NCBI GenBank assembly: GCA_021651055.1
Contig: JAJHOH010000001.1
Span: 2,232,001-2,296,000 of the forward strand
Source: Candidatus Manganitrophus morganii
GTDB taxonomy: Bacteria > Nitrospirota > Nitrospiria > SBBL01 > Manganitrophaceae
Direction of reading: 5' to 3'
DNA: 64,000 bases
This document shows positions 1-64,000 of this stretch, piece by piece. The notes under the pieces are model-generated. The model did not search any database and was not told the origin of the DNA. It worked only from the letters and a program-made list of their open reading frames with translations. The stretch's first letter is position 1; each line of letters begins with the position of its first letter. A program made the position numbers and the translations under genes.

Positions 1-2
1 AG

Positions 3-602
3 CAGTTTCGGGCGGAAGAGCTTGCCACGCCCGAGGCGTTTGAATCACATCCTGAGATTGTCTGGGAGTGGTATCACTGGCGGCGTCAAATCATCTCGGA
101 AAAACGTCCCAACCCGGCGCACGAAGCGTTGGTCTCACTTGAGAACGCCTGTCCGGGTTTCACGTTGATCACTCAAAATGTCGACGGGCTTCATCCACTG
201 GCCGGGAGCCGGAAGATCATCGAGTTGCATGGAAGCCTTTGGCGGATGCGTTGCATGCGCTGCGGTCGGATCACGGAAAACCGCTCCCTCGAGCTTCCCC
301 GGCTTCCCCATTGCGATCTTTGTCATTCATTGCTCCGTCCCGATGTGGTCTGGTTTGGAGAGGCGATTAACACGCTCCATCTGAAAAAGAGTCTGGAGGC
401 ATGCCAAGGAGGAGGGGTTTTCTTGGTGATCGGAACGTCCGGAATCGTTCAGCCCGCCGCTTCATTCGCATCGATCGCCAAGGAGCATGGGGCGTTCACG
501 ATCGAGATCAATATGGTGGATTCGGAAATTGCAGACCGGGATCTGCTTCTGATCGGGCGCGCCTCGGAGGTTGTTCCCCAATTGATTCATGCCAACCATT
601 AG
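3..602 (+). CDS. Sir2-family NAD-dependent protein deacylase (5' partial)
   Basis: The reading frame is open from base 3 and ends with TAG, so the N-terminal NAD-binding part (GAGxS) lies off the window. What remains shows the sirtuin core: TQNVDGLH near visible residue 57, the ELHG catalytic-His motif, then the zinc-binding pairs CMRC and CDLC, and the RPDVVWFGE segment. Class III bacterial sirtuins (CobB type) remove acyl groups from lysines using NAD. The visible 199 codons fit a protein of about 240-250 residues. It is followed 29 bases later by the CBS protein on the same strand. Substrate is unknown. Confidence 0.93.
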   Translation, partial: QFRAEELATPEAFESHPEIVWEWYHWRRQIISEKRPNPAHEALVSLENACPGFTLITQNVDGLHPLAGSRKIIELHGSLWRMRCMRCGRITENRSLELPRLPHCDLCHSLLRPDVVWFGEAINTLHLKKSLEACQGGGVFLVIGTSGIVQPAASFASIAKEHGAFTIEINMVDSEIADRDLLLIGRASEVVPQLIHANH

Positions 603-631
603 AATCATTTCGATTCGTTAGGGAGGAGAAG

Positions 632-1012
632 ATGACACCATTGGCCCTTTTGATGCATCGGGATCTTCAGGAAATTTCCCCAAAGACCACGGTACGGGAT
701 GCGGCAAAACAGATGCGGGATAAACGAATCGGCTCCCTCCTGGTCAGCGAGGGGATGGAGCGGATCGGGATTGTGAGCGAGACCGATTTTGTCCGAAAGG
801 CGCTCGCCGACGGCCTCAATCCCGACACCACTCCCGTGGAAAGAATCATGAGTCAGCCGGTCATCGGGATCGATATCGACAAGACCGCCAAAGAGGCGAA
901 CGACCTGATGGCGACGAAGGGGGTGCGGCACCTGGCCGTGACCGACAAGGGAAAGATCGTCGGGATCATCTCGGTGCGCGATTTGGTGATCTGCTTTAAG
1001 AACCGATTGTAA
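632..1012 (+). CDS. CBS-domain pair protein (126 aa)
   Basis: A stand-alone Bateman module: two CBS repeats at about residues 7-60 and 71-124, each with the usual hydrophobic-Gly-hydrophobic-[ST]-x-x-D ending (GIVSETDF, GIISVRDL). CBS pairs bind adenine nucleotides (AMP, ATP, SAM, NAD) and act as energy sensors; no output domain is fused here. The ATG at 632 has a GGGAGGAG ribosome site 5 bases upstream; the same frame is open further upstream but runs over sir2. It follows sir2 on the same strand and is closed by a strong terminator. The partner protein cannot be named from sequence. Confidence 0.88.
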   Translation: MTPLALLMHRDLQEISPKTTVRDAAKQMRDKRIGSLLVSEGMERIGIVSETDFVRKALADGLNPDTTPVERIMSQPVIGIDIDKTAKEANDLMATKGVRHLAVTDKGKIVGIISVRDLVICFKNRL

Positions 1013-1039
1013 ATCGTCCCGGCGGGGATGGAGCCTAAA

Positions 1040-1077
1040 AAAAGGGAAGGCCGGTTTTAATCGGGCCTTCCCTTTTT
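1040..1077 (+). terminator. Bidirectional Rho-independent terminator
   Basis: A 12-13 bp stem (AAAAGGGAAGGCC pairing with GGCCTTCCCTTTT) with an 11-base loop, T-rich on the right and A-rich on the left. It sits between the convergent ends of the CBS gene (+) and the ferredoxin gene (-) and can serve both. Confidence 0.85.
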
Positions 1078-1109
1078 CAGTTAAGAGGCTGCGCTCGAAC
1101 GTCGGTGCG

Positions 1110-1478
1110 TTAGTTCCGAACTCCGCTCCAGACACGCGCCGGATCGATTTCCTTGTCCGGATTCAGTGACTTGGCTTTTGCCAGAAGGACATCGGCCTTT
1201 TCGGGATAGGTCGGATCGGAGATGCAGCAGTCGGACACCGGACAAACCGCCGCGCACTGGGGCTCATCAAAGTGGCCCACACATTCGGTGCAGCGTTCGT
1301 AGGTGATGACGTAGATGTTGTCGCTGGTGGCGTGAGCGAGCTGGCCGCCTCCGTCTTCCCCGGTCAATTTATATCCCTTTGATTCGCAGTCGCTTCGGTT
1401 CTCGAAGATCGCTTCGTTCGGACACTCAGGCAGACAGGCTGCGCAGGCGATGCATTCACTGGTGATCAAAAGTGCCAT
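1110..1478 (-). CDS. Alvin-type 2[4Fe-4S] ferredoxin (122 aa)
   Basis: Two cluster-binding motifs are visible: CIACAACLPECP near residue 9 (C-x2-C-x2-C-x3-CP) and CTECVGHFDEPQCAAVCP near residue 63 (C-x2-C-x8-C-x3-CP). The eight-residue insertion in the second motif is the mark of the Allochromatium (Alvin/YfhL) class of low-potential ferredoxins. The protein is longer than the usual 80-90 residues, with about 20 extra residues between the clusters and a C-terminal tail. The ATG has a perfect AAGGAGGT site. It is cytoplasmic; redox partners are unknown, though the Hdr/Sdh genes nearby suggest anaerobic-type or rTCA-type electron transfer (inference). Confidence 0.92.
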   Translation of the reverse strand: MALLITSECIACAACLPECPNEAIFENRSDCESKGYKLTGEDGGGQLAHATSDNIYVITYERCTECVGHFDEPQCAAVCPVSDCCISDPTYPEKADVLLAKAKSLNPDKEIDPARVWSGVRN

Positions 1479-1522
1479 GGTAGGGCTACCTCCTTGTTGC
1501 GTTAAAAGAAAATGATTTTCGA

Positions 1523-1552
1523 ACTATATCATGCGTCTTCGCGGCATGTCAA
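1523..1552 (-). promoter_or_regulatory. Sigma70-type promoter of the ferredoxin gene
   Basis: On the minus strand TTGACA, an 18-base spacer, then TATAGT. The -35 box overlaps the stop codon of the peroxiredoxin gene, so the ferredoxin can be expressed apart from the upstream operon. Confidence 0.6.
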
Positions 1553-2031
1553 ACCCTTTTTAGTTCCTTCAGCGCCGAGAGGACCTCGTCCAGATGGGCG
1601 TCTACTTTCACACGGCGGAAGAGATGGGTGACCTTCCCCTTCGGGTCGATCAGAAAGGTCGATCGCTCGATTCCCCAGAATTTCCGGCCATACATATTCT
1701 TCAGCTTGTAAACGCCGTAGGCTTTCGAAACGGCGGCATCCGTATCGCTCAAGAGCAAAAAAGGGAGGGTATACTTCTCAACGAATTTTTGATGCGAGGC
1801 GAGCGGATCGAGACTGACCCCCAAGATCACGGCCTTCGCCTTCTTCAGTTCGGCGAAAGAATCTCGGAAAGCACACGCCTCCTTGGTGCAGCCGGGGGTA
1901 TCATCCTTCGGATAAAAGTAGAGGATGACATGGCGCTTTCCCCGGTACGCGGTCAGATCGACCTTCTTCCCGTCCGAGGAGGGGAGAATAAAAAGGGGAG
2001 CGTCATCTCCCGGTTTCAGTTCTGAAGTCAC
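1549..2031 (-). CDS. bcp: Thioredoxin-dependent peroxiredoxin, BCP/PrxQ type (160 aa)
   Basis: AhpC/TSA fold. The peroxidatic Cys lies in PGCTKEACAF, with the resolving Cys five residues later (CTKEAC), the atypical 2-Cys arrangement of BCP/PrxQ. It reduces H2O2 and organic hydroperoxides with electrons from thioredoxin in the cytoplasm. Length is typical for the family. The start is GTG (2029-2031), directly abutting the TAG stop of the upstream Lon-domain gene, which points to translational coupling. Confidence 0.93.
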   Translation of the reverse strand: MTSELKPGDDAPLFILPSSDGKKVDLTAYRGKRHVILYFYPKDDTPGCTKEACAFRDSFAELKKAKAVILGVSLDPLASHQKFVEKYTLPFLLLSDTDAAVSKAYGVYKLKNMYGRKFWGIERSTFLIDPKGKVTHLFRRVKVDAHLDEVLSALKELKRV

Positions 2032-2676
2032 CTATCCCTCCGTTTGTCCATCCGTTTGTCCAATGGTATGAAGACCCATCTCCATCAATTCCGCCAAACG
2101 TTTTGCCCGTTGTGAGAGGTCTCCGGCTTCCAGCAAAAACTGTTTTTCCAAGACCGTCAGCGGAAGCCCCGCCGAGAGGGTCGCCACCAAGACATCGTCT
2201 TCAAGCCCGATTTCCAAAATCGACTCCAACGCCTCGGCCCCCGGCATCTTCTGGCGGTAGCGCATCGTCAGATCGACCAACTTTTCTTTGAGCGGCGCGA
2301 GGAGTAACTCGGTCTGAGGCTCCTCAACGGTCTCGATTCGCCCCTGCCGGTAACTCCGGTCGTGACGTTCGCCCCGAATCAGACATTTCTTCAGGCCATA
2401 GAGAATGATGTTGTATCGTCCGTCGTCGAGCCGTTGGGATCGAATGATCCGCCCGACCGAGCCGGTCTCATGGATCGGCGGGTTCCCATCATAATTGATT
2501 TCCCAGCCCTCTTTCAAGAGGACCATTCCGATCATCCGATCCCCGCCCAAGGCATCTTCGACCATCTCGCGGTAACGTGGTTCGAAAATATGGAGGGGAA
2601 GATAGGTCTTTGGAAAGAAGACCACATTCGGGAGGGGAAAAAGGGGAACCCAATCCGGAATTTGTGTTCTCGCCAT
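2032..2676 (-). CDS. LON N-terminal (substrate-binding) domain protein (214 aa)
   Basis: A stand-alone Lon N-domain without ATPase or protease parts. It has the PLFPLPNVVFFPKTYLPLHI opening and the HIFEPRYREMV motif typical of this family. Such proteins are often annotated as peptidase S16; the function is not established. ATG at 2676 is preceded by AAGG with 7 bases spacing; a TTG one codon earlier is possible. It is the second last gene of a leftward operon with bcp, 12 bases after the HdrB-like gene. The full Lon protease is encoded at 15.2-17.7 kb. Confidence 0.87.
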   Translation of the reverse strand: MARTQIPDWVPLFPLPNVVFFPKTYLPLHIFEPRYREMVEDALGGDRMIGMVLLKEGWEINYDGNPPIHETGSVGRIIRSQRLDDGRYNIILYGLKKCLIRGERHDRSYRQGRIETVEEPQTELLLAPLKEKLVDLTMRYRQKMPGAEALESILEIGLEDDVLVATLSAGLPLTVLEKQFLLEAGDLSQRAKRLAELMEMGLHTIGQTDGQTEG

Positions 2677-2688
2677 CAATCTGCCTTG

Positions 2689-3579
2689 TTACTGTATTTT
2701 TTCAATCAGAGGTGCGGTGGAAACAAGGTGTCGCTTCATCCCGAGCTCTTTGGGTGAGAAGCCCATTGCCAGGCCGAGGAGTTGAGGAAGGTGGAGGATC
2801 GGAACACCGAGCGTCTCGTCCGGACGGGTTTGCTGAAGCCGGTCTTCGGCGTGGTCCTGATAGATATCGAGGCTCATGTGGCAGAGGGGGCAGGGGGTGA
2901 CCATCGCGTCGCTTCCTTTTTCCTTCGCCTCGCCGACGTTCTTCGCGACCATGCTCAGCGCAATCTGATCTTTCTCCAGGAGCACGGGGAAGCCGCAGCA
3001 CTTTGTCCGGCCGTCGTATTCGACCGGATAGGCACCGACAGCTCGGATCAATTTCTCGAGCGAGGTCGGATTTTCCCAATCGTCAAAGCCGGTGGCGCGA
3101 GAAGGGCGCAAAATATAGCAGCCGTAGAACGGCGCGATCGATACGTTCAAAGGATGGGTAATAAACTTGCTCAGCTCGTCCAAGCCGAAATCTTTGATCA
3201 AAATCCACTGAAGATGTTTCACTTCGACGGTTCCGTGGTACTCCAGCCCGGTGGCGTCCTTGAGCGCCCGGTTGATCCGTTCGCGCAGGACCTCGTCTTC
3301 TTGCAAGTTCTTGTTCGCCCCGCCCAGGATCCCCTGGCAGGTTCCGCAGATCGTCATGACATTGTTGATCCCCATCTTCTCGGCGGTGGCGAGGGTCCGG
3401 GCATTGAGGGTGTAGGCGAGATCCGGGTCGGCTTCGCTGATCACGCCGGCCCCGCAGCAGTTAAACGCTTCAAGCTCAACGATGTCGAGACCGAGGCGTC
3501 CGACCACTTTCATGGTGGAGGTGTAGAGCTCGGGGGTGGCTCCCTTGGAGGCGCATCCTGGGAAGAGGGCGTACTTCAT
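2689..3579 (-). CDS. HdrB-like (CCG-domain) subunit of a succinate/fumarate oxidoreductase
   Basis: A 296-residue protein with two cysteine-rich CCG domains: Cys at the start (FPGC), FNCCGAG plus TICGTCQG, and then YGCY, TKCCGFP plus TPCPLCHM. This is the fold of heterodisulfide reductase subunit B, of the C-terminal half of thiol:fumarate reductase TfrB, and of the SdhE membrane anchor of class E succinate:quinone reductases. Its ATG overlaps the SdhB stop codon (ATGA), so the two are co-translated and probably form one complex. No membrane helix is evident; SdhE proteins are thought to bind through amphipathic helices (family knowledge). Whether the electron partner is quinone or a thiol cannot be read from sequence. 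Confidence 0.85.
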
Positions 3580-4517
3580 TTCGTTTTCTCCCAACGTTTG
3601 AAGATGGCCCGGACTTCATCACGTCCCGGGACGCGCTTGAAGGGAAACGGCGTCTTCCCGTGCAAGAACATCTTGATCCCGAGCGGAATGATTCGGAGCA
3701 TCTTTCGGATATTTCCCCACGTCATTAAGATCGGCAGGCGCGTCTCGTTCAGCCGACCCTCCTCACCGACCACTTTGGCAAACTCGGTAATGTGTCTGGC
3801 CTCCACCGATTCGGAGAACCCGGCGTCGATCGACAATCGCCGAAGGCGCACGATCTGCTCCATCGGTCGGACATCTTTCGGGCAGACCTGCACGCAGAAG
3901 TTGCACCGGACGCAGTCCCAAATTCCGTCGGGTCCCTGAAGCGCCTCCAGACGAGGGAGATGTGCTTGGTCTCTCGGATCGGCCTGAAAGCGGTAGGCTT
4001 TGGCCAATGCGGCCGGACCGAGAAATCCGCGGGAGACTTCGAAACTGGTGCAGGCCGAAACGCACGCCCCGCACATTATGCAGCCGTCGGCATTGTGCAG
4101 TTTCTCGTGAATATCCTTCAACGCTTCGGTCGGAACCTCCGCCCCGTTCTTCGTCATCAGGAAGGGATCGACCGCCTTGATCTTCTCCCAGAAGGGGGTC
4201 ATCTGAACGACCATGTCTTTGATCACCGGCATGTTCGCCATCGGTCCGACCTCGATTTTCCCATGGTGTTCGAGCTCTTCTTTGAGGGGGAGCTTGCAGG
4301 CGAGCTTTTGGCTTCCATTGACCTGCATCAGGCAGGAGCCGCAGATCGCCGCCCGGCAGGAGGCGCGGAAGGTGAGGGTGCCGTCGGTCTCGGCCTTGAT
4401 CTTTAAGAGGGCGGTCAGCAGGGTCATCCCCCGGCTGGCCTCGACGAAGTAGTCCTTTTTGTAAGGCTTCGGATCGACGTCGGGGTTAAATTTTTGGACC
4501 GTCAGTTTAACGCGCAT
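3576..4517 (-). CDS. sdhB: Succinate dehydrogenase/fumarate reductase iron-sulfur subunit, long form (313 aa)
   Basis: N-terminal 2Fe-2S domain with CRAAICGSC and a later Cys (KLAC), then a C-terminal domain with [11 protein letters not shown] and [12 protein letters not shown] motifs for the further Fe-S clusters. It passes electrons between the flavoprotein SdhA/FrdA and the quinone or thiol site. At 313 residues it exceeds the usual 230-260; the extra 60-70 C-terminal residues resemble the linker seen in TfrB, where SdhB and HdrB are fused. Here the two parts are separate genes with a 4-base overlap. No SdhA gene is adjacent; it must be elsewhere in the genome. Confidence 0.9.
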
Positions 4518-4602
4518 TCTACTCGATGATATTAATGATTGCGTGATTGCCGGTGAATCGGTGAGACAGGAGATTAAAACAAAGGGGAGAAAATGATCAT
4601 GG

Positions 4603-5151
4603 TTATCCGACTTCCGCCGGATCTCTCACCCAGTAACGCTCAAATTCAGCCAGATGGGTCAATGTGGAGAAATCTTTCATCCGGTCGAGATAAACCTTTC
4701 CGTTTAAGTGGTCGATTTCATGCTGGAGGACAATGGCGAGGAAGCCCTCGGCTTCCATTTCGACCGGCTGCATGTCGCGATTGAATGCCTTCAAGCCGAC
4801 CCGCGCCGAGCGAAGCACTTTGCCCCGAAGGTTTTCCACGCTCAAGCAGCCTTCCCATCCTTCAACTTTCTCTTCGGACAGATGCGTAAAGGTCGGGTTG
4901 AGAAGGATCAAAAGTGAAAGATCGGGGGCAGCCGGATAACGAGGGTTGGCATTGGCTTCGATGACGACAATCTGTTTCGATTCGAAGACCTGCGGCGCGG
5001 CCAGTCCGACGCCGTCGAGTTTCCGCATCGTTTCGACCATATCCTCAAGAAAATTTTGGAAGTTCGGATCTTGACAATCGGCCGGGGTTACGGGCGCTGC
5101 GACCCTCCGAAGGATGGGGTTTCCCAGTTTGGCGACTTTTAAAATAGACAT
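4603..5151 (-). CDS. def: Peptide deformylase (182 aa)
   Basis: All three deformylase motifs are present: GVGLAAPQV (motif 1), EGCLSV (motif 2, metal-binding Cys) and QHEIDHLNG (motif 3, HExxH metal site). It removes the N-formyl group from new proteins using Fe2+/Zn2+. Size is typical of class 1 enzymes. It has its own promoter and is not next to fmt, its common neighbour; an 85-base gap separates it from sdhB downstream. Confidence 0.97.
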   Translation of the reverse strand: MSILKVAKLGNPILRRVAAPVTPADCQDPNFQNFLEDMVETMRKLDGVGLAAPQVFESKQIVVIEANANPRYPAAPDLSLLILLNPTFTHLSEEKVEGWEGCLSVENLRGKVLRSARVGLKAFNRDMQPVEMEAEGFLAIVLQHEIDHLNGKVYLDRMKDFSTLTHLAEFERYWVRDPAEVG

Positions 5152-5174
5152 ATTTTTTCCCGTAGTTTCCGTAA

Positions 5175-5203
5175 TTTATAGCATAACCGATCTCTTTTTG
5201 CAA
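5175..5203 (-). promoter_or_regulatory. Sigma70-type promoter of def
   Basis: On the minus strand TTGCAA, 17-base spacer, TATAAA, ending about 24 bases before the def ATG. Confidence 0.6.
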
Positions 5204-5295
5204 CCTGCCCGAACGGCTGAACGGATCGACATTCTTTGTGCATTTGAGTTGAGAAAATAACCGGAAGAGGGGAGTGAAGTCAATAAAGGGGACCT

Positions 5296-6306
5296 TTAGT
5301 GGGGCTGATCCAGCTTTTCTTCCTCTTCGGGAGAAGGTTGGCTTCCCATCTCCTGAAAGGTGGCCATATCGACTCGATTTTTTCCGGCGCGCTTCGCACG
5401 GTAGAGGGCAAAGTCGGCGGTCGCGATGACCTGAGAGGGGTGTTGGAGGCCGGGATCGGGCAATCCGGAGATGCCGATGCTGAGGGTCACTGAATGCCGC
5501 TTGGGAAGAAAGGAGTGGATTTGACTGTAGGCGGCTTCGCGGATCCGCTCCGCGACCTGACGGGACTTCTCCCGGGCCGACTCGGGAAGGAGAACGGCAA
5601 ATTCGTCGCCGCCATAACGGGCGATCAGATCGACATCGCGCAGTTGGACCTGAAGCAAGCGCGCCACTTCGTTTAAGACCCGGTCTCCCGACTCATGACC
5701 ATAGGTGTCATTGATCGGTTTAAAGTGATCGACGTCGATCATGAAGCAGGAAAAGAGGGTGCCGTATCGTTGCGCGCGGGAGAACTCCTGCTGTAAGACT
5801 TCTCTGAAATAACGGCGGTTGAAGAGGCCGGTGACCGGATCGGTCATCGCGAGCTCCTGAACGTTCTTGAGAAGGATCTTATATTCCTCGTTCTTCTGTG
5901 TCAGGTCGTCCTGAAGCTGTTTCATCCGGAGGCAGGCGTTGACGCGCGCTTTGAGCTCGCGCGCATCGAACGGCTTGGTGATGTAATCGTTCGCCCCTTG
6001 CTCGAAACCGAGGACCAGATCCTCCGTTTTATCCCGGACGGTGATCATGATGAGGGGAATGTTCATCGTCTCGGGGCTGGCGCGCAGCAGCCGGCAGACA
6101 TCGTGTCCGGTGATATCGGGGAGAACCACGTCGAGAAGAATCAGATCGGGAGGGTTTCGCCGGGCCTGCTTGATCGCATCGCCGCCGGTATAGGTCCAGG
6201 AGACCTCGAAGCCCATCTTCTCAAACATGATCTTGATCTGATCAACTTCGAAGGCGCTGTCATCGGCGATCAGAACGCTCGGCGCTTTCTTCCGCTTCTT
6301 CTTCAT
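5296..6306 (-). CDS. Response regulator with GGDEF output (PleD-like diguanylate cyclase, 336 aa)
   Basis: Receiver domain at about residues 8-125 with acidic pair D15/D16, phospho-acceptor D59 and conserved Lys in YITKPF. A short linker leads to a GGDEF domain with an intact GGDEF active site at 232-236 and an intact inhibitory I-site RDVD five residues before it. It should therefore make c-di-GMP in a phosphorylation-dependent and product-inhibited way. No histidine kinase is adjacent. No Shine-Dalgarno is seen before the ATG; the promoter places the transcript start at the start codon, so the mRNA is probably leaderless. Confidence 0.92.
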   Translation of the reverse strand: MKKKRKKAPSVLIADDSAFEVDQIKIMFEKMGFEVSWTYTGGDAIKQARRNPPDLILLDVVLPDITGHDVCRLLRASPETMNIPLIMITVRDKTEDLVLGFEQGANDYITKPFDARELKARVNACLRMKQLQDDLTQKNEEYKILLKNVQELAMTDPVTGLFNRRYFREVLQQEFSRAQRYGTLFSCFMIDVDHFKPINDTYGHESGDRVLNEVARLLQVQLRDVDLIARYGGDEFAVLLPESAREKSRQVAERIREAAYSQIHSFLPKRHSVTLSIGISGLPDPGLQHPSQVIATADFALYRAKRAGKNRVDMATFQEMGSQPSPEEEEKLDQPH

Positions 6307-6312
6307 TGTGAA

Positions 6313-6340
6313 ATCGTAGCATAAAAAGGGGGGCTGTCAA
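6313..6340 (-). promoter_or_regulatory. Promoter giving a probable leaderless transcript of the diguanylate cyclase
   Basis: On the minus strand TTGACA, 16-base spacer, TACGAT, then six bases to the ATG. The expected transcription start coincides with the start codon. Confidence 0.6.
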
Positions 6341-6476
6341 CTAAGTGAACGCCTCCCAAGGCGATAGCGGCGGATGATCGGAGAGATCGGCCTTTTGGAA
6401 CCGTGACGCGATTAGGAAACGGTCTGTAGGAGGAGAGGAAGGAAGCTTTGAACAGCGGAAATGGCTGAGGAAAAAG

Positions 6477-6552
6477 TGGAGGCGGCGAGCGGATTTGAAC
6501 CGCTGAATCGCAGTTTTGCAGACTGCTCCCTTAACCACTTGGGTACGCCGCC
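6477..6552 (-). tRNA. tRNA-Cys (GCA)
   Basis: A 76-base cloverleaf on the minus strand. Acceptor stem GGCGGCG pairs with CGCCGCC, the anticodon stem GCAGT/ACTGC encloses loop CTGCAAA with anticodon GCA, and the T-arm has GGTTCAAATCC. The discriminator base is U and CCA is encoded, both as expected for bacterial tRNA-Cys. Confidence 0.96.
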
Positions 6553-6564
6553 TTGAAGGAAGCC

Positions 6565-6593
6565 ATTTTAGCAGACCCGGGGTTGAAGTGCAA
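6565..6593 (-). promoter_or_regulatory. tRNA-Cys promoter
   Basis: On the minus strand TTGCAC, 17-base spacer, TAAAAT, with the -10 box 12 bases before the tRNA 5' end. Confidence 0.6.
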
Positions 6594-6659
6594 TGCGCAA
6601 ATAGCGCGACGGAGAGAGGAGAATCGGTCCTTCCAAAGCGGCGGAGGAGGCGGCCGGTC

Positions 6660-7127
6660 TTATGAAAAGAGGTTGATCACATCGCGGACCCCGCGGACCC
6701 TTCGGGCCATATCGATGATGTCTTGTTTTTCCTGATCGCTGGGAATGCTCCCCCGAAGGGTCACCGTCCCCTCCTGTGTGGCGATGTCGATGATCGCCGT
6801 ATTGAAAAAGCGCCCCAGCTCGCTTCGGACCCGTTGCGCCAGGATTTCATCGCTGACGATCATCTCCTCGGGAATCGCCCTCTCCCGCATCTGGTAGACC
6901 ACCCCCTGAACGCGGGTGCTCTGCTGTCGCGTCTTCTTGGCAAGACTCTCAAGCCACACACTGATTCGATCCATCCAGTCATGATATCTCTGAGCGATCA
7001 GGGTCCGGGTGCTCCGGCCGTTTCGCGGTGCGAACAGGATGCCGAGGGTGAGACCGGCTAACAACATGGTGGTGCGGGAAGGCAACACCGACGGGATAAT
7101 CGACCTTCTTCCAAATGCGCGCGCCAT
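6660..7127 (-). CDS. BON-domain protein with N-terminal membrane segment (155 aa)
   Basis: An N-terminal hydrophobic stretch at about residues 17-33 resembles the YtxH-type anchor (LAGLTLGILFAPRNG). A charged helical region follows, then a C-terminal BON domain at about 87-154 (VRSELGRFFNTAIIDIATQ, GTVTLRGSI). BON domains bind phospholipid or envelope components and are found in osmotic-stress proteins such as OsmY. The ATG has an AAGGAGGT site. It lies 20 bases after the HAD phosphatase gene on the same strand and is likely co-transcribed with it. Confidence 0.85.
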   Translation of the reverse strand: MARAFGRRSIIPSVLPSRTTMLLAGLTLGILFAPRNGRSTRTLIAQRYHDWMDRISVWLESLAKKTRQQSTRVQGVVYQMRERAIPEEMIVSDEILAQRVRSELGRFFNTAIIDIATQEGTVTLRGSIPSDQEKQDIIDMARRVRGVRDVINLFS

Positions 7128-7147
7128 CGAAAATACCTCCTTAAGAA

Positions 7148-7828
7148 CTACGCTGCTGAACGATTTTTTACACCCAATATCGACGATTCATAATTTTTTA
7201 ACAGAGCGGGGAGATCGGGATAGATCTCGTCCGCCCCCGCTTTCCGAAGCGTCTCCTCCGAAAATCCCCCCGTCAAAACCGCAATCGTCGGGAGACCGAT
7301 CTCTTTGGCGGCCGCCACATCATACGGTGTGTCGCCGAGGACCACCGCGTCGGAGGATTTCCAATGAAAACGATCGAGGGTGAGATGAAACAGGTCGGGA
7401 TACGGTTTGGATCGGGCGACATCATCGCCTGAGAGGACATCCCGCACCCAGCGGTCGATTCCAAGAAGACGGATATAGTGCTGGACCTCGCTCCCCCCGC
7501 TGGAAGTGGCGAGGACAATGGTTTTCTTGTCTTGATGAAGCCGCTCGAAGAGGGGGATCACGCCGGGAAGGGGCCGGATCTGGTCGAAATACTTATTCTT
7601 GAAAATCTCTTTCTTCCGCTTATGGATCTTGGTTCCAAGCTCGGAGATCTGCTCCGGGGTGAGAAAGCGGGGAAGGAGCTGATCGGCCCCTTTCCCGATT
7701 TCGCAACGGATCTCTTCCCATTTAACTTGGATTCCGAATTCCTGAAACGCCTCCTGCCAGGCGCTCGCATGGGCGTCGTTGCTGTCGACCAGCGTTCCAT
7801 CTACATCTGCAATCACCCCTTTGACCAT
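7148..7828 (-). CDS. HAD-superfamily phosphatase, beta-phosphoglucomutase/phosphoglycolate type (226 aa)
   Basis: Motif I is DVDGTLVDS (nucleophile D8, acid/base D10). Motif II is ATSSGG, the motif III Lys lies in ARSKPYPDLF, and motif IV is VLGDTPYDV. The cap is inserted after motif I (subclass I). The most likely activity is hydrolysis of a small phosphorylated metabolite; the substrate cannot be told. I place the start at the ATG 7826-7828, which has an AGGTGG site 8 bases upstream, rather than the GTG four codons earlier. Confidence 0.88.
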   Translation of the reverse strand: MVKGVIADVDGTLVDSNDAHASAWQEAFQEFGIQVKWEEIRCEIGKGADQLLPRFLTPEQISELGTKIHKRKKEIFKNKYFDQIRPLPGVIPLFERLHQDKKTIVLATSSGGSEVQHYIRLLGIDRWVRDVLSGDDVARSKPYPDLFHLTLDRFHWKSSDAVVLGDTPYDVAAAKEIGLPTIAVLTGGFSEETLRKAGADEIYPDLPALLKNYESSILGVKNRSAA

Positions 7829-7863
7829 TTCTACCGCCACCTTTATTTATATAGAACCGAAAA

Positions 7864-8379
7864 TCATGCCGCCTTGCGCCGAACCGCCGGGGCCTCGGCC
7901 GCCGCTTTCAGAAAACGGGGATAGATTCCCAAGCTGATTCCAAACGCGATATGGGCCAACGCAAACGGGATCGGCGGCGCGGCGGCCAGCCAAGGATTCA
8001 TCACAGGAAGCAGTCCGAATTGCATGATGACCCAGATGGAAAGGGAGAAGATCACCCCCCAGGCGATCGCCCCCCCGACGCTCAGGTAACCTCCTAGCCA
8101 GACAAAGAAGACTCCCAGCGCCACCGACAGGGTCAGGTGAAGCGCCAGACCGAGGAAGACCGGTCCGAATTGAAAACCGGGGCCGATCGCCCCTTCGCCG
8201 AGGAATGTTGCCGCCGCCAGCTTCATCGGGCGCCAGAGGTCGCCCTGAAAAAAAAGGGCAAATAGCATTGCCACTGCGGCCATTGAAGCGGCCCCGATCA
8301 GACCGCAGAAAACTCCGGGGAGCGTTGCTTCGTGAAGGGAGATCGGCTCATTTGGAATCGTCACCCTGGCTGGATTCAT
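7864..8379 (-). CDS. Conserved membrane protein of unknown function (171 aa)
   Basis: Four predicted membrane segments: about residues 20-42, 70-95, 100-123 and 135-155, with short loops and a basic, Ala-rich C-terminus. I do not recognise a named family, although the layout of paired glycine-rich helices resembles several small uncharacterised inner-membrane proteins. The ATG follows AAGGAG with good spacing. It lies 35 bases upstream of the HAD gene on the same strand and could be the first gene of a HAD-BON operon, in which case a role in the envelope is possible (inference). Confidence 0.7.
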   Translation of the reverse strand: MNPARVTIPNEPISLHEATLPGVFCGLIGAASMAAVAMLFALFFQGDLWRPMKLAAATFLGEGAIGPGFQFGPVFLGLALHLTLSVALGVFFVWLGGYLSVGGAIAWGVIFSLSIWVIMQFGLLPVMNPWLAAAPPIPFALAHIAFGISLGIYPRFLKAAAEAPAVRRKAA

Positions 8380-8659
8380 GGGGGTCTCCTTGGCTTCAAG
8401 TGAATGGATGGCCCGAATCGATTCACAACGGAGGAACGAAGGACCCCAAAACGTCGGTAGAACAACCTCCTCATCGCGTTAGGTTCTGTCCTTCACCGCG
8501 TCGAGAGGCCCTTCGCTGATTAAGTGGTCCGAAACTCAAAAAACACTCTTTATATTTAGATTAAGGAATTAAGAGAGGAAGCGTCAATGCTACCAATGGA
8601 GGAGCGCGCCTACGCCGTTTGGATTAGATCGAGCCGCGGATAAACGTACCCGGCTTAAA
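8380..8659 (+). other. Intergenic region between divergent membrane-protein and polA genes
   Basis: About 280 bases with no convincing gene. It has an AT-rich stretch near 8540-8570 that may hold the leftward promoter. An 18-codon frame at 8587-8643 has a weak ribosome site but no support from composition or homology. Confidence 0.4.
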
Positions 8660-8688
8660 TTGACACCTCCACACCGCCGTTGTAAGAT
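8660..8688 (+). promoter_or_regulatory. Sigma70-type promoter of polA
   Basis: TTGACA (8660-8665), 17-base spacer, TAAGAT (8683-8688). The expected transcription start near 8695 leaves a leader of about 20 bases. Confidence 0.65.
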
Positions 8689-8716
8689 AGGTGGAACTTT
8701 TTCCCGAAGGATTTCC

Positions 8717-11359
8717 ATGGCAAAGAAAACATTCTATATCATCGACGGAAGTTCCTATATTTACCGAGCCTATTTTGCAATCCGGGAGCTCTCAACCTCA
8801 ACCGGATTTCCGACGAATGCAGTGTATGGTTTCACCCAAATGTTGCTCAAGATCATCAAGGACAAAAAGCCCGACTACCTTGCCATTGCCTTCGACACGA
8901 AGGGTCCCACCTTCCGCCACACCGCCTACCAGGACTATAAAATCCATCGTCCGGAGATGCCCGATCCGCTCGCGCTTCAGATCCCCTACATCCACCGGAT
9001 GGTCGAGGCGTTCCGCATTCCGGTGATCATGGGGGACGGCTTCGAGGCCGACGATCTCATCGGCACCTTGGCGAAAAAGGGGGAGGCCCAGGGATATCGG
9101 GTGGTCGTGGTGACCGGCGATAAAGATATGTTCCAGCTGATCTCCCCCGGTGTTTCCGTCTACGACACGATGAAGGAGAAGCACTACACCGAGAAGGAGA
9201 TTTTGGAAAAATTCGGAACGACGCCGGCCCAGGTCGTCGAGATCATGGGGTTGATGGGCGATTCGGTCGACAACATTCCCGGCGTCAACGGGATCGGCGA
9301 GAAGACGGCCGTTCAGCTGGTCCAACAGTTCGGAACGATCGAACATCTTCTTGCAAACCTCGATCAGGTGAAGAAGCCGAAGCTTCGCCAGACGCTGGAG
9401 GCGGAGGCGGAGACGGCGCGCCTTTCCCGCTCGCTTGCCCTGATCGACACCGATTGCCCGATCGAGTTCGATCCGGCGCGGTTTCAAATGCAATCGCCCG
9501 ACTTTGAGCGCTTGATTCCCCTCTGCAATGAGATGGAGTTTTCGAACATCCTCAAGGGGCTGACCCTCCCGCCGCCGACGATGGCCGACGGTTACCGGAT
9601 TCTTCTTCTCACCGAGGCGGGAAAAGAGATCGACGCCGTTCAAAAGAAAGCGCGGGTCGCCGTCGACATGCTCCTTACTTCCGAGGAGCCGATGCGGGCC
9701 GAGTGGGTCGGAATCGCTTTCTGCCCGGAGAAAGGGGAGGCCTTTTACATTCCGCTGGAGGATCGAAAGCAGCTCCCGCCGGAGATCAAAACGATCTTGG
9801 AGTCGGCGTCGATCATCAAGGTCGGGCATGATCTGAAGTTGGCCGAGATTGTCTTGGGCCGGCGCGGGATCGTCCTTCGAAACGCTTCCTTCGATACGAT
9901 GATCGCCTCGTATCTTCTGAACCCCGGACGCCGCGATCACACGCTGGAGACGGTCGCCTTCGAATACCTCAAAGAGCGGCTGACCACCGCCACCGAGGCG
10001 GCCGGCGGGGACAAGGAGGCGAAAGCGCATCCTCTTATCGAAGCGCAGCCTTCGCGGATCGCCCCCTATCTTTGCCAACGGGCCGATGCCATTCTCAAGC
10101 TGGCCGACCTGCTTCCGTCTCTTTTGGATGGGCAGGGGCTCACCCCGCTTTTCAACGATCTGGAGATGCCGCTGGTCCCGGTGCTGGCCGAGATTGAGCG
10201 CAACGGGGTGAAGATTGATGCCGATCTTCTTTCGGAGATCTCCAAGGAGCTCGACGCGAAGCTCGTTGATCTGACCGAGCGGATCTATCGGCTGGCCGGA
10301 GAGGAGTTCAACATCGGCTCTCCCAAACAGCTGGCCGAGATCCTCTTTGTGAAGCTGGGCCTCCCGCCGATCCGAAAGACCAAGACCGGCTACTCGACCG
10401 ATGAAGAAGTGCTCACTCAGCTCGCGGTCCGTCACGAGCTGCCGGCGGAGATCTTAAACAGCCGGCAGCTTATGAAGCTCAGATCGACCTACGTCGACGC
10501 CCTTCCCAAATTGATCCACCCCGAGACCGGCCGGGTCCACACGCAGCTCAACCAGACGATCGCCGCCACCGGCCGTCTCTCTTCCAAAGACCCGAACCTC
10601 CAGAACATCCCGATCAAAGGGGAGCTTGGCCGCCGCATCCGGCAGGCCTTCATCGCCGAGCCAGGGCATCAACTCCTCTCCGCCGACTACAACCAGATCG
10701 AGCTGCGCCTCTTGGCCCATATGTCGGAGGACCCGGTGTTGATCGAATCGTTCCGGACCGGCGAAGATGTCCACACCCGGACGGCGGTTCAGCTTTTCGG
10801 TCTTCCGAAACAAGAGATCAGCTCCGAGATGCGGCGTGTCGCGAAGACGGTCAACTTCGGAATTATTTACGGGATCAGCCCGTTCGGTCTGGCCTCGAAT
10901 CTCGGCGTTTCGCAGACCGAGGCAAAGCGCTACATCGACCGCTACTTTGAAAACTACCAAGGGGTCCAGCGCTTCATCGACCAGATGCTGGAGACCGCCA
11001 CCCAGCAGGGTTACGTCACCACCCTCTTCGGCCGCCGCCGCCACATCGCCGAGCTTTCCAGCCGCAACACCCAAACCCGCGGTCTTGGCGAACGCCTCGC
11101 CGTCAACACCCCACTCCAAGGGACCGCCGCCGACATCATCAAAAAGGCGATGATCGACATTTATCGCTGGATGCAGGAAGCCGAGGTGAAAAGCCGGATG
11201 ATCTTGCAGGTGCATGATGAATTGATCTTCGAGGTTCCCGAAAGCGAAATCCCGCTGATGAAGGAGAAGGTGAAAGAGAAGATGGAGGGGGTGATTCAGC
11301 TGAAGGCGCCGTTGACAGTGGATATCGGCGTGGCGGCCAATTGGGCTGAGGCGCATTGA
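8717..11359 (+). CDS. polA: DNA polymerase I with degenerate 3'-5' exonuclease domain (880 aa)
   Basis: Three-domain Pol I. The N-terminal 5'-nuclease (about 1-290) keeps DKDMFQLI and GDSVDNIPGVNGIGEKTA. The central exonuclease fold (about 300-480) has lost most catalytic acids: Exo I reads VDMLL, so the Glu of DxE is missing; Exo II reads HDLKLAE where E. coli has NLKYD; the Exo III Tyr and Asp are absent. The polymerase domain (about 500-880) is intact, with motif A SADYNQIELR, motif B RRVAKTVNFGIIYG and motif C VHDELIFEV. It should fill gaps and remove primers without proofreading, as in Taq and Bacillus Pol I. ATG at 8717 has a GAAGG site. Confidence 0.97.
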   Translation: MAKKTFYIIDGSSYIYRAYFAIRELSTSTGFPTNAVYGFTQMLLKIIKDKKPDYLAIAFDTKGPTFRHTAYQDYKIHRPEMPDPLALQIPYIHRMVEAFRIPVIMGDGFEADDLIGTLAKKGEAQGYRVVVVTGDKDMFQLISPGVSVYDTMKEKHYTEKEILEKFGTTPAQVVEIMGLMGDSVDNIPGVNGIGEKTAVQLVQQFGTIEHLLANLDQVKKPKLRQTLEAEAETARLSRSLALIDTDCPIEFDPARFQMQSPDFERLIPLCNEMEFSNILKGLTLPPPTMADGYRILLLTEAGKEIDAVQKKARVAVDMLLTSEEPMRAEWVGIAFCPEKGEAFYIPLEDRKQLPPEIKTILESASIIKVGHDLKLAEIVLGRRGIVLRNASFDTMIASYLLNPGRRDHTLETVAFEYLKERLTTATEAAGGDKEAKAHPLIEAQPSRIAPYLCQRADAILKLADLLPSLLDGQGLTPLFNDLEMPLVPVLAEIERNGVKIDADLLSEISKELDAKLVDLTERIYRLAGEEFNIGSPKQLAEILFVKLGLPPIRKTKTGYSTDEEVLTQLAVRHELPAEILNSRQLMKLRSTYVDALPKLIHPETGRVHTQLNQTIAATGRLSSKDPNLQNIPIKGELGRRIRQAFIAEPGHQLLSADYNQIELRLLAHMSEDPVLIESFRTGEDVHTRTAVQLFGLPKQEISSEMRRVAKTVNFGIIYGISPFGLASNLGVSQTEAKRYIDRYFENYQGVQRFIDQMLETATQQGYVTTLFGRRRHIAELSSRNTQTRGLGERLAVNTPLQGTAADIIKKAMIDIYRWMQEAEVKSRMILQVHDELIFEVPESEIPLMKEKVKEKMEGVIQLKAPLTVDIGVAANWAEAH

Positions 11360-11360
11360 T

Positions 11361-11399
11361 ATGAACCGAGTGACCGGAATCGGCGGCGTCTTCTTTAAA
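11361..11399 (+). pseudogene. 5' remnant of a VOC/glyoxalase-type gene
   Basis: Starting two bases after the polA stop, an ATG with a GAGG site inside the polA end opens a frame reading MNRVTGIGGVFFK. This matches, from memory, the conserved N-terminus of a common VOC (glyoxalase/bleomycin-resistance) family, normally followed by an x-DP-x-x-L-x-x-WY segment. Here similarity stops after codon 13 and the frame ends at 11493. No other part of a VOC gene is seen downstream. It looks like a gene cut by insertion or deletion. Confidence 0.55.
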
Positions 11400-12067
11400 T
11401 GGAATATGAGTACGATTGGTTCTCCGTGGATCATGGACTCCGAAGGGAAACCAGATGGAACTCTAGGAGCTGGAGGAGAAGTGATTTGTGGATAGTCTGC
11501 CCGAAAAATTCTCGTTGGGTGCCTCCGGAAGAATTGTCCGGCGACAAACTACTTTGGGATGTTGTTGTTTCTGACTCTAATCTGTGCCGTATCCATTTCA
11601 ATGGTAAGCAAGAATCTTCATTCTATGCTGAAGAGTTCCAAAGTTTAGCAGTATATGATGATCACCCCTTACTGATGGATTACCTTGAGGAATGGCGAAG
11701 CATCTATATCTCTTCTGCCACGACGGATGCGGAAGTCTTGGTTGCAAGACTCTCCGAAATAGTTTCCGATCTCACTAAAGGCTGGCGTTCGATAAATCAG
11801 TACTCGAATACAAGTTTTGATGCGGCGGAAATTCTCAGAACAGGTTCCGGCCTCTTGTTAGCTGGACCTCTGACCCTTGTTAATGGGATTCTTCCAACCT
11901 TATCAGAGTGCGGCATTGTAACGACTACGTTAGAAGGGAGACCAATATCCGGTTCACCTCAGGTGCTGATCATGGGATCGAACTTCGTAATAGCGAACTC
12001 ATTTAAGGTTGAGCCACACACTAATGAGAAGTTAGGCAATGCAGGACGACCTACAAACCCTTCTTGA
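11399..12067 (+). CDS. Orphan hypothetical protein in an AT-richer patch, N-terminus doubtful
   Basis: A 222-codon frame with lower GC and different codon use from its neighbours. Residues from about 45 on (WVPPEELSG, then a regular mixed alpha/beta sequence) look like a real protein. The first 40, rich in Arg and Trp, look like an out-of-frame reading; a different frame from ATG 11406 gives a more natural peptide that stops at 11493. The C-terminus overlaps the next gene by 29 bases. I recognise no domain. It could be a transferred gene whose two ends were remade at the insertion points, or a decaying one. Confidence 0.45.
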   Translation: MEYEYDWFSVDHGLRRETRWNSRSWRRSDLWIVCPKNSRWVPPEELSGDKLLWDVVVSDSNLCRIHFNGKQESSFYAEEFQSLAVYDDHPLLMDYLEEWRSIYISSATTDAEVLVARLSEIVSDLTKGWRSINQYSNTSFDAAEILRTGSGLLLAGPLTLVNGILPTLSECGIVTTTLEGRPISGSPQVLIMGSNFVIANSFKVEPHTNEKLGNAGRPTNPS

Positions 12068-12491
12068 AAAAGAAAAGATCATCGAGACCATCAACGGCCT
12101 CTTCATTGGGACCGATCAGCGGGACTGGGTTTGGGTGAAAAAATGTTTTGCGCCGCGGGTCCGCTTCGATATAACCTCCTTGACCGGGGGCGAGCCGGCG
12201 ATGATGACGCCGAAGGAGATTGCCGACATTTGGAAAAAAGGGCTGAAGCCGCTCAAGGCGATTCATCATCAATCGGGGAATTTCATCGTCAGGGTCACCG
12301 ATAAAGAAGCGACCGCCTTCTGTTATGGAATCGCGATGCACTATCTTCCGAACAAAACCGGCCGGAACACCCGGATATTCGTCGGCAGTTATGATTTCCA
12401 TCTGGAAAAAAGAGGCGCCCGCTGGCAGATCGACCTGATCAAGTTTAATCTCAAATACATCGACGGCAATTTGAATTTAGAGAATTCCTAA
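12039..12491 (+). CDS. SnoaL/NTF2-like domain protein (150 aa)
   Basis: A single NTF2-like cone fold: the N-terminal helix (LEKEKIIETINGLFIGTDQR) with the W-x-x-V-K-x-CF-x-P segment and the beta-strand pattern ending in FHLEKRGARWQIDLIKF. Members of this SnoaL-like group include polyketide cyclases, isomerases and many proteins of unknown role; no catalytic residue assignment is possible here. The start lies inside the end of the preceding orphan frame with a weak GAGAAG site. Composition returns to that of the chromosome from here. Confidence 0.75.
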   Translation: MQDDLQTLLEKEKIIETINGLFIGTDQRDWVWVKKCFAPRVRFDITSLTGGEPAMMTPKEIADIWKKGLKPLKAIHHQSGNFIVRVTDKEATAFCYGIAMHYLPNKTGRNTRIFVGSYDFHLEKRGARWQIDLIKFNLKYIDGNLNLENS

Positions 12492-12531
12492 TAAGCGAGA
12501 TCCGGTCCGGATTATCCCACTGGAAACGACC

Positions 12532-12912
12532 ATGCCGTTCATCCACATCAAATCGCTTCCCTTTGAGGAAGACCTGGAGATGTCCTCCCTCTTGGCGGCG
12601 GTGAGCCGGGATTTTTCGGAACAGGTGGGGATCGAGATCGCGCATGTCACGGTCACATGGGAATATCTTGAGTCGTGGCACTACGCGGCGGGCGGCCTGA
12701 CCGCACCGAATCAGCCGAAAGAGTCCCATCCCCTTCTCGTCGATCTGCTGGTCCCTGATTTCAACCCGCCCGAGACAATCGAGAAGATGTTGAAGTGCGT
12801 CGCCGCCAGCATCGCCCAGCGGGTGGGGATTCTGGAGAACAACATCTTCATCAACGTTCGGCAGGCCCGGAGCGGTCAGGTGTTTGATGGCGGAGAGATT
12901 GTCCGTTGGTAA
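12532..12912 (+). CDS. Tautomerase-like small protein (DUF1904-type, 126 aa)
   Basis: The protein begins Met-Pro-Phe-Ile, so removal of Met would expose Pro-1, the catalytic base of the 4-oxalocrotonate tautomerase superfamily. The pattern beta-strand, helix, then IEIAHVTVTWEYLE, and a second repeat ending NNIFINVRQARSG fits a two-unit tautomerase-like fold. I cannot name the substrate. It lies 40 bases after the SnoaL-like gene and may be co-transcribed. Confidence 0.6.
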   Translation: MPFIHIKSLPFEEDLEMSSLLAAVSRDFSEQVGIEIAHVTVTWEYLESWHYAAGGLTAPNQPKESHPLLVDLLVPDFNPPETIEKMLKCVAASIAQRVGILENNIFINVRQARSGQVFDGGEIVRW

Positions 12913-12948
12913 CGTGGGAGAGCGCCCCAAGGTGTTTTGTATTTTGAA

Positions 12949-12999
12949 GGGCGCCATTCATTGCGCCTTCGGGTGGGCGTGATCAATCACGCCCCTACA
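12949..12999. repeat. REP-like double palindrome
   Basis: About 51 bases with two inverted repeats: GGCGC/GCGCC (about 12950-12967) and GGGCGTGAT-CA-ATCACGCCC (12975-12994), ending CCCCTACA. Read on the minus strand it matches, in order and spacing, the element at 58189-58240. It lies in the gap before the membrane protein gene. Confidence 0.7.
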
Positions 13000-13024
13000 G
13001 ATCAATTTTGGAGAATCATCAAAG

Positions 13025-13423
13025 ATGACCAAGAAAGTCCGTACCCTGTTAATCGTGTCGGGGATTCTGATCCTTCCTTCGTGGGGATTCCGGCTTTATA
13101 TTCTTTCTCTGAAGTGGGAGACCGATCCCAACCGGTTCATCACCCTGTTCACCTGCATCGTCTCGATCTTGATCGGGGGATTTCTCATCTGGATGGGGAT
13201 CAAGGGAGGCAAAGCCGACCGTAGAGACTACAACCTCCTCATCTCCTCCGCCCTCTTTACCATCGGATTCTGGACGTATCGATTGGCCGGTTTGATTCTC
13301 CACCCGGAAACCGACCCCAACCCGAGGGCCCACCTCCGTCTGACCGCAACCTTCCTGATTATAGGCGGATTGCTCCTCCTCTCAGGTTTGCAAGGACGGA
13401 AGAAAGCCTCTCTGCCATCTTGA
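13025..13423 (+). CDS. Small membrane protein, four helices, unknown function (132 aa)
   Basis: Hydrophobic segments at about residues 6-26, 38-59, 72-92 and 106-124, separated by short charged loops; the C-terminus is basic (GRKKASLPS). The repeated TDPN-R motif before helices 2 and 4 suggests an internal two-fold repeat. No family recognised. A GGAG site lies about a dozen bases before the ATG. Confidence 0.65.
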   Translation: MTKKVRTLLIVSGILILPSWGFRLYILSLKWETDPNRFITLFTCIVSILIGGFLIWMGIKGGKADRRDYNLLISSALFTIGFWTYRLAGLILHPETDPNPRAHLRLTATFLIIGGLLLLSGLQGRKKASLPS

Positions 13424-13456
13424 GCCCCTCGCCTGTCATGCTGTGAATCGGGGCGC

Positions 13457-13711
13457 TTAACGCTTTCTCTTGGGAGCGCTTCTTTGTTGACCTGGGGGCG
13501 GGGCCTGCATCTTTGCGGGGGAAACCTTCGGGCCGGTGGCCCGCTCGGTTTTGGAGCCGAGGGAGCTGCCGCATCCCTGGCAGAGGTAATCGTAGAGCTC
13601 TCCGTCGGGGAGGACCAGCAGGAGCCGCTCGCGCACCGGCATGGCGCGGCCGCATTTGTTGCAATAGAGAAGGGAGGCGCGGAACTGATCGAATTGCTTG
13701 TCCATCGTCAT
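13457..13711 (-). CDS. Small zinc-ribbon protein (84 aa)
   Basis: Two CxxC knuckles (CNKCG near residue 17 and CQGCG near 45) form a zinc ribbon. A basic, Pro/Gln-rich tail ends PKRKR, which could bind nucleic acid. The gene overlaps or abuts the stop of the DUF2062 gene upstream and is probably translated with it; a second in-frame ATG two codons later is possible. Function unknown. Confidence 0.7.
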   Translation of the reverse strand: MTMDKQFDQFRASLLYCNKCGRAMPVRERLLLVLPDGELYDYLCQGCGSSLGSKTERATGPKVSPAKMQAPPPGQQRSAPKRKR

Positions 13712-13712
13712 G

Positions 13713-14192
13713 TCATAAAGAGGGGGAAGACTCGATCGATTCGGGTTTTTTCACCTTCCGATATTGCGCGATCATCCAGAGCATCGCGAAATAAGAAACC
13801 ACCCCAAAAGCCACTCCCAATAGGGTCGATCCAAGCACGAACGGGAAGAAGTACGATTTAAGCTGTGTCCCCATCGACGAGAAGGTCAGATTCTCGAAGC
13901 TGATCGGGGGAATTTCATCTGTCTTACAGCAAAGCTCGATCCCGAACCAGGTGGAAGAGAGGGTGATCGGGGTGAAGGTCCAGGGATTGTTGACGAAGGC
14001 GCCGACGAGAATGGCGACCCGATTGAGACGGAAGAGCCACGCCGAAACGATCGCCAAGATAAAGTGAAGGCCGAGCAGGGGGGAAAAGGCGATGAAGACG
14101 CCGAGCCCGAAGGCGAGCGCGGTCCGATGCGGGGTGTCGTTCAATCCCAACACCCGCCGCATCTGCTCCTTCACCTTTGCCATCAAGCCCAT
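13713..14192 (-). CDS. DUF2062 membrane protein (159 aa)
   Basis: The hallmark of DUF2062 is present: an N-terminal amphipathic stretch with TPHRTALAFGLGVFIAFSPL, then GLHF and the NPWTFTPI segment between helices. Three to four membrane helices are predicted. Members are inner-membrane proteins of unknown function. It starts two bases after the thiL stop and precedes the zinc-ribbon gene, so thiL-DUF2062-zinc ribbon form an operon. Confidence 0.88.
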   Translation of the reverse strand: MGLMAKVKEQMRRVLGLNDTPHRTALAFGLGVFIAFSPLLGLHFILAIVSAWLFRLNRVAILVGAFVNNPWTFTPITLSSTWFGIELCCKTDEIPPISFENLTFSSMGTQLKSYFFPFVLGSTLLGVAFGVVSYFAMLWMIAQYRKVKKPESIESSPSL

Positions 14193-14193
14193 C

Positions 14194-15204
14194 TTATCCC
14201 TTTTCGCCTTTCTTTAAGTGGTCCCACCCCCCTGGAGCAATGGACCGGCGGCGTCCGCTCGGATCGATCAGCTTCAAACCGGTCCGCCGGGGCGCCATTT
14301 TACCGATTCGGTATGCTTTGATCAACCCGGTTTTTATCATCAGCTCCAGCTTCTTGAGTTTCCGCTCCGGGACCGAAAAAAGGAGCTCGTAATCTTCGCC
14401 CCCATTTAAAGCATACTCTATCGAATCAACCCCTATTTGTAAAGCGGCCCGTCGGAGGGGAGGGGAGAGGGGGATTCGCGCGGCGTCGATCTCCGCCCCA
14501 AGCCCGCTCCGTTCCATCAGATGACCGAGATCGGAGCTCAACCCGTCCGACAGATCGATCATCGCCGACGGAATCCGGGCCTTTGCCAAAAGACACCCCT
14601 CTTGCCAGCGGGCCTGCGGCGCGCGATAGCGCCGAGTCAGCCGGCCGAAGGGCTTCGTGTCGATCCCTTTTTTCAATAAGGCCAGCCCCGCCGCGGCGTC
14701 CCCCAGCGTTCCGGTGACGTAGAGGGGATCTCCCACTTCCGCGCCGGCCCGGGTAACCATCTCCTTTTTGGGAACTTCGCCGACCACGGTCGGGGAGATA
14801 AAAAACGGTCCGGTGGAAAAGGCGATGTTTCCGCCGATCAGATCGAGCCCCGTTTCGCGGCTTGCTCTTTCGATCCCCTTGTAGAGTTGGTCGATCGCTT
14901 CGACCGTCTGGCGGCCGGTCAGGCCGAGTGAAATCAGTATATAACGGGGGGTTCCCCCCATCGCCGCAATGTCGCTGATATTGACCATCACCGATTTATA
15001 GCCGACCTCTTGAAAGGTCGAGAAGGCGGGGTCGAAATGAACCCCTTCGATCAGCGTATCGGTGGTGAGAAGAAGGTGCTGTTTCTTGGAGGGGAGGATC
15101 GCCGCGGCATCGTCGCCGATGCCGAGAACGGTTGAAGCGGGAGGGGGAAAGCGCTTTTGAATCCTGTCGATGAGACCGAACTCACCAAGTTGACGGAGGT
15201 CCAT
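14194..15204 (-). CDS. thiL: Thiamine-monophosphate kinase (336 aa)
   Basis: AIR-synthase/PurM-like fold. Visible family motifs include LGEFGLIDR at the N-terminus, LGIGDDAA, TTDTLIEGVHF, VNISDIAAMGG, GGNIAFS and the late SDGLSSDL and NGGEDYELLF. It phosphorylates thiamine phosphate to thiamine diphosphate, the last step of the pathway, which feeds TPP enzymes such as IlvB in this window. Length is typical. It is separated from lon by 39 bases on the same strand. Confidence 0.96.
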   Translation of the reverse strand: MDLRQLGEFGLIDRIQKRFPPPASTVLGIGDDAAAILPSKKQHLLLTTDTLIEGVHFDPAFSTFQEVGYKSVMVNISDIAAMGGTPRYILISLGLTGRQTVEAIDQLYKGIERASRETGLDLIGGNIAFSTGPFFISPTVVGEVPKKEMVTRAGAEVGDPLYVTGTLGDAAAGLALLKKGIDTKPFGRLTRRYRAPQARWQEGCLLAKARIPSAMIDLSDGLSSDLGHLMERSGLGAEIDAARIPLSPPLRRAALQIGVDSIEYALNGGEDYELLFSVPERKLKKLELMIKTGLIKAYRIGKMAPRRTGLKLIDPSGRRRSIAPGGWDHLKKGEKG

Positions 15205-15243
15205 GTCCTGTTCCGGGCTGGACGCGGGGCGCCGAGCCGATGT

Positions 15244-17682
15244 TTAAACCGTCGCGACCGTAGAAGCGATTCGCGCCCGCTTTCGCTGTTTTTCCCGTTG
15301 GGTTTTTGTAATCGTCTTGGCCATGACGGAGGGGGTCTTCCTCATGTTGAAGGCCGCCGACAGAACCGCATCCATGTGCTCGGCGAAGACCAGATCGAGT
15401 CCTCGCTGCACGTGGCGGGGGACCTCCTCCAGATCTTTTTCGTTCCGCTTCGGAAGGACCACCGTCTTCATGCCGGCCCGTTTGGCGGCCAAGATCTTTT
15501 CTTTCAGGCCGCCGATCGGGAGGACCCGGCCCCGCAGCGTCACCTCTCCGGTCATCGCCACATCCCGGCGGACCGCTTTTCCGGTAAGGAGCGAGGCGAG
15601 CGCCGTCGCCATCGTGATGCCGGCGGAAGGTCCGTCTTTCGGAATCGCCCCGGCCGGGACATGAATATGGATATCGCTCTTGGCGAAGAGGTCGCTCTTG
15701 ATCCCAAGCTCCTTCTCCTTCGATCGAATGTAGGAGAGGGCCGCATGGGCCGACTCTTTCATCACATCCCCCAGATGCCCGGTGAGGGTCAGCCCTCCCT
15801 TCCCCTTCATCAAGGTCGCTTCGATTCGAATGATATCGCCGCCGGTCGGGGTCCAGGCGAGCCCGGTCGCCACGCCGACCTCATCGTTTTCCTGCTCCGC
15901 TTCGGGAAGGAATTTCGGAATGCCGAGATATTGGTTGACGTTGGAAGGGGTGATCTTGAATCGCTTCTCTTTTCCCTCCGCCAGCTTGCGCGCGATTTTC
16001 CGGAGGACGTTGGCGATCTCCCGCTCCAGATTGCGAACCCCCGCCTCGCGGGTGTACTGCATGATCATCAGATCGAGCGCCGCGTCGGTGAAGGCCACTT
16101 TGCCTGTCTTGACCCCATGCTCCGAAAGCTGGCGCGGGATCAGGTAATTCCGGGCGATGCCGACCTTCTCCTCGGTGGTATATCCGGAGATGTCGATGAT
16201 CTCCATCCGGTCGCGCAGCGGCGCCGGAATCGGATCGATCTGGTTGGCGGTCATGATAAACATGACGTTCGAGAGATCGAACGGGACGCCGAGGTAGTGA
16301 TCGGAGAAGCTATGATTTTGCTCCGGGTCCAAGACCTCCAGCAGGGCGGCCGAGGGATCTCCCCGGAAGTCCATGCCGACCTTGTCGATTTCGTCCATCA
16401 TGAAGACCGGGTTGTTCGTCCCGGCCTGTTTGATCCCCTGGATGATTCGGCCCGGAAGCGAGCCGACGTAAGTCCGGCGGTGTCCGCGGATCTCCGCTTC
16501 GTCCCGAATCCCGCCGAGCGAGACCCGGACAAACTCGCGTCCCAGGGCGCGAGCGATCGATTTGCCGAGAGAGGTCTTCCCGACCCCCGGGGGCCCCAAG
16601 AAGCAGAGGATCGGCCCCTTCATCTTCTCATTCATCTTGCGGACGGCGAGATATTCCAGGATCCGGTCCTTCACCCGCTCCAGGTCGTAATGATCCTCAT
16701 CGAGGGTCTTTTTGGCCGCAATCAAGTTCAGGTTATCTTTGGTCGCCACATTCCACGGCAACTCCACGAGCCATTCGAGATAGGTTCGAACCGTGGAGGC
16801 CTCGGCGGAGTCGGGGTGCATCTTCTCAAGGCGCTTCAACTGCCGTTCCGCCTCTTTGGCGACCTTCTCCGGCATCGCCGCCTCTTCGATTTTGTTCCGG
16901 AATTCCTGGACCTCTTCGGCCCTCTCATCCGATTCCCCCAGCTCCTTCTGGATCGCCTTCAGCTGCTCGCGCAAGAAGTATTCGCGCTGCGTCTTGTCCA
17001 TCTCCCCTTTGGCCTCGGCCTGGATCTTCTGCTGCATCGTCAGGACATCGACCTCTTTGGCCAAAAGGTCGCTGATCTTCCCAAGGCGCTTCACGGGATC
17101 GAGAATCTCGAGCACCTCCTGCGCCGTTTCGACCTTCAATCCGAGATTCGAAGCGATCATGTCGGCCAGACGCCCCGGGTCGTCGAGGTTTTCGATCACG
17201 GAGATGATGTCGGGAACGGTGAATTTCCCGAAGGCGACGACCTTGCCCATCAATTCCTTGACCGTCCGGACCGCCGCTTCAACCTCGAGACCGCTCTCGG
17301 CGGACGGATCGGTCAACTTCTCGATCCGAACCGTATGATAGGGGGTGGTTTGCTCGAACGAAGTAATCCGTGCTTTGGCGATCCCCTGGACCAGGATCTT
17401 GACCCGTCCGTCGGGAAGCTTCAGCATCCGCATGATCGTCCCGACCGAGCCGATGGTATAAATATCATCCGGCTCAGGGGATTCTACTTCCGACGACCTC
17501 TGCGCCGCCAGAAAGACCATCCGGTTTCCGGCCAGCGCTTCTTCAATCGCCTTGATTGAAATCTCGCGGCCGACGAAAAGGGGAAGAACCATATGGGGGA
17601 AGACGACGATGTCCCGGACGGGGAGAAGGGGAAGCTTCTCGGGGATATCCGGTTTCTGTTTCTCTTGATCCTTCAAAGACAC
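15244..17682 (-). CDS. lon: ATP-dependent Lon protease (812 aa)
   Basis: N-terminal substrate-binding domain (about 15-210), coiled middle, AAA+ module with Walker A GPPGVGKT at 363-370 and Walker [11 protein letters not shown], and C-terminal protease domain with catalytic Ser in KDGPSAGIT (about 680) and Lys in [15 protein letters not shown] (about 720). It degrades misfolded and regulatory proteins in the cytoplasm. The start is GTG at 17680-17682 with AGGAG seven bases upstream. The gene has its own promoter with palindromes in the leader. Confidence 0.98.
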
Positions 17683-17715
17683 GGGGAACTCCTAACGTTG
17701 GTTCGGATGACAGGG

Positions 17716-17745
17716 TCGATCTCTCGGGAAAACGAAAGAGATCGA
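17716..17745. promoter_or_regulatory. Inverted repeat in the lon leader
   Basis: TCGATCTCT and AGAGATCGA, 9 bp each, spaced by 12 bases, 34 bases before the lon start. It lacks a T-tract and is more likely a leader hairpin or operator than a terminator. Confidence 0.4.
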
Positions 17746-17778
17746 TCTTGCCTTGATCTCTTAAGCTGAAACCAAGCA

Positions 17779-17796
17779 GACCAGGATCGTCTGGTC
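17779..17796. promoter_or_regulatory. Operator-like palindrome at the lon transcription start
   Basis: GACCAG and CTGGTC arms separated by six bases, directly downstream of the -10 box on the minus strand, so it covers the predicted +1. The position is typical for a repressor site; no known consensus (CIRCE, HAIR) is matched. Confidence 0.4.
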
Positions 17797-17825
17797 ATTT
17801 TACACAGGTTGGTGGGACTCTGCAA
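17797..17825 (-). promoter_or_regulatory. Promoter of lon
   Basis: On the minus strand TTGCAG, 17-base spacer, TAAAAT. It lies in the galU-lon gap, so lon can be induced apart from galU. Confidence 0.55.
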
Positions 17826-17854
17826 GCGGGGTCTTTACGGTGGAGCAGGCCGGT

Positions 17855-18724
17855 TTAGAGGGGGAGGTCTTTCAAATATTTCCGAAACTCTTTTCCCAAC
17901 TCGGGGTTTTTCAGCCCCATTTCGACCGTCGCCTTGAGAAATCCAAGTTTGTCACCGGCGTCGAAGCGTTTCCCCTGGATGACATATCCATACATATTCC
18001 GCAGCCGGGCCAATTCTTTGAGGGCGTCGGTCAATTGGATCTCATTGTTCTTCCCCGGTTTTGTTTTCTCCAGCAGCTCAAAGATTTCGGGGGTCAGAAT
18101 GTAGCGTCCGATCACGGCGAGGTTGGACGGGGCTTCCTTGGGAGACGGTTTTTCGACCAGATCGTTAATTTTGTAAAGCCCATCGACGGCGGCTTCAGCG
18201 TCGATCACCCCGTATTGGCGGACTTCCGACTTGGGAACTTTTTGGATGCCGATCAACGGCGCCTGATTTTTCTGATAGAGGTCGATCATCTGCTGCAGGG
18301 CGGAAGTAGGATGATCGATGATGTCGTCTCCCAGCAGGACGGCGAAGGGCTCATCGCCGATCAGATTCTTCGCGCTGAGAATGGCATGTCCGAGCCCGAG
18401 CGCCTGCCGCTGCCGGATGTAGCAGAAGTCGGCCATGTCGGAAATTTTTCTCAGGCTTTCCATCAGCTCCAGCTTGCCGTTCTGGCGCAGGGTCTCCTCC
18501 AGCTCGAACGAGATGTCGAAGTGATCTTCAATCGCCCGTTTGCCGCGCCCGGTAATGATGATGATCTCGCGGATGCCGGCCCCCACCGCTTCTTCGACAA
18601 CATATTGGATCAGCGGCTTGTCGACCAAAGGAAGCATCTCCTTGGGGGATGCCTTCGTCGCCGGGAGGAATCGCGTTCCCAACCCCGCTGCGGGAATAAC
18701 GGCTTTCGTGATCTGTCGGCCCAA
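17855..18724 (-). CDS. galU: UTP-glucose-1-phosphate uridylyltransferase (289 aa)
   Basis: Nucleotidyltransferase of the GalU family: KAVIPAAGLGTRFLPATKAS signature, KEMLPLVDKP, GRGKRAIEDHFD, LGDDII and the PGKNNEIQLTDAL segment. It makes UDP-glucose for surface glycans and glycolipids. I place the start at TTG 18722-18724, which has an AGGAGG site eight bases upstream and gives the usual short N-terminus; an ATG nine codons earlier lacks a ribosome site. It follows coaE on the same strand after about 50 bases. Confidence 0.95.
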   Translation of the reverse strand: MGRQITKAVIPAAGLGTRFLPATKASPKEMLPLVDKPLIQYVVEEAVGAGIREIIIITGRGKRAIEDHFDISFELEETLRQNGKLELMESLRKISDMADFCYIRQRQALGLGHAILSAKNLIGDEPFAVLLGDDIIDHPTSALQQMIDLYQKNQAPLIGIQKVPKSEVRQYGVIDAEAAVDGLYKINDLVEKPSPKEAPSNLAVIGRYILTPEIFELLEKTKPGKNNEIQLTDALKELARLRNMYGYVIQGKRFDAGDKLGFLKATVEMGLKNPELGKEFRKYLKDLPL

Positions 18725-18774
18725 TCTGTTTCCCTCCTGAACTGCCGACATTTTATCGGCGGTGGATAAAGAAG

Positions 18775-19395
18775 TCAAGAAATTCGCTTGGCGCTTGCCC
18801 GATCATGCAGCCGTTGATAGAGCGATCGGACCGCCCCTTCGACCCCCGGCAACGGCACGCGGGTATCGATGATCTCATCTGCAAATCGGCGCTTTTCATC
18901 CAGCGGCATCTGGGCGTCGATCCGACGCTCGGCTTCCTTCCGGGTAAGGCCGTCGCGTTGGATCAACCGGTCGATTTGGGTGGCGCGGTCGACATAAACG
19001 ACGATAACCAGATCCATCTCCCGATGGGCCCCGGTCTCGATCAAGAGGGGAACATCGAAGAGGATGACCGCTTCGGGATGGGCGGCGGCAATCGCCGTCT
19101 TCTCCTTCTCCGCCTGCGCGTAGACGTGCGGATGGACGAGTTGATTCAATCGCTCACGCCGGCGCGCATCGTTAAAGACGATCTCTCCGAGGCGCTTCCG
19201 GTCGATCTCCCCTTTTTTGTCAAGAATGGCGGCCCCGAAGGCCTCGACGACGCCGGCGTAAGCGGGCGCTCCCTTACGGATAACGGCGTGGGCGATTTCA
19301 TCCGCATCGATGACAAAGGCCCCCGCCTCTCGAAAAAGGCGCGACACGGTGCTTTTTCCGCTTGCGATCCCCCCCGTCAACCCGACCCAGATCAT
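18775..19395 (-). CDS. coaE: Dephospho-CoA kinase (206 aa)
   Basis: P-loop kinase: GLTGGIASGKSTVSRLF at residues 5-21, then DADEIAH, the VHPHV motif, VLFDVPLLIETG-type motif (here ILFDVPLLIETG) and the lid RLIQRDGLTRKEAERRID. It phosphorylates dephospho-CoA, the last step of CoA synthesis. The start at ATG 19395 gives the usual N-terminus and has a GGAG site; an earlier in-frame start exists but is unlikely. Confidence 0.95.
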   Translation of the reverse strand: MIWVGLTGGIASGKSTVSRLFREAGAFVIDADEIAHAVIRKGAPAYAGVVEAFGAAILDKKGEIDRKRLGEIVFNDARRRERLNQLVHPHVYAQAEKEKTAIAAAHPEAVILFDVPLLIETGAHREMDLVIVVYVDRATQIDRLIQRDGLTRKEAERRIDAQMPLDEKRRFADEIIDTRVPLPGVEGAVRSLYQRLHDRASAKRIS

Positions 19396-19514
19396 TCCCG
19401 CTCCAAGACATAACAAAAGGGGATATTAGCATATTCACGTAAGAGGGGGCAATGTGATCGTCTTACGATTCCTGTCGTGATCCAGGAGCGGTGTTCGATG
19501 TCCTCTTCCCTTCA

Positions 19515-19543
19515 TTGACGCACCGAACCCCCTTTGTTACACT
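19515..19543 (+). promoter_or_regulatory. Promoter giving a probable leaderless moxR transcript
   Basis: TTGACG (19515-19520), 17-base spacer, TACACT (19538-19543), then seven bases to the ATG. The expected transcription start is at or one base before the start codon. Confidence 0.6.
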
Positions 19544-19550
19544 CTTCGAC

Positions 19551-20480
19551 ATGGAATCGCGCGAACAGGTTCTCGCCCTCCGGCAGAATATCGAACAGGC
19601 CATCAAGGGAAAGACGGAGGCGGTCAAGATGGCGGTGGTCACCCTGCTCAGCCGGGGCCATCTTTTGATCGAAGATGTCCCCGGCGTCGGCAAAACCACC
19701 CTGGCGGCGAGCCTGGCCCGCTCCATCGACTGCACCTTCAAGCGGGTCCAGTTCACCAGTGATCTCCTCCCCTCCGACATCCTCGGCGTGCCGATCTTCG
19801 ATTCGAAGAAGAATACCTTCGAGTTCCGTCCCGGCCCGATCTTTGCCCACATCCTGCTGGCCGATGAGATCAACCGGACCACTCCCAAGACGCAAAGCGC
19901 TTTGCTGGAGGCGATGAACGACGGCCATGTCACGGTGGAGAACCAGACCTATTCGCTCCCCGATCCGTTCATGGTCATCGCGACGCAGAACCCGGCCGAT
20001 CACCAAGGAACCTACCCTCTTCCGGAATCGCAGCTCGACCGATTCACGATGCGGATCCGTCTCGGTTATCCGGACGGATCGGATGAAAGAGCGATCCTGC
20101 TGCAAGCCGCCGCTTCCTCCGGAATCGTGAAGCCGGTCCTGACGCGGGACGAATTGCTCTCTCTCCAAAAAGAGGCGGAGCAGGTGACCCTGGAAGAGAG
20201 CCTCGTCGATTATCTCTTGGCGATTGTCCATGCGACGCGGGACCATCGCGGGCTCTCGCTGGGGATCAGCACGCGGGGCGCCCTCTTTCTGCAACGGGCG
20301 GCGCGGGCCCTTGCCTTTGTCGAGGGGCGCGGCTACTGCCTTCCCGACGACATCAAACGGCTGGCCCCCCTGGTTTTCAGCCATCGGATTCTCCTGAAAG
20401 GATTCTCTCCCGGACAGGCCCTTCACGGGGCCGATGCGGTGATGACGGAGATCCTCGGGGCGATTCCGGTGCCGCTCTGA
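19551..20480 (+). CDS. MoxR-family AAA+ ATPase (309 aa)
   Basis: Walker A in EDVPGVGKTTLA near residue 42, Walker B LLADEINR, sensor 1 ATQNP and the MoxR signature QSALLEAM. MoxR ATPases act as chaperones for metal or cofactor insertion and for partner vWA or DUF58 proteins. No Shine-Dalgarno precedes ATG 19551 and the promoter fits a leaderless message; a GTG 20 codons upstream overlaps the promoter and is less likely. It heads a three-gene cluster with DUF58 and transglutaminase proteins, a common arrangement. Confidence 0.93.
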   Translation: MESREQVLALRQNIEQAIKGKTEAVKMAVVTLLSRGHLLIEDVPGVGKTTLAASLARSIDCTFKRVQFTSDLLPSDILGVPIFDSKKNTFEFRPGPIFAHILLADEINRTTPKTQSALLEAMNDGHVTVENQTYSLPDPFMVIATQNPADHQGTYPLPESQLDRFTMRIRLGYPDGSDERAILLQAAASSGIVKPVLTRDELLSLQKEAEQVTLEESLVDYLLAIVHATRDHRGLSLGISTRGALFLQRAARALAFVEGRGYCLPDDIKRLAPLVFSHRILLKGFSPGQALHGADAVMTEILGAIPVPL

Positions 20481-20499
20481 TTCGCGGACGGAGCGCGCC

Positions 20500-21606
20500 A
20501 TGTCTTCCCGCCTTGCCGTTTTCAGATACCTTCCACGGACCATCCGGCCGACCAAAGAGGGGTGGTATTTTATCGCGCTGACCTTCGGCATCGGGTTTGC
20601 CGCGATCAATACCGGCAACAACCTCCTCTATCTTCTTGTCGCGCTGATGCTCAGCATCATTATCGTCTCCGGGCTTCTCTCCGAACAATCGCTTCGTTGG
20701 CTGACCTTCTCCGCCGATCCGCCCCCCCCCGCCCTTCCGGGCGAGCCGGTCTCCCTCCTCGTGCGGCTTCGAAACGAGAAGAGCCGGTTTCCCTCCTTCT
20801 CGCTCCGCGTCGATCCGGTGCCGGGCGCCGACCTGCCGGAGGGGAGGTATACCTCCGAAGCGGCCCACTTTATCTCCCTGGATCCCCAATCGACCGGGTC
20901 TCAGCCGTTGCGGATGACCTTTTCGAAAAGAGGATGTTATCGGCTGGAGGGGATCACCCTTTCGACCACTTTTCCCTTTGGGTTCTTCGTCAAGACGGCG
21001 GCGAAACGGGAGCCGGTGGAGCTGTGGGTCTACCCCAAGACGCGGCCGGCGGAGCGGCCGATCCTTCCCGCTTCCTCCGGGGCGGTGGACATTTCTTCGC
21101 AGCGGAACGGACAGGCGGCGGCCTTTCATCAATTTAGGGAGTATCAGCGGGGGGACGACTGCCGGCTGATCCACTGGAAGCTCTCGGCCCGGCAAGGACG
21201 ATGGATCATCAAAGAGCGAGAGCGGGAAGAGGGGAGCGGGGTCCTCTTGGTCTTGAACAATCAGATTCCCGCCGGGCGGACCGATGGATGGGAAGCGCGG
21301 TTCGAGCGGGCGGTCGAAACGGCCGCTTCCCTCGCATCGGCGATGATCCAGGCCGGAATGAAGGTCTCCATTCAGACGGCCGATCAAACCGTCGCGCCGG
21401 GGGAGGGGCCGGCCCATCTCGACCGGATCTTCAAGCTCCTCGCATTAACCGAGCCGATTCCGCCGGTACCGGCGCCGATGCCGATCGCGGGGGCGGACGG
21501 AAGGGGGGTCATCCGGATCGAATGGGAGGAGGGGGAGGTGGCGGCGATCTCCGATGAGGTGGTTGTCGGGATCGATTCCGGAGAGGAGCGGGTCGATGCC
21601 GTTTGA
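20500..21606 (+). CDS. DUF58-domain membrane protein (368 aa)
   Basis: Two adjacent N-terminal membrane helices (about 24-42 and 44-62), then a periplasmic-type beta-rich part, and the DUF58 signature with EYQRGDDCRLIHWKLSAR near residue 210, which belongs to a degenerate vWA fold. Partners MoxR ATPases in clusters thought to mature or assemble envelope or secreted proteins. The N-terminal RPTKEGWYFIALTFGIGFAA stretch is typical of the family. The last four codons overlap the start of the next gene. Confidence 0.9.
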   Translation: MSSRLAVFRYLPRTIRPTKEGWYFIALTFGIGFAAINTGNNLLYLLVALMLSIIIVSGLLSEQSLRWLTFSADPPPPALPGEPVSLLVRLRNEKSRFPSFSLRVDPVPGADLPEGRYTSEAAHFISLDPQSTGSQPLRMTFSKRGCYRLEGITLSTTFPFGFFVKTAAKREPVELWVYPKTRPAERPILPASSGAVDISSQRNGQAAAFHQFREYQRGDDCRLIHWKLSARQGRWIIKEREREEGSGVLLVLNNQIPAGRTDGWEARFERAVETAASLASAMIQAGMKVSIQTADQTVAPGEGPAHLDRIFKLLALTEPIPPVPAPMPIAGADGRGVIRIEWEEGEVAAISDEVVVGIDSGEERVDAV

Positions 21607-23650
21607 TAAAGGGGCCCGGCTGCTGAGCCATTTGACGGCGCTCGCCTGCTTCTCGGCGCTAATCATCAACAACCAATTTGGATGGGCCTGGAGCGGGGCG
21701 GGGCTGGGGCTTATTCTGGCGTCGCTCTATTTCATTCTGACCGACCGTCCGGTGAGGCTCTCTCCCTTTTTCTGGTGGGGAGCCTCGGTCCTCTTCTGCC
21801 TGATCTTTCTGGTCGACCTCTGGCTCTCCGGGGCGCTTCTCGCGGCCTGTATGCATTTTCTTGTCTATCTGATGGCCTATCGCCTCTTCCATCTTGAAAA
21901 ATCGAAAGACCATCTCCAGCTTTATCTAATCTGTTTTTTGCAGCTCCTCGCCGCCTCCGGAGCGGGGAGCGGGTTCGGATATGCCCTCTCTTTCGTCGTT
22001 TCGACCGCGCTGCTGATCTGGGGGCTGGTCGTCCAACACTTGAAGAAGCAAGAAGAGTCGCGCCTTCCGGCCATGCCGGCCCGCTCCTTCCGGTCGGTCG
22101 TTCCTTTCCCTCTGATGATGTCGATTCATCTCCTCTCGGTCGGAGCGCTGCTGCCGACGCTGCTGATCTTTTTTCTCATCCCCCGGATCGGGATCGGTCT
22201 CTTTCAGACGGGGCAGGCCTCCCCCAAGAAAATTTCGGGATTTTCCGAGAAGGTCGACCTCGGCTCGATGGGGGCGGTGATACGGGACCTCTCCCTGGTG
22301 ATGCGGGTGATCCCTTCCGGCGGGCAGAAAGATCGGCCCCCCTATCTGCGCGGGATGTCGTTCGACGCCTATGACGGGAAGGCCTGGAAGAACACGTTCA
22401 ATCGGAAGACCGCGCTTCCGAAGGGCTTCGATCGCGGATTCGAAATCGGTCCGGAGTCTTCCCCCTCCGATCCTTTTCAGAAGACGATTCTCCTGGAGCC
22501 GATCGACACCACCGTTCTTTTTACCGTCGGATCGCCGACGGCCGTTCGGGGAAATTTTCCCTCCTTGTTGCGGGATCAGCCGGGGAGCTTCTACCTTCCG
22601 GCGGTTCCCCGCCAGCGGATCGAATATGAGATCACGGCGGTCCACGCGTTGCCCTCCGAGAGAGACCAATCGGCCGCGCGGATCGATTACCCTTCCGACG
22701 TTCGGGAATATTATCTCTCCGGCGGAATCGATCCGCGCATCGTGGCGTTGGCGCACGAGATCGCCGATCCCTTCCCGACGGTTTTCGAGAAGGTGCAGGC
22801 GATCGAGCGTCATCTTCGGACGGAGTATACCTACACGCTGGAAGTGGCCCCGTCGGATCGCCCCCCGCTGGAGGATTTTCTCTTTTTCCAAAAGAAAGGC
22901 TATTGCGAATATTACGCTTCGGCGATGGTGATGATGCTTCGAAGCATCGGGATCGCCTCCCGATTGGTCACCGGATTTTTGCCGGGGGAGTGGAATGAAT
23001 TCGGAAAGTATTATCTGATTCGCCAGAGCGACGCCCACGCCTGGGTGGAGGTTTATTTTTCGGGGGGACGGTGGCTCCCTTTCGATCCGACGCCGTCGGT
23101 CGGCCAAAAAGTCGAGAGCCCCTGGACGGCGATGGCGGCGTATGTCGATTGGATGCAGATGAAGTGGGAGCGGTATATCGTCCGGTATTCTCTCCGCGAT
23201 CAGTTCGCCCTTCTGGAGGGGACGCGCGATCAGGTGGGCCGTTTTTCGGAAGGGATCGGCGTGTGGCTCTTCCGCGCCCGGCAATCGATCGAGAACGTTC
23301 CGGTCCTCGCCCTCGTCTTGGGAGGGGCCGTGGTCGTCTTGATGGCGCTTCTTTACCGAAGCGGATGGGGATGGGGCGGATCGATCCGAAGAAAATCGCC
23401 GAAGCGCGGGGCGACGGTGGTCTACGAGCGGATGCTTCGGCTGTTGGAGAAGCGGGGCCTTCGGAAACGGGAAGATCAAACGCCGCTGGAATTTATCGAG
23501 ACAGTCAGAGGAAAAGAAGGATGGCCGATTGACGCCGTCCGAAAGTTGACCGCGCTTTATTGCGAGGCGCGGTTTGGAGGAAAGGCCTTTTCCTCGGACG
23601 ATCTCAGGCGGGCGGAGCGGCTTTTTGCTGAAATCAAAGCGGGGATCTAA
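21596..23650 (+). CDS. DUF3488/transglutaminase-like membrane protein, TgpA type (684 aa)
   Basis: Five to six N-terminal helices (DUF3488, about residues 1-200), a periplasmic transglutaminase core with catalytic Cys in GYCEYYASAM, His in SDAHAWVEVY and Asp in FDPTPS, another helix at about 565-590, then a cytoplasmic DUF4129-like tail (TPLEFIETV). The start at ATG 21596 has AGGAG seven bases upstream and overlaps DUF58 by 11 bases. TgpA-like proteins are inner-membrane proteins; the substrate is not known. It closes the moxR cluster. Confidence 0.9.
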   Translation: MPFDKGARLLSHLTALACFSALIINNQFGWAWSGAGLGLILASLYFILTDRPVRLSPFFWWGASVLFCLIFLVDLWLSGALLAACMHFLVYLMAYRLFHLEKSKDHLQLYLICFLQLLAASGAGSGFGYALSFVVSTALLIWGLVVQHLKKQEESRLPAMPARSFRSVVPFPLMMSIHLLSVGALLPTLLIFFLIPRIGIGLFQTGQASPKKISGFSEKVDLGSMGAVIRDLSLVMRVIPSGGQKDRPPYLRGMSFDAYDGKAWKNTFNRKTALPKGFDRGFEIGPESSPSDPFQKTILLEPIDTTVLFTVGSPTAVRGNFPSLLRDQPGSFYLPAVPRQRIEYEITAVHALPSERDQSAARIDYPSDVREYYLSGGIDPRIVALAHEIADPFPTVFEKVQAIERHLRTEYTYTLEVAPSDRPPLEDFLFFQKKGYCEYYASAMVMMLRSIGIASRLVTGFLPGEWNEFGKYYLIRQSDAHAWVEVYFSGGRWLPFDPTPSVGQKVESPWTAMAAYVDWMQMKWERYIVRYSLRDQFALLEGTRDQVGRFSEGIGVWLFRARQSIENVPVLALVLGGAVVVLMALLYRSGWGWGGSIRRKSPKRGATVVYERMLRLLEKRGLRKREDQTPLEFIETVRGKEGWPIDAVRKLTALYCEARFGGKAFSSDDLRRAERLFAEIKAGI

Positions 23651-23679
23651 ATGAGGCGGTGACTTGCCCTTCCCCCCTT

Positions 23680-23700
23680 GGGCGACCCATCGGGTCGCCC
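23680..23700. repeat. Perfect 9-bp hairpin, REP-like
   Basis: GGGCGACCC-ATC-GGGTCGCCC, 30 bases after the transglutaminase gene. No T-tract follows, so it is not a good terminator; its GGGCG/CGCCC ends resemble the other palindromes in the window. Confidence 0.5.
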
Positions 23701-23743
23701 TCATACATTCTAAACACTAAATATCGTGAAGCGGCCTCCCCCC

Positions 23744-23772
23744 TTGACAACCGGAACGGGGCGATTTATATT
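23744..23772 (+). promoter_or_regulatory. Strong sigma70-type promoter of the marR-pirin operon
   Basis: TTGACA (23744-23749), 17-base spacer, TATATT (23767-23772). This is the closest match to consensus -35/-10 boxes in the window apart from the one before the cbbQ-like gene. Confidence 0.75.
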
Positions 23773-23796
23773 CATTAATACTTTAATATTAAATGA
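23773..23796. promoter_or_regulatory. Candidate MarR operator
   Basis: An AT-rich imperfect palindrome (CATTAATA ... TATTAAATG) with a perfect core TTTAATATTAAA at 23782-23793. It covers the expected transcription start, as MarR self-repression sites commonly do. Confidence 0.5.
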
Positions 23797-23826
23797 TTCA
23801 AATTTAAAATACTGGTCTGGCGGTTC

Positions 23827-24339
23827 ATGGGAACACACTATCGCGGAACACGGGAAGAAGTCACCGCCCTCGACACCTTTATCAAATTGATGCGGGCGGC
23901 CGATTCGCTCACCTCCCGCTTGAGCCCGATCCTCTCTTCCGCCGGGCTCAGCCCCGGCCAGTTCGGCGCCCTGGAGGTGTTGTTTCATCTCGGACCGCTC
24001 TGCCAGAGCGAGCTGGGGAGGAAACTCCTCCGAAGCGGCGGCAATATTACGATGGTCGTCGACAATCTGGAGCGAAGGGGGCTCGTCCGGCGGGAGCGGG
24101 GAGAAGATCGCCGATTTATCACCCTCCATCTGACCAAGGAGGGACGGCAACTGATACAGAAGATCTTTCCGAAACATCTGGAGGCCCTGGTCCGGGAGAT
24201 GCAGGTGTTGACCGAGACCGAACAGAAGGCGCTCGGCCGGCTCTGCAAAAAATTGGGGAAGGGATCGGAAGGAGAGATCCAAACGGGAGCAGGAGGCAAG
24301 GATGCGACACCTCCCGCCCCCAAAGGAGGGAAAAAATGA
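23827..24339 (+). CDS. MarR-family transcriptional regulator (170 aa)
   Basis: Winged helix-turn-helix: SPGQFGALEVLFHLGPL, the recognition part ELGRKLLRSGGNITMVVDNL, and the wing RRERGEDRRFITLHLT. MarR dimers usually repress their own operon until a phenolic or oxidant ligand binds. The C-terminal 25 residues are low-complexity and basic. No clear ribosome site is seen before ATG 23827. The stop overlaps the pirin start (ATGA), so both are made together; this regulator-effector pairing is common. Confidence 0.92.
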   Translation: MGTHYRGTREEVTALDTFIKLMRAADSLTSRLSPILSSAGLSPGQFGALEVLFHLGPLCQSELGRKLLRSGGNITMVVDNLERRGLVRRERGEDRRFITLHLTKEGRQLIQKIFPKHLEALVREMQVLTETEQKALGRLCKKLGKGSEGEIQTGAGGKDATPPAPKGGKK

Positions 24340-25067
24340 TTCGAACGAACATCGATATTCGACGGAGCAAAGAGCGGTTTCAGACCGAGATCCCCTGGCT
24401 GGAGTCTCGCCACAGCTTCAGCTTCGGCCATCATTACGATCCGAAGAACACCCACCATGGGCTGCTCTTGGTCAATAACGACGACATCGTCCGGCCCGGC
24501 ACCGGCTTTCAGACCCATCCGCATCAGGACATGGAGATCGTTACCTGGGTGCTCGACGGGGAATTGGAACACAAAGACACCCTCGGAAATGCCGGGATCA
24601 TCTATCCGGGGCTGGCGCAGCGGATGAGCGCGGGGCGGGGGATTTGGCACTCGGAGATGAACCCGAGCGGCGATAAAGAAGTCCATCTTGTTCAGATGTG
24701 GGTTTTTCCCGACACCGAAGCGATCGATCCATCGTATGAACAGCTCGACATCAATCGCGAGCTCGATCGCGGCGGGCTGGTCCCGATCGCATCTGGAAAA
24801 GGACATCAGGCGGCCATTCAGATCCGCCAAAAGGGAGCGGTCCTCTGGGGAGGGAGGCTCAAACCGGGAGAGTCGGTCCGCCTTCCGGAGGCCCCCTATC
24901 TTCACCTCTTTGTTCCAAAGGGAGCGGTTGCGTTGGAAGGGGCGGGGAGGCTCGAAAAAGGGGATGCGGTCCGGCTGACCGCCGCCGGGACACCCGCCGT
25001 CACGGCCGATCCAGCCTCCGGCGCGGAGCTCTTGATCTGGGAGATGAACCCGCAAAGCGCGCCGTAA
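24336..25067 (+). CDS. Pirin-family protein (243 aa)
   Basis: Bicupin of the pirin/YhhW type: metal ligands in THPHQDMEIVTW (residues 53-64) and GIWHSEMNP (about 102), with the GRGIWHSE signature. Some bacterial pirins are quercetin dioxygenases and others bind regulators. Length is typical. Being in one operon with MarR suggests it answers an aromatic or oxidative signal (inference). Substrate not determined. Confidence 0.93.
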   Translation: MIRTNIDIRRSKERFQTEIPWLESRHSFSFGHHYDPKNTHHGLLLVNNDDIVRPGTGFQTHPHQDMEIVTWVLDGELEHKDTLGNAGIIYPGLAQRMSAGRGIWHSEMNPSGDKEVHLVQMWVFPDTEAIDPSYEQLDINRELDRGGLVPIASGKGHQAAIQIRQKGAVLWGGRLKPGESVRLPEAPYLHLFVPKGAVALEGAGRLEKGDAVRLTAAGTPAVTADPASGAELLIWEMNPQSAP

Positions 25068-25121
25068 ATTCCAAACGTTAAGAGCGCTTCACATTGACCC
25101 CTTCAGAAGAAGGAGGATATG

Positions 25122-26195
25122 ATGATTGAGACAGAAGAAATTGTCGCCGCCGAACATGAAACAACCGAGGATGGAACGGTGAGAGAGAAGGATGGAAAAG
25201 GGCCGCACCCTGTCGCCGGCGCCGGGAACCCGGCCGCCGATCCGATGGAGCGCTCCGATCTGGAGCTGCTCGATGCCTATTCGCGGGCGGTGATCAACGT
25301 CGTCGATGGGGTCGGACCCGCCGTGGTGAGCGTGATGATCGGCGGATCGGCGCGCGGACTGAAATTGGAGATGACCGGGGCCGGCTCCGGGGTGATCTTC
25401 ACGCCGGACGGTTATATCTTGACCAACAGCCATGTGGTCCATACGGCAAGCCGGTTGGAGGTGATGATGACCGACGGCCGTCAATTTGGGGCGACCCTTG
25501 TCGGCGAGGACCCCTCGACCGATCTGGCGGTGATCCGGATCGATGCCTTCGGCCTCCCTTATGCCTCTTTCGGCGACTCCCGTTCGCTGCGGGTTGGCCA
25601 GCTTGTCATCGCCATCGGGAACCCATTGGGATTCCAATCGACCGTTTCGACCGGGGTTGTCAGCGCCCTGGGAAGATCGTTGCGCGGCGTGAGCGGGCGT
25701 TTAATTGAAGAGATCATCCAGACCGACGTTCCGCTCAATCCGGGCAATTCCGGCGGACCGCTGGTCGATTCGCGCGGCCGTGTGATCGGGGTCAATACCG
25801 CGATCATCCGGATGGCGCAGGGGATCAGTTTTTCCGTCCCGATCGACACTGCGAAGTGGGTCATCCCGCAGCTGCTCCGGCACGGCCGCGTCCGGCGCGG
25901 CCTCCTGGCGATCGGCGGCCAGCAACGACCGCTGGACCGACGGCTGACACGGGCCCTCCACTTAAATCAGTCCCATGCCGTGGAGGTGATCTCCGTGGAG
26001 CCGGGCGGACCGGGCGCGCGGGCCGGCCTTCGCGAAGGGGATCTGATTCTTTCGATCAACGAGCGGATCGTCATGAGTGTCGATGATCTCCACCGATTTC
26101 TGGCGGAGTGGCCGATCGGCGACAGGGCGATCCTGGCGGTTCTGCGCGGGATCGAGCGGCAGCGGCTGGAGGTGGTTCCGGCGGAAGCGCCTTAA
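25122..26195 (+). CDS. HtrA/DegP-like serine protease with one PDZ domain (357 aa)
   Basis: Trypsin-like core with the triad His in TNSHVVH, Asp in STDLAVIRI and Ser in NPGNSGGPL, then one C-terminal PDZ domain (about 275-350, GPGARAGLREGDLILSIN). Unlike most HtrA proteins it has no signal peptide or N-terminal membrane helix: the first 50 residues are acidic and polar, so a cytoplasmic location is likely. A perfect AGGAGG lies five bases before ATG 25122 and two bases before a preceding ATG. Confidence 0.92.
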   Translation: MIETEEIVAAEHETTEDGTVREKDGKGPHPVAGAGNPAADPMERSDLELLDAYSRAVINVVDGVGPAVVSVMIGGSARGLKLEMTGAGSGVIFTPDGYILTNSHVVHTASRLEVMMTDGRQFGATLVGEDPSTDLAVIRIDAFGLPYASFGDSRSLRVGQLVIAIGNPLGFQSTVSTGVVSALGRSLRGVSGRLIEEIIQTDVPLNPGNSGGPLVDSRGRVIGVNTAIIRMAQGISFSVPIDTAKWVIPQLLRHGRVRRGLLAIGGQQRPLDRRLTRALHLNQSHAVEVISVEPGGPGARAGLREGDLILSINERIVMSVDDLHRFLAEWPIGDRAILAVLRGIERQRLEVVPAEAP

Positions 26196-26249
26196 GCCAT
26201 TCGACCCGAGTCCGCAAGGATATAAGTCGAACTATTCATGGAGGCAACC

Positions 26250-27125
26250 ATGGCGGAAGGATCGATTCTTGTCACAGGGGCGACGGGGCAGCAGGGAGGG
26301 ATTGTGGCACGGTATTTGTTGCAGCAGGGAGAAAAGGTCCGCGCGCTGACTCGGCACCCTGCCAAAGCCGATGCGTTGAAGAAGTTGGGGGCCGAGGTGG
26401 CGGCCGGCGATCTCACCGACAAGTCGTCGCTCAAGCCGGCTTTGCGGGGGGTCCAAAAGGTCTTCCTCGTTACGACCCCTTTTGAGGCGGGATTGGAAGC
26501 GGAGGTTCGGCAGGGGATCGAGATGGTGGATGCCGCCAAAGCGGCGGGGGTCGCCCATCTTGTCTTCAGCTCTGTCGGAAGCGCGAATAAAAATACCGGG
26601 ATTCCTCATTTTGAGACGAAGCGACGGGTCGAGCAGCATCTCCGGGAGAGCGGTCTTCCGGCGACGATCCTCCGGCCGGTCTTCTTCATGGAGAACTTCA
26701 CCGCTCCTTGGATGATTCCCGCGATTCAACAGAGAAAGGTGGTTCTTCCCCTCGCCGCCGACCGAACGCTCCAGATGATTGCGCTGGACGATATCGGCGC
26801 CTTCGCCGCGGCCGCCTTCATCCGGCCGAAGGAGTTCCTCGGGCAGGAGATCGATCTGGCCGGCGATGCGCTGACGATGCCGGAGGCGCTCGGACTTTTG
26901 GGCAAGGAAATCGGCGTGCCGATTCAGTATGAGCCCCTTCCGATCGATGAGGCGGAGGAGCGGTTCGGGCATGATGCGGCGGTGATGTATCGCTGGTTCA
27001 ACGAAGTCGGCTACAGCGTCGACATCCCGGCGCTGGAGAAGTGCTGGGCGATCCCCCTGACCAAATTCAGAGAGCTGATCACGACCGAAGCGTATCAACG
27101 GCGACTTCAACCCAAGGCGGCTTGA
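26250..27125 (+). CDS. NmrA-like NAD(P)-binding protein (291 aa)
   Basis: Atypical short-chain dehydrogenase fold: the N-terminal TGATGQQGG nucleotide loop, AGDLTD, a FSSVGSANK segment, and the ATILRPVFFMENF motif typical of the NmrA/HSCARG group. These act as NADPH sensors or quinone reductases. ATG 26250 has GGAGG five bases upstream, better than the ATG four codons earlier. The Tyr of a classical SDR active site is not evident. Confidence 0.88.
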   Translation: MAEGSILVTGATGQQGGIVARYLLQQGEKVRALTRHPAKADALKKLGAEVAAGDLTDKSSLKPALRGVQKVFLVTTPFEAGLEAEVRQGIEMVDAAKAAGVAHLVFSSVGSANKNTGIPHFETKRRVEQHLRESGLPATILRPVFFMENFTAPWMIPAIQQRKVVLPLAADRTLQMIALDDIGAFAAAAFIRPKEFLGQEIDLAGDALTMPEALGLLGKEIGVPIQYEPLPIDEAEERFGHDAAVMYRWFNEVGYSVDIPALEKCWAIPLTKFRELITTEAYQRRLQPKAA

Positions 27126-27162
27126 TACGCGTTCGATGCCAGATCAGGCAATGAGAGCTTCT

Positions 27163-27190
27163 GTAAGGGTTCAACATGTTGAACCCCTGC
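27163..27190. repeat. REP-like palindrome
   Basis: A perfect 20-base palindrome, GGGTTCAACATGTTGAACCC (27167-27186), with flanks GTAA and CTGC resembling the GTAG/CTAC ends of the other elements. Confidence 0.55.
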
Positions 27191-27254
27191 CTCACCGACC
27201 GGCCCTTCCGATCGACATTCCTATGCGGACGGGCTCTCCCCATGCTTCCCTTCA

Positions 27255-27283
27255 TTGACAGTAGAAAAACCGGACGATATACT
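27255..27283 (+). promoter_or_regulatory. Promoter of the REC-GGDEF-EAL gene
   Basis: TTGACA (27255-27260), 17-base spacer, TATACT (27278-27283). The expected start near 27290 leaves a leader of about 180 bases. Confidence 0.7.
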
Positions 27284-27289
27284 AAAGTT

Positions 27290-27469
27290 CAATTCCTGAC
27301 CACAAACGCCACGCTTCAGCCGCTCCAACATACCTCCTGATATCATTTACTGACCCTTTAAGGAGAACCTGGATCTGGTCGAGCGACACGCTTGGCGTGG
27401 TTCGCCAATAAGGACCGTCGGGTCCCCTTTTAAGTGAAGCGCCGCTGAATAATAAGGAGGTCACCAGCG
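27290..27469 (+). promoter_or_regulatory. Long untranslated leader with short hairpins
   Basis: The leader holds CACGC/GCGTG pairings near 27389-27401 and GGACC-GTCG-GGTCC followed by CCTTTT at 27412-27431, a weak terminator-like hairpin shortly before the ribosome site. CCACGC near 27308 could pair with GCGTGG near 27396. It matches no riboswitch I know. Confidence 0.3.
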
Positions 27470-29209
27470 ATGGGAAGCCCCCTCCGTGTCTTGTTTATCG
27501 AGGACTCGGAAGAAGACAAAATGCTCTTGGTGCGCGAGATGGAACGCGGCGGGTACCGTGTCAACTCCGAGCGGGTCGACACGGAGTCCGCCCTGCGCGC
27601 CGCCCTCCGAAAACAGAGCTGGGACCTCGTCATCACCGATTACAACATGCCCCACTTCAGCGCGCCGGGCGTTCTGGCCGTTTTGAAAGAGAGCGGAATC
27701 GATCTTCCTTGTATTATCGTGACCGGCTCCCAGGGGGAAGAGACCGCCGTGGCGACGATGAAGGCGGGCGCCCATGACTTCATCCTGAAAGGAAATTTGT
27801 CGCGGCTGGTTCCCGCGGTGGCGCGGGAAATGAAAGAGGCAGAGCTGCGGCAGGAACAGAAACGGACCGAGCGGGCCGTCCAGCATCTGGCCTACTACGA
27901 TACCTTGACCGACCTCCCCAACCGAACCCTCCTTCAGGACCGCCTCCAGCAGGCGATCCTCGCGGCGAAGCGTGACAAAAAGACACTCGCCCTTCTCGTC
28001 ATGGATCTCGACCGGTTTAAAGAGATCAATAACATCCTGGGCCATCATTACGGCGACCTGGTGCTGCAGCAGGTGGGGCCCCGCCTGCGCGAGGTCCTTC
28101 GTGAATCGGATACGGTCGCCCGGCTGGGAGGAGATGAATTCGCCGTCCTTTTGCTCTCGATCGGCCTCGACGGGGCGATCCTGACCGCGGAAAAGATTTT
28201 GAGATATTTTTTAACCCCGTTCGTTGTCGACTGCCTGTCGCTCGAAGTGGGGACCAGCATCGGAATTTCCCTCTTCCCGGATCATGGCGACGATGCCAAT
28301 ACGCTCCTGCGCCGGGCCGACATGGCGATGTACGAAGCAAAACAGCAAAGCACGGGATATGCCGTCTATTCCCCGCAGCACGAGCGGCACAATTCCAGCC
28401 ATCTGATCTTGATGGGGGACCTGCGCCATGCCATCGATCGAAACGAGCTTTTTCTGCAATACCAGCCGAAGATCGACCTTCGGAACCGGTCGATCATCGG
28501 GGTGGAGGCGTTGGTCCGATGGCAACATCCCTCCCGCGGAACCGTCCCTCCCGATCAATTCATTCCCCTTTCGGAGCAGGGAGGGCTGATCAAACCGCTC
28601 ACCCTCTGGGTCCTCAAGGCGGCGCTCTCGCAGTGTCATGCCTGGCACCAAGCCGGATTGAAGTTATCGGTCGCGGTCAACCTTTCCGCCCGGAATCTGC
28701 AAGATTCCCAACTCCCCGATCAGGTCGCGCGCCTGCTCCAAGCATACGACCTCGGACCGGGATGGCTCCATCTTGAGATCACCGAAAGCGTCATCATGGC
28801 CGATCCGACCCGAGCGATGGAAATTTTGAATCAGCTGAGCAAGATGGAGGTCCATCTTTCCATCGATGACTTCGGAACCGGCTACTCGTCGTTGGGGTAC
28901 CTCAAAAAGCTTCCGGTCGATGAGATCAAGATCGATAAGTCGTTCGTGAAAGAGATGGCGGTCGAAAAAGACGATGCGATGATCGTCCGATCGACCATCG
29001 ATCTCGCCCACAATCTCGGTCTGAAGGTTGTCGCAGAGGGGATTGAGACGCAGGAAATTTACGACCGGCTGGTCGCCTTGGGGTGTGATGCGGCGCAGGG
29101 TTATTACATCAGCCGGCCGGTCTCGCCGGCCGATCTCCTCGGCTGGGTTGCCGACTCCCCCTGGGCAAGCAAGAAGAGCGCTTCAGAAGATGAATTGCAA
29201 ATCACTTAA
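27470..29209 (+). CDS. Response regulator with GGDEF and EAL domains (579 aa)
   Basis: Receiver at about 5-120 with phospho-acceptor D57 (VITDYNMP). GGDEF domain with intact GGDEF at 220-224 and an I-site RESD at 211-214. EAL domain with EALVR (346-350), the Asn in NLSARN, EITES, DDFGTGYSS (466-474), KIDK and EGIET, so both cyclase and phosphodiesterase activities may be intact. Net activity cannot be read. An AAGGAGG site precedes the ATG. It has its own promoter and leader and no adjacent kinase. Confidence 0.93.
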   Translation: MGSPLRVLFIEDSEEDKMLLVREMERGGYRVNSERVDTESALRAALRKQSWDLVITDYNMPHFSAPGVLAVLKESGIDLPCIIVTGSQGEETAVATMKAGAHDFILKGNLSRLVPAVAREMKEAELRQEQKRTERAVQHLAYYDTLTDLPNRTLLQDRLQQAILAAKRDKKTLALLVMDLDRFKEINNILGHHYGDLVLQQVGPRLREVLRESDTVARLGGDEFAVLLLSIGLDGAILTAEKILRYFLTPFVVDCLSLEVGTSIGISLFPDHGDDANTLLRRADMAMYEAKQQSTGYAVYSPQHERHNSSHLILMGDLRHAIDRNELFLQYQPKIDLRNRSIIGVEALVRWQHPSRGTVPPDQFIPLSEQGGLIKPLTLWVLKAALSQCHAWHQAGLKLSVAVNLSARNLQDSQLPDQVARLLQAYDLGPGWLHLEITESVIMADPTRAMEILNQLSKMEVHLSIDDFGTGYSSLGYLKKLPVDEIKIDKSFVKEMAVEKDDAMIVRSTIDLAHNLGLKVVAEGIETQEIYDRLVALGCDAAQGYYISRPVSPADLLGWVADSPWASKKSASEDELQIT

Positions 29210-29429
29210 TTAAGCCCTTTCAATAGGTTCCGGGCTTCCTCCCTTCCTTTGTCTTTCCACTGTTTTCTCCATTCTTCGGGTCTCTCCCGATCTTTTTTGA
29301 TCCTTCTCCACACCACAGTCCATCTCTTTTTTTAGGTAAATTAGGGCCGTTTCCCAATGGTCATTTGAACCAGATCTGGTAGGCTTGCAAACCGATTAGG
29401 GCAAGCTGTTACCACGTCACGAGGTTGGT

Positions 29430-29819
29430 TTGAAAAAGATCAAAGTGCTCATTGTCGAAGAGTACGAAGGGATTATCCAGGTCTTTCGGCGTCTCCTGAG
29501 GACCGCCCCGGATATCGAAATTGTCTGGGAGGCGAGAAGCGAAGTCGAGGCGGTCATGGCCCTGGAGATGTTAAAGCCCGACATTATTCTCGTTAATTTC
29601 GCTTCATCAGGGAGACACGCAACGAAGATCTGGAAAGAATTCAAAATGCAGGCGCCTGAGAGCCGATTATTGGCGTTGACGATCCCTGAAAATCCAAACC
29701 TCATTAGGCAGGCGAAGATGCTCGGTGTGACCTTCCTGGCCAAAGAGGAGATGGTCCGCACCCTGGTGCCGACCATCCGAACCCTCATCGAGTCCTCCAT
29801 GGAGAAATGCAGCCCATGA
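29430..29819 (+). CDS. Receiver-like protein lacking the phospho-acceptor Asp (129 aa)
   Basis: A CheY-like fold with the usual beta-alpha order, but the acceptor position is Asn56 (LVNFAS where LMD is usual) and the acidic pair is Glu10-Glu11; the Lys near 105 (FLAKEE) is kept. It is probably an atypical, phosphorylation-independent receiver, perhaps a protein-interaction module. No output domain. The start is TTG at 29430 with GAGG five bases upstream. It stands 220 bases after the GGDEF-EAL protein on the same strand. Confidence 0.7.
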   Translation: MKKIKVLIVEEYEGIIQVFRRLLRTAPDIEIVWEARSEVEAVMALEMLKPDIILVNFASSGRHATKIWKEFKMQAPESRLLALTIPENPNLIRQAKMLGVTFLAKEEMVRTLVPTIRTLIESSMEKCSP

Positions 29820-29910
29820 TGATTCAATTGATGATTCAACGAACCACGCAATCGATCCACTCCTTTTTCCCCCCTCAATATCTCGTCAAAAAAAAGCGAA
29901 TTACCCCCGT

Positions 29911-29985
29911 GAAAGGCGTTCTTTCTCGCTGAGAGGGGACGCCTCTTCAAAAACGGACCTCTCTGTCTAACTGGGAGAGAGGCTG
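29911..29985 (+). ncRNA. Two-hairpin structured element upstream of the DUF4091 gene
   Basis: Hairpin 1 (29914-29944): outer stem AGGCGT/ACGCCT with an inner stem CTTTCTC/GAGAGGG. Hairpin 2 (29958-29982): CCTCTCT/AGAGAGG with an 11-base loop. It lies about 90 bases before the ATG. It could be a leader element or a small RNA; I cannot assign a class. Confidence 0.3.
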
Positions 29986-30074
29986 CCACCTCGATCGAGC
30001 CAAGATTGTCCATTTCAGATCGTTCGGCAATTTCGGCTTGAAATCGATTGTCATCGACGCAGCAAGGAGGAGAC

Positions 30075-32036
30075 ATGGAAACAAAGAAGCGCTTTTCGCC
30101 GATCACCCACATTGTATTTCACCTTTTTATGATTTTATTCGCGACGGCCGTTGCGGCCAATGCCATGACCGTTTGGACCGACCATGCGACCGTGAAGATC
30201 CGTCCCAATACCCCCCCGAAAACCGATCAGGTCTCCGCGGAGATGAAGGGGGCGCGAAATGAATTCGAATCGTTCCAACTCGTGGTGACGGCGGGCAATG
30301 GCGCCCTTTCGGGGGTTGATGTGAATGTGAGCGATCTGGCCGACGGCCGCGGCAACACGATCCCGGCCGACCGCATCATGATCTATAAAGAAGCCTTCAT
30401 CAACGTCACGACCCCCTCGACCCTCCAGGGAGCGACGGGGGAGTGGCCCGATGCGCTGATTCCGAAAAAAGATGAATATGTCGGCGAGGTCCGCAATGCC
30501 TTCCCCTTGAACGTGGCGGCCGGAAGGAACCAGCCGATCTGGATTGAAATTTATATTCCTCCCACAGCCGCCGCCGGCATCTACACCGGCTCGGCGACGG
30601 TCACGGCGACCGGGCAGAGCCCGCTGGTCGTTCCGATCAAACTGACCGTCTGGGATTTTGCGCTCCCCTCGGTTTCGACGCTGAAGTCGGCCTACTCAAT
30701 CGATCACAGCCTTATCCCGAACGGTCACGGTCTCCCCGGCAGCGTTGCGCTGGAGCTGAGTCAGATGTATTCCAAAGCGAACCTCCTCCATCGGATTTCC
30801 GATAATTACCTCCTCTCCCCGGAGACGTTGGGGGGAATGAGGGCCGGAAAGATTAATTGGGAGCCGTTCGATGCCGCGTTCGGTCCTTTTCTCGACGGAA
30901 CGGTCTCCCTCCCCGGGGGCAAGCTTCCGGGCAACAGACAGACCACCATTCAGACGCGCGACTTCAACCATCGGGAAGATGTCGCTTTCTTGCGGGAATA
31001 CGCGCAGCACTTCAAGGCGAAGGGATGGTTCGACCGGCTTTTCCAATATACCCTTGATGAGCCGAACTCAGCCTCGGAATGGGCATCGATTAGACGCCGC
31101 GCCAACGCGCTCCATCAGGCCGATCCCGATCTGAAGGCATCCGTGACCACCAGCGTCCAGAACGCTACTGAAGGGGGAGCGGCCGATGTGATCGATCTTT
31201 TTATCCCGACGATCCGGTTTATGGACAACAAGCCGAACGGCCGGGAGCCGGGAAGCGAGGTCCCCGGCGGCGCGGCCACCGTCGGCAACCAGAGAAGCAA
31301 ATACGGCCAGGAGGTCTGGTGGTATCAGGCCTGTGGCTCCCATGGCTGCGGCATTGTCGGCGGCGGAACACACGATCGGCAGGGTTATCATATGGACTGG
31401 CCAAGCTTCATGATCGATCTGCCGGCCACGTTCAGCCGGGTTATGCAGTGGATGAGCTTTAAATACAACATTCAGGGCGAGCTCTATTATGACATGGTCT
31501 ACGCCTTCGGCCAGGCCGATCCCTGGCGGACACAGCACTACTTCGGCGGAAACGGCGACGGCACCCTCTACTATCCCGGCAAGCCGAGCAAAATCGGCGG
31601 GACGAAGCACATCCCGATTGAGTCGATCCGCTTAAAGCTCCTTCGGGAAGGGATGGAAGATTATGAGTATCTTCATCTTCTAAAAACGATGGGAGAGGAA
31701 GCGTATGCCAATGAGCAGCTGGCGCTCGTGGTGACGAACACCTACACCTGGAATCGGGACCCGCTCGATTTCTACGATGCCCGCGAAAAAATGGCTGCGC
31801 GGATCGCCGGCGCCACTCCCGACGCCGGACCGTTTTCGGACAATGGCAATGTCGGCCCGAATGCGACCACGGCAATCAAGGACGATTCCTCCGGCGGGGG
31901 GGGCGGCGGAGGGGGATGCAGCCTGAACCGGACTGCCGGGCCGACCGATTTCCGCCAGGCGATTCCGTTTCTCTTGATCTTCTCTTCCCCCTTCTGGGGC
32001 TCCCTCTGGAGAAGAATCGGGAAAAAGAGGGCATGA
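30075..32036 (+). CDS. Exported DUF4091 (glycosidase-like) protein with Gly-rich/Cys C-terminal anchor (653 aa)
   Basis: A signal peptide covers about residues 1-30 (cleavage near ANAM). A beta-sandwich-like region (about 35-200) is followed by a DUF4091 core with YTLDEPN near residue 335 and the late LREGMEDYEYLHLLK motif, as in uncharacterised relatives of glycoside hydrolases. The C-terminus is tripartite: a run of eight Gly then Cys-Ser-Leu-Asn, a hydrophobic segment and a basic end (RRIGKKRA), the layout of MYXO-/JDVT-CTERM-type sorting signals. ATG 30075 has AAGGAGG. A strong terminator follows. A surface or exopolysaccharide role is inferred. Confidence 0.8.
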   Translation: METKKRFSPITHIVFHLFMILFATAVAANAMTVWTDHATVKIRPNTPPKTDQVSAEMKGARNEFESFQLVVTAGNGALSGVDVNVSDLADGRGNTIPADRIMIYKEAFINVTTPSTLQGATGEWPDALIPKKDEYVGEVRNAFPLNVAAGRNQPIWIEIYIPPTAAAGIYTGSATVTATGQSPLVVPIKLTVWDFALPSVSTLKSAYSIDHSLIPNGHGLPGSVALELSQMYSKANLLHRISDNYLLSPETLGGMRAGKINWEPFDAAFGPFLDGTVSLPGGKLPGNRQTTIQTRDFNHREDVAFLREYAQHFKAKGWFDRLFQYTLDEPNSASEWASIRRRANALHQADPDLKASVTTSVQNATEGGAADVIDLFIPTIRFMDNKPNGREPGSEVPGGAATVGNQRSKYGQEVWWYQACGSHGCGIVGGGTHDRQGYHMDWPSFMIDLPATFSRVMQWMSFKYNIQGELYYDMVYAFGQADPWRTQHYFGGNGDGTLYYPGKPSKIGGTKHIPIESIRLKLLREGMEDYEYLHLLKTMGEEAYANEQLALVVTNTYTWNRDPLDFYDAREKMAARIAGATPDAGPFSDNGNVGPNATTAIKDDSSGGGGGGGGCSLNRTAGPTDFRQAIPFLLIFSSPFWGSLWRRIGKKRA

Positions 32037-32097
32037 CCGACGGCGTCCCCGCCGGGGAGGGGATCTCCCTTCTCGGCGGCTCGATCCGGTCCATTCT

Positions 32098-32127
32098 GGA
32101 GCGTCCTTCTCAGGACGCTCCATTTTT
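32098..32127 (+). terminator. Rho-independent terminator after the DUF4091 gene
   Basis: A perfect 10-bp stem, GGAGCGTCCT/AGGACGCTCC, with a 4-base loop, followed by ATTTTT. Confidence 0.9.
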
Positions 32128-32154
32128 ATAAAATCATTTTATCTGGGATTTAGG

Positions 32155-33912
32155 ATGTATTTAGATTTGAAAGAAAGAAGCAGGTTTTTATCCAATGCAC
32201 GGTTCATGTCAATCCTTTCCATCGTTGCGGCGCTCTTTCTCGTCGTCGGGTGCGGGGGAGGGGGGGGAGCAGGAGGAGCAGGAGGAGCAGGAGGAGAAGA
32301 AGAAAGCGTTCCCTCCGCAGCGCTTCCCTCCGCGCCCCCCGTCAATACGCCGGCCGAAGATCTTCCCGCGTCGCCGGGATCGCTCTCGATCCAACCGGAG
32401 GGGGCCCGTCTGCCGGTCGGCGGACAGCAGCATTTTTCGGCGACGACCGACACCCTCCCCGATTCGGAGGGGATCGAGTCGAATGTCGCGTGGCGTATTG
32501 AGGAAGGGGAGGCGGGGGGATCGATTACGAACGACGGGATCTATACCGCCCCCGCCCGGCCCGGTACCTATCATCTGATTGCAACCTCCCGGAGCGATGA
32601 AGCCCGATGGGCTGCAACGGAGGTGACGGTGATCTCGCAGGGGGCGATCCGGGTCCAGCCGGCCGCCCGGTTTCTCGGCCCCGGCGGGAAGGCGCGCTTT
32701 TCCGCGGAGGTCACGGAGGCCCCCGACAAGACCTTCTTCTGGAGTGTTCGGGAGCAAGGGGGCGGCGCCATTACGGAAGAAGGGGAATACACCGCCCCGA
32801 CGGCGGCGGGAACCTACCATGTGACGGCGACCGGCCGATCCGATCCCTCTCTGAAAGGAGAGGCGACGGTCACGGTCTCTTCCCTTCTTCCGAAAGGGAT
32901 CATCTGCAGCGCCTCTCCCCGGCGGCCTTACCTCGCTTGGGTCTCTTCCCAATCGGCGGTGATCGCCTGGCGTTGCAGCCCCAGCGGGACGGTCCGTTGG
33001 GGACCGGGAGAGGAGCGCAACGAGGCCCTGACCGATCGGACGGTCCAAGACCAGCACTTCGCCCTTCTCTCCGGTCTCACCCCGGAGACGACCTACTCCT
33101 ACGAGGTCGCGATCGACGGGGAGCGCTTCGGGCCGGTCGCCACCTTCACCACCGCGCCGGCGCAGGGGAGCGAAACCTCCTTTATCGCGTTCGCCGACAG
33201 CGGAACGGGGAGCGTCCATCAGAAGCGTTTGGCGGAGGTGATGAAAAGCCGGTCGTTCGACTTCGCCCTGATCGCGGGGGATGTCATCTATGATAAAGGG
33301 GCCGATACCGAGTATGATCGGGGCTACTTTCAACCGTATGCCGGACTGATCGACCATCTTCCCTTTTTCCCGGTCCCCGGCAATCATGATATCGTGACCG
33401 ATGGCGGAAAACCGTTTAAACAAAATTTCTATCTTCCTCGGGGGAATTTCTACTACGACTTCTTCTGGGGGGAGACGCATGTCATCGGCCTCGACAGCAA
33501 CAAAGTGGCCGACCCGGCGCAAAAGAGATGGCTGGAAACGGCGCTGAAGGCCCCCGCCCGGTGGAAGATCGTCTACTTCCATCACCCCGCCTTCAGCAGC
33601 GCGGAATATGGAGACACCCCCTCGGTTCAATCACACTGGGTTCCCCTCTTCGAGCAATACGGCGTCGATCTGGTGTTCAACGGCCATGCCCACGGCTATG
33701 AGCGGACCGTTCCGATCAATGGGGTGACCTACGTCGTGACCGGCGGGGGGGGAGCGCCGCTTTATCCGGTGGGGCGGAATGCGCGGACCGTGATTTCAAG
33801 CGCGACCCATGAATTTGTCTCGGTCGATGTGACTGCCAATACACTCAGGTTGAAAGCGATCGATATCACCGGGGCGGTGATTGATACGTTCCAGATTGAT
33901 CAGCCGGAATAA
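32155..33912 (+). CDS. Purple-acid-phosphatase-like lipoprotein with two Ig-like repeats (585 aa)
   Basis: Lipobox LFLVVGC with Cys at about 33, followed by a Gly/Ala-rich linker. Two bacterial Ig-like repeats (about 75-160 and 165-245) each end in a TAP-x-x-x-GTYH strand. A fibronectin-III-like domain (ETTYSYEV) leads to a calcineurin-type metallophosphoesterase: DSGTG, GDVIY, GNHD, YFHHPAFSS and GHAHGYER supply the metal ligands. This resembles bacterial purple acid phosphatases exposed on the outer membrane or cell surface. The linker DNA has three 9-base repeats (32269-32295) and a G8 tract (32260-32267). Weak ribosome site at ATG 32155; an ATG 17 codons later is possible. Confidence 0.88.
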   Translation: MYLDLKERSRFLSNARFMSILSIVAALFLVVGCGGGGGAGGAGGAGGEEESVPSAALPSAPPVNTPAEDLPASPGSLSIQPEGARLPVGGQQHFSATTDTLPDSEGIESNVAWRIEEGEAGGSITNDGIYTAPARPGTYHLIATSRSDEARWAATEVTVISQGAIRVQPAARFLGPGGKARFSAEVTEAPDKTFFWSVREQGGGAITEEGEYTAPTAAGTYHVTATGRSDPSLKGEATVTVSSLLPKGIICSASPRRPYLAWVSSQSAVIAWRCSPSGTVRWGPGEERNEALTDRTVQDQHFALLSGLTPETTYSYEVAIDGERFGPVATFTTAPAQGSETSFIAFADSGTGSVHQKRLAEVMKSRSFDFALIAGDVIYDKGADTEYDRGYFQPYAGLIDHLPFFPVPGNHDIVTDGGKPFKQNFYLPRGNFYYDFFWGETHVIGLDSNKVADPAQKRWLETALKAPARWKIVYFHHPAFSSAEYGDTPSVQSHWVPLFEQYGVDLVFNGHAHGYERTVPINGVTYVVTGGGGAPLYPVGRNARTVISSATHEFVSVDVTANTLRLKAIDITGAVIDTFQIDQPE

Positions 33913-33942
33913 ACAGGGGGGAAGATCTGTGTGAGTGCGCGC

Positions 33943-34320
33943 TTATGGCGGGGGAGAGGCCCCTTTCCCCTGCCGAAGTAAAAAGAGGATGTAGGCGCCG
34001 GTGAGTTGAAGCCCTCCCAGGGCAACCAGGTAAATCCCCGGGCCGATTGGGTAGCGATTCTGGTAGAAGGTGTATAGGTCGAGCGTTGCAATCATCAGGA
34101 TTAAAAAGCCGATCAGACCATAGACCCAGTAAAAACGCCCCCTTTTCTGGAGAAGCTGGTAAGAGGCTGCAAGAAGTCCAATTAGAGCCAGGCCCAAGGC
34201 AATTTTCCCATCGATCATGTCGATTCCCCGAAGGCCGACGACGAACAGACCGGGATGAATCCAGGGAAGAACGCAGCCGAGCGCAACCAGGAATGTGTTG
34301 AATAAAATATAGTAGAGCAT
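33943..34320 (-). CDS. Small membrane protein, unknown (125 aa)
   Basis: Four helices at about residues 4-22, 40-57, 68-86 and 97-115. A short Gly/Pro-rich tail ends the protein. I recognise no family; it resembles small putative membrane proteins that sit alone. ATG at 34318-34320 with a GGGAG site; a TTG nine codons earlier is less likely. It converges with the phosphatase gene, about 30 bases apart. Confidence 0.65.
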   Translation of the reverse strand: MLYYILFNTFLVALGCVLPWIHPGLFVVGLRGIDMIDGKIALGLALIGLLAASYQLLQKRGRFYWVYGLIGFLILMIATLDLYTFYQNRYPIGPGIYLVALGGLQLTGAYILFLLRQGKGASPPP

Positions 34321-34445
34321 CTCTCTCCCGTCGGCCCCTTCCGACAAACCGAATCATTATAATCAAATTGCAATAAAATGCAAAATAAATGCAAGCCTCG
34401 CTCTCTTTCCAATCGGCCGGGCCGGCCCTGCCTGTAAAGGGAATG

Positions 34446-34474
34446 TTAAAACTTTGTAAATAGACCGGTACACT
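34446..34474 (+). promoter_or_regulatory. Possible promoter of the methyltransferase-kinase pair
   Basis: TTAAAA, 17-base spacer, TACACT. The -35 box is a 4/6 match. The expected start near 34481 places the hairpins below in the leader. Confidence 0.4.
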
Positions 34475-34486
34475 CCTTGCAAATTA

Positions 34487-34554
34487 CCGTTCCTGTTCAT
34501 GAACGGAGCTCCTTCGATCTGGAGGTCGTCTTGCGACGAGAGGGAACTCCGTTC
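34487..34554 (+). ncRNA. Structured leader with two mutually exclusive stems
   Basis: GAACGGAGCTCC (34501-34512) pairs with GGAACTCCGTTC (34543-34554) at 11 of 12 positions and encloses TCGTC-TTGC-GACGA (34526-34539). The same GAACGG can pair instead with CCGTTC at 34487-34492. The switch-like layout suggests attenuation or ligand sensing; no known class matched. Confidence 0.4.
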
Positions 34555-34597
34555 TCCTCACTCCTAAATCGCGCACATATTCCATGAGGTAATCGAG

Positions 34598-35731
34598 ATG
34601 TTTCAAAGCGCATTGAAGAAAGACCTGCCGTTACCGGCAACCCAACGAATCCGGAAAGAATCGACACTGGCTTGCCCTCATTGCTTCCATCCCCTTCCGC
34701 ACGACGGCGCCCTCTCCTGCAAAGAGTGCCGATTTACCTGGAAGGAGGTCGATGGGATACCCTGTTTCGCGGCCAGCGATTATTATTGGGGAGAGATCCC
34801 CGAAAAAGAGATGATCCAAATCAACGATCTGGCCCGGAAAGCCGGCTGGAAGAAGGCGCTCGATGAAAAGGTCGCCAAGGCTTATCCGAGCATCTATGAT
34901 TATATGACCGATGAGGCGCGGGCCGACTTCCGTTTTGTGCTTCCCCTCCTTCCCCATTCGAAGGTGCTCGATGTCGGGGCCGGCTTCGGAACGATCTCCT
35001 TCGGCCTGCAACCGCACTGCGGCTCGATCACGGCGGTGGAACTGATTGCGGAACGGGCCAAATTCATCGAAACCCGCCGGGCACAAGAAGGGCTCGACAA
35101 CATGGAGGTGGCGATCGCCAGCGGGCTGAACCTCCCCTTCGCGCCGGGAACATTCGATTTCATCATCGTGAACGGCTATCTGGAATGGGTCGGATTGGCC
35201 GATTACAACGAAAATCCGCGGGTCCTTCAGAAACGCTTCCTGGAGCAGCTCCATCGACTGCTCAAGCCGGGGGGAGCGGTCTACATCGGGATTGAAAACC
35301 GCTTCGGCTTCGACAATTTTTTAGGTGAAAAGGATCACAGCGGATTGAAGTACACCAGCCTGATGCCCCGTTGGATGGCCGATCTCTGCTGCCGGTTTTA
35401 TATCAAGCAGCCTTACCGGGTGAGCCGCGCTTACAGCAGCTATCGGACCTACACCTACGGGAAGGGAGGCTATCGAAAGCTTCTGGAGGAGTCGGGGTTC
35501 GTCGACAACCAGTTCTTTATGCCGGTCCCGGGATACAACCGGCCGGTGGAGCTCGTGTCGCTCGATCATCCCGCGCCGCTGCGGTTTTATCTGAACCACG
35601 CCATCTCCCCCAGCTCTCGCTTGGGAAAAATCAAGAAGAAGCTCGCTCTCATGGGGACATCGCTCGGCGTCACCTCTTTCTTCTCCCCTCATTTCAGCAT
35701 CATTGCTTGGAAGGAAGGACCCTATGCTTAA
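34598..35731 (+). CDS. SAM-dependent methyltransferase with N-terminal zinc ribbon (377 aa)
   Basis: A zinc ribbon at 26-44 (CPHC and CKEC) followed by the GIPCF turn, as in Trm112-like and UbiE-like N-terminal extensions, then a linker and a class I methyltransferase with motif I VLDVGAGFGTI (123-133), the acidic residue in VELIAER, and LPFAPGTFDFII. A C-terminal 120-residue part (IENRFGFDNFLGEKDHSG) resembles glycan- or polysaccharide-linked methyltransferases. Substrate unknown. The stop overlaps the start of the kinase-like gene by 8 bases, so the two are coupled. Confidence 0.85.
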   Translation: MFQSALKKDLPLPATQRIRKESTLACPHCFHPLPHDGALSCKECRFTWKEVDGIPCFAASDYYWGEIPEKEMIQINDLARKAGWKKALDEKVAKAYPSIYDYMTDEARADFRFVLPLLPHSKVLDVGAGFGTISFGLQPHCGSITAVELIAERAKFIETRRAQEGLDNMEVAIASGLNLPFAPGTFDFIIVNGYLEWVGLADYNENPRVLQKRFLEQLHRLLKPGGAVYIGIENRFGFDNFLGEKDHSGLKYTSLMPRWMADLCCRFYIKQPYRVSRAYSSYRTYTYGKGGYRKLLEESGFVDNQFFMPVPGYNRPVELVSLDHPAPLRFYLNHAISPSSRLGKIKKKLALMGTSLGVTSFFSPHFSIIAWKEGPYA

Positions 35732-36749
35732 AGAAATCGAAAAAGTGATCGTTGAAAACGGACCTCGCTGGGAGATTCCTTTTTTCCCCCCCCGCGCCCT
35801 CTACTTTACCAAGACGGCCGGTTCGAAGAAAAACCCCACCGCACAACCGGTGGTCTTCTTGCTCTTCGATCAGAACGGCTCCACGCCGAGATGGGTGGTC
35901 AAGGTTTCCCGGGATCACCAGACCACCTCGATGCTGACGCAGGAGTATGAAAACCTGCTCTACTTCTACCATCGGCTTACGCCGACGTTTCGAGCGACCA
36001 TTCCCAAGCCGCTCTTGAGCCGGGAAGATCCGGGGCGGTTTCTCTTCGTCGAGACGGGACTCAAGGGGAAGAGCCTTCCCGCTGTGGTGAAACCTGATGA
36101 AGGGGTTGCGCACCAAAGGGAGATCGACAGGATGCTCGAGAGCGTTCTCGCCTGGCTTCTGCAATTTCAGAAGGAGACGCAGGAGGGGACGGTGGAGGTC
36201 ACCGAAAGTTGGATTGAAGAAGAGGTGAGGGGACCGATCGAGCAGTATCGCTCGCTCTATCCGGTCGATGCTTCGGAAGCGCATTTCTTGAACGAGCATT
36301 CAAAAGGTTGGGAAGAATGGAAGCGAACGGCGATTCCGATCACCGGCCAGCATGGTGATTTTTGGCTTGGGAACATGTTGACCGACGGCGCTTCCCTCTC
36401 GATGTGCGATTGGAGCTTCTCCCAAAAAAAGGGATCGCCGTTTGATGATCTTTTCTTCTTTCTCTCTTCCCTCCCGGTCGGAAAAGAGGAGGGGGACCCC
36501 CTGCTTTCTTTCGAGAACCTCTTTTTCAAGGAGCATTGGTTCCGGCGGGGAATTCAAGATCTCATGGTCCGTTTCTTTTTTCAATGGGAATTGAGCCCGC
36601 GGCTTTTCTCTCAGCTCTTTCCGCTCTTCTTAATCAAGATGTCGATTCGGGAGTCGGGTCAATATCACCTTCATGCGCTTCGGAATCCCCTTTGGCGGGA
36701 GCGGTTGCGTTTCTTGATTCGAAACCAATCGGGTCTCATCGAAGTTTAA
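35724..36749 (+). CDS. Aminoglycoside-phosphotransferase-fold kinase (341 aa)
   Basis: APH/ChoK fold. VVKVS near residue 65 is the likely ATP-binding Lys strand. The Brenner motif is GQHGDFWLGNML (catalytic Asp), and CDWSFSQ supplies the metal-binding Asp (DxD/DFG equivalent). It is likely to phosphorylate a small molecule or sugar; this is not an antibiotic-resistance gene by any evidence here. Start at ATG 35724 with a GGAAGGA site, overlapping the methyltransferase. The pair suggests a two-step modification of one substrate, such as a glycan chain end (inference). Confidence 0.82.
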   Translation: MLKEIEKVIVENGPRWEIPFFPPRALYFTKTAGSKKNPTAQPVVFLLFDQNGSTPRWVVKVSRDHQTTSMLTQEYENLLYFYHRLTPTFRATIPKPLLSREDPGRFLFVETGLKGKSLPAVVKPDEGVAHQREIDRMLESVLAWLLQFQKETQEGTVEVTESWIEEEVRGPIEQYRSLYPVDASEAHFLNEHSKGWEEWKRTAIPITGQHGDFWLGNMLTDGASLSMCDWSFSQKKGSPFDDLFFFLSSLPVGKEEGDPLLSFENLFFKEHWFRRGIQDLMVRFFFQWELSPRLFSQLFPLFLIKMSIRESGQYHLHALRNPLWRERLRFLIRNQSGLIEV

Positions 36750-36791
36750 GCCGGCCTCCTTGTTGGAAAGCATCAGAAGGAGAGGGGCTGG

Positions 36792-37847
36792 TTAGACGGG
36801 GGCGACAAACGCCTCGGTTCGGTCTTTTCCCTGGCGCTTCGCTTGGTAGAGGGCCGAATCGGCGGCCCGGATCAGATCATCGACTGTCGCGATCGTCCGG
36901 CCGGGGAAGGCTGCGACACCGAGACTGAGGGTAATCCTTTTCGTTTGATTCGTCTCGCCATAAGAGTGGCTCCGAACCGCCTGACGGATTCGCTCTCCCT
37001 CTTGATAAGCGCCGGCCAGATCGGTCTGAGGAAGGATGATGACAAACTCCTCTCCCCCGTATCGCGCCAGGAAATCGGTCTTCCGGATCGTTCCTTTGAT
37101 CACCGATGCCACCTCTCTTAAAATCGTATCTCCCCGCCGGTGGCCGTAGGTGTCGTTGACCCATTTGAAATCGTCGATATCGAGCAAGATACAGGAGAGG
37201 GAGAGGCTGTAGCGAACGGCCCGGTTGAACTCTTCCTCCAGCCGGGCGCTGAAGTAGCGGTGATTGTAGGTGTCGGTCAGAAAATCGATCATCGCCAGCC
37301 GTTCCAGGTCGTTCTTCTCTTGGAGAAGGCTTTCGTAGTGATGGGCGTTTCGGATGGCGGCCGGCGCCAGCTGAGCGACCCAGGCCGTCAACTGAAGCTC
37401 CTCCGGTGTAAAGGTTCGGGCGCCCGAGATCCTCAAGATCAGATTCCCGAGGACCTTCTCTTCCTGGATCAGGGGGTGAATCAGAATTGAACCGAGGGAG
37501 ACTCCCCGCAATACCTCCTCGAAGGGAGCCAACATGGCATGACTCAACACATCGGGGATAAAGATCGGTTCCCGGGCGTGGACCGCGTGTACAATCTCAG
37601 GATACTTTTTTAGATCGAGGGGGATCCGCTTCGCTTCCGGCGTCTCGTGTGTCGCGACAACGTAGGCGGTCTCTTTTCGCTCATCGACGAAAATAATAGA
37701 GCAGCGGACCACTTCGATCCGGTGTGCAATTTCGCGGACGACCTGGTAGAGGACTTCATTGAATCGTCGCGCCTGAAAGAGGCGATTGGCAACTTGGAGC
37801 AATGTTTGCCAAGATCCGCTCTCCGAGGCGTTGCTGGCGTTGTCCAT
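36792..37847 (-). CDS. GAF-GGDEF diguanylate cyclase (351 aa)
   Basis: N-terminal GAF domain (about 20-175) that could bind a small ligand, then a GGDEF domain with active-site GGEEF at 264-268 and I-site RKTD at 255-258. It should make c-di-GMP with product inhibition. No membrane segment, so cytoplasmic. It lies 84 bases after the LuxR-type regulator on the same strand and may share its transcript. No good ribosome site is visible before the ATG. Confidence 0.92.
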   Translation of the reverse strand: MDNASNASESGSWQTLLQVANRLFQARRFNEVLYQVVREIAHRIEVVRCSIIFVDERKETAYVVATHETPEAKRIPLDLKKYPEIVHAVHAREPIFIPDVLSHAMLAPFEEVLRGVSLGSILIHPLIQEEKVLGNLILRISGARTFTPEELQLTAWVAQLAPAAIRNAHHYESLLQEKNDLERLAMIDFLTDTYNHRYFSARLEEEFNRAVRYSLSLSCILLDIDDFKWVNDTYGHRRGDTILREVASVIKGTIRKTDFLARYGGEEFVIILPQTDLAGAYQEGERIRQAVRSHSYGETNQTKRITLSLGVAAFPGRTIATVDDLIRAADSALYQAKRQGKDRTEAFVAPV

Positions 37848-37931
37848 GAATCAAATGAGTGAGGGTTTAAAAACGAGAACCCCGGGAGACCCTCGTCGAA
37901 AGTCAACCTCCGGGATGTGATCGGGAAGGAT

Positions 37932-38684
37932 TTAAATCGTTGGATTGGCCCCTTCCCTTTTTGAATCCGTCTGTGGTGGTACCTCCGGCGGCAAGGTCCG
38001 TTCCTTCAGGGCGAAAATAGCGGCCTGGACGCGATTATTCAGATGGAGCTTTTTAAGAATGTGGCGCAGGTGGATTTTGACGGTGTGCTCCGAGATCCCC
38101 AAGGTTGCTCCGATCTCTTTATTGCTGGCGCCTTCCCCGAGACAACTGAGAATTTCCCGCTCTCTCGGGGTCAGGGGACCATGGTTCGTGGAGGGTGCCG
38201 AGGAGGTGATGTAGGGAGAGGTAAAGAGCTTCGAGGCCATCTGCCGGGGCAAAACCAACTCCCCGCGATGGACCAGGGAGACGCATTTGTAGAGCTTCTC
38301 CGGATCGATGTTTTTATAGATGAACCCCTTGGCTCCCGCCCGCATCGCGGCGAAGATATTCGACTCTTCATCCGAAAGCGCGAGAATGATGATATTCGCG
38401 GCCGGATGGGCTTCCCGGATCAGGCCGATTCCCTTCAGACCGTCACAGACCGGCATTTGCGAATCCATCAGAACCACATCGGGCTTGAGCTCCTTGGCTC
38501 GCTCCGCCGCCTCGATGCCGTGCTGCGCTTCGCCGACCACTTTCATTCCCTTCTGGAGATGGAAGAGAGAGATCAGTCCTTTTCGCGTAAGGGCCTCATC
38601 ATCGACGATGAGGAGGCGGATCTCGCTTCGAACGAGGGCAAGATGGGATTTCTTGATCGCAGATTCTCTCATTTTGTCAGACAC
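37932..38684 (-). CDS. NarL/LuxR-family response regulator (250 aa)
   Basis: Receiver (about 22-140) with acidic pair in VDDE, acceptor D74 (LMDSQMP) and Lys in IYKNID, followed by a LuxR HTH at about 172-215 (LTPREREILSCL, GISEHTVKIHL). A DNA-binding regulator controlled by phosphorylation; no kinase is adjacent. The GTG at 38682-38684 has an AGGAAG site; an ATG four codons in is an alternative. Probably regulates itself and the cyclase gene downstream (inference). Confidence 0.92.
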   Translation of the reverse strand: MSDKMRESAIKKSHLALVRSEIRLLIVDDEALTRKGLISLFHLQKGMKVVGEAQHGIEAAERAKELKPDVVLMDSQMPVCDGLKGIGLIREAHPAANIIILALSDEESNIFAAMRAGAKGFIYKNIDPEKLYKCVSLVHRGELVLPRQMASKLFTSPYITSSAPSTNHGPLTPREREILSCLGEGASNKEIGATLGISEHTVKIHLRHILKKLHLNNRVQAAIFALKERTLPPEVPPQTDSKREGANPTI

Positions 38685-38706
38685 CTCTAAAACTTCCTTA
38701 TGTTTT

Positions 38707-38736
38707 AAGATATCTGAATTCTAAGGGGAGAGTCAA
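38707..38736 (-). promoter_or_regulatory. Promoter of the LuxR-type regulator
   Basis: On the minus strand TTGACT, 18-base spacer, TATCTT. It is divergent from the ygfZ promoter, 20 bases apart. Confidence 0.55.
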
Positions 38737-38756
38737 GCTTTACGAAAAGCCTCGAT

Positions 38757-38786
38757 TTGACCCGGTCTTCCCGGGCGTGGTATGAT
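38757..38786 (+). promoter_or_regulatory. Promoter of ygfZ
   Basis: TTGACC (38757-38762), 18-base spacer, TATGAT (38781-38786), about 35 bases before the ATG. Confidence 0.55.
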
Positions 38787-38821
38787 TTTTAACTTATTAA
38801 ACCGCTTTTCAAGGGAGATCC

Positions 38822-39904
38822 ATGCCGACGCTGCCTTTACAGGCCAAACACCAACAGCGGGGCGCCCGTTTCTCGTCTTATGGCGAATGGGAGCTTCCGT
38901 CCGATTACGGAGATGCTCTCTCGGAATATCAAGCCGTCCGACGGAAGGTCGGCGTGGCCGATCTTTCGCATCAGACTCCCTTTCTGATCACCGGGAAAGA
39001 CCGCATTCCTTTTCTGCAAAATATCATCAGCAACGATCTCAATCCGTTGCAACAGGGAAAAGGACTCTATGCCACCCTCCTGACGGCCAAAGGGAGGGTC
39101 CTCTCCGACTTCCATCTCTACCTGCTCCCCGAGGCCTTTCTGATGGATGTGGAGTGGACGAACGCGGAAAAAACACGCGATCAGCTGATGCGGTTTAAGT
39201 TCCGATCCCAGATCAAGATTGAAACCCCCGCTTGGGGGCGACTCCTTGTATCCGGCCCCCAGGCCCGGCCGCTCCTCGAAGCGCTCCTCGGTCCGCTTCC
39301 GATCCATGAAGAAAAATCGTTCTTTCAAAGCGAGCGCGACGGAGCGGCCCTCCTTTGCGTCAAACAATCGACGACGGGAGGGGAAGACTACCATCTCTAT
39401 CTTCCGGCGGAGGGGCTGGAGAAATTATGGGAAGGCCTTTTTTCGGCGGGCGGCGCGTTCGGCCTTCAGCCCTTCGGCCAAACCGCCCTCGAGATCTTGC
39501 GGATTGAGGCGGGAAAACCCCGGTATGGGATCGACATCGATGAGCATATCATTCCGATTGAAGCGGGCCTTGAGAAGGAAGCGATCAGCTATACCAAGGG
39601 GTGCTATCCCGGCCAAGAGGTCATGGCCCGCATCCAGACCTACGGTCATGTGAACAAACAGCTCATGGGATTGACGATCGAAGGGTCGGATCTTCCCAAA
39701 AGAGAGGACAAGATCTTCCAAGGGGAGAAGGAACTCGGCTGGATTACCAGCGCAACCTGGTCTCCCTCTGCGGGAAAGATCGTTGCGATGGGCTACGTGC
39801 GGCCTCAGATCGCGATTCCCGGCACCGAGGTCGAGGTGGAGATCGCTCAGATCCGAAAGACCGCGCAAGTATCCCCCCTTCCGTTCTACCGTCTTGTACC
39901 GTAA
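38822..39904 (+). CDS. ygfZ: Folate-dependent YgfZ-type protein (360 aa)
   Basis: GcvT-like fold with the YgfZ signature KGCYPGQEVMAR at about residue 259, carrying the conserved Cys. YgfZ uses tetrahydrofolate to support repair or assembly of iron-sulfur clusters. The ATG has AAGGGAG five bases upstream. Size is near the family norm of 325-360. Iron-sulfur proteins are frequent in this window (SdhB, HdrB, NadA, DinG, ferredoxin), which fits a housekeeping role. Confidence 0.93.
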   Translation: MPTLPLQAKHQQRGARFSSYGEWELPSDYGDALSEYQAVRRKVGVADLSHQTPFLITGKDRIPFLQNIISNDLNPLQQGKGLYATLLTAKGRVLSDFHLYLLPEAFLMDVEWTNAEKTRDQLMRFKFRSQIKIETPAWGRLLVSGPQARPLLEALLGPLPIHEEKSFFQSERDGAALLCVKQSTTGGEDYHLYLPAEGLEKLWEGLFSAGGAFGLQPFGQTALEILRIEAGKPRYGIDIDEHIIPIEAGLEKEAISYTKGCYPGQEVMARIQTYGHVNKQLMGLTIEGSDLPKREDKIFQGEKELGWITSATWSPSAGKIVAMGYVRPQIAIPGTEVEVEIAQIRKTAQVSPLPFYRLVP

Positions 39905-39943
39905 AAGGGGTCACACCCGATCCGGAAAGCAGGAGAGCGTTTG

Positions 39944-40219
39944 ATGAAATTTGTGATGATCGGGTTGGATGGCCCGGATGGCGCTGAATTAAGAAAACAG
40001 CTTCGCCCATCCCATTTGGAGCGTCTGGAGAAGTTGACGGCTGAAAAGAAATTAATCTTGGCAGGCCCCTTCGGGGACAAGAGTGGAAGTCTCATCGTCT
40101 TTGAGGCAGGCTCTTTAGAAGAGGCGGTTGCTTGGGGGGAGGCAGACCCGTATGTTTCAGGAGGGGTGTTTTCCCGATACGAGATTAAACCGTTTACACA
40201 GGTCTTTCCAAAAGAGTAG
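39944..40219 (+). CDS. YCII-domain protein (91 aa)
   Basis: A dimeric alpha-beta-barrel-like fold with the YCII pattern: N-terminal MIGLDGPDG, R-x-x-HLERLEKL with the conserved His, AGPFGDKSGSLIVFEA and the DPYV motif with the conserved Asp that may form a His-Asp pair. Catalytic role unproven. ATG 39944 has AGGAG eight bases upstream. Likely in one operon with ygfZ. Confidence 0.85.
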   Translation: MKFVMIGLDGPDGAELRKQLRPSHLERLEKLTAEKKLILAGPFGDKSGSLIVFEAGSLEEAVAWGEADPYVSGGVFSRYEIKPFTQVFPKE

Positions 40220-40250
40220 CGCAGTTCATTTCAAGATCGAGGGAGGTCAC

Positions 40251-40586
40251 GTGGCAAGCCGGAAAGAAAAAGATGAAACCATTTTGCTCGAATTCTCCAT
40301 GTCTCCGCTTACCCAAGGGGAGAGCGTCAGCGAGTATGTCTCCCGATCGCTGGAAATTATCGACAAGAGCGGCTTGGAGTATCGTCTCAACCCGATGGGG
40401 ACGGTGATCGAAGGTCCCTGGGAAGAGGTGCTCGGTGTCGTGAAGGCCTGCTGGGAGCGGATGAAGGAAGATTGCGATCGGGTCTCGACGGTGATCAAGA
40501 TCGATTATCGCAAGGGAAAAACGGGGCGGCTGACGAGCAAAGTGGCCAGTGTGGAGAAGACGCTCGGGCGAAAGCTGAAGACATAA
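40251..40586 (+). CDS. MTH1187-family thiamine-binding-type protein (111 aa)
   Basis: A single ferredoxin-like (DUF77/YqgV) domain: ILLEFSMSPLTQGESVSEYVSRSLEIIDKSG in two parts, LNPMGTVIEG and W-E-x-V-L. Members bind thiamine or its precursors in some bacteria, but the role is not established. The start is GTG at 40251 with GGGAGG four bases upstream. Third gene of the ygfZ cluster. It converges with a zinc-ribbon gene, five bases apart. Confidence 0.78.
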   Translation: MASRKEKDETILLEFSMSPLTQGESVSEYVSRSLEIIDKSGLEYRLNPMGTVIEGPWEEVLGVVKACWERMKEDCDRVSTVIKIDYRKGKTGRLTSKVASVEKTLGRKLKT

Positions 40587-40591
40587 CGAAT

Positions 40592-40774
40592 TTAAGGATC
40601 GGAGCAGTCGCGCTTGAAGCCGCACCGACGGCAGATCAGCTTACAGTGAAGATCGAGCATCGGCGCTCCGCAAAGATCACACCGGTAGATCTTCTCCGCA
40701 GGCGCGCCCGCCTCCTGCGGGAATTTTTCGGAAAGGGGCGATTCTGGTTTTACGCCGACCTCGTTGACGCTCAC
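40592..40774 (-). CDS. Very small zinc-ribbon protein (60 aa)
   Basis: Cys pairs CDLC at about 32-35 and CRRC at about 48-51 plus two further Cys, spaced as in small zinc ribbons; the N-terminus is polar. The start is GTG, overlapping the stop of the Ycf48-like gene by four bases (GTGA), so it is co-translated with it. Function unknown; a role in metal handling for the secreted propeller proteins is only a guess. Confidence 0.7.
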   Translation of the reverse strand: MSVNEVGVKPESPLSEKFPQEAGAPAEKIYRCDLCGAPMLDLHCKLICRRCGFKRDCSDP

Positions 40775-41808
40775 TTCTTTTCTTCTTCCGCTTTGACTTC
40801 CTTCGCCTCGATGGGCGGGGGCTCGCCGCCCCGCTTCGTATGGAAGATAGTCCCTTTGATCCCGATGACCCAGCCGACCTGAGGGTCGACGAAGAAGACG
40901 TTGGTCAAGAAATTAATCGTTCCGGAAACCTGCTGCTGCCAGGTGGCTCCTCCATCCTTTGTATTCAAGATCGTCCCCGAAGCGCCGACGACCCAGCCGA
41001 CCTGATCATTGATAAAGAAGAGGCCGAGCAGAAAGCTCGGCACCCCGCTCGTTTGGGGAGACCAACTTTTTCCGCCGTCTTTGGTGTGGAGAATGGTTCC
41101 GGCGCCCCCCACCGCCCAGCCGATCTCGGGCCGTGAAAAGAAGATACGGTGAAGATCCTTCTGCGTTCCCGACTCCTGCCGAGTCCAATTGACGCCGCCG
41201 TCTTCCGTATAAAAGATGTTCCCGGCGTCCCCTGTGATCCACCCTTGCTTCTGATTAACGAAATAAATGGAATTAAAAGAAACCGCCGGCTTGACCTCGG
41301 CCGATACCCAATGTTGCCCGCCGTCGGTGGTGGAGAGGAGGAGTCCCTTCTCGCCGGTCACCCATCCTTGGTCCGGGCTGGCGAAGAAGACATGCAACAG
41401 ATTCTTCTTCAGTTGACTGCCGTCCTGAAGCGCCCATTTTTGTAGCTCCCATTTCTGTCCGCCGTCCTCGGTGAAGAGAATCAGCCCTTTTTCTCCGACC
41501 GCCCATCCCCGCTTCGGGGTGACGAAGAAGATCGAAACCAGCAGCGTCTGTGTGCCGGTTTCCTGCACCGACCAATGCTGGCCGCCGTCCGTCGTGTGAA
41601 GAATGATCCCCTTATTTCCGGTCAGCCAGCCGTTTTGAGCATCCAAGAAGTAGATGCCGCCCAATGAGGCCTGGATGCCGCTGTTTTGGGTTTCCCACCC
41701 GGTCGGGGAGCCGGGCGCATCCGGGACGGGAGAAGGGGGTCTGCAGCCGGTGAAGAGAAATGCGAGGAGGGTCCACTGCCAAATCTTTTTGCTTGAAAAA
41801 TATTTCAA
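40771..41808 (-). CDS. Ycf48-like beta-propeller lipoprotein (345 aa)
   Basis: Lipobox LFTGC (Cys about 22) after a signal peptide. Six to seven repeats of the Ycf48/HCF136 kind follow, each with a GW-x-x-G-x-x-G-x-I-x-x-T-x-DGG-x-x-W pattern, covering nearly the whole protein. Ycf48 is a photosystem II assembly factor in phototrophs; in other bacteria relatives are secreted propellers of unknown role. It sits 56 bases after the BNR lipoprotein gene on the same strand and overlaps a tiny zinc-ribbon gene. Confidence 0.85.
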   Translation of the reverse strand: MKYFSSKKIWQWTLLAFLFTGCRPPSPVPDAPGSPTGWETQNSGIQASLGGIYFLDAQNGWLTGNKGIILHTTDGGQHWSVQETGTQTLLVSIFFVTPKRGWAVGEKGLILFTEDGGQKWELQKWALQDGSQLKKNLLHVFFASPDQGWVTGEKGLLLSTTDGGQHWVSAEVKPAVSFNSIYFVNQKQGWITGDAGNIFYTEDGGVNWTRQESGTQKDLHRIFFSRPEIGWAVGGAGTILHTKDGGKSWSPQTSGVPSFLLGLFFINDQVGWVVGASGTILNTKDGGATWQQQVSGTINFLTNVFFVDPQVGWVIGIKGTIFHTKRGGEPPPIEAKEVKAEEEKK

Positions 41809-41864
41809 TCGTGCTCCTTTATGAAGATAAATGAACGTTCACTTTGTTCGAGGGTTTTTCGATC

Positions 41865-42848
41865 TCAACGCAACTTCATTTGCTCCCAGCGGGCGCCGGC
41901 ATCGGTGCTCCGATAAAGACCGCGTGTGGTCCCTGCGAAGAGGATCTCGGGCGATTGGGGATGAATCGACAAGGAAGTGACGGAGCGCGGTGAGCCGGCG
42001 AGGGGCGCCCACGATTCGGTGCCGTTCACTGTTTTATAAATACCGTCTTGATTGCCGGCGTAGAGGACCTGTGTCTTTTCCGGATGGATGAGAAGGGTGA
42101 CGATAAACCTGTTCGCGAGGCCGTTGTTTTGCGGCTGCCATGTGTTCCCTTGATCGGTCGTCTTAAAGACCCCCTGATTTGTCCCGGCATAGACGATGTT
42201 CGGATCGGACTTGTCGAAAACGACCGCATTCACCGCCCATTTTTTCGTCTCCGGATGGACCAATCGCCACGTCTTGGCGGCATTTTCCGTCTTAAAAATC
42301 CCTTCGTTTGTCCCCGCCATCAGGATGCTGTGATTCCGGGGGTCCATCACCAGGGCGATCACGAACCGGTTGGCGACACCCATGTTGGCCGATTTCCACT
42401 CTCCCCCGCCGTCCATACTTTTGTAAACGCCATGGTTCGTTCCGACATAAAGAATGTCCGAGATAAAAGGGTTGGAGACAACGGCATTCACCGCCTGCGT
42501 CCCGACATTATCATCCAGACCGGTATTGATGATCATCCAATTCCGGCCGCTGTCGATGCTTCGATAGACGGCGTCTCCAAATGAGCCGGCGTAAAGAATC
42601 GTAGTCAGGGAGGGATTCACCGCAATAGAGGTGATATTGTAGGAGGTCAAGCCGTTGCTCATTCTTTGAAAGGTCCCTCCGCGGTCGGTACTTTTGTAGA
42701 ATCCACCCCCCGTTGTGCCGACATAGACCGTGTCCGGATTGCGGGTATTCAGTGTGACGGAGAGGACCGTTTCACCCCGACTGCATCCAACGGCAACAAA
42801 AAGGGAGCACCAAAGAATCAAGCGGATTGACAAAGAGAGCGGCTTCAT
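41865..42848 (-). CDS. BNR-type beta-propeller lipoprotein (327 aa)
   Basis: Signal peptide with lipobox VAVGC, then about seven repeats with S-x-D-x-G-x-x-W (Asp box) turns and NP-x-x-x-x-LYAGT-type strands (VYVGT, LYAGS, LYVGT, VYAGT, LYAGN, LFAGT). The repeated Asp boxes recall sialidase/sortilin-type propellers, but no catalytic residues are evident. ATG 42846-42848 is preferred over a TTG four codons upstream; ribosome site weak. First gene of a unit with the Ycf48-like and zinc-ribbon genes. Confidence 0.85.
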   Translation of the reverse strand: MKPLSLSIRLILWCSLFVAVGCSRGETVLSVTLNTRNPDTVYVGTTGGGFYKSTDRGGTFQRMSNGLTSYNITSIAVNPSLTTILYAGSFGDAVYRSIDSGRNWMIINTGLDDNVGTQAVNAVVSNPFISDILYVGTNHGVYKSMDGGGEWKSANMGVANRFVIALVMDPRNHSILMAGTNEGIFKTENAAKTWRLVHPETKKWAVNAVVFDKSDPNIVYAGTNQGVFKTTDQGNTWQPQNNGLANRFIVTLLIHPEKTQVLYAGNQDGIYKTVNGTESWAPLAGSPRSVTSLSIHPQSPEILFAGTTRGLYRSTDAGARWEQMKLR

Positions 42849-42950
42849 CCATTTTCCCAATAAAATGCGCCGTCATGTTAACATATCTTTCTTTCCAAAA
42901 ACAATGCTGGGCCTCGGCAAGGAGGCCGGGTCGGGGGAAGATCCTCTTTC

Positions 42951-42978
42951 TTGACAATTCGCGATTATTTGATATCTT
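42951..42978 (+). promoter_or_regulatory. Promoter of the exported protein gene at 43005
   Basis: TTGACA (42951-42956), 16-base spacer, TATCTT (42973-42978), about 26 bases before the ATG. Confidence 0.6.
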
Positions 42979-43004
42979 TCTCCAAAGACGGCAAGGAGGA
43001 CAAA

Positions 43005-43829
43005 ATGGCATTGAGAAAGCGGTTTTTTCAGCGGATGGCTCCGGTGATCTCACTTGTTTTTCTTATCTCCATCGGCATTTTCAACCTGTCGGCGGAAGAG
43101 ATCCCTGCGGAGGTGCCGATGTCGCCCCTCTCGGAGCTGGTCGAAAATGAGATCGCTTCGCCCAGAAAGGTCGATTTTTGGTCCTCTCTCTCGAACGGAA
43201 TGGTCGTGCAGGATCTAAAGGCAGACGGAAAACTCGTCGGGGCAAAGGATTCGAAGACCATTTTTTCTCGAGGGGATATCGTTTATCTCCAGCTTTCAAA
43301 AGCGGAAACCGCTTCCGATGAATGGGTGCTCTATCGTAAAATAAAGAAGGTCCACCATCCCAAAACGGGAAAATTGCTGGGAGATCTGATTGAAATTACC
43401 GGAGCAATCAAGGTCATCGAGCGCAATGAGGATACTGCGACCGCTCAGGTTGTCCATTCGAAAGAGGCCATTTCAATGGATGATGAGATCGCGGCACTCG
43501 GAGCCCTCATCCGTTCTTCAACCCCTTCCGAGCAGGTCTCTTCCGATAAAAAGGGGGGAGTGATCGCTGAAGTGCGTGACGATCGTTTAAGTAATGGAGA
43601 GCATGACATCGTCTACATCGACCAGGGATGGAAGAGTGGCATTCTCCCCGGGGATCAGTTTGAAATTATCCACGGCGGAGAAAAAGCCGGCGCCGGCCGT
43701 ATTCCAAAGCGGAGCGTAGGACGTCTTCTGGTTCTCACCAGCCAGAAGGAGACGGCCACCGCCCGGATCACCCTGAGCTCTGAACCGATTTCAAAAGGGG
43801 ACCCTCTTCAATACCTTCCTAAGGAATAG
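43005..43829 (+). CDS. Exported protein with FlgT-C/LysM-associated-like repeats (274 aa)
   Basis: A signal peptide at about residues 1-30. Two similar beta-rich modules follow (about 65-155 and 175-270), each with a G-D-x-x-x-x-x-x-G pattern and a final A-T-A-x-V/I-x-x-S-x-E-x-I-S strand. The second resembles the FlgT C-terminal domain and the tail of LysM-type envelope proteins. No LysM itself and no lipobox. AAGGAGG before the ATG; own promoter. Function unknown, probably periplasmic or outer-membrane associated. Confidence 0.7.
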   Translation: MALRKRFFQRMAPVISLVFLISIGIFNLSAEEIPAEVPMSPLSELVENEIASPRKVDFWSSLSNGMVVQDLKADGKLVGAKDSKTIFSRGDIVYLQLSKAETASDEWVLYRKIKKVHHPKTGKLLGDLIEITGAIKVIERNEDTATAQVVHSKEAISMDDEIAALGALIRSSTPSEQVSSDKKGGVIAEVRDDRLSNGEHDIVYIDQGWKSGILPGDQFEIIHGGEKAGAGRIPKRSVGRLLVLTSQKETATARITLSSEPISKGDPLQYLPKE

Positions 43830-43876
43830 TTCATTCCTTTCCGCTCTATCCACATTGATTTCCCAAATATTTCCGG

Positions 43877-43905
43877 TTGACTCCCCCTCCGGGCTATGGT
43901 AATAA
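43877..43905 (+). promoter_or_regulatory. Promoter upstream of ilvB
   Basis: TTGACT (43877-43882), 17-base spacer, TAATAA (43900-43905). This leaves a leader of about 160 bases before the ATG. No leader peptide rich in Leu/Val/Ile codons was found there. Confidence 0.5.
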
Positions 43906-44070
43906 TATTACTCTCATGTTATCATCGTAACTCTTATTCCCTTTAAATATAAAGTACTTGTAAAGGTATGAAACTTAGAAGACTCGGTAAAGGCGCGGTC
44001 AGCCGTTCGCATTTTTTTGAAGGTAAGGGCCGATAAAAAACCACCGGGCCGAGACCAAAGGAGAATCGCA

Positions 44071-45831
44071 ATGAAATTGTCGGGATCACAAATTCTGATT
44101 GAGTGCCTCAAGCGGGAAGGGGTCAAGGTTGTTTTTGCCTATCCGGGAGGGGTCAATCTTCCTGTCTTCGATGTTCTCTATGACGAAAAGGATCTCCAGG
44201 TCGTTCTCTGCCGGCATGAGCAGGGGGGAACACACATGGCGGAAGGATATGCCCGGGCGACAGGAAAGCCGGGCGTGGTTTTGGTGACCTCCGGTCCCGG
44301 CGCCACGAATACCGTCACCGGTATCGTCGACGCCTATATGGATTCAACCCCCTTGGTTATTCTGACGGGTCAGGTCCCGACGAAAATGATCGGCAATGAT
44401 GCCTTCCAAGAAGCGGATGTGGTCGGCATTACGCGTCCCTGTACGAAGTACAATATTCTGGTGAAAGATGTAAATGATCTGGCCCAGGCGATTAAAGAGG
44501 CCTTCTACATCGCCACTTCCGGAAGACCCGGGCCGGTTTTGGTCGACCTTCCGAAAGATGTTGTGTTGGCAAAAACCGAGTTTAAGTATCCTGATAAAGT
44601 TTATATCCGAAGTTATTCCCCTGTTTACAAAGGAAACAAGTGGCAGATTAAGCAGGCGGCCCAAGAGATTTTAAAGGCGAAAAAGCCGGTCATTTATGCC
44701 GGCGGGGGAGTCCTCTCCTCGGATGCGCATCAAGAGCTTCGCGAGCTGGCGGAGATCACAAAAATCCCGGTGACCCTTACATTGATGGGACTCGGCGCCT
44801 TTCCGGGAACGCATCCTCAGTTTCTCGGCATGCTCGGGATGCATGGAACCTACTGGGCAAACATGTCGATCCACAATTCCGATCTTATCATTGCAGTCGG
44901 CGCCCGCTTCGATGATCGCGTCACCGGCCGGGTCGCCGACTTCGCCCCGAACGCACGGATCATCCATATCGACATCGATCCCACTTCGATCCACAAGAAC
45001 CTAGCCGTTCATGTGCCCATCGTCGGTGATGCCAAGCTGGTCCTCCGTGAACTCAATCAGCTTTTGCGGACCTCCGGCAATGGAAATTTGGGACAACATC
45101 AGCCGTGGATGGAGCAGATCGAAGCGTGGAAGAAGGAACATCCTCTCGCTTATGAACAGGGAGACAAGATCATCAAGCCTCAATACGTGATCGACAAGAT
45201 TTATGCGGCCACGCAGGGAAATGCCATCATCACCACCGATGTCGGCCAACATCAGATGTGGTCGGCCCAATTCTACAAATTCAATCGGCCCCGCACCTTC
45301 ATCAATTCAGGAGGTCTCGGCACGATGGGATACGGACTCCCCGCAGCGATTGGGGCCCAATGCGCCTATCCGGATGAACAGGTCGTCTGTATTGCCGGCG
45401 ACGGCGGCATCGTTATGAATATTCAAGAGCTTGCGACCGCGGTCCAGTACAAGCTGCCGGTGAAAGTCGCCATCATCAACAATAAATATCTGGGAATGGT
45501 CCGTCAATGGCAACAGCTTTTCTATGATGGGCGATATTCCTCAAGCTTCATGGGGGACTCTCCCGATTTCGTTAAGTTGGCCGAAGCTTTCGGCGCCGTC
45601 GGGCTTCGCGCCACGGAGGTGAGCGAGGTGGACGATGTTCTGAAAGAAGGACTCGCCGCCAGCGGACCGGTCGTGATCGATTTTCAGGTGGATCAAGAAG
45701 AAAACTGCTACCCCATGATTCCTGCCGGCGCCGCCATCAACGAGATGGTCTTCTCCGACCCTGACAAGGGATCGAAAAAGGCGAAGGGTCAAAAGCAGGA
45801 AGAAAAAGCGGACGGCGTGCTCACCGCGTAA
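44071..45831 (+). CDS. ilvB: Acetolactate synthase, large (catalytic) subunit (586 aa)
   Basis: TPP-dependent enzyme: catalytic Glu region FAYPGG, EQGGTHMAEGYARATGK, the FAD-binding-type middle domain (VGARFDDR), and the TPP motif GDGGIVMNIQELATA with NNKYLGMVRQW. It joins two pyruvates, or pyruvate and 2-ketobutyrate, in the first common step of Val/Leu/Ile synthesis. The AAAGGAG site identifies ATG 44071; an in-frame ATG 18 codons upstream lacks one. The C-terminal 15 residues are a charged tail. First gene of the ilv-leu cluster. Confidence 0.97.
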   Translation: MKLSGSQILIECLKREGVKVVFAYPGGVNLPVFDVLYDEKDLQVVLCRHEQGGTHMAEGYARATGKPGVVLVTSGPGATNTVTGIVDAYMDSTPLVILTGQVPTKMIGNDAFQEADVVGITRPCTKYNILVKDVNDLAQAIKEAFYIATSGRPGPVLVDLPKDVVLAKTEFKYPDKVYIRSYSPVYKGNKWQIKQAAQEILKAKKPVIYAGGGVLSSDAHQELRELAEITKIPVTLTLMGLGAFPGTHPQFLGMLGMHGTYWANMSIHNSDLIIAVGARFDDRVTGRVADFAPNARIIHIDIDPTSIHKNLAVHVPIVGDAKLVLRELNQLLRTSGNGNLGQHQPWMEQIEAWKKEHPLAYEQGDKIIKPQYVIDKIYAATQGNAIITTDVGQHQMWSAQFYKFNRPRTFINSGGLGTMGYGLPAAIGAQCAYPDEQVVCIAGDGGIVMNIQELATAVQYKLPVKVAIINNKYLGMVRQWQQLFYDGRYSSSFMGDSPDFVKLAEAFGAVGLRATEVSEVDDVLKEGLAASGPVVIDFQVDQEENCYPMIPAGAAINEMVFSDPDKGSKKAKGQKQEEKADGVLTA

Positions 45832-45867
45832 TCTCTTCCGTTTGTTCCCCCTAACTGATGAGGATTC

Positions 45868-46395
45868 ATGCAACACATTATTTCCGTTTTGGTCGAGAAC
45901 AAATTTGGCGTTCTCTCCCGTGTCTCCGGCCTTTTTTCAGGCCGGGGCTTCAACATTGAGAGCCTCTCCGTGGGGCCGACGCTCGATCCGACGGTCTCCA
46001 TGATGACCATCGTGACGCAGGGGGACGACCGGATCATCGAGCAGATCACCAAACAGCTGAACAAACTCGTCGATGTGATCAAGGTGGTCGATCTCACGGA
46101 AAAAGAGTATGTTGAGCGGGAGACGGCACTCATCAAAATCAACACCCGCGAGCAGGACCGCGCCGAAGCGCTCCGGGTCGCCGATATCTTTCGGGCAAAA
46201 ATCGTCGACTCCACGCCGAACACCTATACGATCGAAATTACCGGCGATGTGCAAAAAATTGACGCGATCATCAATCTGCTCCGGCCGCTCGGGATCAAGG
46301 AGTTGATTCGAACCGGCCGGATCGCCATCGCCCGTGAAGAGATCAAGACCATCTCCTCGAAGGAAGAACGAGAGAAAAAGATGGTGTCAAAATAA
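45868..46395 (+). CDS. ilvN: Acetolactate synthase, small (regulatory) subunit (175 aa)
   Basis: ACT domain at about 1-75 starting HIISVLVENKFGVLSRV with GLFSGRGFNIESL, then the second C-terminal ALS domain. It binds valine for feedback inhibition of IlvB and raises its activity. A GAGG site precedes the ATG by four bases. Sits 36 bases after ilvB. Length is typical of the longer (IlvH-like) form. Confidence 0.97.
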   Translation: MQHIISVLVENKFGVLSRVSGLFSGRGFNIESLSVGPTLDPTVSMMTIVTQGDDRIIEQITKQLNKLVDVIKVVDLTEKEYVERETALIKINTREQDRAEALRVADIFRAKIVDSTPNTYTIEITGDVQKIDAIINLLRPLGIKELIRTGRIAIAREEIKTISSKEEREKKMVSK

Positions 46396-46427
46396 GATTT
46401 ATTTCCACAGTCCATCCGTATAACTAA

Positions 46428-47450
<1,023 letters not shown>

Positions 47451-47540
47451 CCTCCCGCCCCGGGCTATATTTTTCTTCCCCAAAATGATAGAATCGGAAC
47501 CGTAAGCATTTTGGGCATTCCGGACCGGACGAGGTTGAGC

Positions 47541-48188
47541 ATGACAGAAGAAACACAATTTCCGATCGCAAAAGAGGGCTTCATATTTATTGCAAGCGGA
47601 GCGTTCTTCACCCTGCTGGGGGGACTCTTCCTCGGCCCGGCGGCAGGGTGGTTCTTCGGGACGCTCACTCTCTTTTGCATCTGGTTCTTCAGGGACCCCC
47701 GTCGATCTGTTCCGCAAACAGAGGGGGCGTTGGTCTCTCCGGCCGATGGGAAGGTTGTCGATATCTCGCGAACGGAGGAAGGGCGTTTTCTCAATAAACC
47801 GGCGATCAAGATCAGCATCTTTCTCAATGTTTTTAATGTCCACATCAACCGGGTCCCCGTTGCCGGAAAGGTGATCGGCGTTTTTTATAACGCCGGACGT
47901 TTCTTTGCGGCGAACGTGCCGAAGGCATCGCTCGAGAATGAGCAAAATGCGGTCGTGATGGAGATGCCGTCCGGGAAGCGGGTCGTCTGCATTCAAATCG
48001 CAGGGCTGATCGCCCGGCGGATTGTCTGCTGGATAAAAGAAGGAAGTGTCTTGAATCGGGGCGAGCGATTCGGCCTGATCCGTTTCGGCTCCCGCGTCGA
48101 CCTCTTTCTTCCGATTGAGACGGAAATTCGCGTCTCCATGGGACAAAAGGTCCGGGGAGGCGAAACCATTCTGGGAATTTTAAGATGA
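47541..48188 (+). CDS. psd: Phosphatidylserine decarboxylase, archaetidyl-type short form (215 aa)
   Basis: PSD fold with SPADGKVVDIS, NVFNVHINRVPV and the self-processing site FGSR near the C-terminus (RFGLIRFGSRVDLF), where Ser becomes the pyruvoyl group. It makes phosphatidylethanolamine. Two N-terminal membrane helices (about 15-52) anchor it. The start at ATG 47541 has GAGG six bases upstream. Its stop overlaps the pssA start (ATGA), so both steps of the route are coupled. Confidence 0.95.
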   Translation: MTEETQFPIAKEGFIFIASGAFFTLLGGLFLGPAAGWFFGTLTLFCIWFFRDPRRSVPQTEGALVSPADGKVVDISRTEEGRFLNKPAIKISIFLNVFNVHINRVPVAGKVIGVFYNAGRFFAANVPKASLENEQNAVVMEMPSGKRVVCIQIAGLIARRIVCWIKEGSVLNRGERFGLIRFGSRVDLFLPIETEIRVSMGQKVRGGETILGILR

Positions 48189-49009
48189 ATCAGAAAAAAA
48201 GGCCGGAAATGAAGGAGCTAAGACGGAAGGGGATCTACATTATTCCCAACCTCTTCACCAGCGGAAACCTCTTCTGCGGTGTCTTCGCGATTATCGCCGT
48301 TTTCAACGCCGAGTATGTCATGGCTGCCATTGCCATTTTAGTCGCTTCTATTTTCGATTCACTCGACGGCAAGCTCGCCCGTCTGACCAAAACGACCAGT
48401 CGGTTCGGGGTCGAATACGACTCTCTGGCCGATCTGGTCTCCTTCGGCGTGGCCCCCGGTCTTTTGATTTATTCCTGGGCCTTGAGCGGCTATGGACGCC
48501 TCGGCTGGGTTGCGGTCTTCCTCTTCATCGTCTGCGGCGCGCTCCGACTTGCCCGCTTTAACGTCCAGGTCTCCGGCCCGGAATCGACCGACTTCGTCGG
48601 GCTGCCGATTCCGGCGGCGGCAAGCCTGATCGCCACCCTGGTCATGCTCGACAGTTATATTCTCCACTTTGGCAAAGAGATCCGTCCCGCGTTGACCTTG
48701 GCGGTCACCTATATGCTCGCCTTCTTAATGGTCAGCAATATCCGTTATCGCAGCTTCAAAAAATTCAACTTGAAGGATCGAAAGCCGTTCGGCGTTTTGG
48801 TCAGCCTGGTCCTGGTCCTTTTGGTCCTGGTGACCGCTCCTCAGGTGATGCTCTTCTCCCTCTTCGCAATCTATGTCCTCTCAGGAATCACTGAGAAACC
48901 GGTCGTCGCCCTCTACAACCGCCTTTCCAAGAAGACGGGCGAAGCGCCTCCCCCCGCCGGCGAAGGGGTCGAGGATATCGAGGACAAGGAGATTTTCCTT
49001 AAAAACTAA
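48185..49009 (+). CDS. pssA: CDP-diacylglycerol-serine O-phosphatidyltransferase (274 aa)
   Basis: Membrane enzyme with the CDP-alcohol phosphatidyltransferase motif D-G-x2-A-R-x8-G-x3-D-x3-D visible in DGKLARLTKTTSRFG then EYDSLADL. The IPNLFTSGNLFCG opening is typical of type II PssA. Six to eight helices. It makes phosphatidylserine, the substrate of Psd encoded just upstream. The C-terminal 25 residues are acidic and polar. Confidence 0.95.
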   Translation: MNQKKRPEMKELRRKGIYIIPNLFTSGNLFCGVFAIIAVFNAEYVMAAIAILVASIFDSLDGKLARLTKTTSRFGVEYDSLADLVSFGVAPGLLIYSWALSGYGRLGWVAVFLFIVCGALRLARFNVQVSGPESTDFVGLPIPAAASLIATLVMLDSYILHFGKEIRPALTLAVTYMLAFLMVSNIRYRSFKKFNLKDRKPFGVLVSLVLVLLVLVTAPQVMLFSLFAIYVLSGITEKPVVALYNRLSKKTGEAPPPAGEGVEDIEDKEIFLKN

Positions 49010-49013
49010 AATT

Positions 49014-49074
49014 GGACTCGCTTTCATTCAGGAGTCCATTTAGGTAGACTGGCCTTCGTCCATGGGTGAAGGCC
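49014..49074 (+). promoter_or_regulatory. Two hairpins between pssA and leuA
   Basis: GGACTC/GAGTCC (49014-49037) and GGCCTTC/GAAGGCC (49051-49074), the second followed by ATTTATTTATT. The second may be a weak terminator or an attenuator of leuA. No leucine-rich leader peptide was found. Confidence 0.4.
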
Positions 49075-49108
49075 ATTTATTTATTCATTCACAATTGAGG
49101 CAGATGCG

Positions 49109-50656
49109 ATGTCACGGATGATTCAAATTTTCGATACCACCCTTCGCGATGGAGAGCAATCTCCCGGCGCCAGCATGAATGTCGAGGAAAAGCTCTCGAT
49201 CGCCAAGCAGCTGGCCCGATTGGGGGTCGATATCATCGAAGCCGGATTCGCCTACAGCTCGCCCGGAGACTTTGAAGCGGTCCGGACGATCGCCAACGAG
49301 GTCGAAGGGCCGACCGTCTGCAGTCTTGCCCGCGCCAAGCCGGCCGACATCGACAGCGCCTGGGAGGCGCTGAAGGGGGGAGGCAAGGTCCGGATTCACA
49401 CCTTCATCTCCACCTCCGATATTCATCTGAAGCATCAGTTCCGGCTCACACGGGAGGAGGCGCTCAAACGCGCGGTTGAGATGGTCGCGCACGCGCGCGG
49501 TTATGTCGAGGATGTCGAGTTCTCCCCGATGGATGCCACCCGCTCCGATGAAACCTATCTCTGTGAAGTTTTGGAGGCCGTCATCGCCGCGGGGGCCAAG
49601 ACGGTCAACATCCCGGACACGGTCGGCTACGCGATCCCGCAGGATTTCGGGCGGCTGATCGAAGCGATCCGCAAGCGCGTTCCCAATATCGATCAGGCGG
49701 TCATCTCCGTCCACTGCCATAATGATCTGGGGCTGGCGGTGGCCAACTCCATCGCCGCCATTTTGGCCGGGGCGGGGCAGGTGGAGTGCACCATCAACGG
49801 CATCGGAGAGCGGGCCGGGAACGCCTCGCTCGAAGAGGTCGTCATGGCGCTTCGGACCCGCAAAGATCTCTTCGGCGCCGATACGAAGATCAATACCGAA
49901 GAGATCACCAAGTCGAGCCGTCTTGTTAGCAAGATCACCGGGATGATGGTTCAGCCGAACAAGGCGATCGTCGGGGCCAACGCCTTTGCGCACGAGTCGG
50001 GAATTCATCAAGACGGGCTGCTCAAGGAGAAAATGACCTACGAAATCATGCGGCCCGAGTCGGTCGGGGCCGGCAAGACCCATATCGTTCTCGGCAAGCA
50101 TTCCGGCCGCCACGCCTTCAAAAAGCGGCTGGAAGAGATGGGCTATCATCCGAACGAGGCCGAGCTCGACCAGGCGTTCGAGCGGCTCAAGCGTCTCGCC
50201 GATCAGAAGAAGGAGATCTTCGAAGAGGACCTCGAGACGATCATCACGGAAGAGATGGACCGCCCCTCCGAAACCTATAAGCTCATCGCGATTCATGTGG
50301 AGAGCGGGAGTGATGTCACCCCCACCGCCACGGTCGAGATGTCGATCGGGGAGACCGTCCATAAGATGGTCGGCAAGGGGGACGGTCCGGTCGATGCCGC
50401 GTATCGGACCATTGCGGCGATCACCCAGACGAAGAGCCGTCTTCTCTCGTACAACGTCAAGGGGATCACCGGCGGGACCGACGCATTGGGCGAAGTCTCC
50501 GTTTCCATCGAGGAGGAAGGCAAGACCGCCATGGGACACGGCGCCGACACCGATATCATCATCGCCTCGGCCCGAGCGTATCTCAATGCTCTCAACAAGC
50601 TCGCCGCGCGCGCCGCACGCGGGGGGAAAGCCGAGCCGAAGGTCGGATTAATCTAA
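49109..50656 (+). CDS. leuA: 2-isopropylmalate synthase (515 aa)
   Basis: DRE-TIM barrel with the [12 protein letters not shown] signature, the metal and catalytic motif [24 protein letters not shown], and the HESGIHQDG loop. The C-terminal regulatory domain (about 395-510) contains [10 protein letters not shown]. It condenses 2-oxoisovalerate with acetyl-CoA, entering leucine synthesis. Full length with its feedback-regulation domain. The GAGG site is eight bases before the ATG. Confidence 0.98.
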
Positions 50657-50699
50657 AAGACGCTCAATATTACTTTTAAAATTCAAAAGGACCAGGAAG

Positions 50700-51794
50700 A
50701 TGACAAAAGCGTATCGGATTACCGTTCTCCCCGGAGACGGGATCGGCCAGGAAATCGTTCCCCAAGCGGTGGCCGTCTTGGAGTCCATCGGTAAAAAATT
50801 CGGACATCGGTTCGAATTTCAAAATGCCATTGTCGGCGGAACGGCGATCGATCAGTTCGGGAAGCCCCTTCCCGAGGAGACCCTCAAATTGGCGCTTGAG
50901 GCCGATGCCGTTTTGCTCGGCGCCGTCGGGGGGCCGAAGTGGGAGGGGCTCGATTATTCGATCCGCCCCGAGCGGGCGCTGCTCGGATTGCGCGAGAAAC
51001 TGGGACTCTATGCCAATCTCCGGCCGGCAAAGCTTTTTCCAATGCTCGCCGATGCGTCGACCCTCAAGCGGGAGGTGATCGACGGGATCGATCTGCTGGT
51101 GGTCCGCGAGCTGACCGGCGGGATCTATTTCGGCAAGCCGCGCGGGGTGGAGAAATACGAGGGAGGCGAACGAGGGATCAACACCGAAGTCTACACAACG
51201 CCGGAGATTGTCCGGATCGCCAAAGTCGCCTTCGAGGTCGCCCGGAAGCGGCGGAAGAAGGTGATGTCGGTCGACAAGGCCAATGTCTTGGAAGCGACCG
51301 AGCTCTGGCGCAAGGTCGTCACCGAAGTCCACAAGGGGTATCCCGATGTGGCGCTCAGCCATATGTACGTCGACAATTGCGCGATGCAGCTGATCCGAAA
51401 CCCGAAGCAGTTCGATGTGTTGGTCACGACGAATCTCTTCGGGGATATTCTCTCCGATGAGGCGGCGATGTTGACCGGCTCGATCGGGATGCTCCCCTCC
51501 GCCAGCATGGGAGAGCGAGCGGATGGGAAGGGTCTGCGGGGGATGTACGAGCCGATTCATGGAAGCGCCCCCGACATCGCCGGGAAGGACCTCGCCAATC
51601 CGATCGCCACGATCCTCTCCGCCGCGATGATGCTGCAGTACTCCTTCGGGCTCGATAAAGAGGGTGCCGCCATCGAGGCGGCGGTGGTCCGGGTCCTGGA
51701 AAAAGGTTATCGGACGGCCGACATCTACTCCGAGGGGACGAAGAAAGTCGGATGCGTCGAGATGGGCCGCCGGATTTTGGAAGAACTCAAGTAA
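50700..51794 (+). CDS. leuB: 3-isopropylmalate dehydrogenase (364 aa)
   Basis: Decarboxylating dehydrogenase fold: [46 protein letters not shown], the catalytic Tyr and Lys region DKANVLEAT, and [20 protein letters not shown] near the C-terminus. It oxidises 3-isopropylmalate with NAD. A GGAAG site lies just before the ATG. leuC and leuD, the intervening enzyme, are not in the window. Confidence 0.98.
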
Positions 51795-51807
51795 GAGGGG
51801 AACGCTT

Positions 51808-52824
51808 ATGGCGCTTCAGAAAAAGAACGCGTATCACGTCGCCGTCATGGGGGCGACGGGGGTCGTCGGACAGGAGATGGTTGAGATTTTGGAGGAGCGG
51901 CAGTTCCCGGTTGAGGCGCTCCACCTTTTTGCGTCGGAGCGGTCGGCCGGCTCCACCCTCACTTTTAGAAACAAAGACATCGTTGTCCAGAAACTGAGCG
52001 AAGAGGTTTTCAACGGGATCGACATCGTCCTCGGCGCGACCGGCGGCGACCTCAGCAAAAAGTTCTCCCCGCACGCGGTGAAGGCCGGCGCCGTCGTGAT
52101 CGACAATTCAAGCGCCTTCCGGATGGAGCCGGCCGTCCCGCTCGTGGTGCCGGAGGTCAACGGCCACACCCTGGCAAACCATCGCGGCATCATCGCCAAC
52201 CCCAACTGTTCCACCGCCCAGCTCGTCATGGCGCTTAAGCCGCTCCACGACGCCGCCCGGATCAAGCGGGTGATCGTGACGACCTATCAGTCGGTCTCCG
52301 GGACCGGGAAAGAGGCGATGCAAGAGCTGATGGAGCAGACGCGCGCCCTGATGAATTTCCAAGAGGTTGAATGCAAGGTCTACCCGCAGCAGATCGCCTT
52401 CAACTGCATCGTCAACTGGGATGCCGATCCGGAGACGGGGTATACCGAAGAAGAGACCAAGATCGTCAACGAGACGAAGAAGATCATGGGGGACGATGCG
52501 ATCCGGATCACCGCCACGACGACCCGCGTCCCGGTCTTCCGCGCCCACTGCGAGGCGGTCAACATTGAAACCGAAAAGAAGCTTCTGCCGAACGAAGCGC
52601 GCGCGCTTCTCTCCGCCTTTCCCGGCGTGATCGTGATGGACGATCCGGGCCGCAAGCTTTATCCCACACCGATCGATGTCGCCGGACAGGATGACGTCTA
52701 CGTCGGCCGCGTGCGCGAAGACCGCTCCGTTCCGAACGGCCTGAATCTCTGGGTGGTCGGAGATAACCTGCGAAAGGGGGCGGCGCTCAACGCGGTGCAG
52801 ATCGCCGAGGCGTTGATCCGATAG
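51808..52824 (+). CDS. asd: Aspartate-semialdehyde dehydrogenase (338 aa)
   Basis: NADPH-binding MGATGVVGQEM near the N-terminus, catalytic Cys in NPNCSTAQL near 130, the active-site His in RAHCEAVNIE, and GTGKEAMQEL. It makes aspartate semialdehyde for Lys, Thr, Met and diaminopimelate synthesis. The ATG at 51808 is 13 bases after leuB and has a GAGGGG site. Being downstream of leuB is a common order in several phyla. Confidence 0.97.
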   Translation: MALQKKNAYHVAVMGATGVVGQEMVEILEERQFPVEALHLFASERSAGSTLTFRNKDIVVQKLSEEVFNGIDIVLGATGGDLSKKFSPHAVKAGAVVIDNSSAFRMEPAVPLVVPEVNGHTLANHRGIIANPNCSTAQLVMALKPLHDAARIKRVIVTTYQSVSGTGKEAMQELMEQTRALMNFQEVECKVYPQQIAFNCIVNWDADPETGYTEEETKIVNETKKIMGDDAIRITATTTRVPVFRAHCEAVNIETEKKLLPNEARALLSAFPGVIVMDDPGRKLYPTPIDVAGQDDVYVGRVREDRSVPNGLNLWVVGDNLRKGAALNAVQIAEALIR

Positions 52825-52892
52825 GCGCTTTTATCTCGTTTCTTCTAAATCGCGTAAATCGCGCCGAATGACACCTGCCGCCCGGTGATTCG

Positions 52893-53816
52893 ATGGATCC
52901 GGTCCCCCCCAGAATACGCCGCATCCCTTTTGGACGTCTCTCTTTATTTCTCCTCATCCTCTTCCCGCTTTTTCTCTTCGGATGTGCACGCTTTCCCGCG
53001 CCCGCGTCTCTCTCCGTACCGGAGGGCTCCTCCGTTCTGGTCGGCGCCGGGGACATCGGCCATTGTCTCTGGAAGGGCAATCAGGCGACCGCCCGGCTGC
53101 TCGATCGGATCCCCGGCCTGGTTTTCACGACGGGGGACAACGCCTATCCGGAAGGGTCTGCTGAAGACTTCGCCGACTGCTACGATCCTTTTTGGGGCCG
53201 GCATAAGGAGCGGACCCGTCCTTCCCCCGGAAATCACGACTACCGGACCTCCGGCGCCGCCGGGTATTTTGATTACTTCGGCGCCAAAGCGGGCGAGCCG
53301 GATAAAGGCTATTACAGTTACGACCTCGGGGGGTGGCATATCATCGTTCTCAACAGCAACATCGATGTGAGCGCCGGCTCTCCTCAGGAGGCGTGGCTGC
53401 GGGCCGATCTGGCAAGCCATCCCAAGCGATGCACGCTGGCCTATTGGCACCATCCGCTCTTCAGCTCCGGGAGGCGCGGCAAGGCCGCCATGAAGCCGGT
53501 CTGGCAGGCCCTCTACGAAGCGAAGGCGGAGATCGTCCTCGCGGGACACGATCACGTCTACGAGCGCTTTGCGCCGCAAACGCCTGACGGCGCGGCCGAT
53601 CCCGGCAGGGGAATTCGAGCCTTCGTGGTCGGGACCGGCGGGGCGGGCCTCGACCGCTTCAGGACAACGGCGGCCAACAGTGAATTCAGATATAACCGGG
53701 CTTACGGTGTCTTGCGGTTGGTCCTCAACGACGGGACGTATCAGTGGGAATTCATCGCGATGCTCTTTCCCGGACGGATGCGGGTGGTCGATTCAGGAAG
53801 CGGTTTCTGCCACTAG
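52893..53816 (+). CDS. Metallophosphoesterase lipoprotein (307 aa)
   Basis: Signal peptide with lipobox LFLFGC (Cys about 31). A calcineurin-like phosphoesterase core follows, with GAGDIGHC, TTGDNAYP, PGNHDYR, WHHPLFSSG and GHDHVYERF giving the metal ligands. It lacks the Ig-like and fibronectin parts of the larger lipoprotein at 32155. Probable role is release of phosphate from exported substrates (inference). Weak ribosome site (GGTG). It starts 68 bases after asd and may be transcribed with it. Confidence 0.88.
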   Translation: MDPVPPRIRRIPFGRLSLFLLILFPLFLFGCARFPAPASLSVPEGSSVLVGAGDIGHCLWKGNQATARLLDRIPGLVFTTGDNAYPEGSAEDFADCYDPFWGRHKERTRPSPGNHDYRTSGAAGYFDYFGAKAGEPDKGYYSYDLGGWHIIVLNSNIDVSAGSPQEAWLRADLASHPKRCTLAYWHHPLFSSGRRGKAAMKPVWQALYEAKAEIVLAGHDHVYERFAPQTPDGAADPGRGIRAFVVGTGGAGLDRFRTTAANSEFRYNRAYGVLRLVLNDGTYQWEFIAMLFPGRMRVVDSGSGFCH

Positions 53817-53958
53817 GTTGTTTTACGGCATGGCCTCTTCTCTGATGCAACTTTAGGGAAGACCCGCCCTGGAAACCCCGTGTGATCACAAACCGCCGGA
53901 GCGGCATAAAGACTTGGAAATGATCGGGAAAGATTCCAAAAGGGGCCCGCTTTGCTGC

Positions 53959-53987
53959 TTGATCAGCCACCCCCCCTATGTTAAACT
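53959..53987 (+). promoter_or_regulatory. Promoter of nadA
   Basis: TTGATC (53959-53964), 17-base spacer, TAAACT (53982-53987), about 28 bases before the ATG. Confidence 0.55.
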
Positions 53988-54015
53988 AAATTCACTTTTC
54001 TCATAGGATTGATGG

Positions 54016-54945
54016 ATGAGTGTCGCCACCGAAAAACGTCTGATCGCCAAGATCGAGCGGCTCAAAAGAGAGCGGCAGGCGATCATCATCGCCCATAATT
54101 ATCAGATCGGGGAGATCCAGGATGTCGCCGACTTCATAGGCGACTCGCTGGAGCTCTCTCAGAAGGCGGCGCAGACCAACGCGGAAGTGATCGTCTTTTG
54201 CGGCGTTCATTTTATGGCGGAGACGGCGGCGGTCCTCTGTCCCAATCAAACGGTGCTGCTTCCCGATCTCGATGCCGGCTGCGGGATGTCGGAGATGATC
54301 ACGGCGACGGAGGTCCGGGCGTTGAAGGCGAAGCACCCCGGCGCGGTCGTCGTCTGCTATGTCAACTCCAGCGCCGAAGTGAAGGCCGAGTCGGACATCT
54401 GCTGCACCTCCTCGAACGCGGCGAAGGTGGTTCAATCGATTCCGGCCGATCGGGAGGTGATCTTCATCCCCGACCAGTTCTTGGGCGCCCACGTCGAGCG
54501 GCAGACCGGCCGAAAGCTGATTTTATACAACGGCTATTGCCCCACCCATTTTCGGATCATGACCTCCGAACTGGCGGAGGCGAAGTCGGAACATCCCGAC
54601 GCATTGGTCCTGGCCCATCCGGAATGCACCCCCCAGGTGAGCGCCATGGCCGATCAGGTCCTTTCGACCAGCGGGATCTGCACCGAGGCGAGAAAAACCG
54701 ATCACAGCGAAGTGATCGTCGCGACCGAGATCGGCATTCTGCACCGGCTTCAGAAAGAAAATCCGGACAAAGAATTCATTCCCGCCTGCAAGTGGTGCGA
54801 TTGCGCCCACATGAAGGTGAATACCCTCGAGAAGCTCCTCTGGTCCTTGGAGGAGATGCAGTTTCCGATCGCCGTTCCCCCGTCGGTCGCCGTGCGCGCA
54901 AAGACGGCGATCGATCGGATGTTGGAAATCAGCAAGGCAAAATAA
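54016..54945 (+). CDS. nadA: Quinolinate synthase (309 aa)
   Basis: Three-fold NadA repeat enzyme. The 4Fe-4S ligand candidates are FCGVHFMAE (about 83), CCTSSNA, and the C-terminal CKWCDCAHMK. Other family motifs are IIAHNYQIGEIQDVADF-type opening and GYCPTHFRI. It condenses iminoaspartate with DHAP to quinolinate for NAD. Sirtuin and DNA ligase-type NAD users depend on it. nadB and nadC are not in the window. AGGA site before the ATG. Confidence 0.97.
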   Translation: MSVATEKRLIAKIERLKRERQAIIIAHNYQIGEIQDVADFIGDSLELSQKAAQTNAEVIVFCGVHFMAETAAVLCPNQTVLLPDLDAGCGMSEMITATEVRALKAKHPGAVVVCYVNSSAEVKAESDICCTSSNAAKVVQSIPADREVIFIPDQFLGAHVERQTGRKLILYNGYCPTHFRIMTSELAEAKSEHPDALVLAHPECTPQVSAMADQVLSTSGICTEARKTDHSEVIVATEIGILHRLQKENPDKEFIPACKWCDCAHMKVNTLEKLLWSLEEMQFPIAVPPSVAVRAKTAIDRMLEISKAK

Positions 54946-54955
54946 GGAGGATCAG

Positions 54956-55171
54956 ATGGCCGACATCGGGCGCATCCTCATTTTTCTCGGGTTGATCCTC
55001 GCCCTTCTCGGCGGCATCGTTCTCCTCGCGGGGAAGATCCCCGGCCTCGGCCGCCTTCCCGGCGATATCCTCATTCAACGGCGCAACGTGACTTTTTATT
55101 TTCCAATCGCTACCAGCATTCTCATCAGCATCGTCCTCTCGCTGATCTTCTGGCTGTTGAGTCGAAGGTAA
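54956..55171 (+). CDS. DUF2905 small membrane protein (71 aa)
   Basis: Two hydrophobic helices (about 5-26 and 47-68) flank the conserved IPGLGRLPGDI-x-I-x-R motif that defines DUF2905. Function unknown. It follows nadA by 10 bases with an AGGAGG site, and its TAA overlaps the ATG of the SpoIID-like gene by one base, so the three form an operon. Confidence 0.9.
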   Translation: MADIGRILIFLGLILALLGGIVLLAGKIPGLGRLPGDILIQRRNVTFYFPIATSILISIVLSLIFWLLSRR

Positions 55172-56286
55172 TGCATTCGATACTGATCGCCCTCCTTCTC
55201 TTTTCCCTCCCGACGGCCGCATGGGCCGGGGAGACGATCCGTGTGGCCCTCCTGGAGAATGCCGCGCAGGTGCTCGTCACCTCCGGTGAAGGTTTTTTCG
55301 TCAAGACCGCCTCGGGCGACCTCCTCAGCAAACATCCGATCACCTCCGCCGATCTCCGGATTCAAAAGGGGATTACGCTCAATCGACAGGAAACGGGGGA
55401 AGAAGCCCTTTTCTTTTCACCCAGGCGCGGCGGCAAGATCGCGATCAACCGCCAACTCTACGACGGCACAATCCAGATTAAAAAGAAAAACGGCGGCCTC
55501 CTCGTCATCAATGAAATCGATATTGAGCGATACCTCCAGGGGGTCGTTCCCGCGGAGATGCCCCCCGACTGGGAGATGGAAGCGCTGAAAGTTCAAGCGG
55601 TCATCTCCCGTACCTATGCGCTCTATCAGAGAGAAAGCCGAAAGGGAAAAGAGTACGACCTGGTCAACACCATCCTCGGACAGGTTTACAAAGGAGAGTC
55701 GGTCGAAGACAGCCGCGCTTCGCTTGCGATTGCGCAGACCAAAGGACAGATTCTCTCTTACGACGGGGGGCTGGCGTTGACCTTCTTTCACTCCACCTCC
55801 GCCGGTCCGACCGAAGATGCCGCCGAGCGCTGGAACATCGCCCTTCCCTATCTGAAAGGGGTGAGCTGTCCGCTCGATCGAGATTCCCCCTATCACGAAT
55901 GGAAACGGACGATCACCCTCGATGATCTGGAGGCGGCCTTGGGAAAGCTCGGTCATCCGGTCGGCGCCATCGCCACGCTGACCCCCCTGCAATGGAGCCG
56001 GGCCGGACGGCTGCTGACCGTTCGGATTCTCTACTCGGGCGGGGAGTTGATCGTGAAGGCCGAAGACCTCCGAAAAGCCCTCGGCTACAAGATCCTTCCG
56101 AGCACCCGGTTCACCATCGAAAGTTTTGGAAGAAAAATTCAGATCCGGGGGATGGGCTACGGACACGGCGTCGGGCTTTGCCAATGGGGGGCGAAGGTGA
56201 TGGCCGAAAGCGGGTTGAATTTTGATGAGATTCTGTTATATTACTACCCAGGCGTTACGCTGCAACCGTACGAGGAAATAAAATAA
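55171..56286 (+). CDS. SpoIID/LytB-domain exported protein (371 aa)
   Basis: Signal peptide (about 1-19, cleavage after WAG or nearby). The SpoIID region (about 105-360) has GVVPAEMPPDWEMEALKVQA, then SRTYAL and HSTSAGPTE, and ends in GMGYGHGVGLCQWGA. SpoIID cuts glycan strands lacking peptide stems; homologues in non-sporulating bacteria bind or remodel peptidoglycan at the division site. A SPOR-domain protein, which binds denuded glycan, is encoded two genes on, fitting a cell-wall or division role (inference). Confidence 0.92.
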   Translation: MHSILIALLLFSLPTAAWAGETIRVALLENAAQVLVTSGEGFFVKTASGDLLSKHPITSADLRIQKGITLNRQETGEEALFFSPRRGGKIAINRQLYDGTIQIKKKNGGLLVINEIDIERYLQGVVPAEMPPDWEMEALKVQAVISRTYALYQRESRKGKEYDLVNTILGQVYKGESVEDSRASLAIAQTKGQILSYDGGLALTFFHSTSAGPTEDAAERWNIALPYLKGVSCPLDRDSPYHEWKRTITLDDLEAALGKLGHPVGAIATLTPLQWSRAGRLLTVRILYSGGELIVKAEDLRKALGYKILPSTRFTIESFGRKIQIRGMGYGHGVGLCQWGAKVMAESGLNFDEILLYYYPGVTLQPYEEIK

Positions 56287-57344
56287 TCTCTCTAGAGAAT
56301 GAACAGCACCTTGCGGCTTATGATTATTCCCTTGATCCCTCCCTGATCGCAGCGTCGCCCGCGGCCGAGCGGGATCAATCGCGGCTCCTTGTCTACCATC
56401 GAAAAAGAGAAACGATCGAACATCGGCGCTTCTCGTCGCTTCCCGAATATCTGCACTCTTCGGACCTTCTCGTCCTCAACGACACCCGGGTTTTCCCGGC
56501 GCGCCTTCGCGCGAAGAAAAAGTCGGGGGGACTTATCGAAATGCTCCTCCTCCGCCCCTTGGAGGAAGAGACCTGGGAGGTAATGATCAAAGGGAAAATC
56601 ACCCCCCCGGCTGAGCTTCTCCTCGAAGAGGGAGCTGTTGCGCACATCATTCGGACGATCGACGGAGGCCATAAGGAGATCCGCTTCGCACTGCCGGAGG
56701 GAACCCCTGATCTTGATACCTTTCTGGAGCGCTGGGGCGAGGTTCCACTTCCGCCCTACATCGTGAAGAAGCGCGCGGGCCGGAGCGACCCGGCCGACCG
56801 GGAGCGCTATCAGACGGTCTACGCCAAGGTTTCCGGATCCGCCGCGGCCCCGACCGCCGGGCTTCATTTCACCAAGGCGTTATTAGATGAGATCCAACGA
56901 AAAGGAATACGAGTTGCCACGGTGACCCTTCACGTCGGCGTCGGCACCTTTCAACCGATGCGGGAAGAAAAAATCGCCGATCACCCGATGCATCGGGAGT
57001 GGTTTCATATCCCTTCTGAAACAGCGGAGGCGGTGGAGACGACGCGACGGAACGGGGGAAGGGTGATTGCGGTCGGCACGACAGCGACCCGCGCATTGGA
57101 GAGCGCCTCCCGGTCCGACGGAACCGTTCAATCCGGGCCCGGGGAGACCGAGCTCTTCATCACGCCGGGGTATCCTTTCAAAGTGGTGGACGGTTTGATC
57201 ACCAATTTTCATCTTCCGAAATCGACCCTCTTGGTTTTGGTTTCCGCCTTTGCCGGAGGCGAGGCGATCCGGACCGTCTACCAAGAGGCGATCCGGGAGC
57301 GCTACCGCTTTTACAGCTACGGCGATGCAACGCTGATTTTGTAA
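56283..57344 (+). CDS. queA: tRNA preQ1(34) S-adenosylmethionine ribosyltransferase-isomerase, start codon anomalous
   Basis: The C-terminal two thirds and the N-terminal part both match QueA: AYDYSLDPSLIA, RDQSRLLV, VLNDTRVFPARL, then GEVPLPPYI, RYQTVYAKVSGSAAAPTAGLHFT, LHVGVGTFQP and VDGLITNFHLPKSTL. It transfers the ribosyl part of SAM to preQ1 in tRNA. The conserved frame is open from about 56229, but no ATG, GTG or TTG occurs in it before 56541, which would drop about 85 conserved residues. I show the start at ATA 56283, seven bases after GAGG; a one-base deletion near 56311 after ATG 56299 is an alternative. Confidence 0.85.
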   Translation: MISLENEQHLAAYDYSLDPSLIAASPAAERDQSRLLVYHRKRETIEHRRFSSLPEYLHSSDLLVLNDTRVFPARLRAKKKSGGLIEMLLLRPLEEETWEVMIKGKITPPAELLLEEGAVAHIIRTIDGGHKEIRFALPEGTPDLDTFLERWGEVPLPPYIVKKRAGRSDPADRERYQTVYAKVSGSAAAPTAGLHFTKALLDEIQRKGIRVATVTLHVGVGTFQPMREEKIADHPMHREWFHIPSETAEAVETTRRNGGRVIAVGTTATRALESASRSDGTVQSGPGETELFITPGYPFKVVDGLITNFHLPKSTLLVLVSAFAGGEAIRTVYQEAIRERYRFYSYGDATLIL

Positions 57345-57386
57345 GGCGATTTTAAAAGTCCTTTTTTGTCAGGAAGGGGGTTTTGC

Positions 57387-58151
57387 ATGCGTGACTTGAA
57401 GGATTTGAAGCGAGAAGACGAAGGAATGGGCCCGAAGAAGAAGCCCCCCTATTTTATGATCGGCCTGCTGGGGGTTTTGGTTTTTCTCACGCTCGTTTTT
57501 GTCTTCCGAACAAAAGAGGAAAGCCCGGAGCCCCCCCCCTCCCCACCGGTGAGCCAGCTGACACCCGATCAAAGCCCGGCCGCTTCGACGGAGCTTTCGG
57601 AGAAGGAAGAGCCGGTGGTTCAAGATCCTGCGCTGAAGGCGGGAGAGATGCGGTTTGATTCAAAGCCGGAACCCTTCCCAGCATCACCACCTCCTCCCAA
57701 GAGAGATCTGTCCGCTCAGGCCCCCGGCAATCCGATCCCAAAAGAGGATTTGACCTTCTTCGATACCTTGAAGGACAAAGAAAAGAAAAACGTCGCGCTG
57801 CAGCCGAAGAAAGAGACCAAGCCGGCAGCCCAAAAAACAAAGCGGCCGCCGGAAAAAAAGAGCGACCCCAAGAAGGTTTCCGTCCCGCCGCCGACCTCCG
57901 GACCCTCCGGCGCCTACACGATCCAGGTGGCTTCCTTTGCAGACCAGAAAGGGGCGGAGACCCTTTCCCAAAAGTTGAAGAAAAAAGGGTATGATGCCTA
58001 TGTCGCGGCCGGCGAGGTCCCGGAGAAGGGGACCCGGTATCGGGTTCGGATCGGCCATTATCCAAGTCGCGCGGAGGCGCAGAAAGCGGCGGAGGGGATT
58101 CAGGAGGCGGAGAAACTGAGTTTCTTAATTACAACCGATTCGGGAAAGTAG
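57387..58151 (+). CDS. SPOR-domain membrane protein (254 aa)
   Basis: Short cytoplasmic N-terminus, one membrane helix at about 22-42, a long Pro/Lys-rich linker (about 45-175), and a C-terminal SPOR domain (about 178-252; YTIQVASFADQKGAETLSQK, then YRVRIGHYPSRAEAQKAA). SPOR domains bind peptidoglycan glycan strands stripped of peptides, at the septum. The ATG at 57387 has AGGAAGGGGG upstream. It lies 42 bases after queA on the same strand and is likely in the nadA-SpoIID-queA unit. Confidence 0.9.
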   Translation: MRDLKDLKREDEGMGPKKKPPYFMIGLLGVLVFLTLVFVFRTKEESPEPPPSPPVSQLTPDQSPAASTELSEKEEPVVQDPALKAGEMRFDSKPEPFPASPPPPKRDLSAQAPGNPIPKEDLTFFDTLKDKEKKNVALQPKKETKPAAQKTKRPPEKKSDPKKVSVPPPTSGPSGAYTIQVASFADQKGAETLSQKLKKKGYDAYVAAGEVPEKGTRYRVRIGHYPSRAEAQKAAEGIQEAEKLSFLITTDSGK

Positions 58152-58188
58152 GATTCGAGACGGAAGTTCGTCTTGTGACATGATTTCT

Positions 58189-58240
58189 GTAGGGGTGTGA
58201 TATCACGCCCGGCCGGAGGGCGCCATGAATGCGCCCCTAC
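58189..58240. repeat. REP-like double palindrome, overlapping a gene end
   Basis: GTAGGGGTGTGATATCACGCCC, a short joint, then GGCGCCATGAATGCGCC and CCTAC. Two stems: GGGTGTGAT/ATCACGCCC and GGGCGC/GCGCCC. The same two-part element occurs inverted at 12949-12999. Its last four bases contain the TAG stop of the minus-strand gene that ends at 58237. Confidence 0.75.
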
Positions 58241-58521
58241 ATCAGGGGGATCCGCTTTTCCTTGGCGGCATGTTCCAGGACCACCAGAGCGGTGTGTAAT
58301 CGCTGAAGGCGGGTGTTCCGTTTTCGAATCCCCATCGTATCGTGCGTGGGGAAACTTTCCGACCGAACCTCTCGCTGCACTTTCTTCAGCTGTTGATGAA
58401 GGGTTTTGTACATCTCCTTCTCGAAACGCTTCAGGACCAGAGGATTGAGAACCATGAATCCCTCTGCGATATCTTTCGCGACGGCGACGACGCTCTTTCC
58501 CCGGATCTGACCTTCGGCCAT
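58237..58521 (-). CDS. Small basic protein, unknown (94 aa)
   Basis: A mostly helical, Lys/Arg-rich protein with a possible amphipathic helix at about 28-55 (LVLKRFEKEMYKTLHQQLKK). No domain recognised. The ATG at 58519-58521 has GAGG five bases upstream; the frame is open 20 codons further but would run into dinG. Its stop codon is inside the REP-like element, so the C-terminus may have been altered by REP insertion. Starts 26 bases from the divergent dinG start. Confidence 0.6.
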   Translation of the reverse strand: MAEGQIRGKSVVAVAKDIAEGFMVLNPLVLKRFEKEMYKTLHQQLKKVQREVRSESFPTHDTMGIRKRNTRLQRLHTALVVLEHAAKEKRIPLM

Positions 58522-58547
58522 TTCGACCTCAAAAAAAGGATTTTCTG

Positions 58548-60584
58548 TTGGCGAGGAATAAGATAAAAGATACCGGATCATCCGATTCCTGTCAAAAGCT
58601 CTTCCTTCCCGGCGGGCTCCTCTCCACCCTTTTAAATCGTTACGAATACCGCGAAGGGCAAATGCGGATGGCTTCCGCGGTTGCCGAGGCGCTGGAGGGG
58701 CAGAGCACCCTTTTGGTGGAGGCCCCCACCGGGACCGGAAAAACCTGGGCCTACCTGATTCCGGCCGCCCTCAGCGGAAAACGGGTCGTGATTTCCACCG
58801 GGACCAAAACCCTTCAGGACCAGCTCTACCAAAAAGATCTCCCGCTCCTGGCGCAATCGCTCCCGCGCCGCTTCACCTACAGCATGATGAAGGGAAAGGC
58901 GAACTACCTCTGCCTTCACCGGTTCGGACAATTTCTGGAGCAGCCGACCTTTCCCGACCTGGAAGTCGGATCAGATTTTGAACAGCTCCACCGCTGGTCG
59001 ATGGAGACCGCCACCGGCGATCGGGCCGAATTGACGGCGCTCCCGGAGGGGTCGCCCCTCTGGCCGGAAGTTTCCGTGAAGGGGGAGGCCTGCCTCGGGA
59101 GCGGATGTCCCGACTACGACCGCTGCTACATCACCCGGATGAAGCAATCGGCCGCCGCATCCGACCTGATTGTCGTGAACCACCATCTTTTCTTCGCCGA
59201 CCTGGCGCTGAAAGATTTTTCCTTCGGGGAGGTCCTTCCCCGTTACGACGCCGTGATCTTCGACGAAGCGCATCTGCTGGAAGAGGTCGCCACCCAATAC
59301 TTCGGTGTTTCGATCAGCAGCTACCGGGTGGAAGATTTCCTCCGCGACACCGAGCGGGAGGTCCGCTTCTCCCAACCGCAGGAGAAAGGGTATCTCGACC
59401 AGTGCGCGCGGATCTTGGCGAAGTCGAACCGTTTCTTTCAATTTTTCAGGAGAGGGGAAGAGCGATACCGTCTGACACGCGCATTTTTCTCGCGGGAAGC
59501 GGTCACCGCCGGGCACGATCTTCTCCAATCGCTCGACCTGCTTCGCCAGCAGATCCACGCCGCGCAGGTAAAAAGCAACGGTTTCTCTCATCTTGCGGAG
59601 CGGATCGAATTGTTCTCGGCCGACTTGCAGCTCTTTCTGACGGCGAATGAGTCGACCCCGTTCGTCTTCTGGGGAGAAAGCCGAAGGCTGGGGGTCTTTC
59701 TTCATGCGTCGCCGCTCGACGTCTCGGCCCTCCTCCGCCAAAAGCTTTTTGAGCAGGAGATCCCGATCGTCCTCACCTCCGCGACCCTCTCTTCCGGTAT
59801 GCAAAGCCGGGGCGTATTGCAATACGCCCCTACGGCGACGGGGGCTTTCGATTTTATGAAAGAGCGTCTAGGGATCGAGCAGGCCGACGAGGCGGTTCTT
59901 CCCTCCCCCTTTGACTACGAAAAACAAGCGCTCCTTTATCTTCCGAGCCATCTTCCGAGCCCGACGAGCCCCCCGTTTGTTCCGGCGATCGCGGAGGAAA
60001 TCGTCCGAATCCTGGCCGCCAGTGAAGGGAGAGCCTTTCTCCTCTTCACCAGCTGGAAAAATCTGGAAGAGGTCTATCGATTGATCGCCCCCCGGGTTCC
60101 CTATCTCCTCCTCAAGCAGGGAGACCAGCCGAAGCATGCGCTGATCGAAACGTTCCGGAACGAGGTCTCCTCGGTTCTCCTCGGAACGACCAGCTTCTGG
60201 CAGGGGGTCGATGTTCAAGGGGAAGCGCTCTCCTGCGTCATCATCGACAAACTCCCTTTTGCCTCTCCTTCCGACCCCCTCATCGCCGCCCGGATCGAAT
60301 CGCTGATCGATCAAGGGAAAGATCCCTTCATGACGTTTCAATTGCCCTCCGCGATCCTCTCCCTTCGACAGGGGATTGGAAGACTGATCCGGAATCGGGA
60401 GGACCGGGGGCTTCTCGCTATTCTCGATCACCGTGTGACGAGAAAAGAATACGGCCGGCATTTTCTCGCGAGCCTTCCTCCCTCTCCCCGGACCGATCGG
60501 TTCGAAGCGGTTCAGCGTTTTTTCTCCGCAGGATCGCCGGAGCAGCAAGAGGATCGCATCACAAACGCCCCCCGGCAAACTTGA
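58548..60584 (+). CDS. dinG: DinG-family ATP-dependent DNA helicase (678 aa)
   Basis: XPD-like superfamily 2 helicase. Walker A APTGTGKTW at about 59-67, four Cys of the probable 4Fe-4S site (CLHRF; CLGSGCPDYDRC), DEAH box VIFDEAHLLEE, and C-terminal motifs TSATLSSG, LFTSWKNL, SFWQGVDVQG and QGIGRLIRN. Unwinds DNA 5'-3', including R-loops and forks. The start is TTG 58548 with AAAGGA seven bases upstream. After TSATLSSG about 14 extra residues are encoded by a REP-like palindrome, after which FDFMKERLGI resumes. Confidence 0.93.
   Translation: MARNKIKDTGSSDSCQKLFLPGGLLSTLLNRYEYREGQMRMASAVAEALEGQSTLLVEAPTGTGKTWAYLIPAALSGKRVVISTGTKTLQDQLYQKDLPLLAQSLPRRFTYSMMKGKANYLCLHRFGQFLEQPTFPDLEVGSDFEQLHRWSMETATGDRAELTALPEGSPLWPEVSVKGEACLGSGCPDYDRCYITRMKQSAAASDLIVVNHHLFFADLALKDFSFGEVLPRYDAVIFDEAHLLEEVATQYFGVSISSYRVEDFLRDTEREVRFSQPQEKGYLDQCARILAKSNRFFQFFRRGEERYRLTRAFFSREAVTAGHDLLQSLDLLRQQIHAAQVKSNGFSHLAERIELFSADLQLFLTANESTPFVFWGESRRLGVFLHASPLDVSALLRQKLFEQEIPIVLTSATLSSGMQSRGVLQYAPTATGAFDFMKERLGIEQADEAVLPSPFDYEKQALLYLPSHLPSPTSPPFVPAIAEEIVRILAASEGRAFLLFTSWKNLEEVYRLIAPRVPYLLLKQGDQPKHALIETFRNEVSSVLLGTTSFWQGVDVQGEALSCVIIDKLPFASPSDPLIAARIESLIDQGKDPFMTFQLPSAILSLRQGIGRLIRNREDRGLLAILDHRVTRKEYGRHFLASLPPSPRTDRFEAVQRFFSAGSPEQQEDRITNAPRQT
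59809..59833. repeat. REP-like palindrome inside dinG
   Basis: GGGGCGTATTGCAATACGCC plus CC and TAC: a perfect 22-base palindrome (59809-59830) with the CTAC end of the other elements. It is read in frame as part of a loop inserted into DinG. Confidence 0.7.
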
Positions 60585-60608
60585 CACATCTCCTTCCTTT
60601 GCTACGAT
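60581..60608 (+). promoter_or_regulatory. Promoter of the exported protein gene at 60618
   Basis: TTGACA (overlapping the dinG stop), 16-base spacer, TACGAT (60603-60608), nine bases before the ATG, so the leader is only a few bases long. Confidence 0.55.
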
Positions 60609-60617
60609 TGAGAGAAG

Positions 60618-61088
60618 ATGAAATGTCGATTCATTAAATCGATCGGAATCGTCGCCCTCTCTGTAGGGATCTTTTCTTCCGGGGAGGCCTCCGGGAGCGG
60701 GTTTGTTCATTCCCGAATCGATCGGGCCGCTTCCATTCAATCCTCGAATCAAATGGCCGCGCCGCTGCGGGTTTCGCGCCGTCCCAAACTGGCCCGGATT
60801 CCCAATTTAAACATCTACTATGCCACCGGCCTTAATTACAACCTCTACATGGCGGACAAGGCCTGGTATCTGTTGCACAACGAGAAGTGGTACCAGGGAG
60901 AGACGCATGAAGGCCCGTGGCGGTATCTCAGCTACTCGAAAGTCCCCGAGAAACTGAAAAAGATTCCAGCCGAATTCATCAAAAAGCGAGCGCTCCCCTC
61001 GCCTGAAAAGAAAACCGTCGCAAAAAAGAAATCGTCAAAAACCCCTCCGAAAAAAGTTCCGTCCAAATCGACGAAGAAAAATAGATAA
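60618..61088 (+). CDS. Exported protein with aromatic repeat motif, unknown (156 aa)
   Basis: Signal peptide (about 1-25, ending SGEASG). A central segment reads IPNLNIYYATGLNYNLYMAD then WYLLHNEKWYQGETHEGPWRYLSY and VPEKLKKIP, a pattern also seen in families of exported proteins with W-Y-x(n)-W-Y and GPW motifs. The C-terminal 40 residues are Lys-rich (KKKSSK, PSKSTKKNR), possibly binding the cell wall or a nucleic acid. Function unknown. Almost no leader before the ATG. Confidence 0.65.
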   Translation: MKCRFIKSIGIVALSVGIFSSGEASGSGFVHSRIDRAASIQSSNQMAAPLRVSRRPKLARIPNLNIYYATGLNYNLYMADKAWYLLHNEKWYQGETHEGPWRYLSYSKVPEKLKKIPAEFIKKRALPSPEKKTVAKKKSSKTPPKKVPSKSTKKNR

Positions 61089-61139
61089 TTTCTTTTCGCT
61101 TGTCGCCGTCCGTCGCGCTGATGTAAAGTAACCAAACCG

Positions 61140-62078
61140 ATGAAGAAGAAAACACGCGCAACGGTTCTGCTGATCCACGGCGGCTGCGGGTCGACCCCGC
61201 CGACCGCCGCGCAGATGAAAACGATCGAAACGGCCCTCGACCGGGGGGAGCGCCTGCTGCAGAAGGGGGCCTCCGCCCTCGATGCGGTCGAGGCGGCTGT
61301 GGTCGTTTTGGAGAAGAGCGGCCGGTTCAATGCCGGGAAGGGATCGAAACGGCAGATGGACGGGGTCATCCGGACCGACGCCTCGGTCATGAACGGGCGG
61401 GACCTCTCCGCCGGGGCGGTCGCCGCGATGGAGGGGATTCTCACCCCCATTCGCGCCGCGCGCCTTGTCATGGAGCGGACGCCGCATCTTCTCCTGGTCG
61501 GAAAATCGGCGGAGGGATTGGCCCGTCTTTTCCGTCTCCCCCTTCTTTCCCCTTCGCTCGCCGCTCCGAACCCCCCTTCCGAGGAGCTCTCTTTCGGGAA
61601 GTGGGAAGCGCTTTTCCGGAACCTACAAGACGCGATGAAAAACGAAAAGGGAAAGCGCGGAACTGTCGGGGCGGTGGCGCGCGACACAGAGGGGAATGTC
61701 GCGGCGGGGACCTCGACCGGAGGAATCCGCCTGATGCTCCCGGGACGGGTCGGCGACAGCCCCTTGATCGGGGCCGGAACGTACGCCGACAATCGTTCCG
61801 GCGCCGTTTCGATGACCGGCCTCGGCGAGGCGATCATCCGGGCGGGGCTTGCGAAGGAGATCACGTTGGAGATGGAGGGGGGCGTTGAGGCGGAAGAGGC
61901 CGGGAGACGCGCTTTGATCCGGATGCGCCGCCGGATCGGCGGGGAGGCCGGCGCGATCATCCTCTCGGCCGACGGCGGCTTCGCCCTGCTTCACACGACC
62001 GACTATATGCCCGGGGGATACCGGGCCGGGCGACGCCGCAAGGTTGGCGGTCAATTTCAAAAGGTCATGGAGGATTGA
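61140..62078 (+). CDS. Isoaspartyl peptidase/L-asparaginase, Ntn type (312 aa)
   Basis: Ntn-hydrolase of the plant-type asparaginase family: IHGGCGSTP at the N-terminus, FNAGKGSKR, and the self-cleavage site GTVGAVARD with the catalytic Thr (about 177-179), followed by AAGTSTGG. The precursor cleaves itself into alpha and beta chains; it hydrolyses isoaspartyl dipeptides or asparagine. Its stop overlaps the YbgC start by one base (TGATG). Confidence 0.93.
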   Translation: MKKKTRATVLLIHGGCGSTPPTAAQMKTIETALDRGERLLQKGASALDAVEAAVVVLEKSGRFNAGKGSKRQMDGVIRTDASVMNGRDLSAGAVAAMEGILTPIRAARLVMERTPHLLLVGKSAEGLARLFRLPLLSPSLAAPNPPSEELSFGKWEALFRNLQDAMKNEKGKRGTVGAVARDTEGNVAAGTSTGGIRLMLPGRVGDSPLIGAGTYADNRSGAVSMTGLGEAIIRAGLAKEITLEMEGGVEAEEAGRRALIRMRRRIGGEAGAIILSADGGFALLHTTDYMPGGYRAGRRRKVGGQFQKVMED

Positions 62079-62467
62079 TGCAGATTCGTGTTTATTATGA
62101 GGATACCGACGCGGGCGGGGTGGTTTACTACGCCAATTACTTGAAATATTTTGAGCGGGGGCGGACCGAATATTTTCGGGAACGGGGGTTGGAAGTGGCT
62201 GCTTATGCCGCGGCCGGGGTTCTCTTCGTGGTCGCCCACGCCGAAATCGACTATCGCCTGGCGGCGCGCTACAACGACCTGCTCGACATGGAGACTGAGG
62301 TCGTCGACTTCAGCCGCGCCAGCCTCACCTTCTCCCACGTCATCCGGCTGCACGACACCGATAAGGTGGTCGCGGAGGGATGGGTCCGGCTCGTCTGCGT
62401 CGACGAGCGCTTCAAGCCGAAACGCCTTCCGGAAGAGATCATAAAGATCGTGACGAAGATCTGCTAA
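62078..62467 (+). CDS. YbgC-type acyl-CoA thioesterase (129 aa)
   Basis: Single hotdog domain with the active-site Asp in YYEDTDAGGVVYYANYLKYFE (shown in parts) and the RTEYFRE segment typical of the tol-pal-linked 4-hydroxybenzoyl-CoA thioesterase group. The tol-pal genes are not adjacent here. ATG 62078 has GGAGG four bases upstream; a TTG one codon earlier is in frame. The stop abuts the clpS stop with no base between. Confidence 0.92.
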   Translation: MQIRVYYEDTDAGGVVYYANYLKYFERGRTEYFRERGLEVAAYAAAGVLFVVAHAEIDYRLAARYNDLLDMETEVVDFSRASLTFSHVIRLHDTDKVVAEGWVRLVCVDERFKPKRLPEEIIKIVTKIC

Positions 62468-62785
62468 TTACGCCGGCTCAATGACACAGCGAAACGGAAA
62501 GCCCTCCGCCCGCGCCGCATTGTGGACCTGCTCCTGCTTCAGCTCCGCCTGCTCCTTGGAGAGGGTCGCGACATGGGCGGCTCCTTCTGTATGAACCTGC
62601 CACATTATCGCTTGAGCGGTGTCGGGATCTTTTCCAAAAATTTGAATTAAGATCCGGATGACAAACTCCATCGTCGTGACGTTGTCGTCCAGCAGGATGA
62701 CCTTGTACGGGGGGATCTCTTCGATCTCTGAGCGGGTTTCTTCTGAAAGCTCCGGAAGGACGGACGGGGCCGTGCTCACTACCAT
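62468..62785 (-). CDS. clpS: ATP-dependent Clp protease adaptor ClpS (105 aa)
   Basis: ClpS fold with YKVILLDDNVTTMEFV, the N-degron-binding Asp-Asn-x-Thr-Thr-Met surface, and the HTEGAAHVAT segment. It delivers N-end-rule substrates to ClpAP. ClpA is not adjacent. An N-terminal extension of 25 residues (acidic, flexible) is longer than usual. Weak ribosome site. It is convergent with YbgC, with abutting stop codons. Confidence 0.95.
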   Translation of the reverse strand: MVVSTAPSVLPELSEETRSEIEEIPPYKVILLDDNVTTMEFVIRILIQIFGKDPDTAQAIMWQVHTEGAAHVATLSKEQAELKQEQVHNAARAEGFPFRCVIEPA

Positions 62786-62836
62786 GGCGGACTCTTTTCT
62801 GAGCGGAAAGGAACCGGCGGGAAAGGCAAAACGAGA

Positions 62837-63550
62837 TCACCCCTCGATGATCTCTTTCTTCACCATCGCGAGATAAACCTGCGCCTCTTTCCCCTCGGGG
62901 TTGATCCGCTGGGCTTCTTCCCATTCGGCGAGGGCCAGATCGACAAACCCCTTCATATAATAGGTGACACCGAGATGGATGATGGCGGGAATGTACTTCG
63001 GATGAATCTCTTTGGCCTGCTGAAAGGTCTCGATGGCATCATCGAACATTCCCTTTTCCCGCAGGGTAATTCCAACTTTGGTGACCACGTCGACGAACTT
63101 CGGCCGGATGGAGAGAGCCCTCCGGTACTCTTCCAGCGCGCCGTCATAGAGGCCGATCTCAAAATACTGATCGGCGAGCTTCGCATGTTCGTTGGCGAGC
63201 TTTCCCTGGATAAAGGGATCGATCGATTTCACCTCGGACCGGACGACCCGCGCCGCTTTGGAAAAGGTCTCGCCCGCCTCGTCGTATCGGCCGAGGTCGT
63301 TGAGGGCGATCGTCAGGTTGAGGGAGGCCTCCGTATAGCGGGGATTGATCTGAAGCGCTTTTTTGAAGTAAACCACCGCCATCTCCGCATTTCCTTTCTG
63401 AAAGGTGATGATGCCGAGCTTATTATAAATATCGGCATATCCTTGCGGATGATTCTGGAGGAGCTTGAGAAAGAGCCGCTCTGCCTCGATGATCTTTCCC
63501 TCGTCGAAGGCGGCGCGGGCCTGCTCGTAGATTTTTTCGAAATCGTCCAT
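62837..63550 (-). CDS. TPR-repeat protein (237 aa)
   Basis: Five to six tetratricopeptide repeats (about 5-38, 40-73, 74-107, 123-156, 157-190, 191-224) with typical A-x-x-x-A/G and P-x-Y spacing. No signal peptide or other domain, so a cytoplasmic scaffold. The GGGAG site is seven bases before the ATG. Similar TPR proteins are common in this type of genome; partner unknown. It precedes clpS on the same strand with a 51-base gap. Confidence 0.88.
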   Translation of the reverse strand: MDDFEKIYEQARAAFDEGKIIEAERLFLKLLQNHPQGYADIYNKLGIITFQKGNAEMAVVYFKKALQINPRYTEASLNLTIALNDLGRYDEAGETFSKAARVVRSEVKSIDPFIQGKLANEHAKLADQYFEIGLYDGALEEYRRALSIRPKFVDVVTKVGITLREKGMFDDAIETFQQAKEIHPKYIPAIIHLGVTYYMKGFVDLALAEWEEAQRINPEGKEAQVYLAMVKKEIIEG

Positions 63551-63574
63551 CCGAAAACTCCCTGAAGTAGACCA

Positions 63575-63603
63575 AACTTACCTTAAAAGCGGAAAAGAGT
63601 CAA
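63575..63603 (-). promoter_or_regulatory. Promoter of the TPR gene
   Basis: On the minus strand TTGACT, 17-base spacer, TAAGTT, about 24 bases before the ATG. Confidence 0.6.
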
Positions 63604-63657
63604 AAGTTTTTTCCCTCCGATCATCCCCGGAGATCCGATCGCCAGCAGGGTAAACGA

Positions 63658-63686
63658 TTGTTTTATCAATCCGGAAAGGTTATAAT
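63658..63686 (+). promoter_or_regulatory. Promoter of the CbbQ-like gene
   Basis: TTGTTT (63658-63663), 17-base spacer, TATAAT (63681-63686): a consensus -10 box. Divergent from the TPR promoter. Confidence 0.65.
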
Positions 63687-63715
63687 CCCCCCACGATTTG
63701 AGCACAGGAGGTCCC

Positions 63716-64000
63716 ATGCAACACCCATCGATCATGGAGCCGTTTTATCTCTCCAAGGAGCCGTATTATCAACCGGTCGGCACGGAGGCCGTTCTTTTTA
63801 AAGCGGCCTATGAGTCGAAGCGGCCGGTGCTGATCAAGGGGCCGACCGGCTGCGGGAAGAGCCGGTTCGTCGCCTACATGGCCTACCATCTCAAGCGCCC
63901 GTTGATCACGGTCGCCTGCCATGAGGATCTGACCGCCTCCGATCTGGTCGGGCGGTATCTGCTCCAGGGGGACGAGACGGTCTGGGCCGATGGCCCGCTG
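63716..64000 (+). CDS. CbbQ/NirQ/NorQ-type MoxR AAA+ ATPase (3' partial)
   Basis: The first 95 codons are in the window. They show [15 protein letters not shown], the P-loop [17 protein letters not shown] (about 40-57) and [17 protein letters not shown], a combination found in the CbbQ/NirQ/NorQ/GvpN group of MoxR ATPases. They activate or load metal into partners such as RuBisCO, nitric-oxide reductase or other enzymes, usually with a vWA protein (CbbO/NorD) next door. AGGAGG precedes the ATG. The partner lies beyond the window. Confidence 0.85.

Follow-up and report, generated by a model that had tools for sequence, protein, structure and literature searches.

An in-frame GTAG-class REP palindrome in a YoaA-type helicase gene of Candidatus Manganitrophus

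GTAG REPs, defined by Di Nocera, De Gregorio and Rocco in 2013 (PMC3733652), have been found in frame inside genes, many of them involved in replication or repair and often alone in their species in carrying a REP; their GTAG tag, described as not base-paired, often supplies TAG stops for flanking open reading frames (ORFs) (PMC3733652). The repeat described here resembles them in being a short tagged hairpin, mostly extragenic, sometimes in frame in repair genes and a source of TAG stops, and differs in that its most frequent type forms a complete palindrome with a tag at each end, the copy inside a yoaA-type gene lacking the left tag. The Rickettsia palindromic elements (RPE), of the CGTC class, are also in-frame palindromic repeats in likely functional proteins (PMC3733652), but they carry a CGTC instead of a GTAG tag and have many insertions per genome, against one in 49 elements studied here. 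With the REP/REPIN sequences mobilised by RAYT (TnpA-REP), the repeat shares the architecture of tag and hairpin, the dispersal, and the presence of filled and empty sites between relatives. In-frame GTAG REPs have been known since 2013, and the present case is a clear new example in a phylum, Nitrospirota, with no occurrence in the text of that paper (PMC3733652). Literature searches on the arms of the repeat and on its peptides returned no relevant paper.

The locus lies in a window of 64,000 nucleotides, the whole stretch of DNA analysed, from the genome of the manganese-oxidising bacterium Candidatus Manganitrophus, a single contig of 4,287,287 bases (4.29 Mb). The gene carrying the palindrome (Table 1) had been named dinG in the preliminary description, a name that holds for the family and fails in the strict sense: the protein scores 735 bits against NCBIfam NF053712 (YoaA), above the cut-off of 680, and remains below the cut-offs of the NCBIfam DinG models (437 bits with a cut-off of 789, and 356 with a cut-off of 598). 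Its Pfam matches are Helicase_C_2 and DEAD, and Foldseek gives E. coli DinG (6fwr) as the top match of its predicted fold. The helicase of Ca. Manganitrophus sp. GAC4 (G004, L046) is 95% identical. In the GAC4 assembly (L046, L222), three deletions of 1 nt each, located within or next to short runs, break the frame of the gene; these look like long-read errors, real decay being possible, and have not been taken as gene decay.

Table 1. Coordinates of the features at the helicase locus, as positions in the window.
Feature	Positions	Strand	Basis
Head-to-head pair of GTAG hairpins (GTAGGGG...CCCCTAC), intergenic, just upstream of the helicase gene	58189..58240	.	Chance expectation 0.00
Convergent ORF whose TAG stop is supplied by the GTAG tag of the hairpin pair	58237..58581	-	ORF list
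YoaA/DinG-family (XPD-like) repair helicase gene carrying the insert	58548..60584	+	ORF of 678 aa; NCBIfam, Pfam, Foldseek
Insert of 42 nt (14 codons), residues 418-431, MQSRGVLQYAPTAT	59799..59840	+	Alignment of 45 homologues; pLDDT
REP hairpin core, perfect 22-bp palindrome GGGGCGTATTGCAATACGCCCC	59809..59830	.	18-bp core with 16 genomic copies
CTAC, the GTAG tag on the minus strand	59830..59833	-	Sequence; other copies mostly GTAG...CTAC

A perfect palindrome, its position in frame and a gain of about 14 codons had all been claimed for this gene, and the three claims stood. The palindrome, followed directly by TAC, is in frame within the 678-codon ORF, and the loop that links TSATL to the following helix comprises 19 residues in the window protein, against 5 in 35 of the 45 aligned homologues. 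No second loop-free palindrome with arms of 11 or more exists in the 64-kb window, where the core of this one, GGCGTATTGCAATACGCC, has one match at up to three mismatches, with 0.01 expected. The palindrome and its right-hand CTAC encode only about RGVLQYAPT of the 14 added residues. At the left end GCCG stands where GTAG is expected; the tag is thus kept on one side only, and GCCG opposite CTAC leaves the ends unpaired. On each strand, the 28-bp element can be read through in two of its three frames, and the third starts with the TAG of the tag; the frame used by yoaA reads RGVLQYAP. The 28 nt including both tags fold at -20.5 kcal/mol (z -5.94). The local mRNA around the insert folds no better than shuffled sequence (z -0.90), and mRNA structure was rejected for this reason as an explanation of the insert.

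A genome-wide count, proposed in the preliminary description as a check, gave 16 exact copies of the 18-bp core and none of the reversed control, and the reading of the palindrome as a REP was borne out by a dispersed family of intergenic, GTAG-tagged hairpins. Their architecture is GTAGGGGCG-N8-15-CGCCCCTAC, written more widely as GTAGGGGCG-N-CGCCCC, with several stem types. Most copies of the core extend to the 28-bp element GTAGGGGCGTATTGCAATACGCCCCTAC (GTAG...CTAC), and the same outer arms enclose self-complementary stems of the types TATTGCAATA, ACGCATGCGT, AATCTTGTATT, ATCCTTGTGAT, GGTTTCAAACC and others. The traits by which the GTAG REP superfamily is recognised are present: a short (20-40 bp) palindromic stem-loop, here a perfect palindrome of 22 bp; a terminal tag, most genomic copies starting with GTAG; sub-families with compensating changes in the stem; and a dispersed, multi-copy, mainly extragenic distribution. 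The exception is the unpaired tag of the 2013 wording, since in the TATTGCAATA type the GTAG end is complementary to the CTAC end and the predicted fold pairs the two; in most copies of the AATCTTGTATT type the tag is found at one end only.

The surroundings of 49 elements were studied, an incomplete census of a genome that holds at least that number, with genes called by a home-made script that had learned codon usage from the window. The yoaA copy alone is buried deep in a coding sequence; the other 48 are outside genes or at gene edges. Two of these are close to the end of a gene, L141 at 19 nt from an ORF's 3' end and L163 at 6 nt from a called start, and the remainder are intergenic or overlap gene edges by no more than about 20 nt. 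The hairpin pair upstream of the helicase gene is the typical extragenic arrangement, and the tag that gives the convergent ORF its TAG stop is at 58237-58240. Long frames ending exactly at the TAG of GTAG were found at L114, L115, L116, L118, L121, L125 and L153, and GTAG repeats appear to supply stop codons to flanking frames in this genome. GGCGAC directly follows CTAC in the copy within yoaA (positions 59830-59839) and in that of L116, and is missing there from the other exact copies; this may reflect a shared source or chance.

In the AlphaFold2 model of the window protein (mean pLDDT 87.2), the insert sits between the strand of motif III (TSATL, residues 407-411) and the helix formed by residues 435-441. 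Residues 420-431 are the only internal stretch with pLDDT below 50, the remaining low stretches being both termini, and the model suggests that the insert is a disordered loop tolerated by the protein. The loop modelling suggested in the preliminary description has thus predicted disorder, and of the coding use of a repeat proposed there, the repeat in a coding frame is upheld, while use of the peptide is not, the model pointing to a tolerated disordered loop.

The alignment of relatives showed that the insert residues are absent from outgroups: members of the same order outside the genus have 0-3 extra loop residues, and relatives outside the genus mostly have a loop of 5 residues. In Myxococcota the loop has grown independently by 4-11 residues without a REP. 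It had been argued beforehand that the same residues in distant proteins would speak against a REP origin; distant homologues do not have them, which favours that origin. The loop is enlarged in all six congeners, by 10-18 residues (18 in G001, 14 in G003, 10 in G005 and 14 in G000, the window species). The palindrome is intact only in the three closest species, G000, G002 and G004, which carry it at the same site with perfect 22-bp identity; the only difference seen in the tag of the element is a synonymous change from CCT to CCG between G000 and G002. The genes of G001, G003 and G005 have no intact palindrome and are still open. The gene tree places G001 and G003 together as a sister pair that falls outside the group of G000, G002 and G004, with G005 branching earlier. 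Since all six congeners have the enlarged loop and three of them have no intact palindrome, the enlargement predates the divergence of the species that carry the palindrome. G001 reads CGGGGC.....GCAAGACGCCCCGAC in register with the REP (GCAAGACGCCCCGAC against GCAATACGCCCCTAC), a match equalled by one of 2000 dinucleotide shuffles; this is read as a decayed copy of the right arm, so that the insertion is probably old, and we infer that a REP was there before G000 and G001 split. The same comparison detected no REP similarity in the longer loops of G003 and G005.

The explanation that best accounts for these data, and that we consider very likely, is that a GTAG-class REP was inserted into the short loop after motif III of a yoaA-type helicase gene and was kept in frame, giving a most likely functional product with a near-neutral peptide. 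A small non-autonomous palindromic element would have entered this loop by a transposition-like insertion, either in the ancestor of Ca. Manganitrophus or in the ancestor common to the window species and G001. It would have settled in the frame reading RGVLQYAPT, the net gain of 42 nt keeping the gene open, and since the loop would tolerate changes in length, the protein would most likely have remained functional and the peptide near-neutral. The palindrome would then have been preserved in the three nearest species while degenerating in the rest. Several observations stand against this explanation: the left tag GCCG makes the yoaA element an incomplete copy of the consensus, no Y1 transposase was detected in this genome, no Y1 gene among those examined in REP-bearing relatives has the repeat at its flanks, and the long loops of G003 and G005 have no REP similarity, so that the loop may have grown before the REP or independently of it.

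This last point leads to a possible, though clearly less probable, alternative, in which ordinary indels had already enlarged the loop in the ancestor of the genus, and the REP was later inserted, or replaced part of the loop, only in the lineage of G000, G002 and G004. Earlier growth would account for the 14 and 10 extra residues of G003 and G005 and has a parallel in the independent gain in Myxococcota, and a late arrival is consistent with a palindrome that still matches the family core perfectly and with the abundance of the TATTGCAATA type, within the genus, only in those three species. However, G001, outside that lineage, matches the right arm in register at 13 of 15 positions and retains the left GGGGC, which argues for the earlier insertion.

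It is improbable that the insert has been retained for a function, be it as a nucleic-acid element in the gene (an RNA hairpin or a protein-binding site) or as a peptide tuning the helicase. The perfect identity in three species, with a synonymous change as the sole one in the tag, and the recurrence of repair genes among REP-bearing genes, both in PMC3733652 and in this class, would fit such a role; but the mRNA region folds no better than shuffled sequence, the genes of G001, G003 and G005 are open without an intact palindrome, and the model predicts disorder for the loop in the protein. A chance palindrome unrelated to repeats, in a loop that does vary quickly in length and sequence within the genus, can be dismissed, contradicted as it is by the copy count (a core identical to 15 other copies, mostly intergenic and tagged) and by its being unique of its kind in 64 kb.

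With respect to the mobility of the family, at 18 of the 49 sites a script paired both flanks with a REP-bearing stretch of G002, the pairing of L164 being doubtful, as its match is the stretch already paired with the neighbouring L120. Sites are filled or empty between close relatives; thus, the element at L125 is present in G000 and G002 and absent, along with some flanking bases, in G004, G003 and G005. Two sites show further differences. At L118, about 1 kb present in G002 (L219) and G004 (L220) is missing in G000, with a REP at the junction; by eye only, an open frame in this segment reads like a diguanylate-cyclase-type protein. At L142 (G000) and L175 (G002), the flanks are about 96% identical and the stems are of types AATCTTGTATT and ACGCATGCGT, respectively; the detailed alignment is messy, and the difference may be due to element exchange or local rearrangement. 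Unlike the REP/REPIN systems, no Y1 (RAYT-type) transposase was detected in G000, which has no PF01797 match; the Y1 genes of G002 and G005 have no flanking GTAGGGGCG hairpin, and among those examined in 12 REP-bearing relatives, none is flanked by this repeat. A RAYT was consequently rejected as the mobiliser, no REPtron-like arrangement of a repeat-flanked Y1 gene having been found in the genomes examined.

Of 197 genomes of the class, 35 contain exact GTAG-to-CTAC forms, the reversed control giving one hit per strand in total, and the identical 28-bp TATTGCAATA type is found in other families (G023, G027, G028, G034, G040). Five IMG/VR viral contigs (L202-L206) also carry the exact 28-bp element. 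A survey of 76 exact GTAG-to-CTAC elements in nine other genomes of the class, requiring Pfam or NCBIfam support for the gene, together with one locus found outside this filter (L251), gave five proteins besides YoaA in which a GTAG REP reads in frame. They are a family-4 uracil-DNA glycosylase with two elements N-terminal to the conserved domain (L258), an Lhr-like C-terminal half with one exact and one variant element (L251), a P-type ATPase with an element between Pfam domains (L249), CheB with an element just before the methylesterase domain (L277) and a DmsC-like anchor (L237). Long frames that run over REPs at L238, L260 and L289 have no Pfam match and were therefore not accepted as genes. 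Three of the six proteins (YoaA, the glycosylase and the Lhr-like one) are repair or helicase-related, which agrees with the 2013 claim on repair genes, although so few cases do not suffice to establish it. That in-frame GTAG REPs are kept preferentially in DNA-repair proteins, either as preferred targets or because the loops tune repair and mutability, as speculated by Di Nocera et al., seems unlikely at present.

The case extends in-frame REP insertion to Nitrospirota, and it shows one insertion caught at several stages: absent in the outgroups, intact in three species and decayed in one congener. It also adds an independent example in favour of the earlier claim that genes with REPs are often involved in repair. 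The REP-derived peptides VGAVREPPL, VGATHASPL and VGAGLKPAPT recur among these proteins, and annotators could recognise them as repeat-derived. The case also illustrates how conserved enzymes can gain residues from short repeats where a loop tolerates them.
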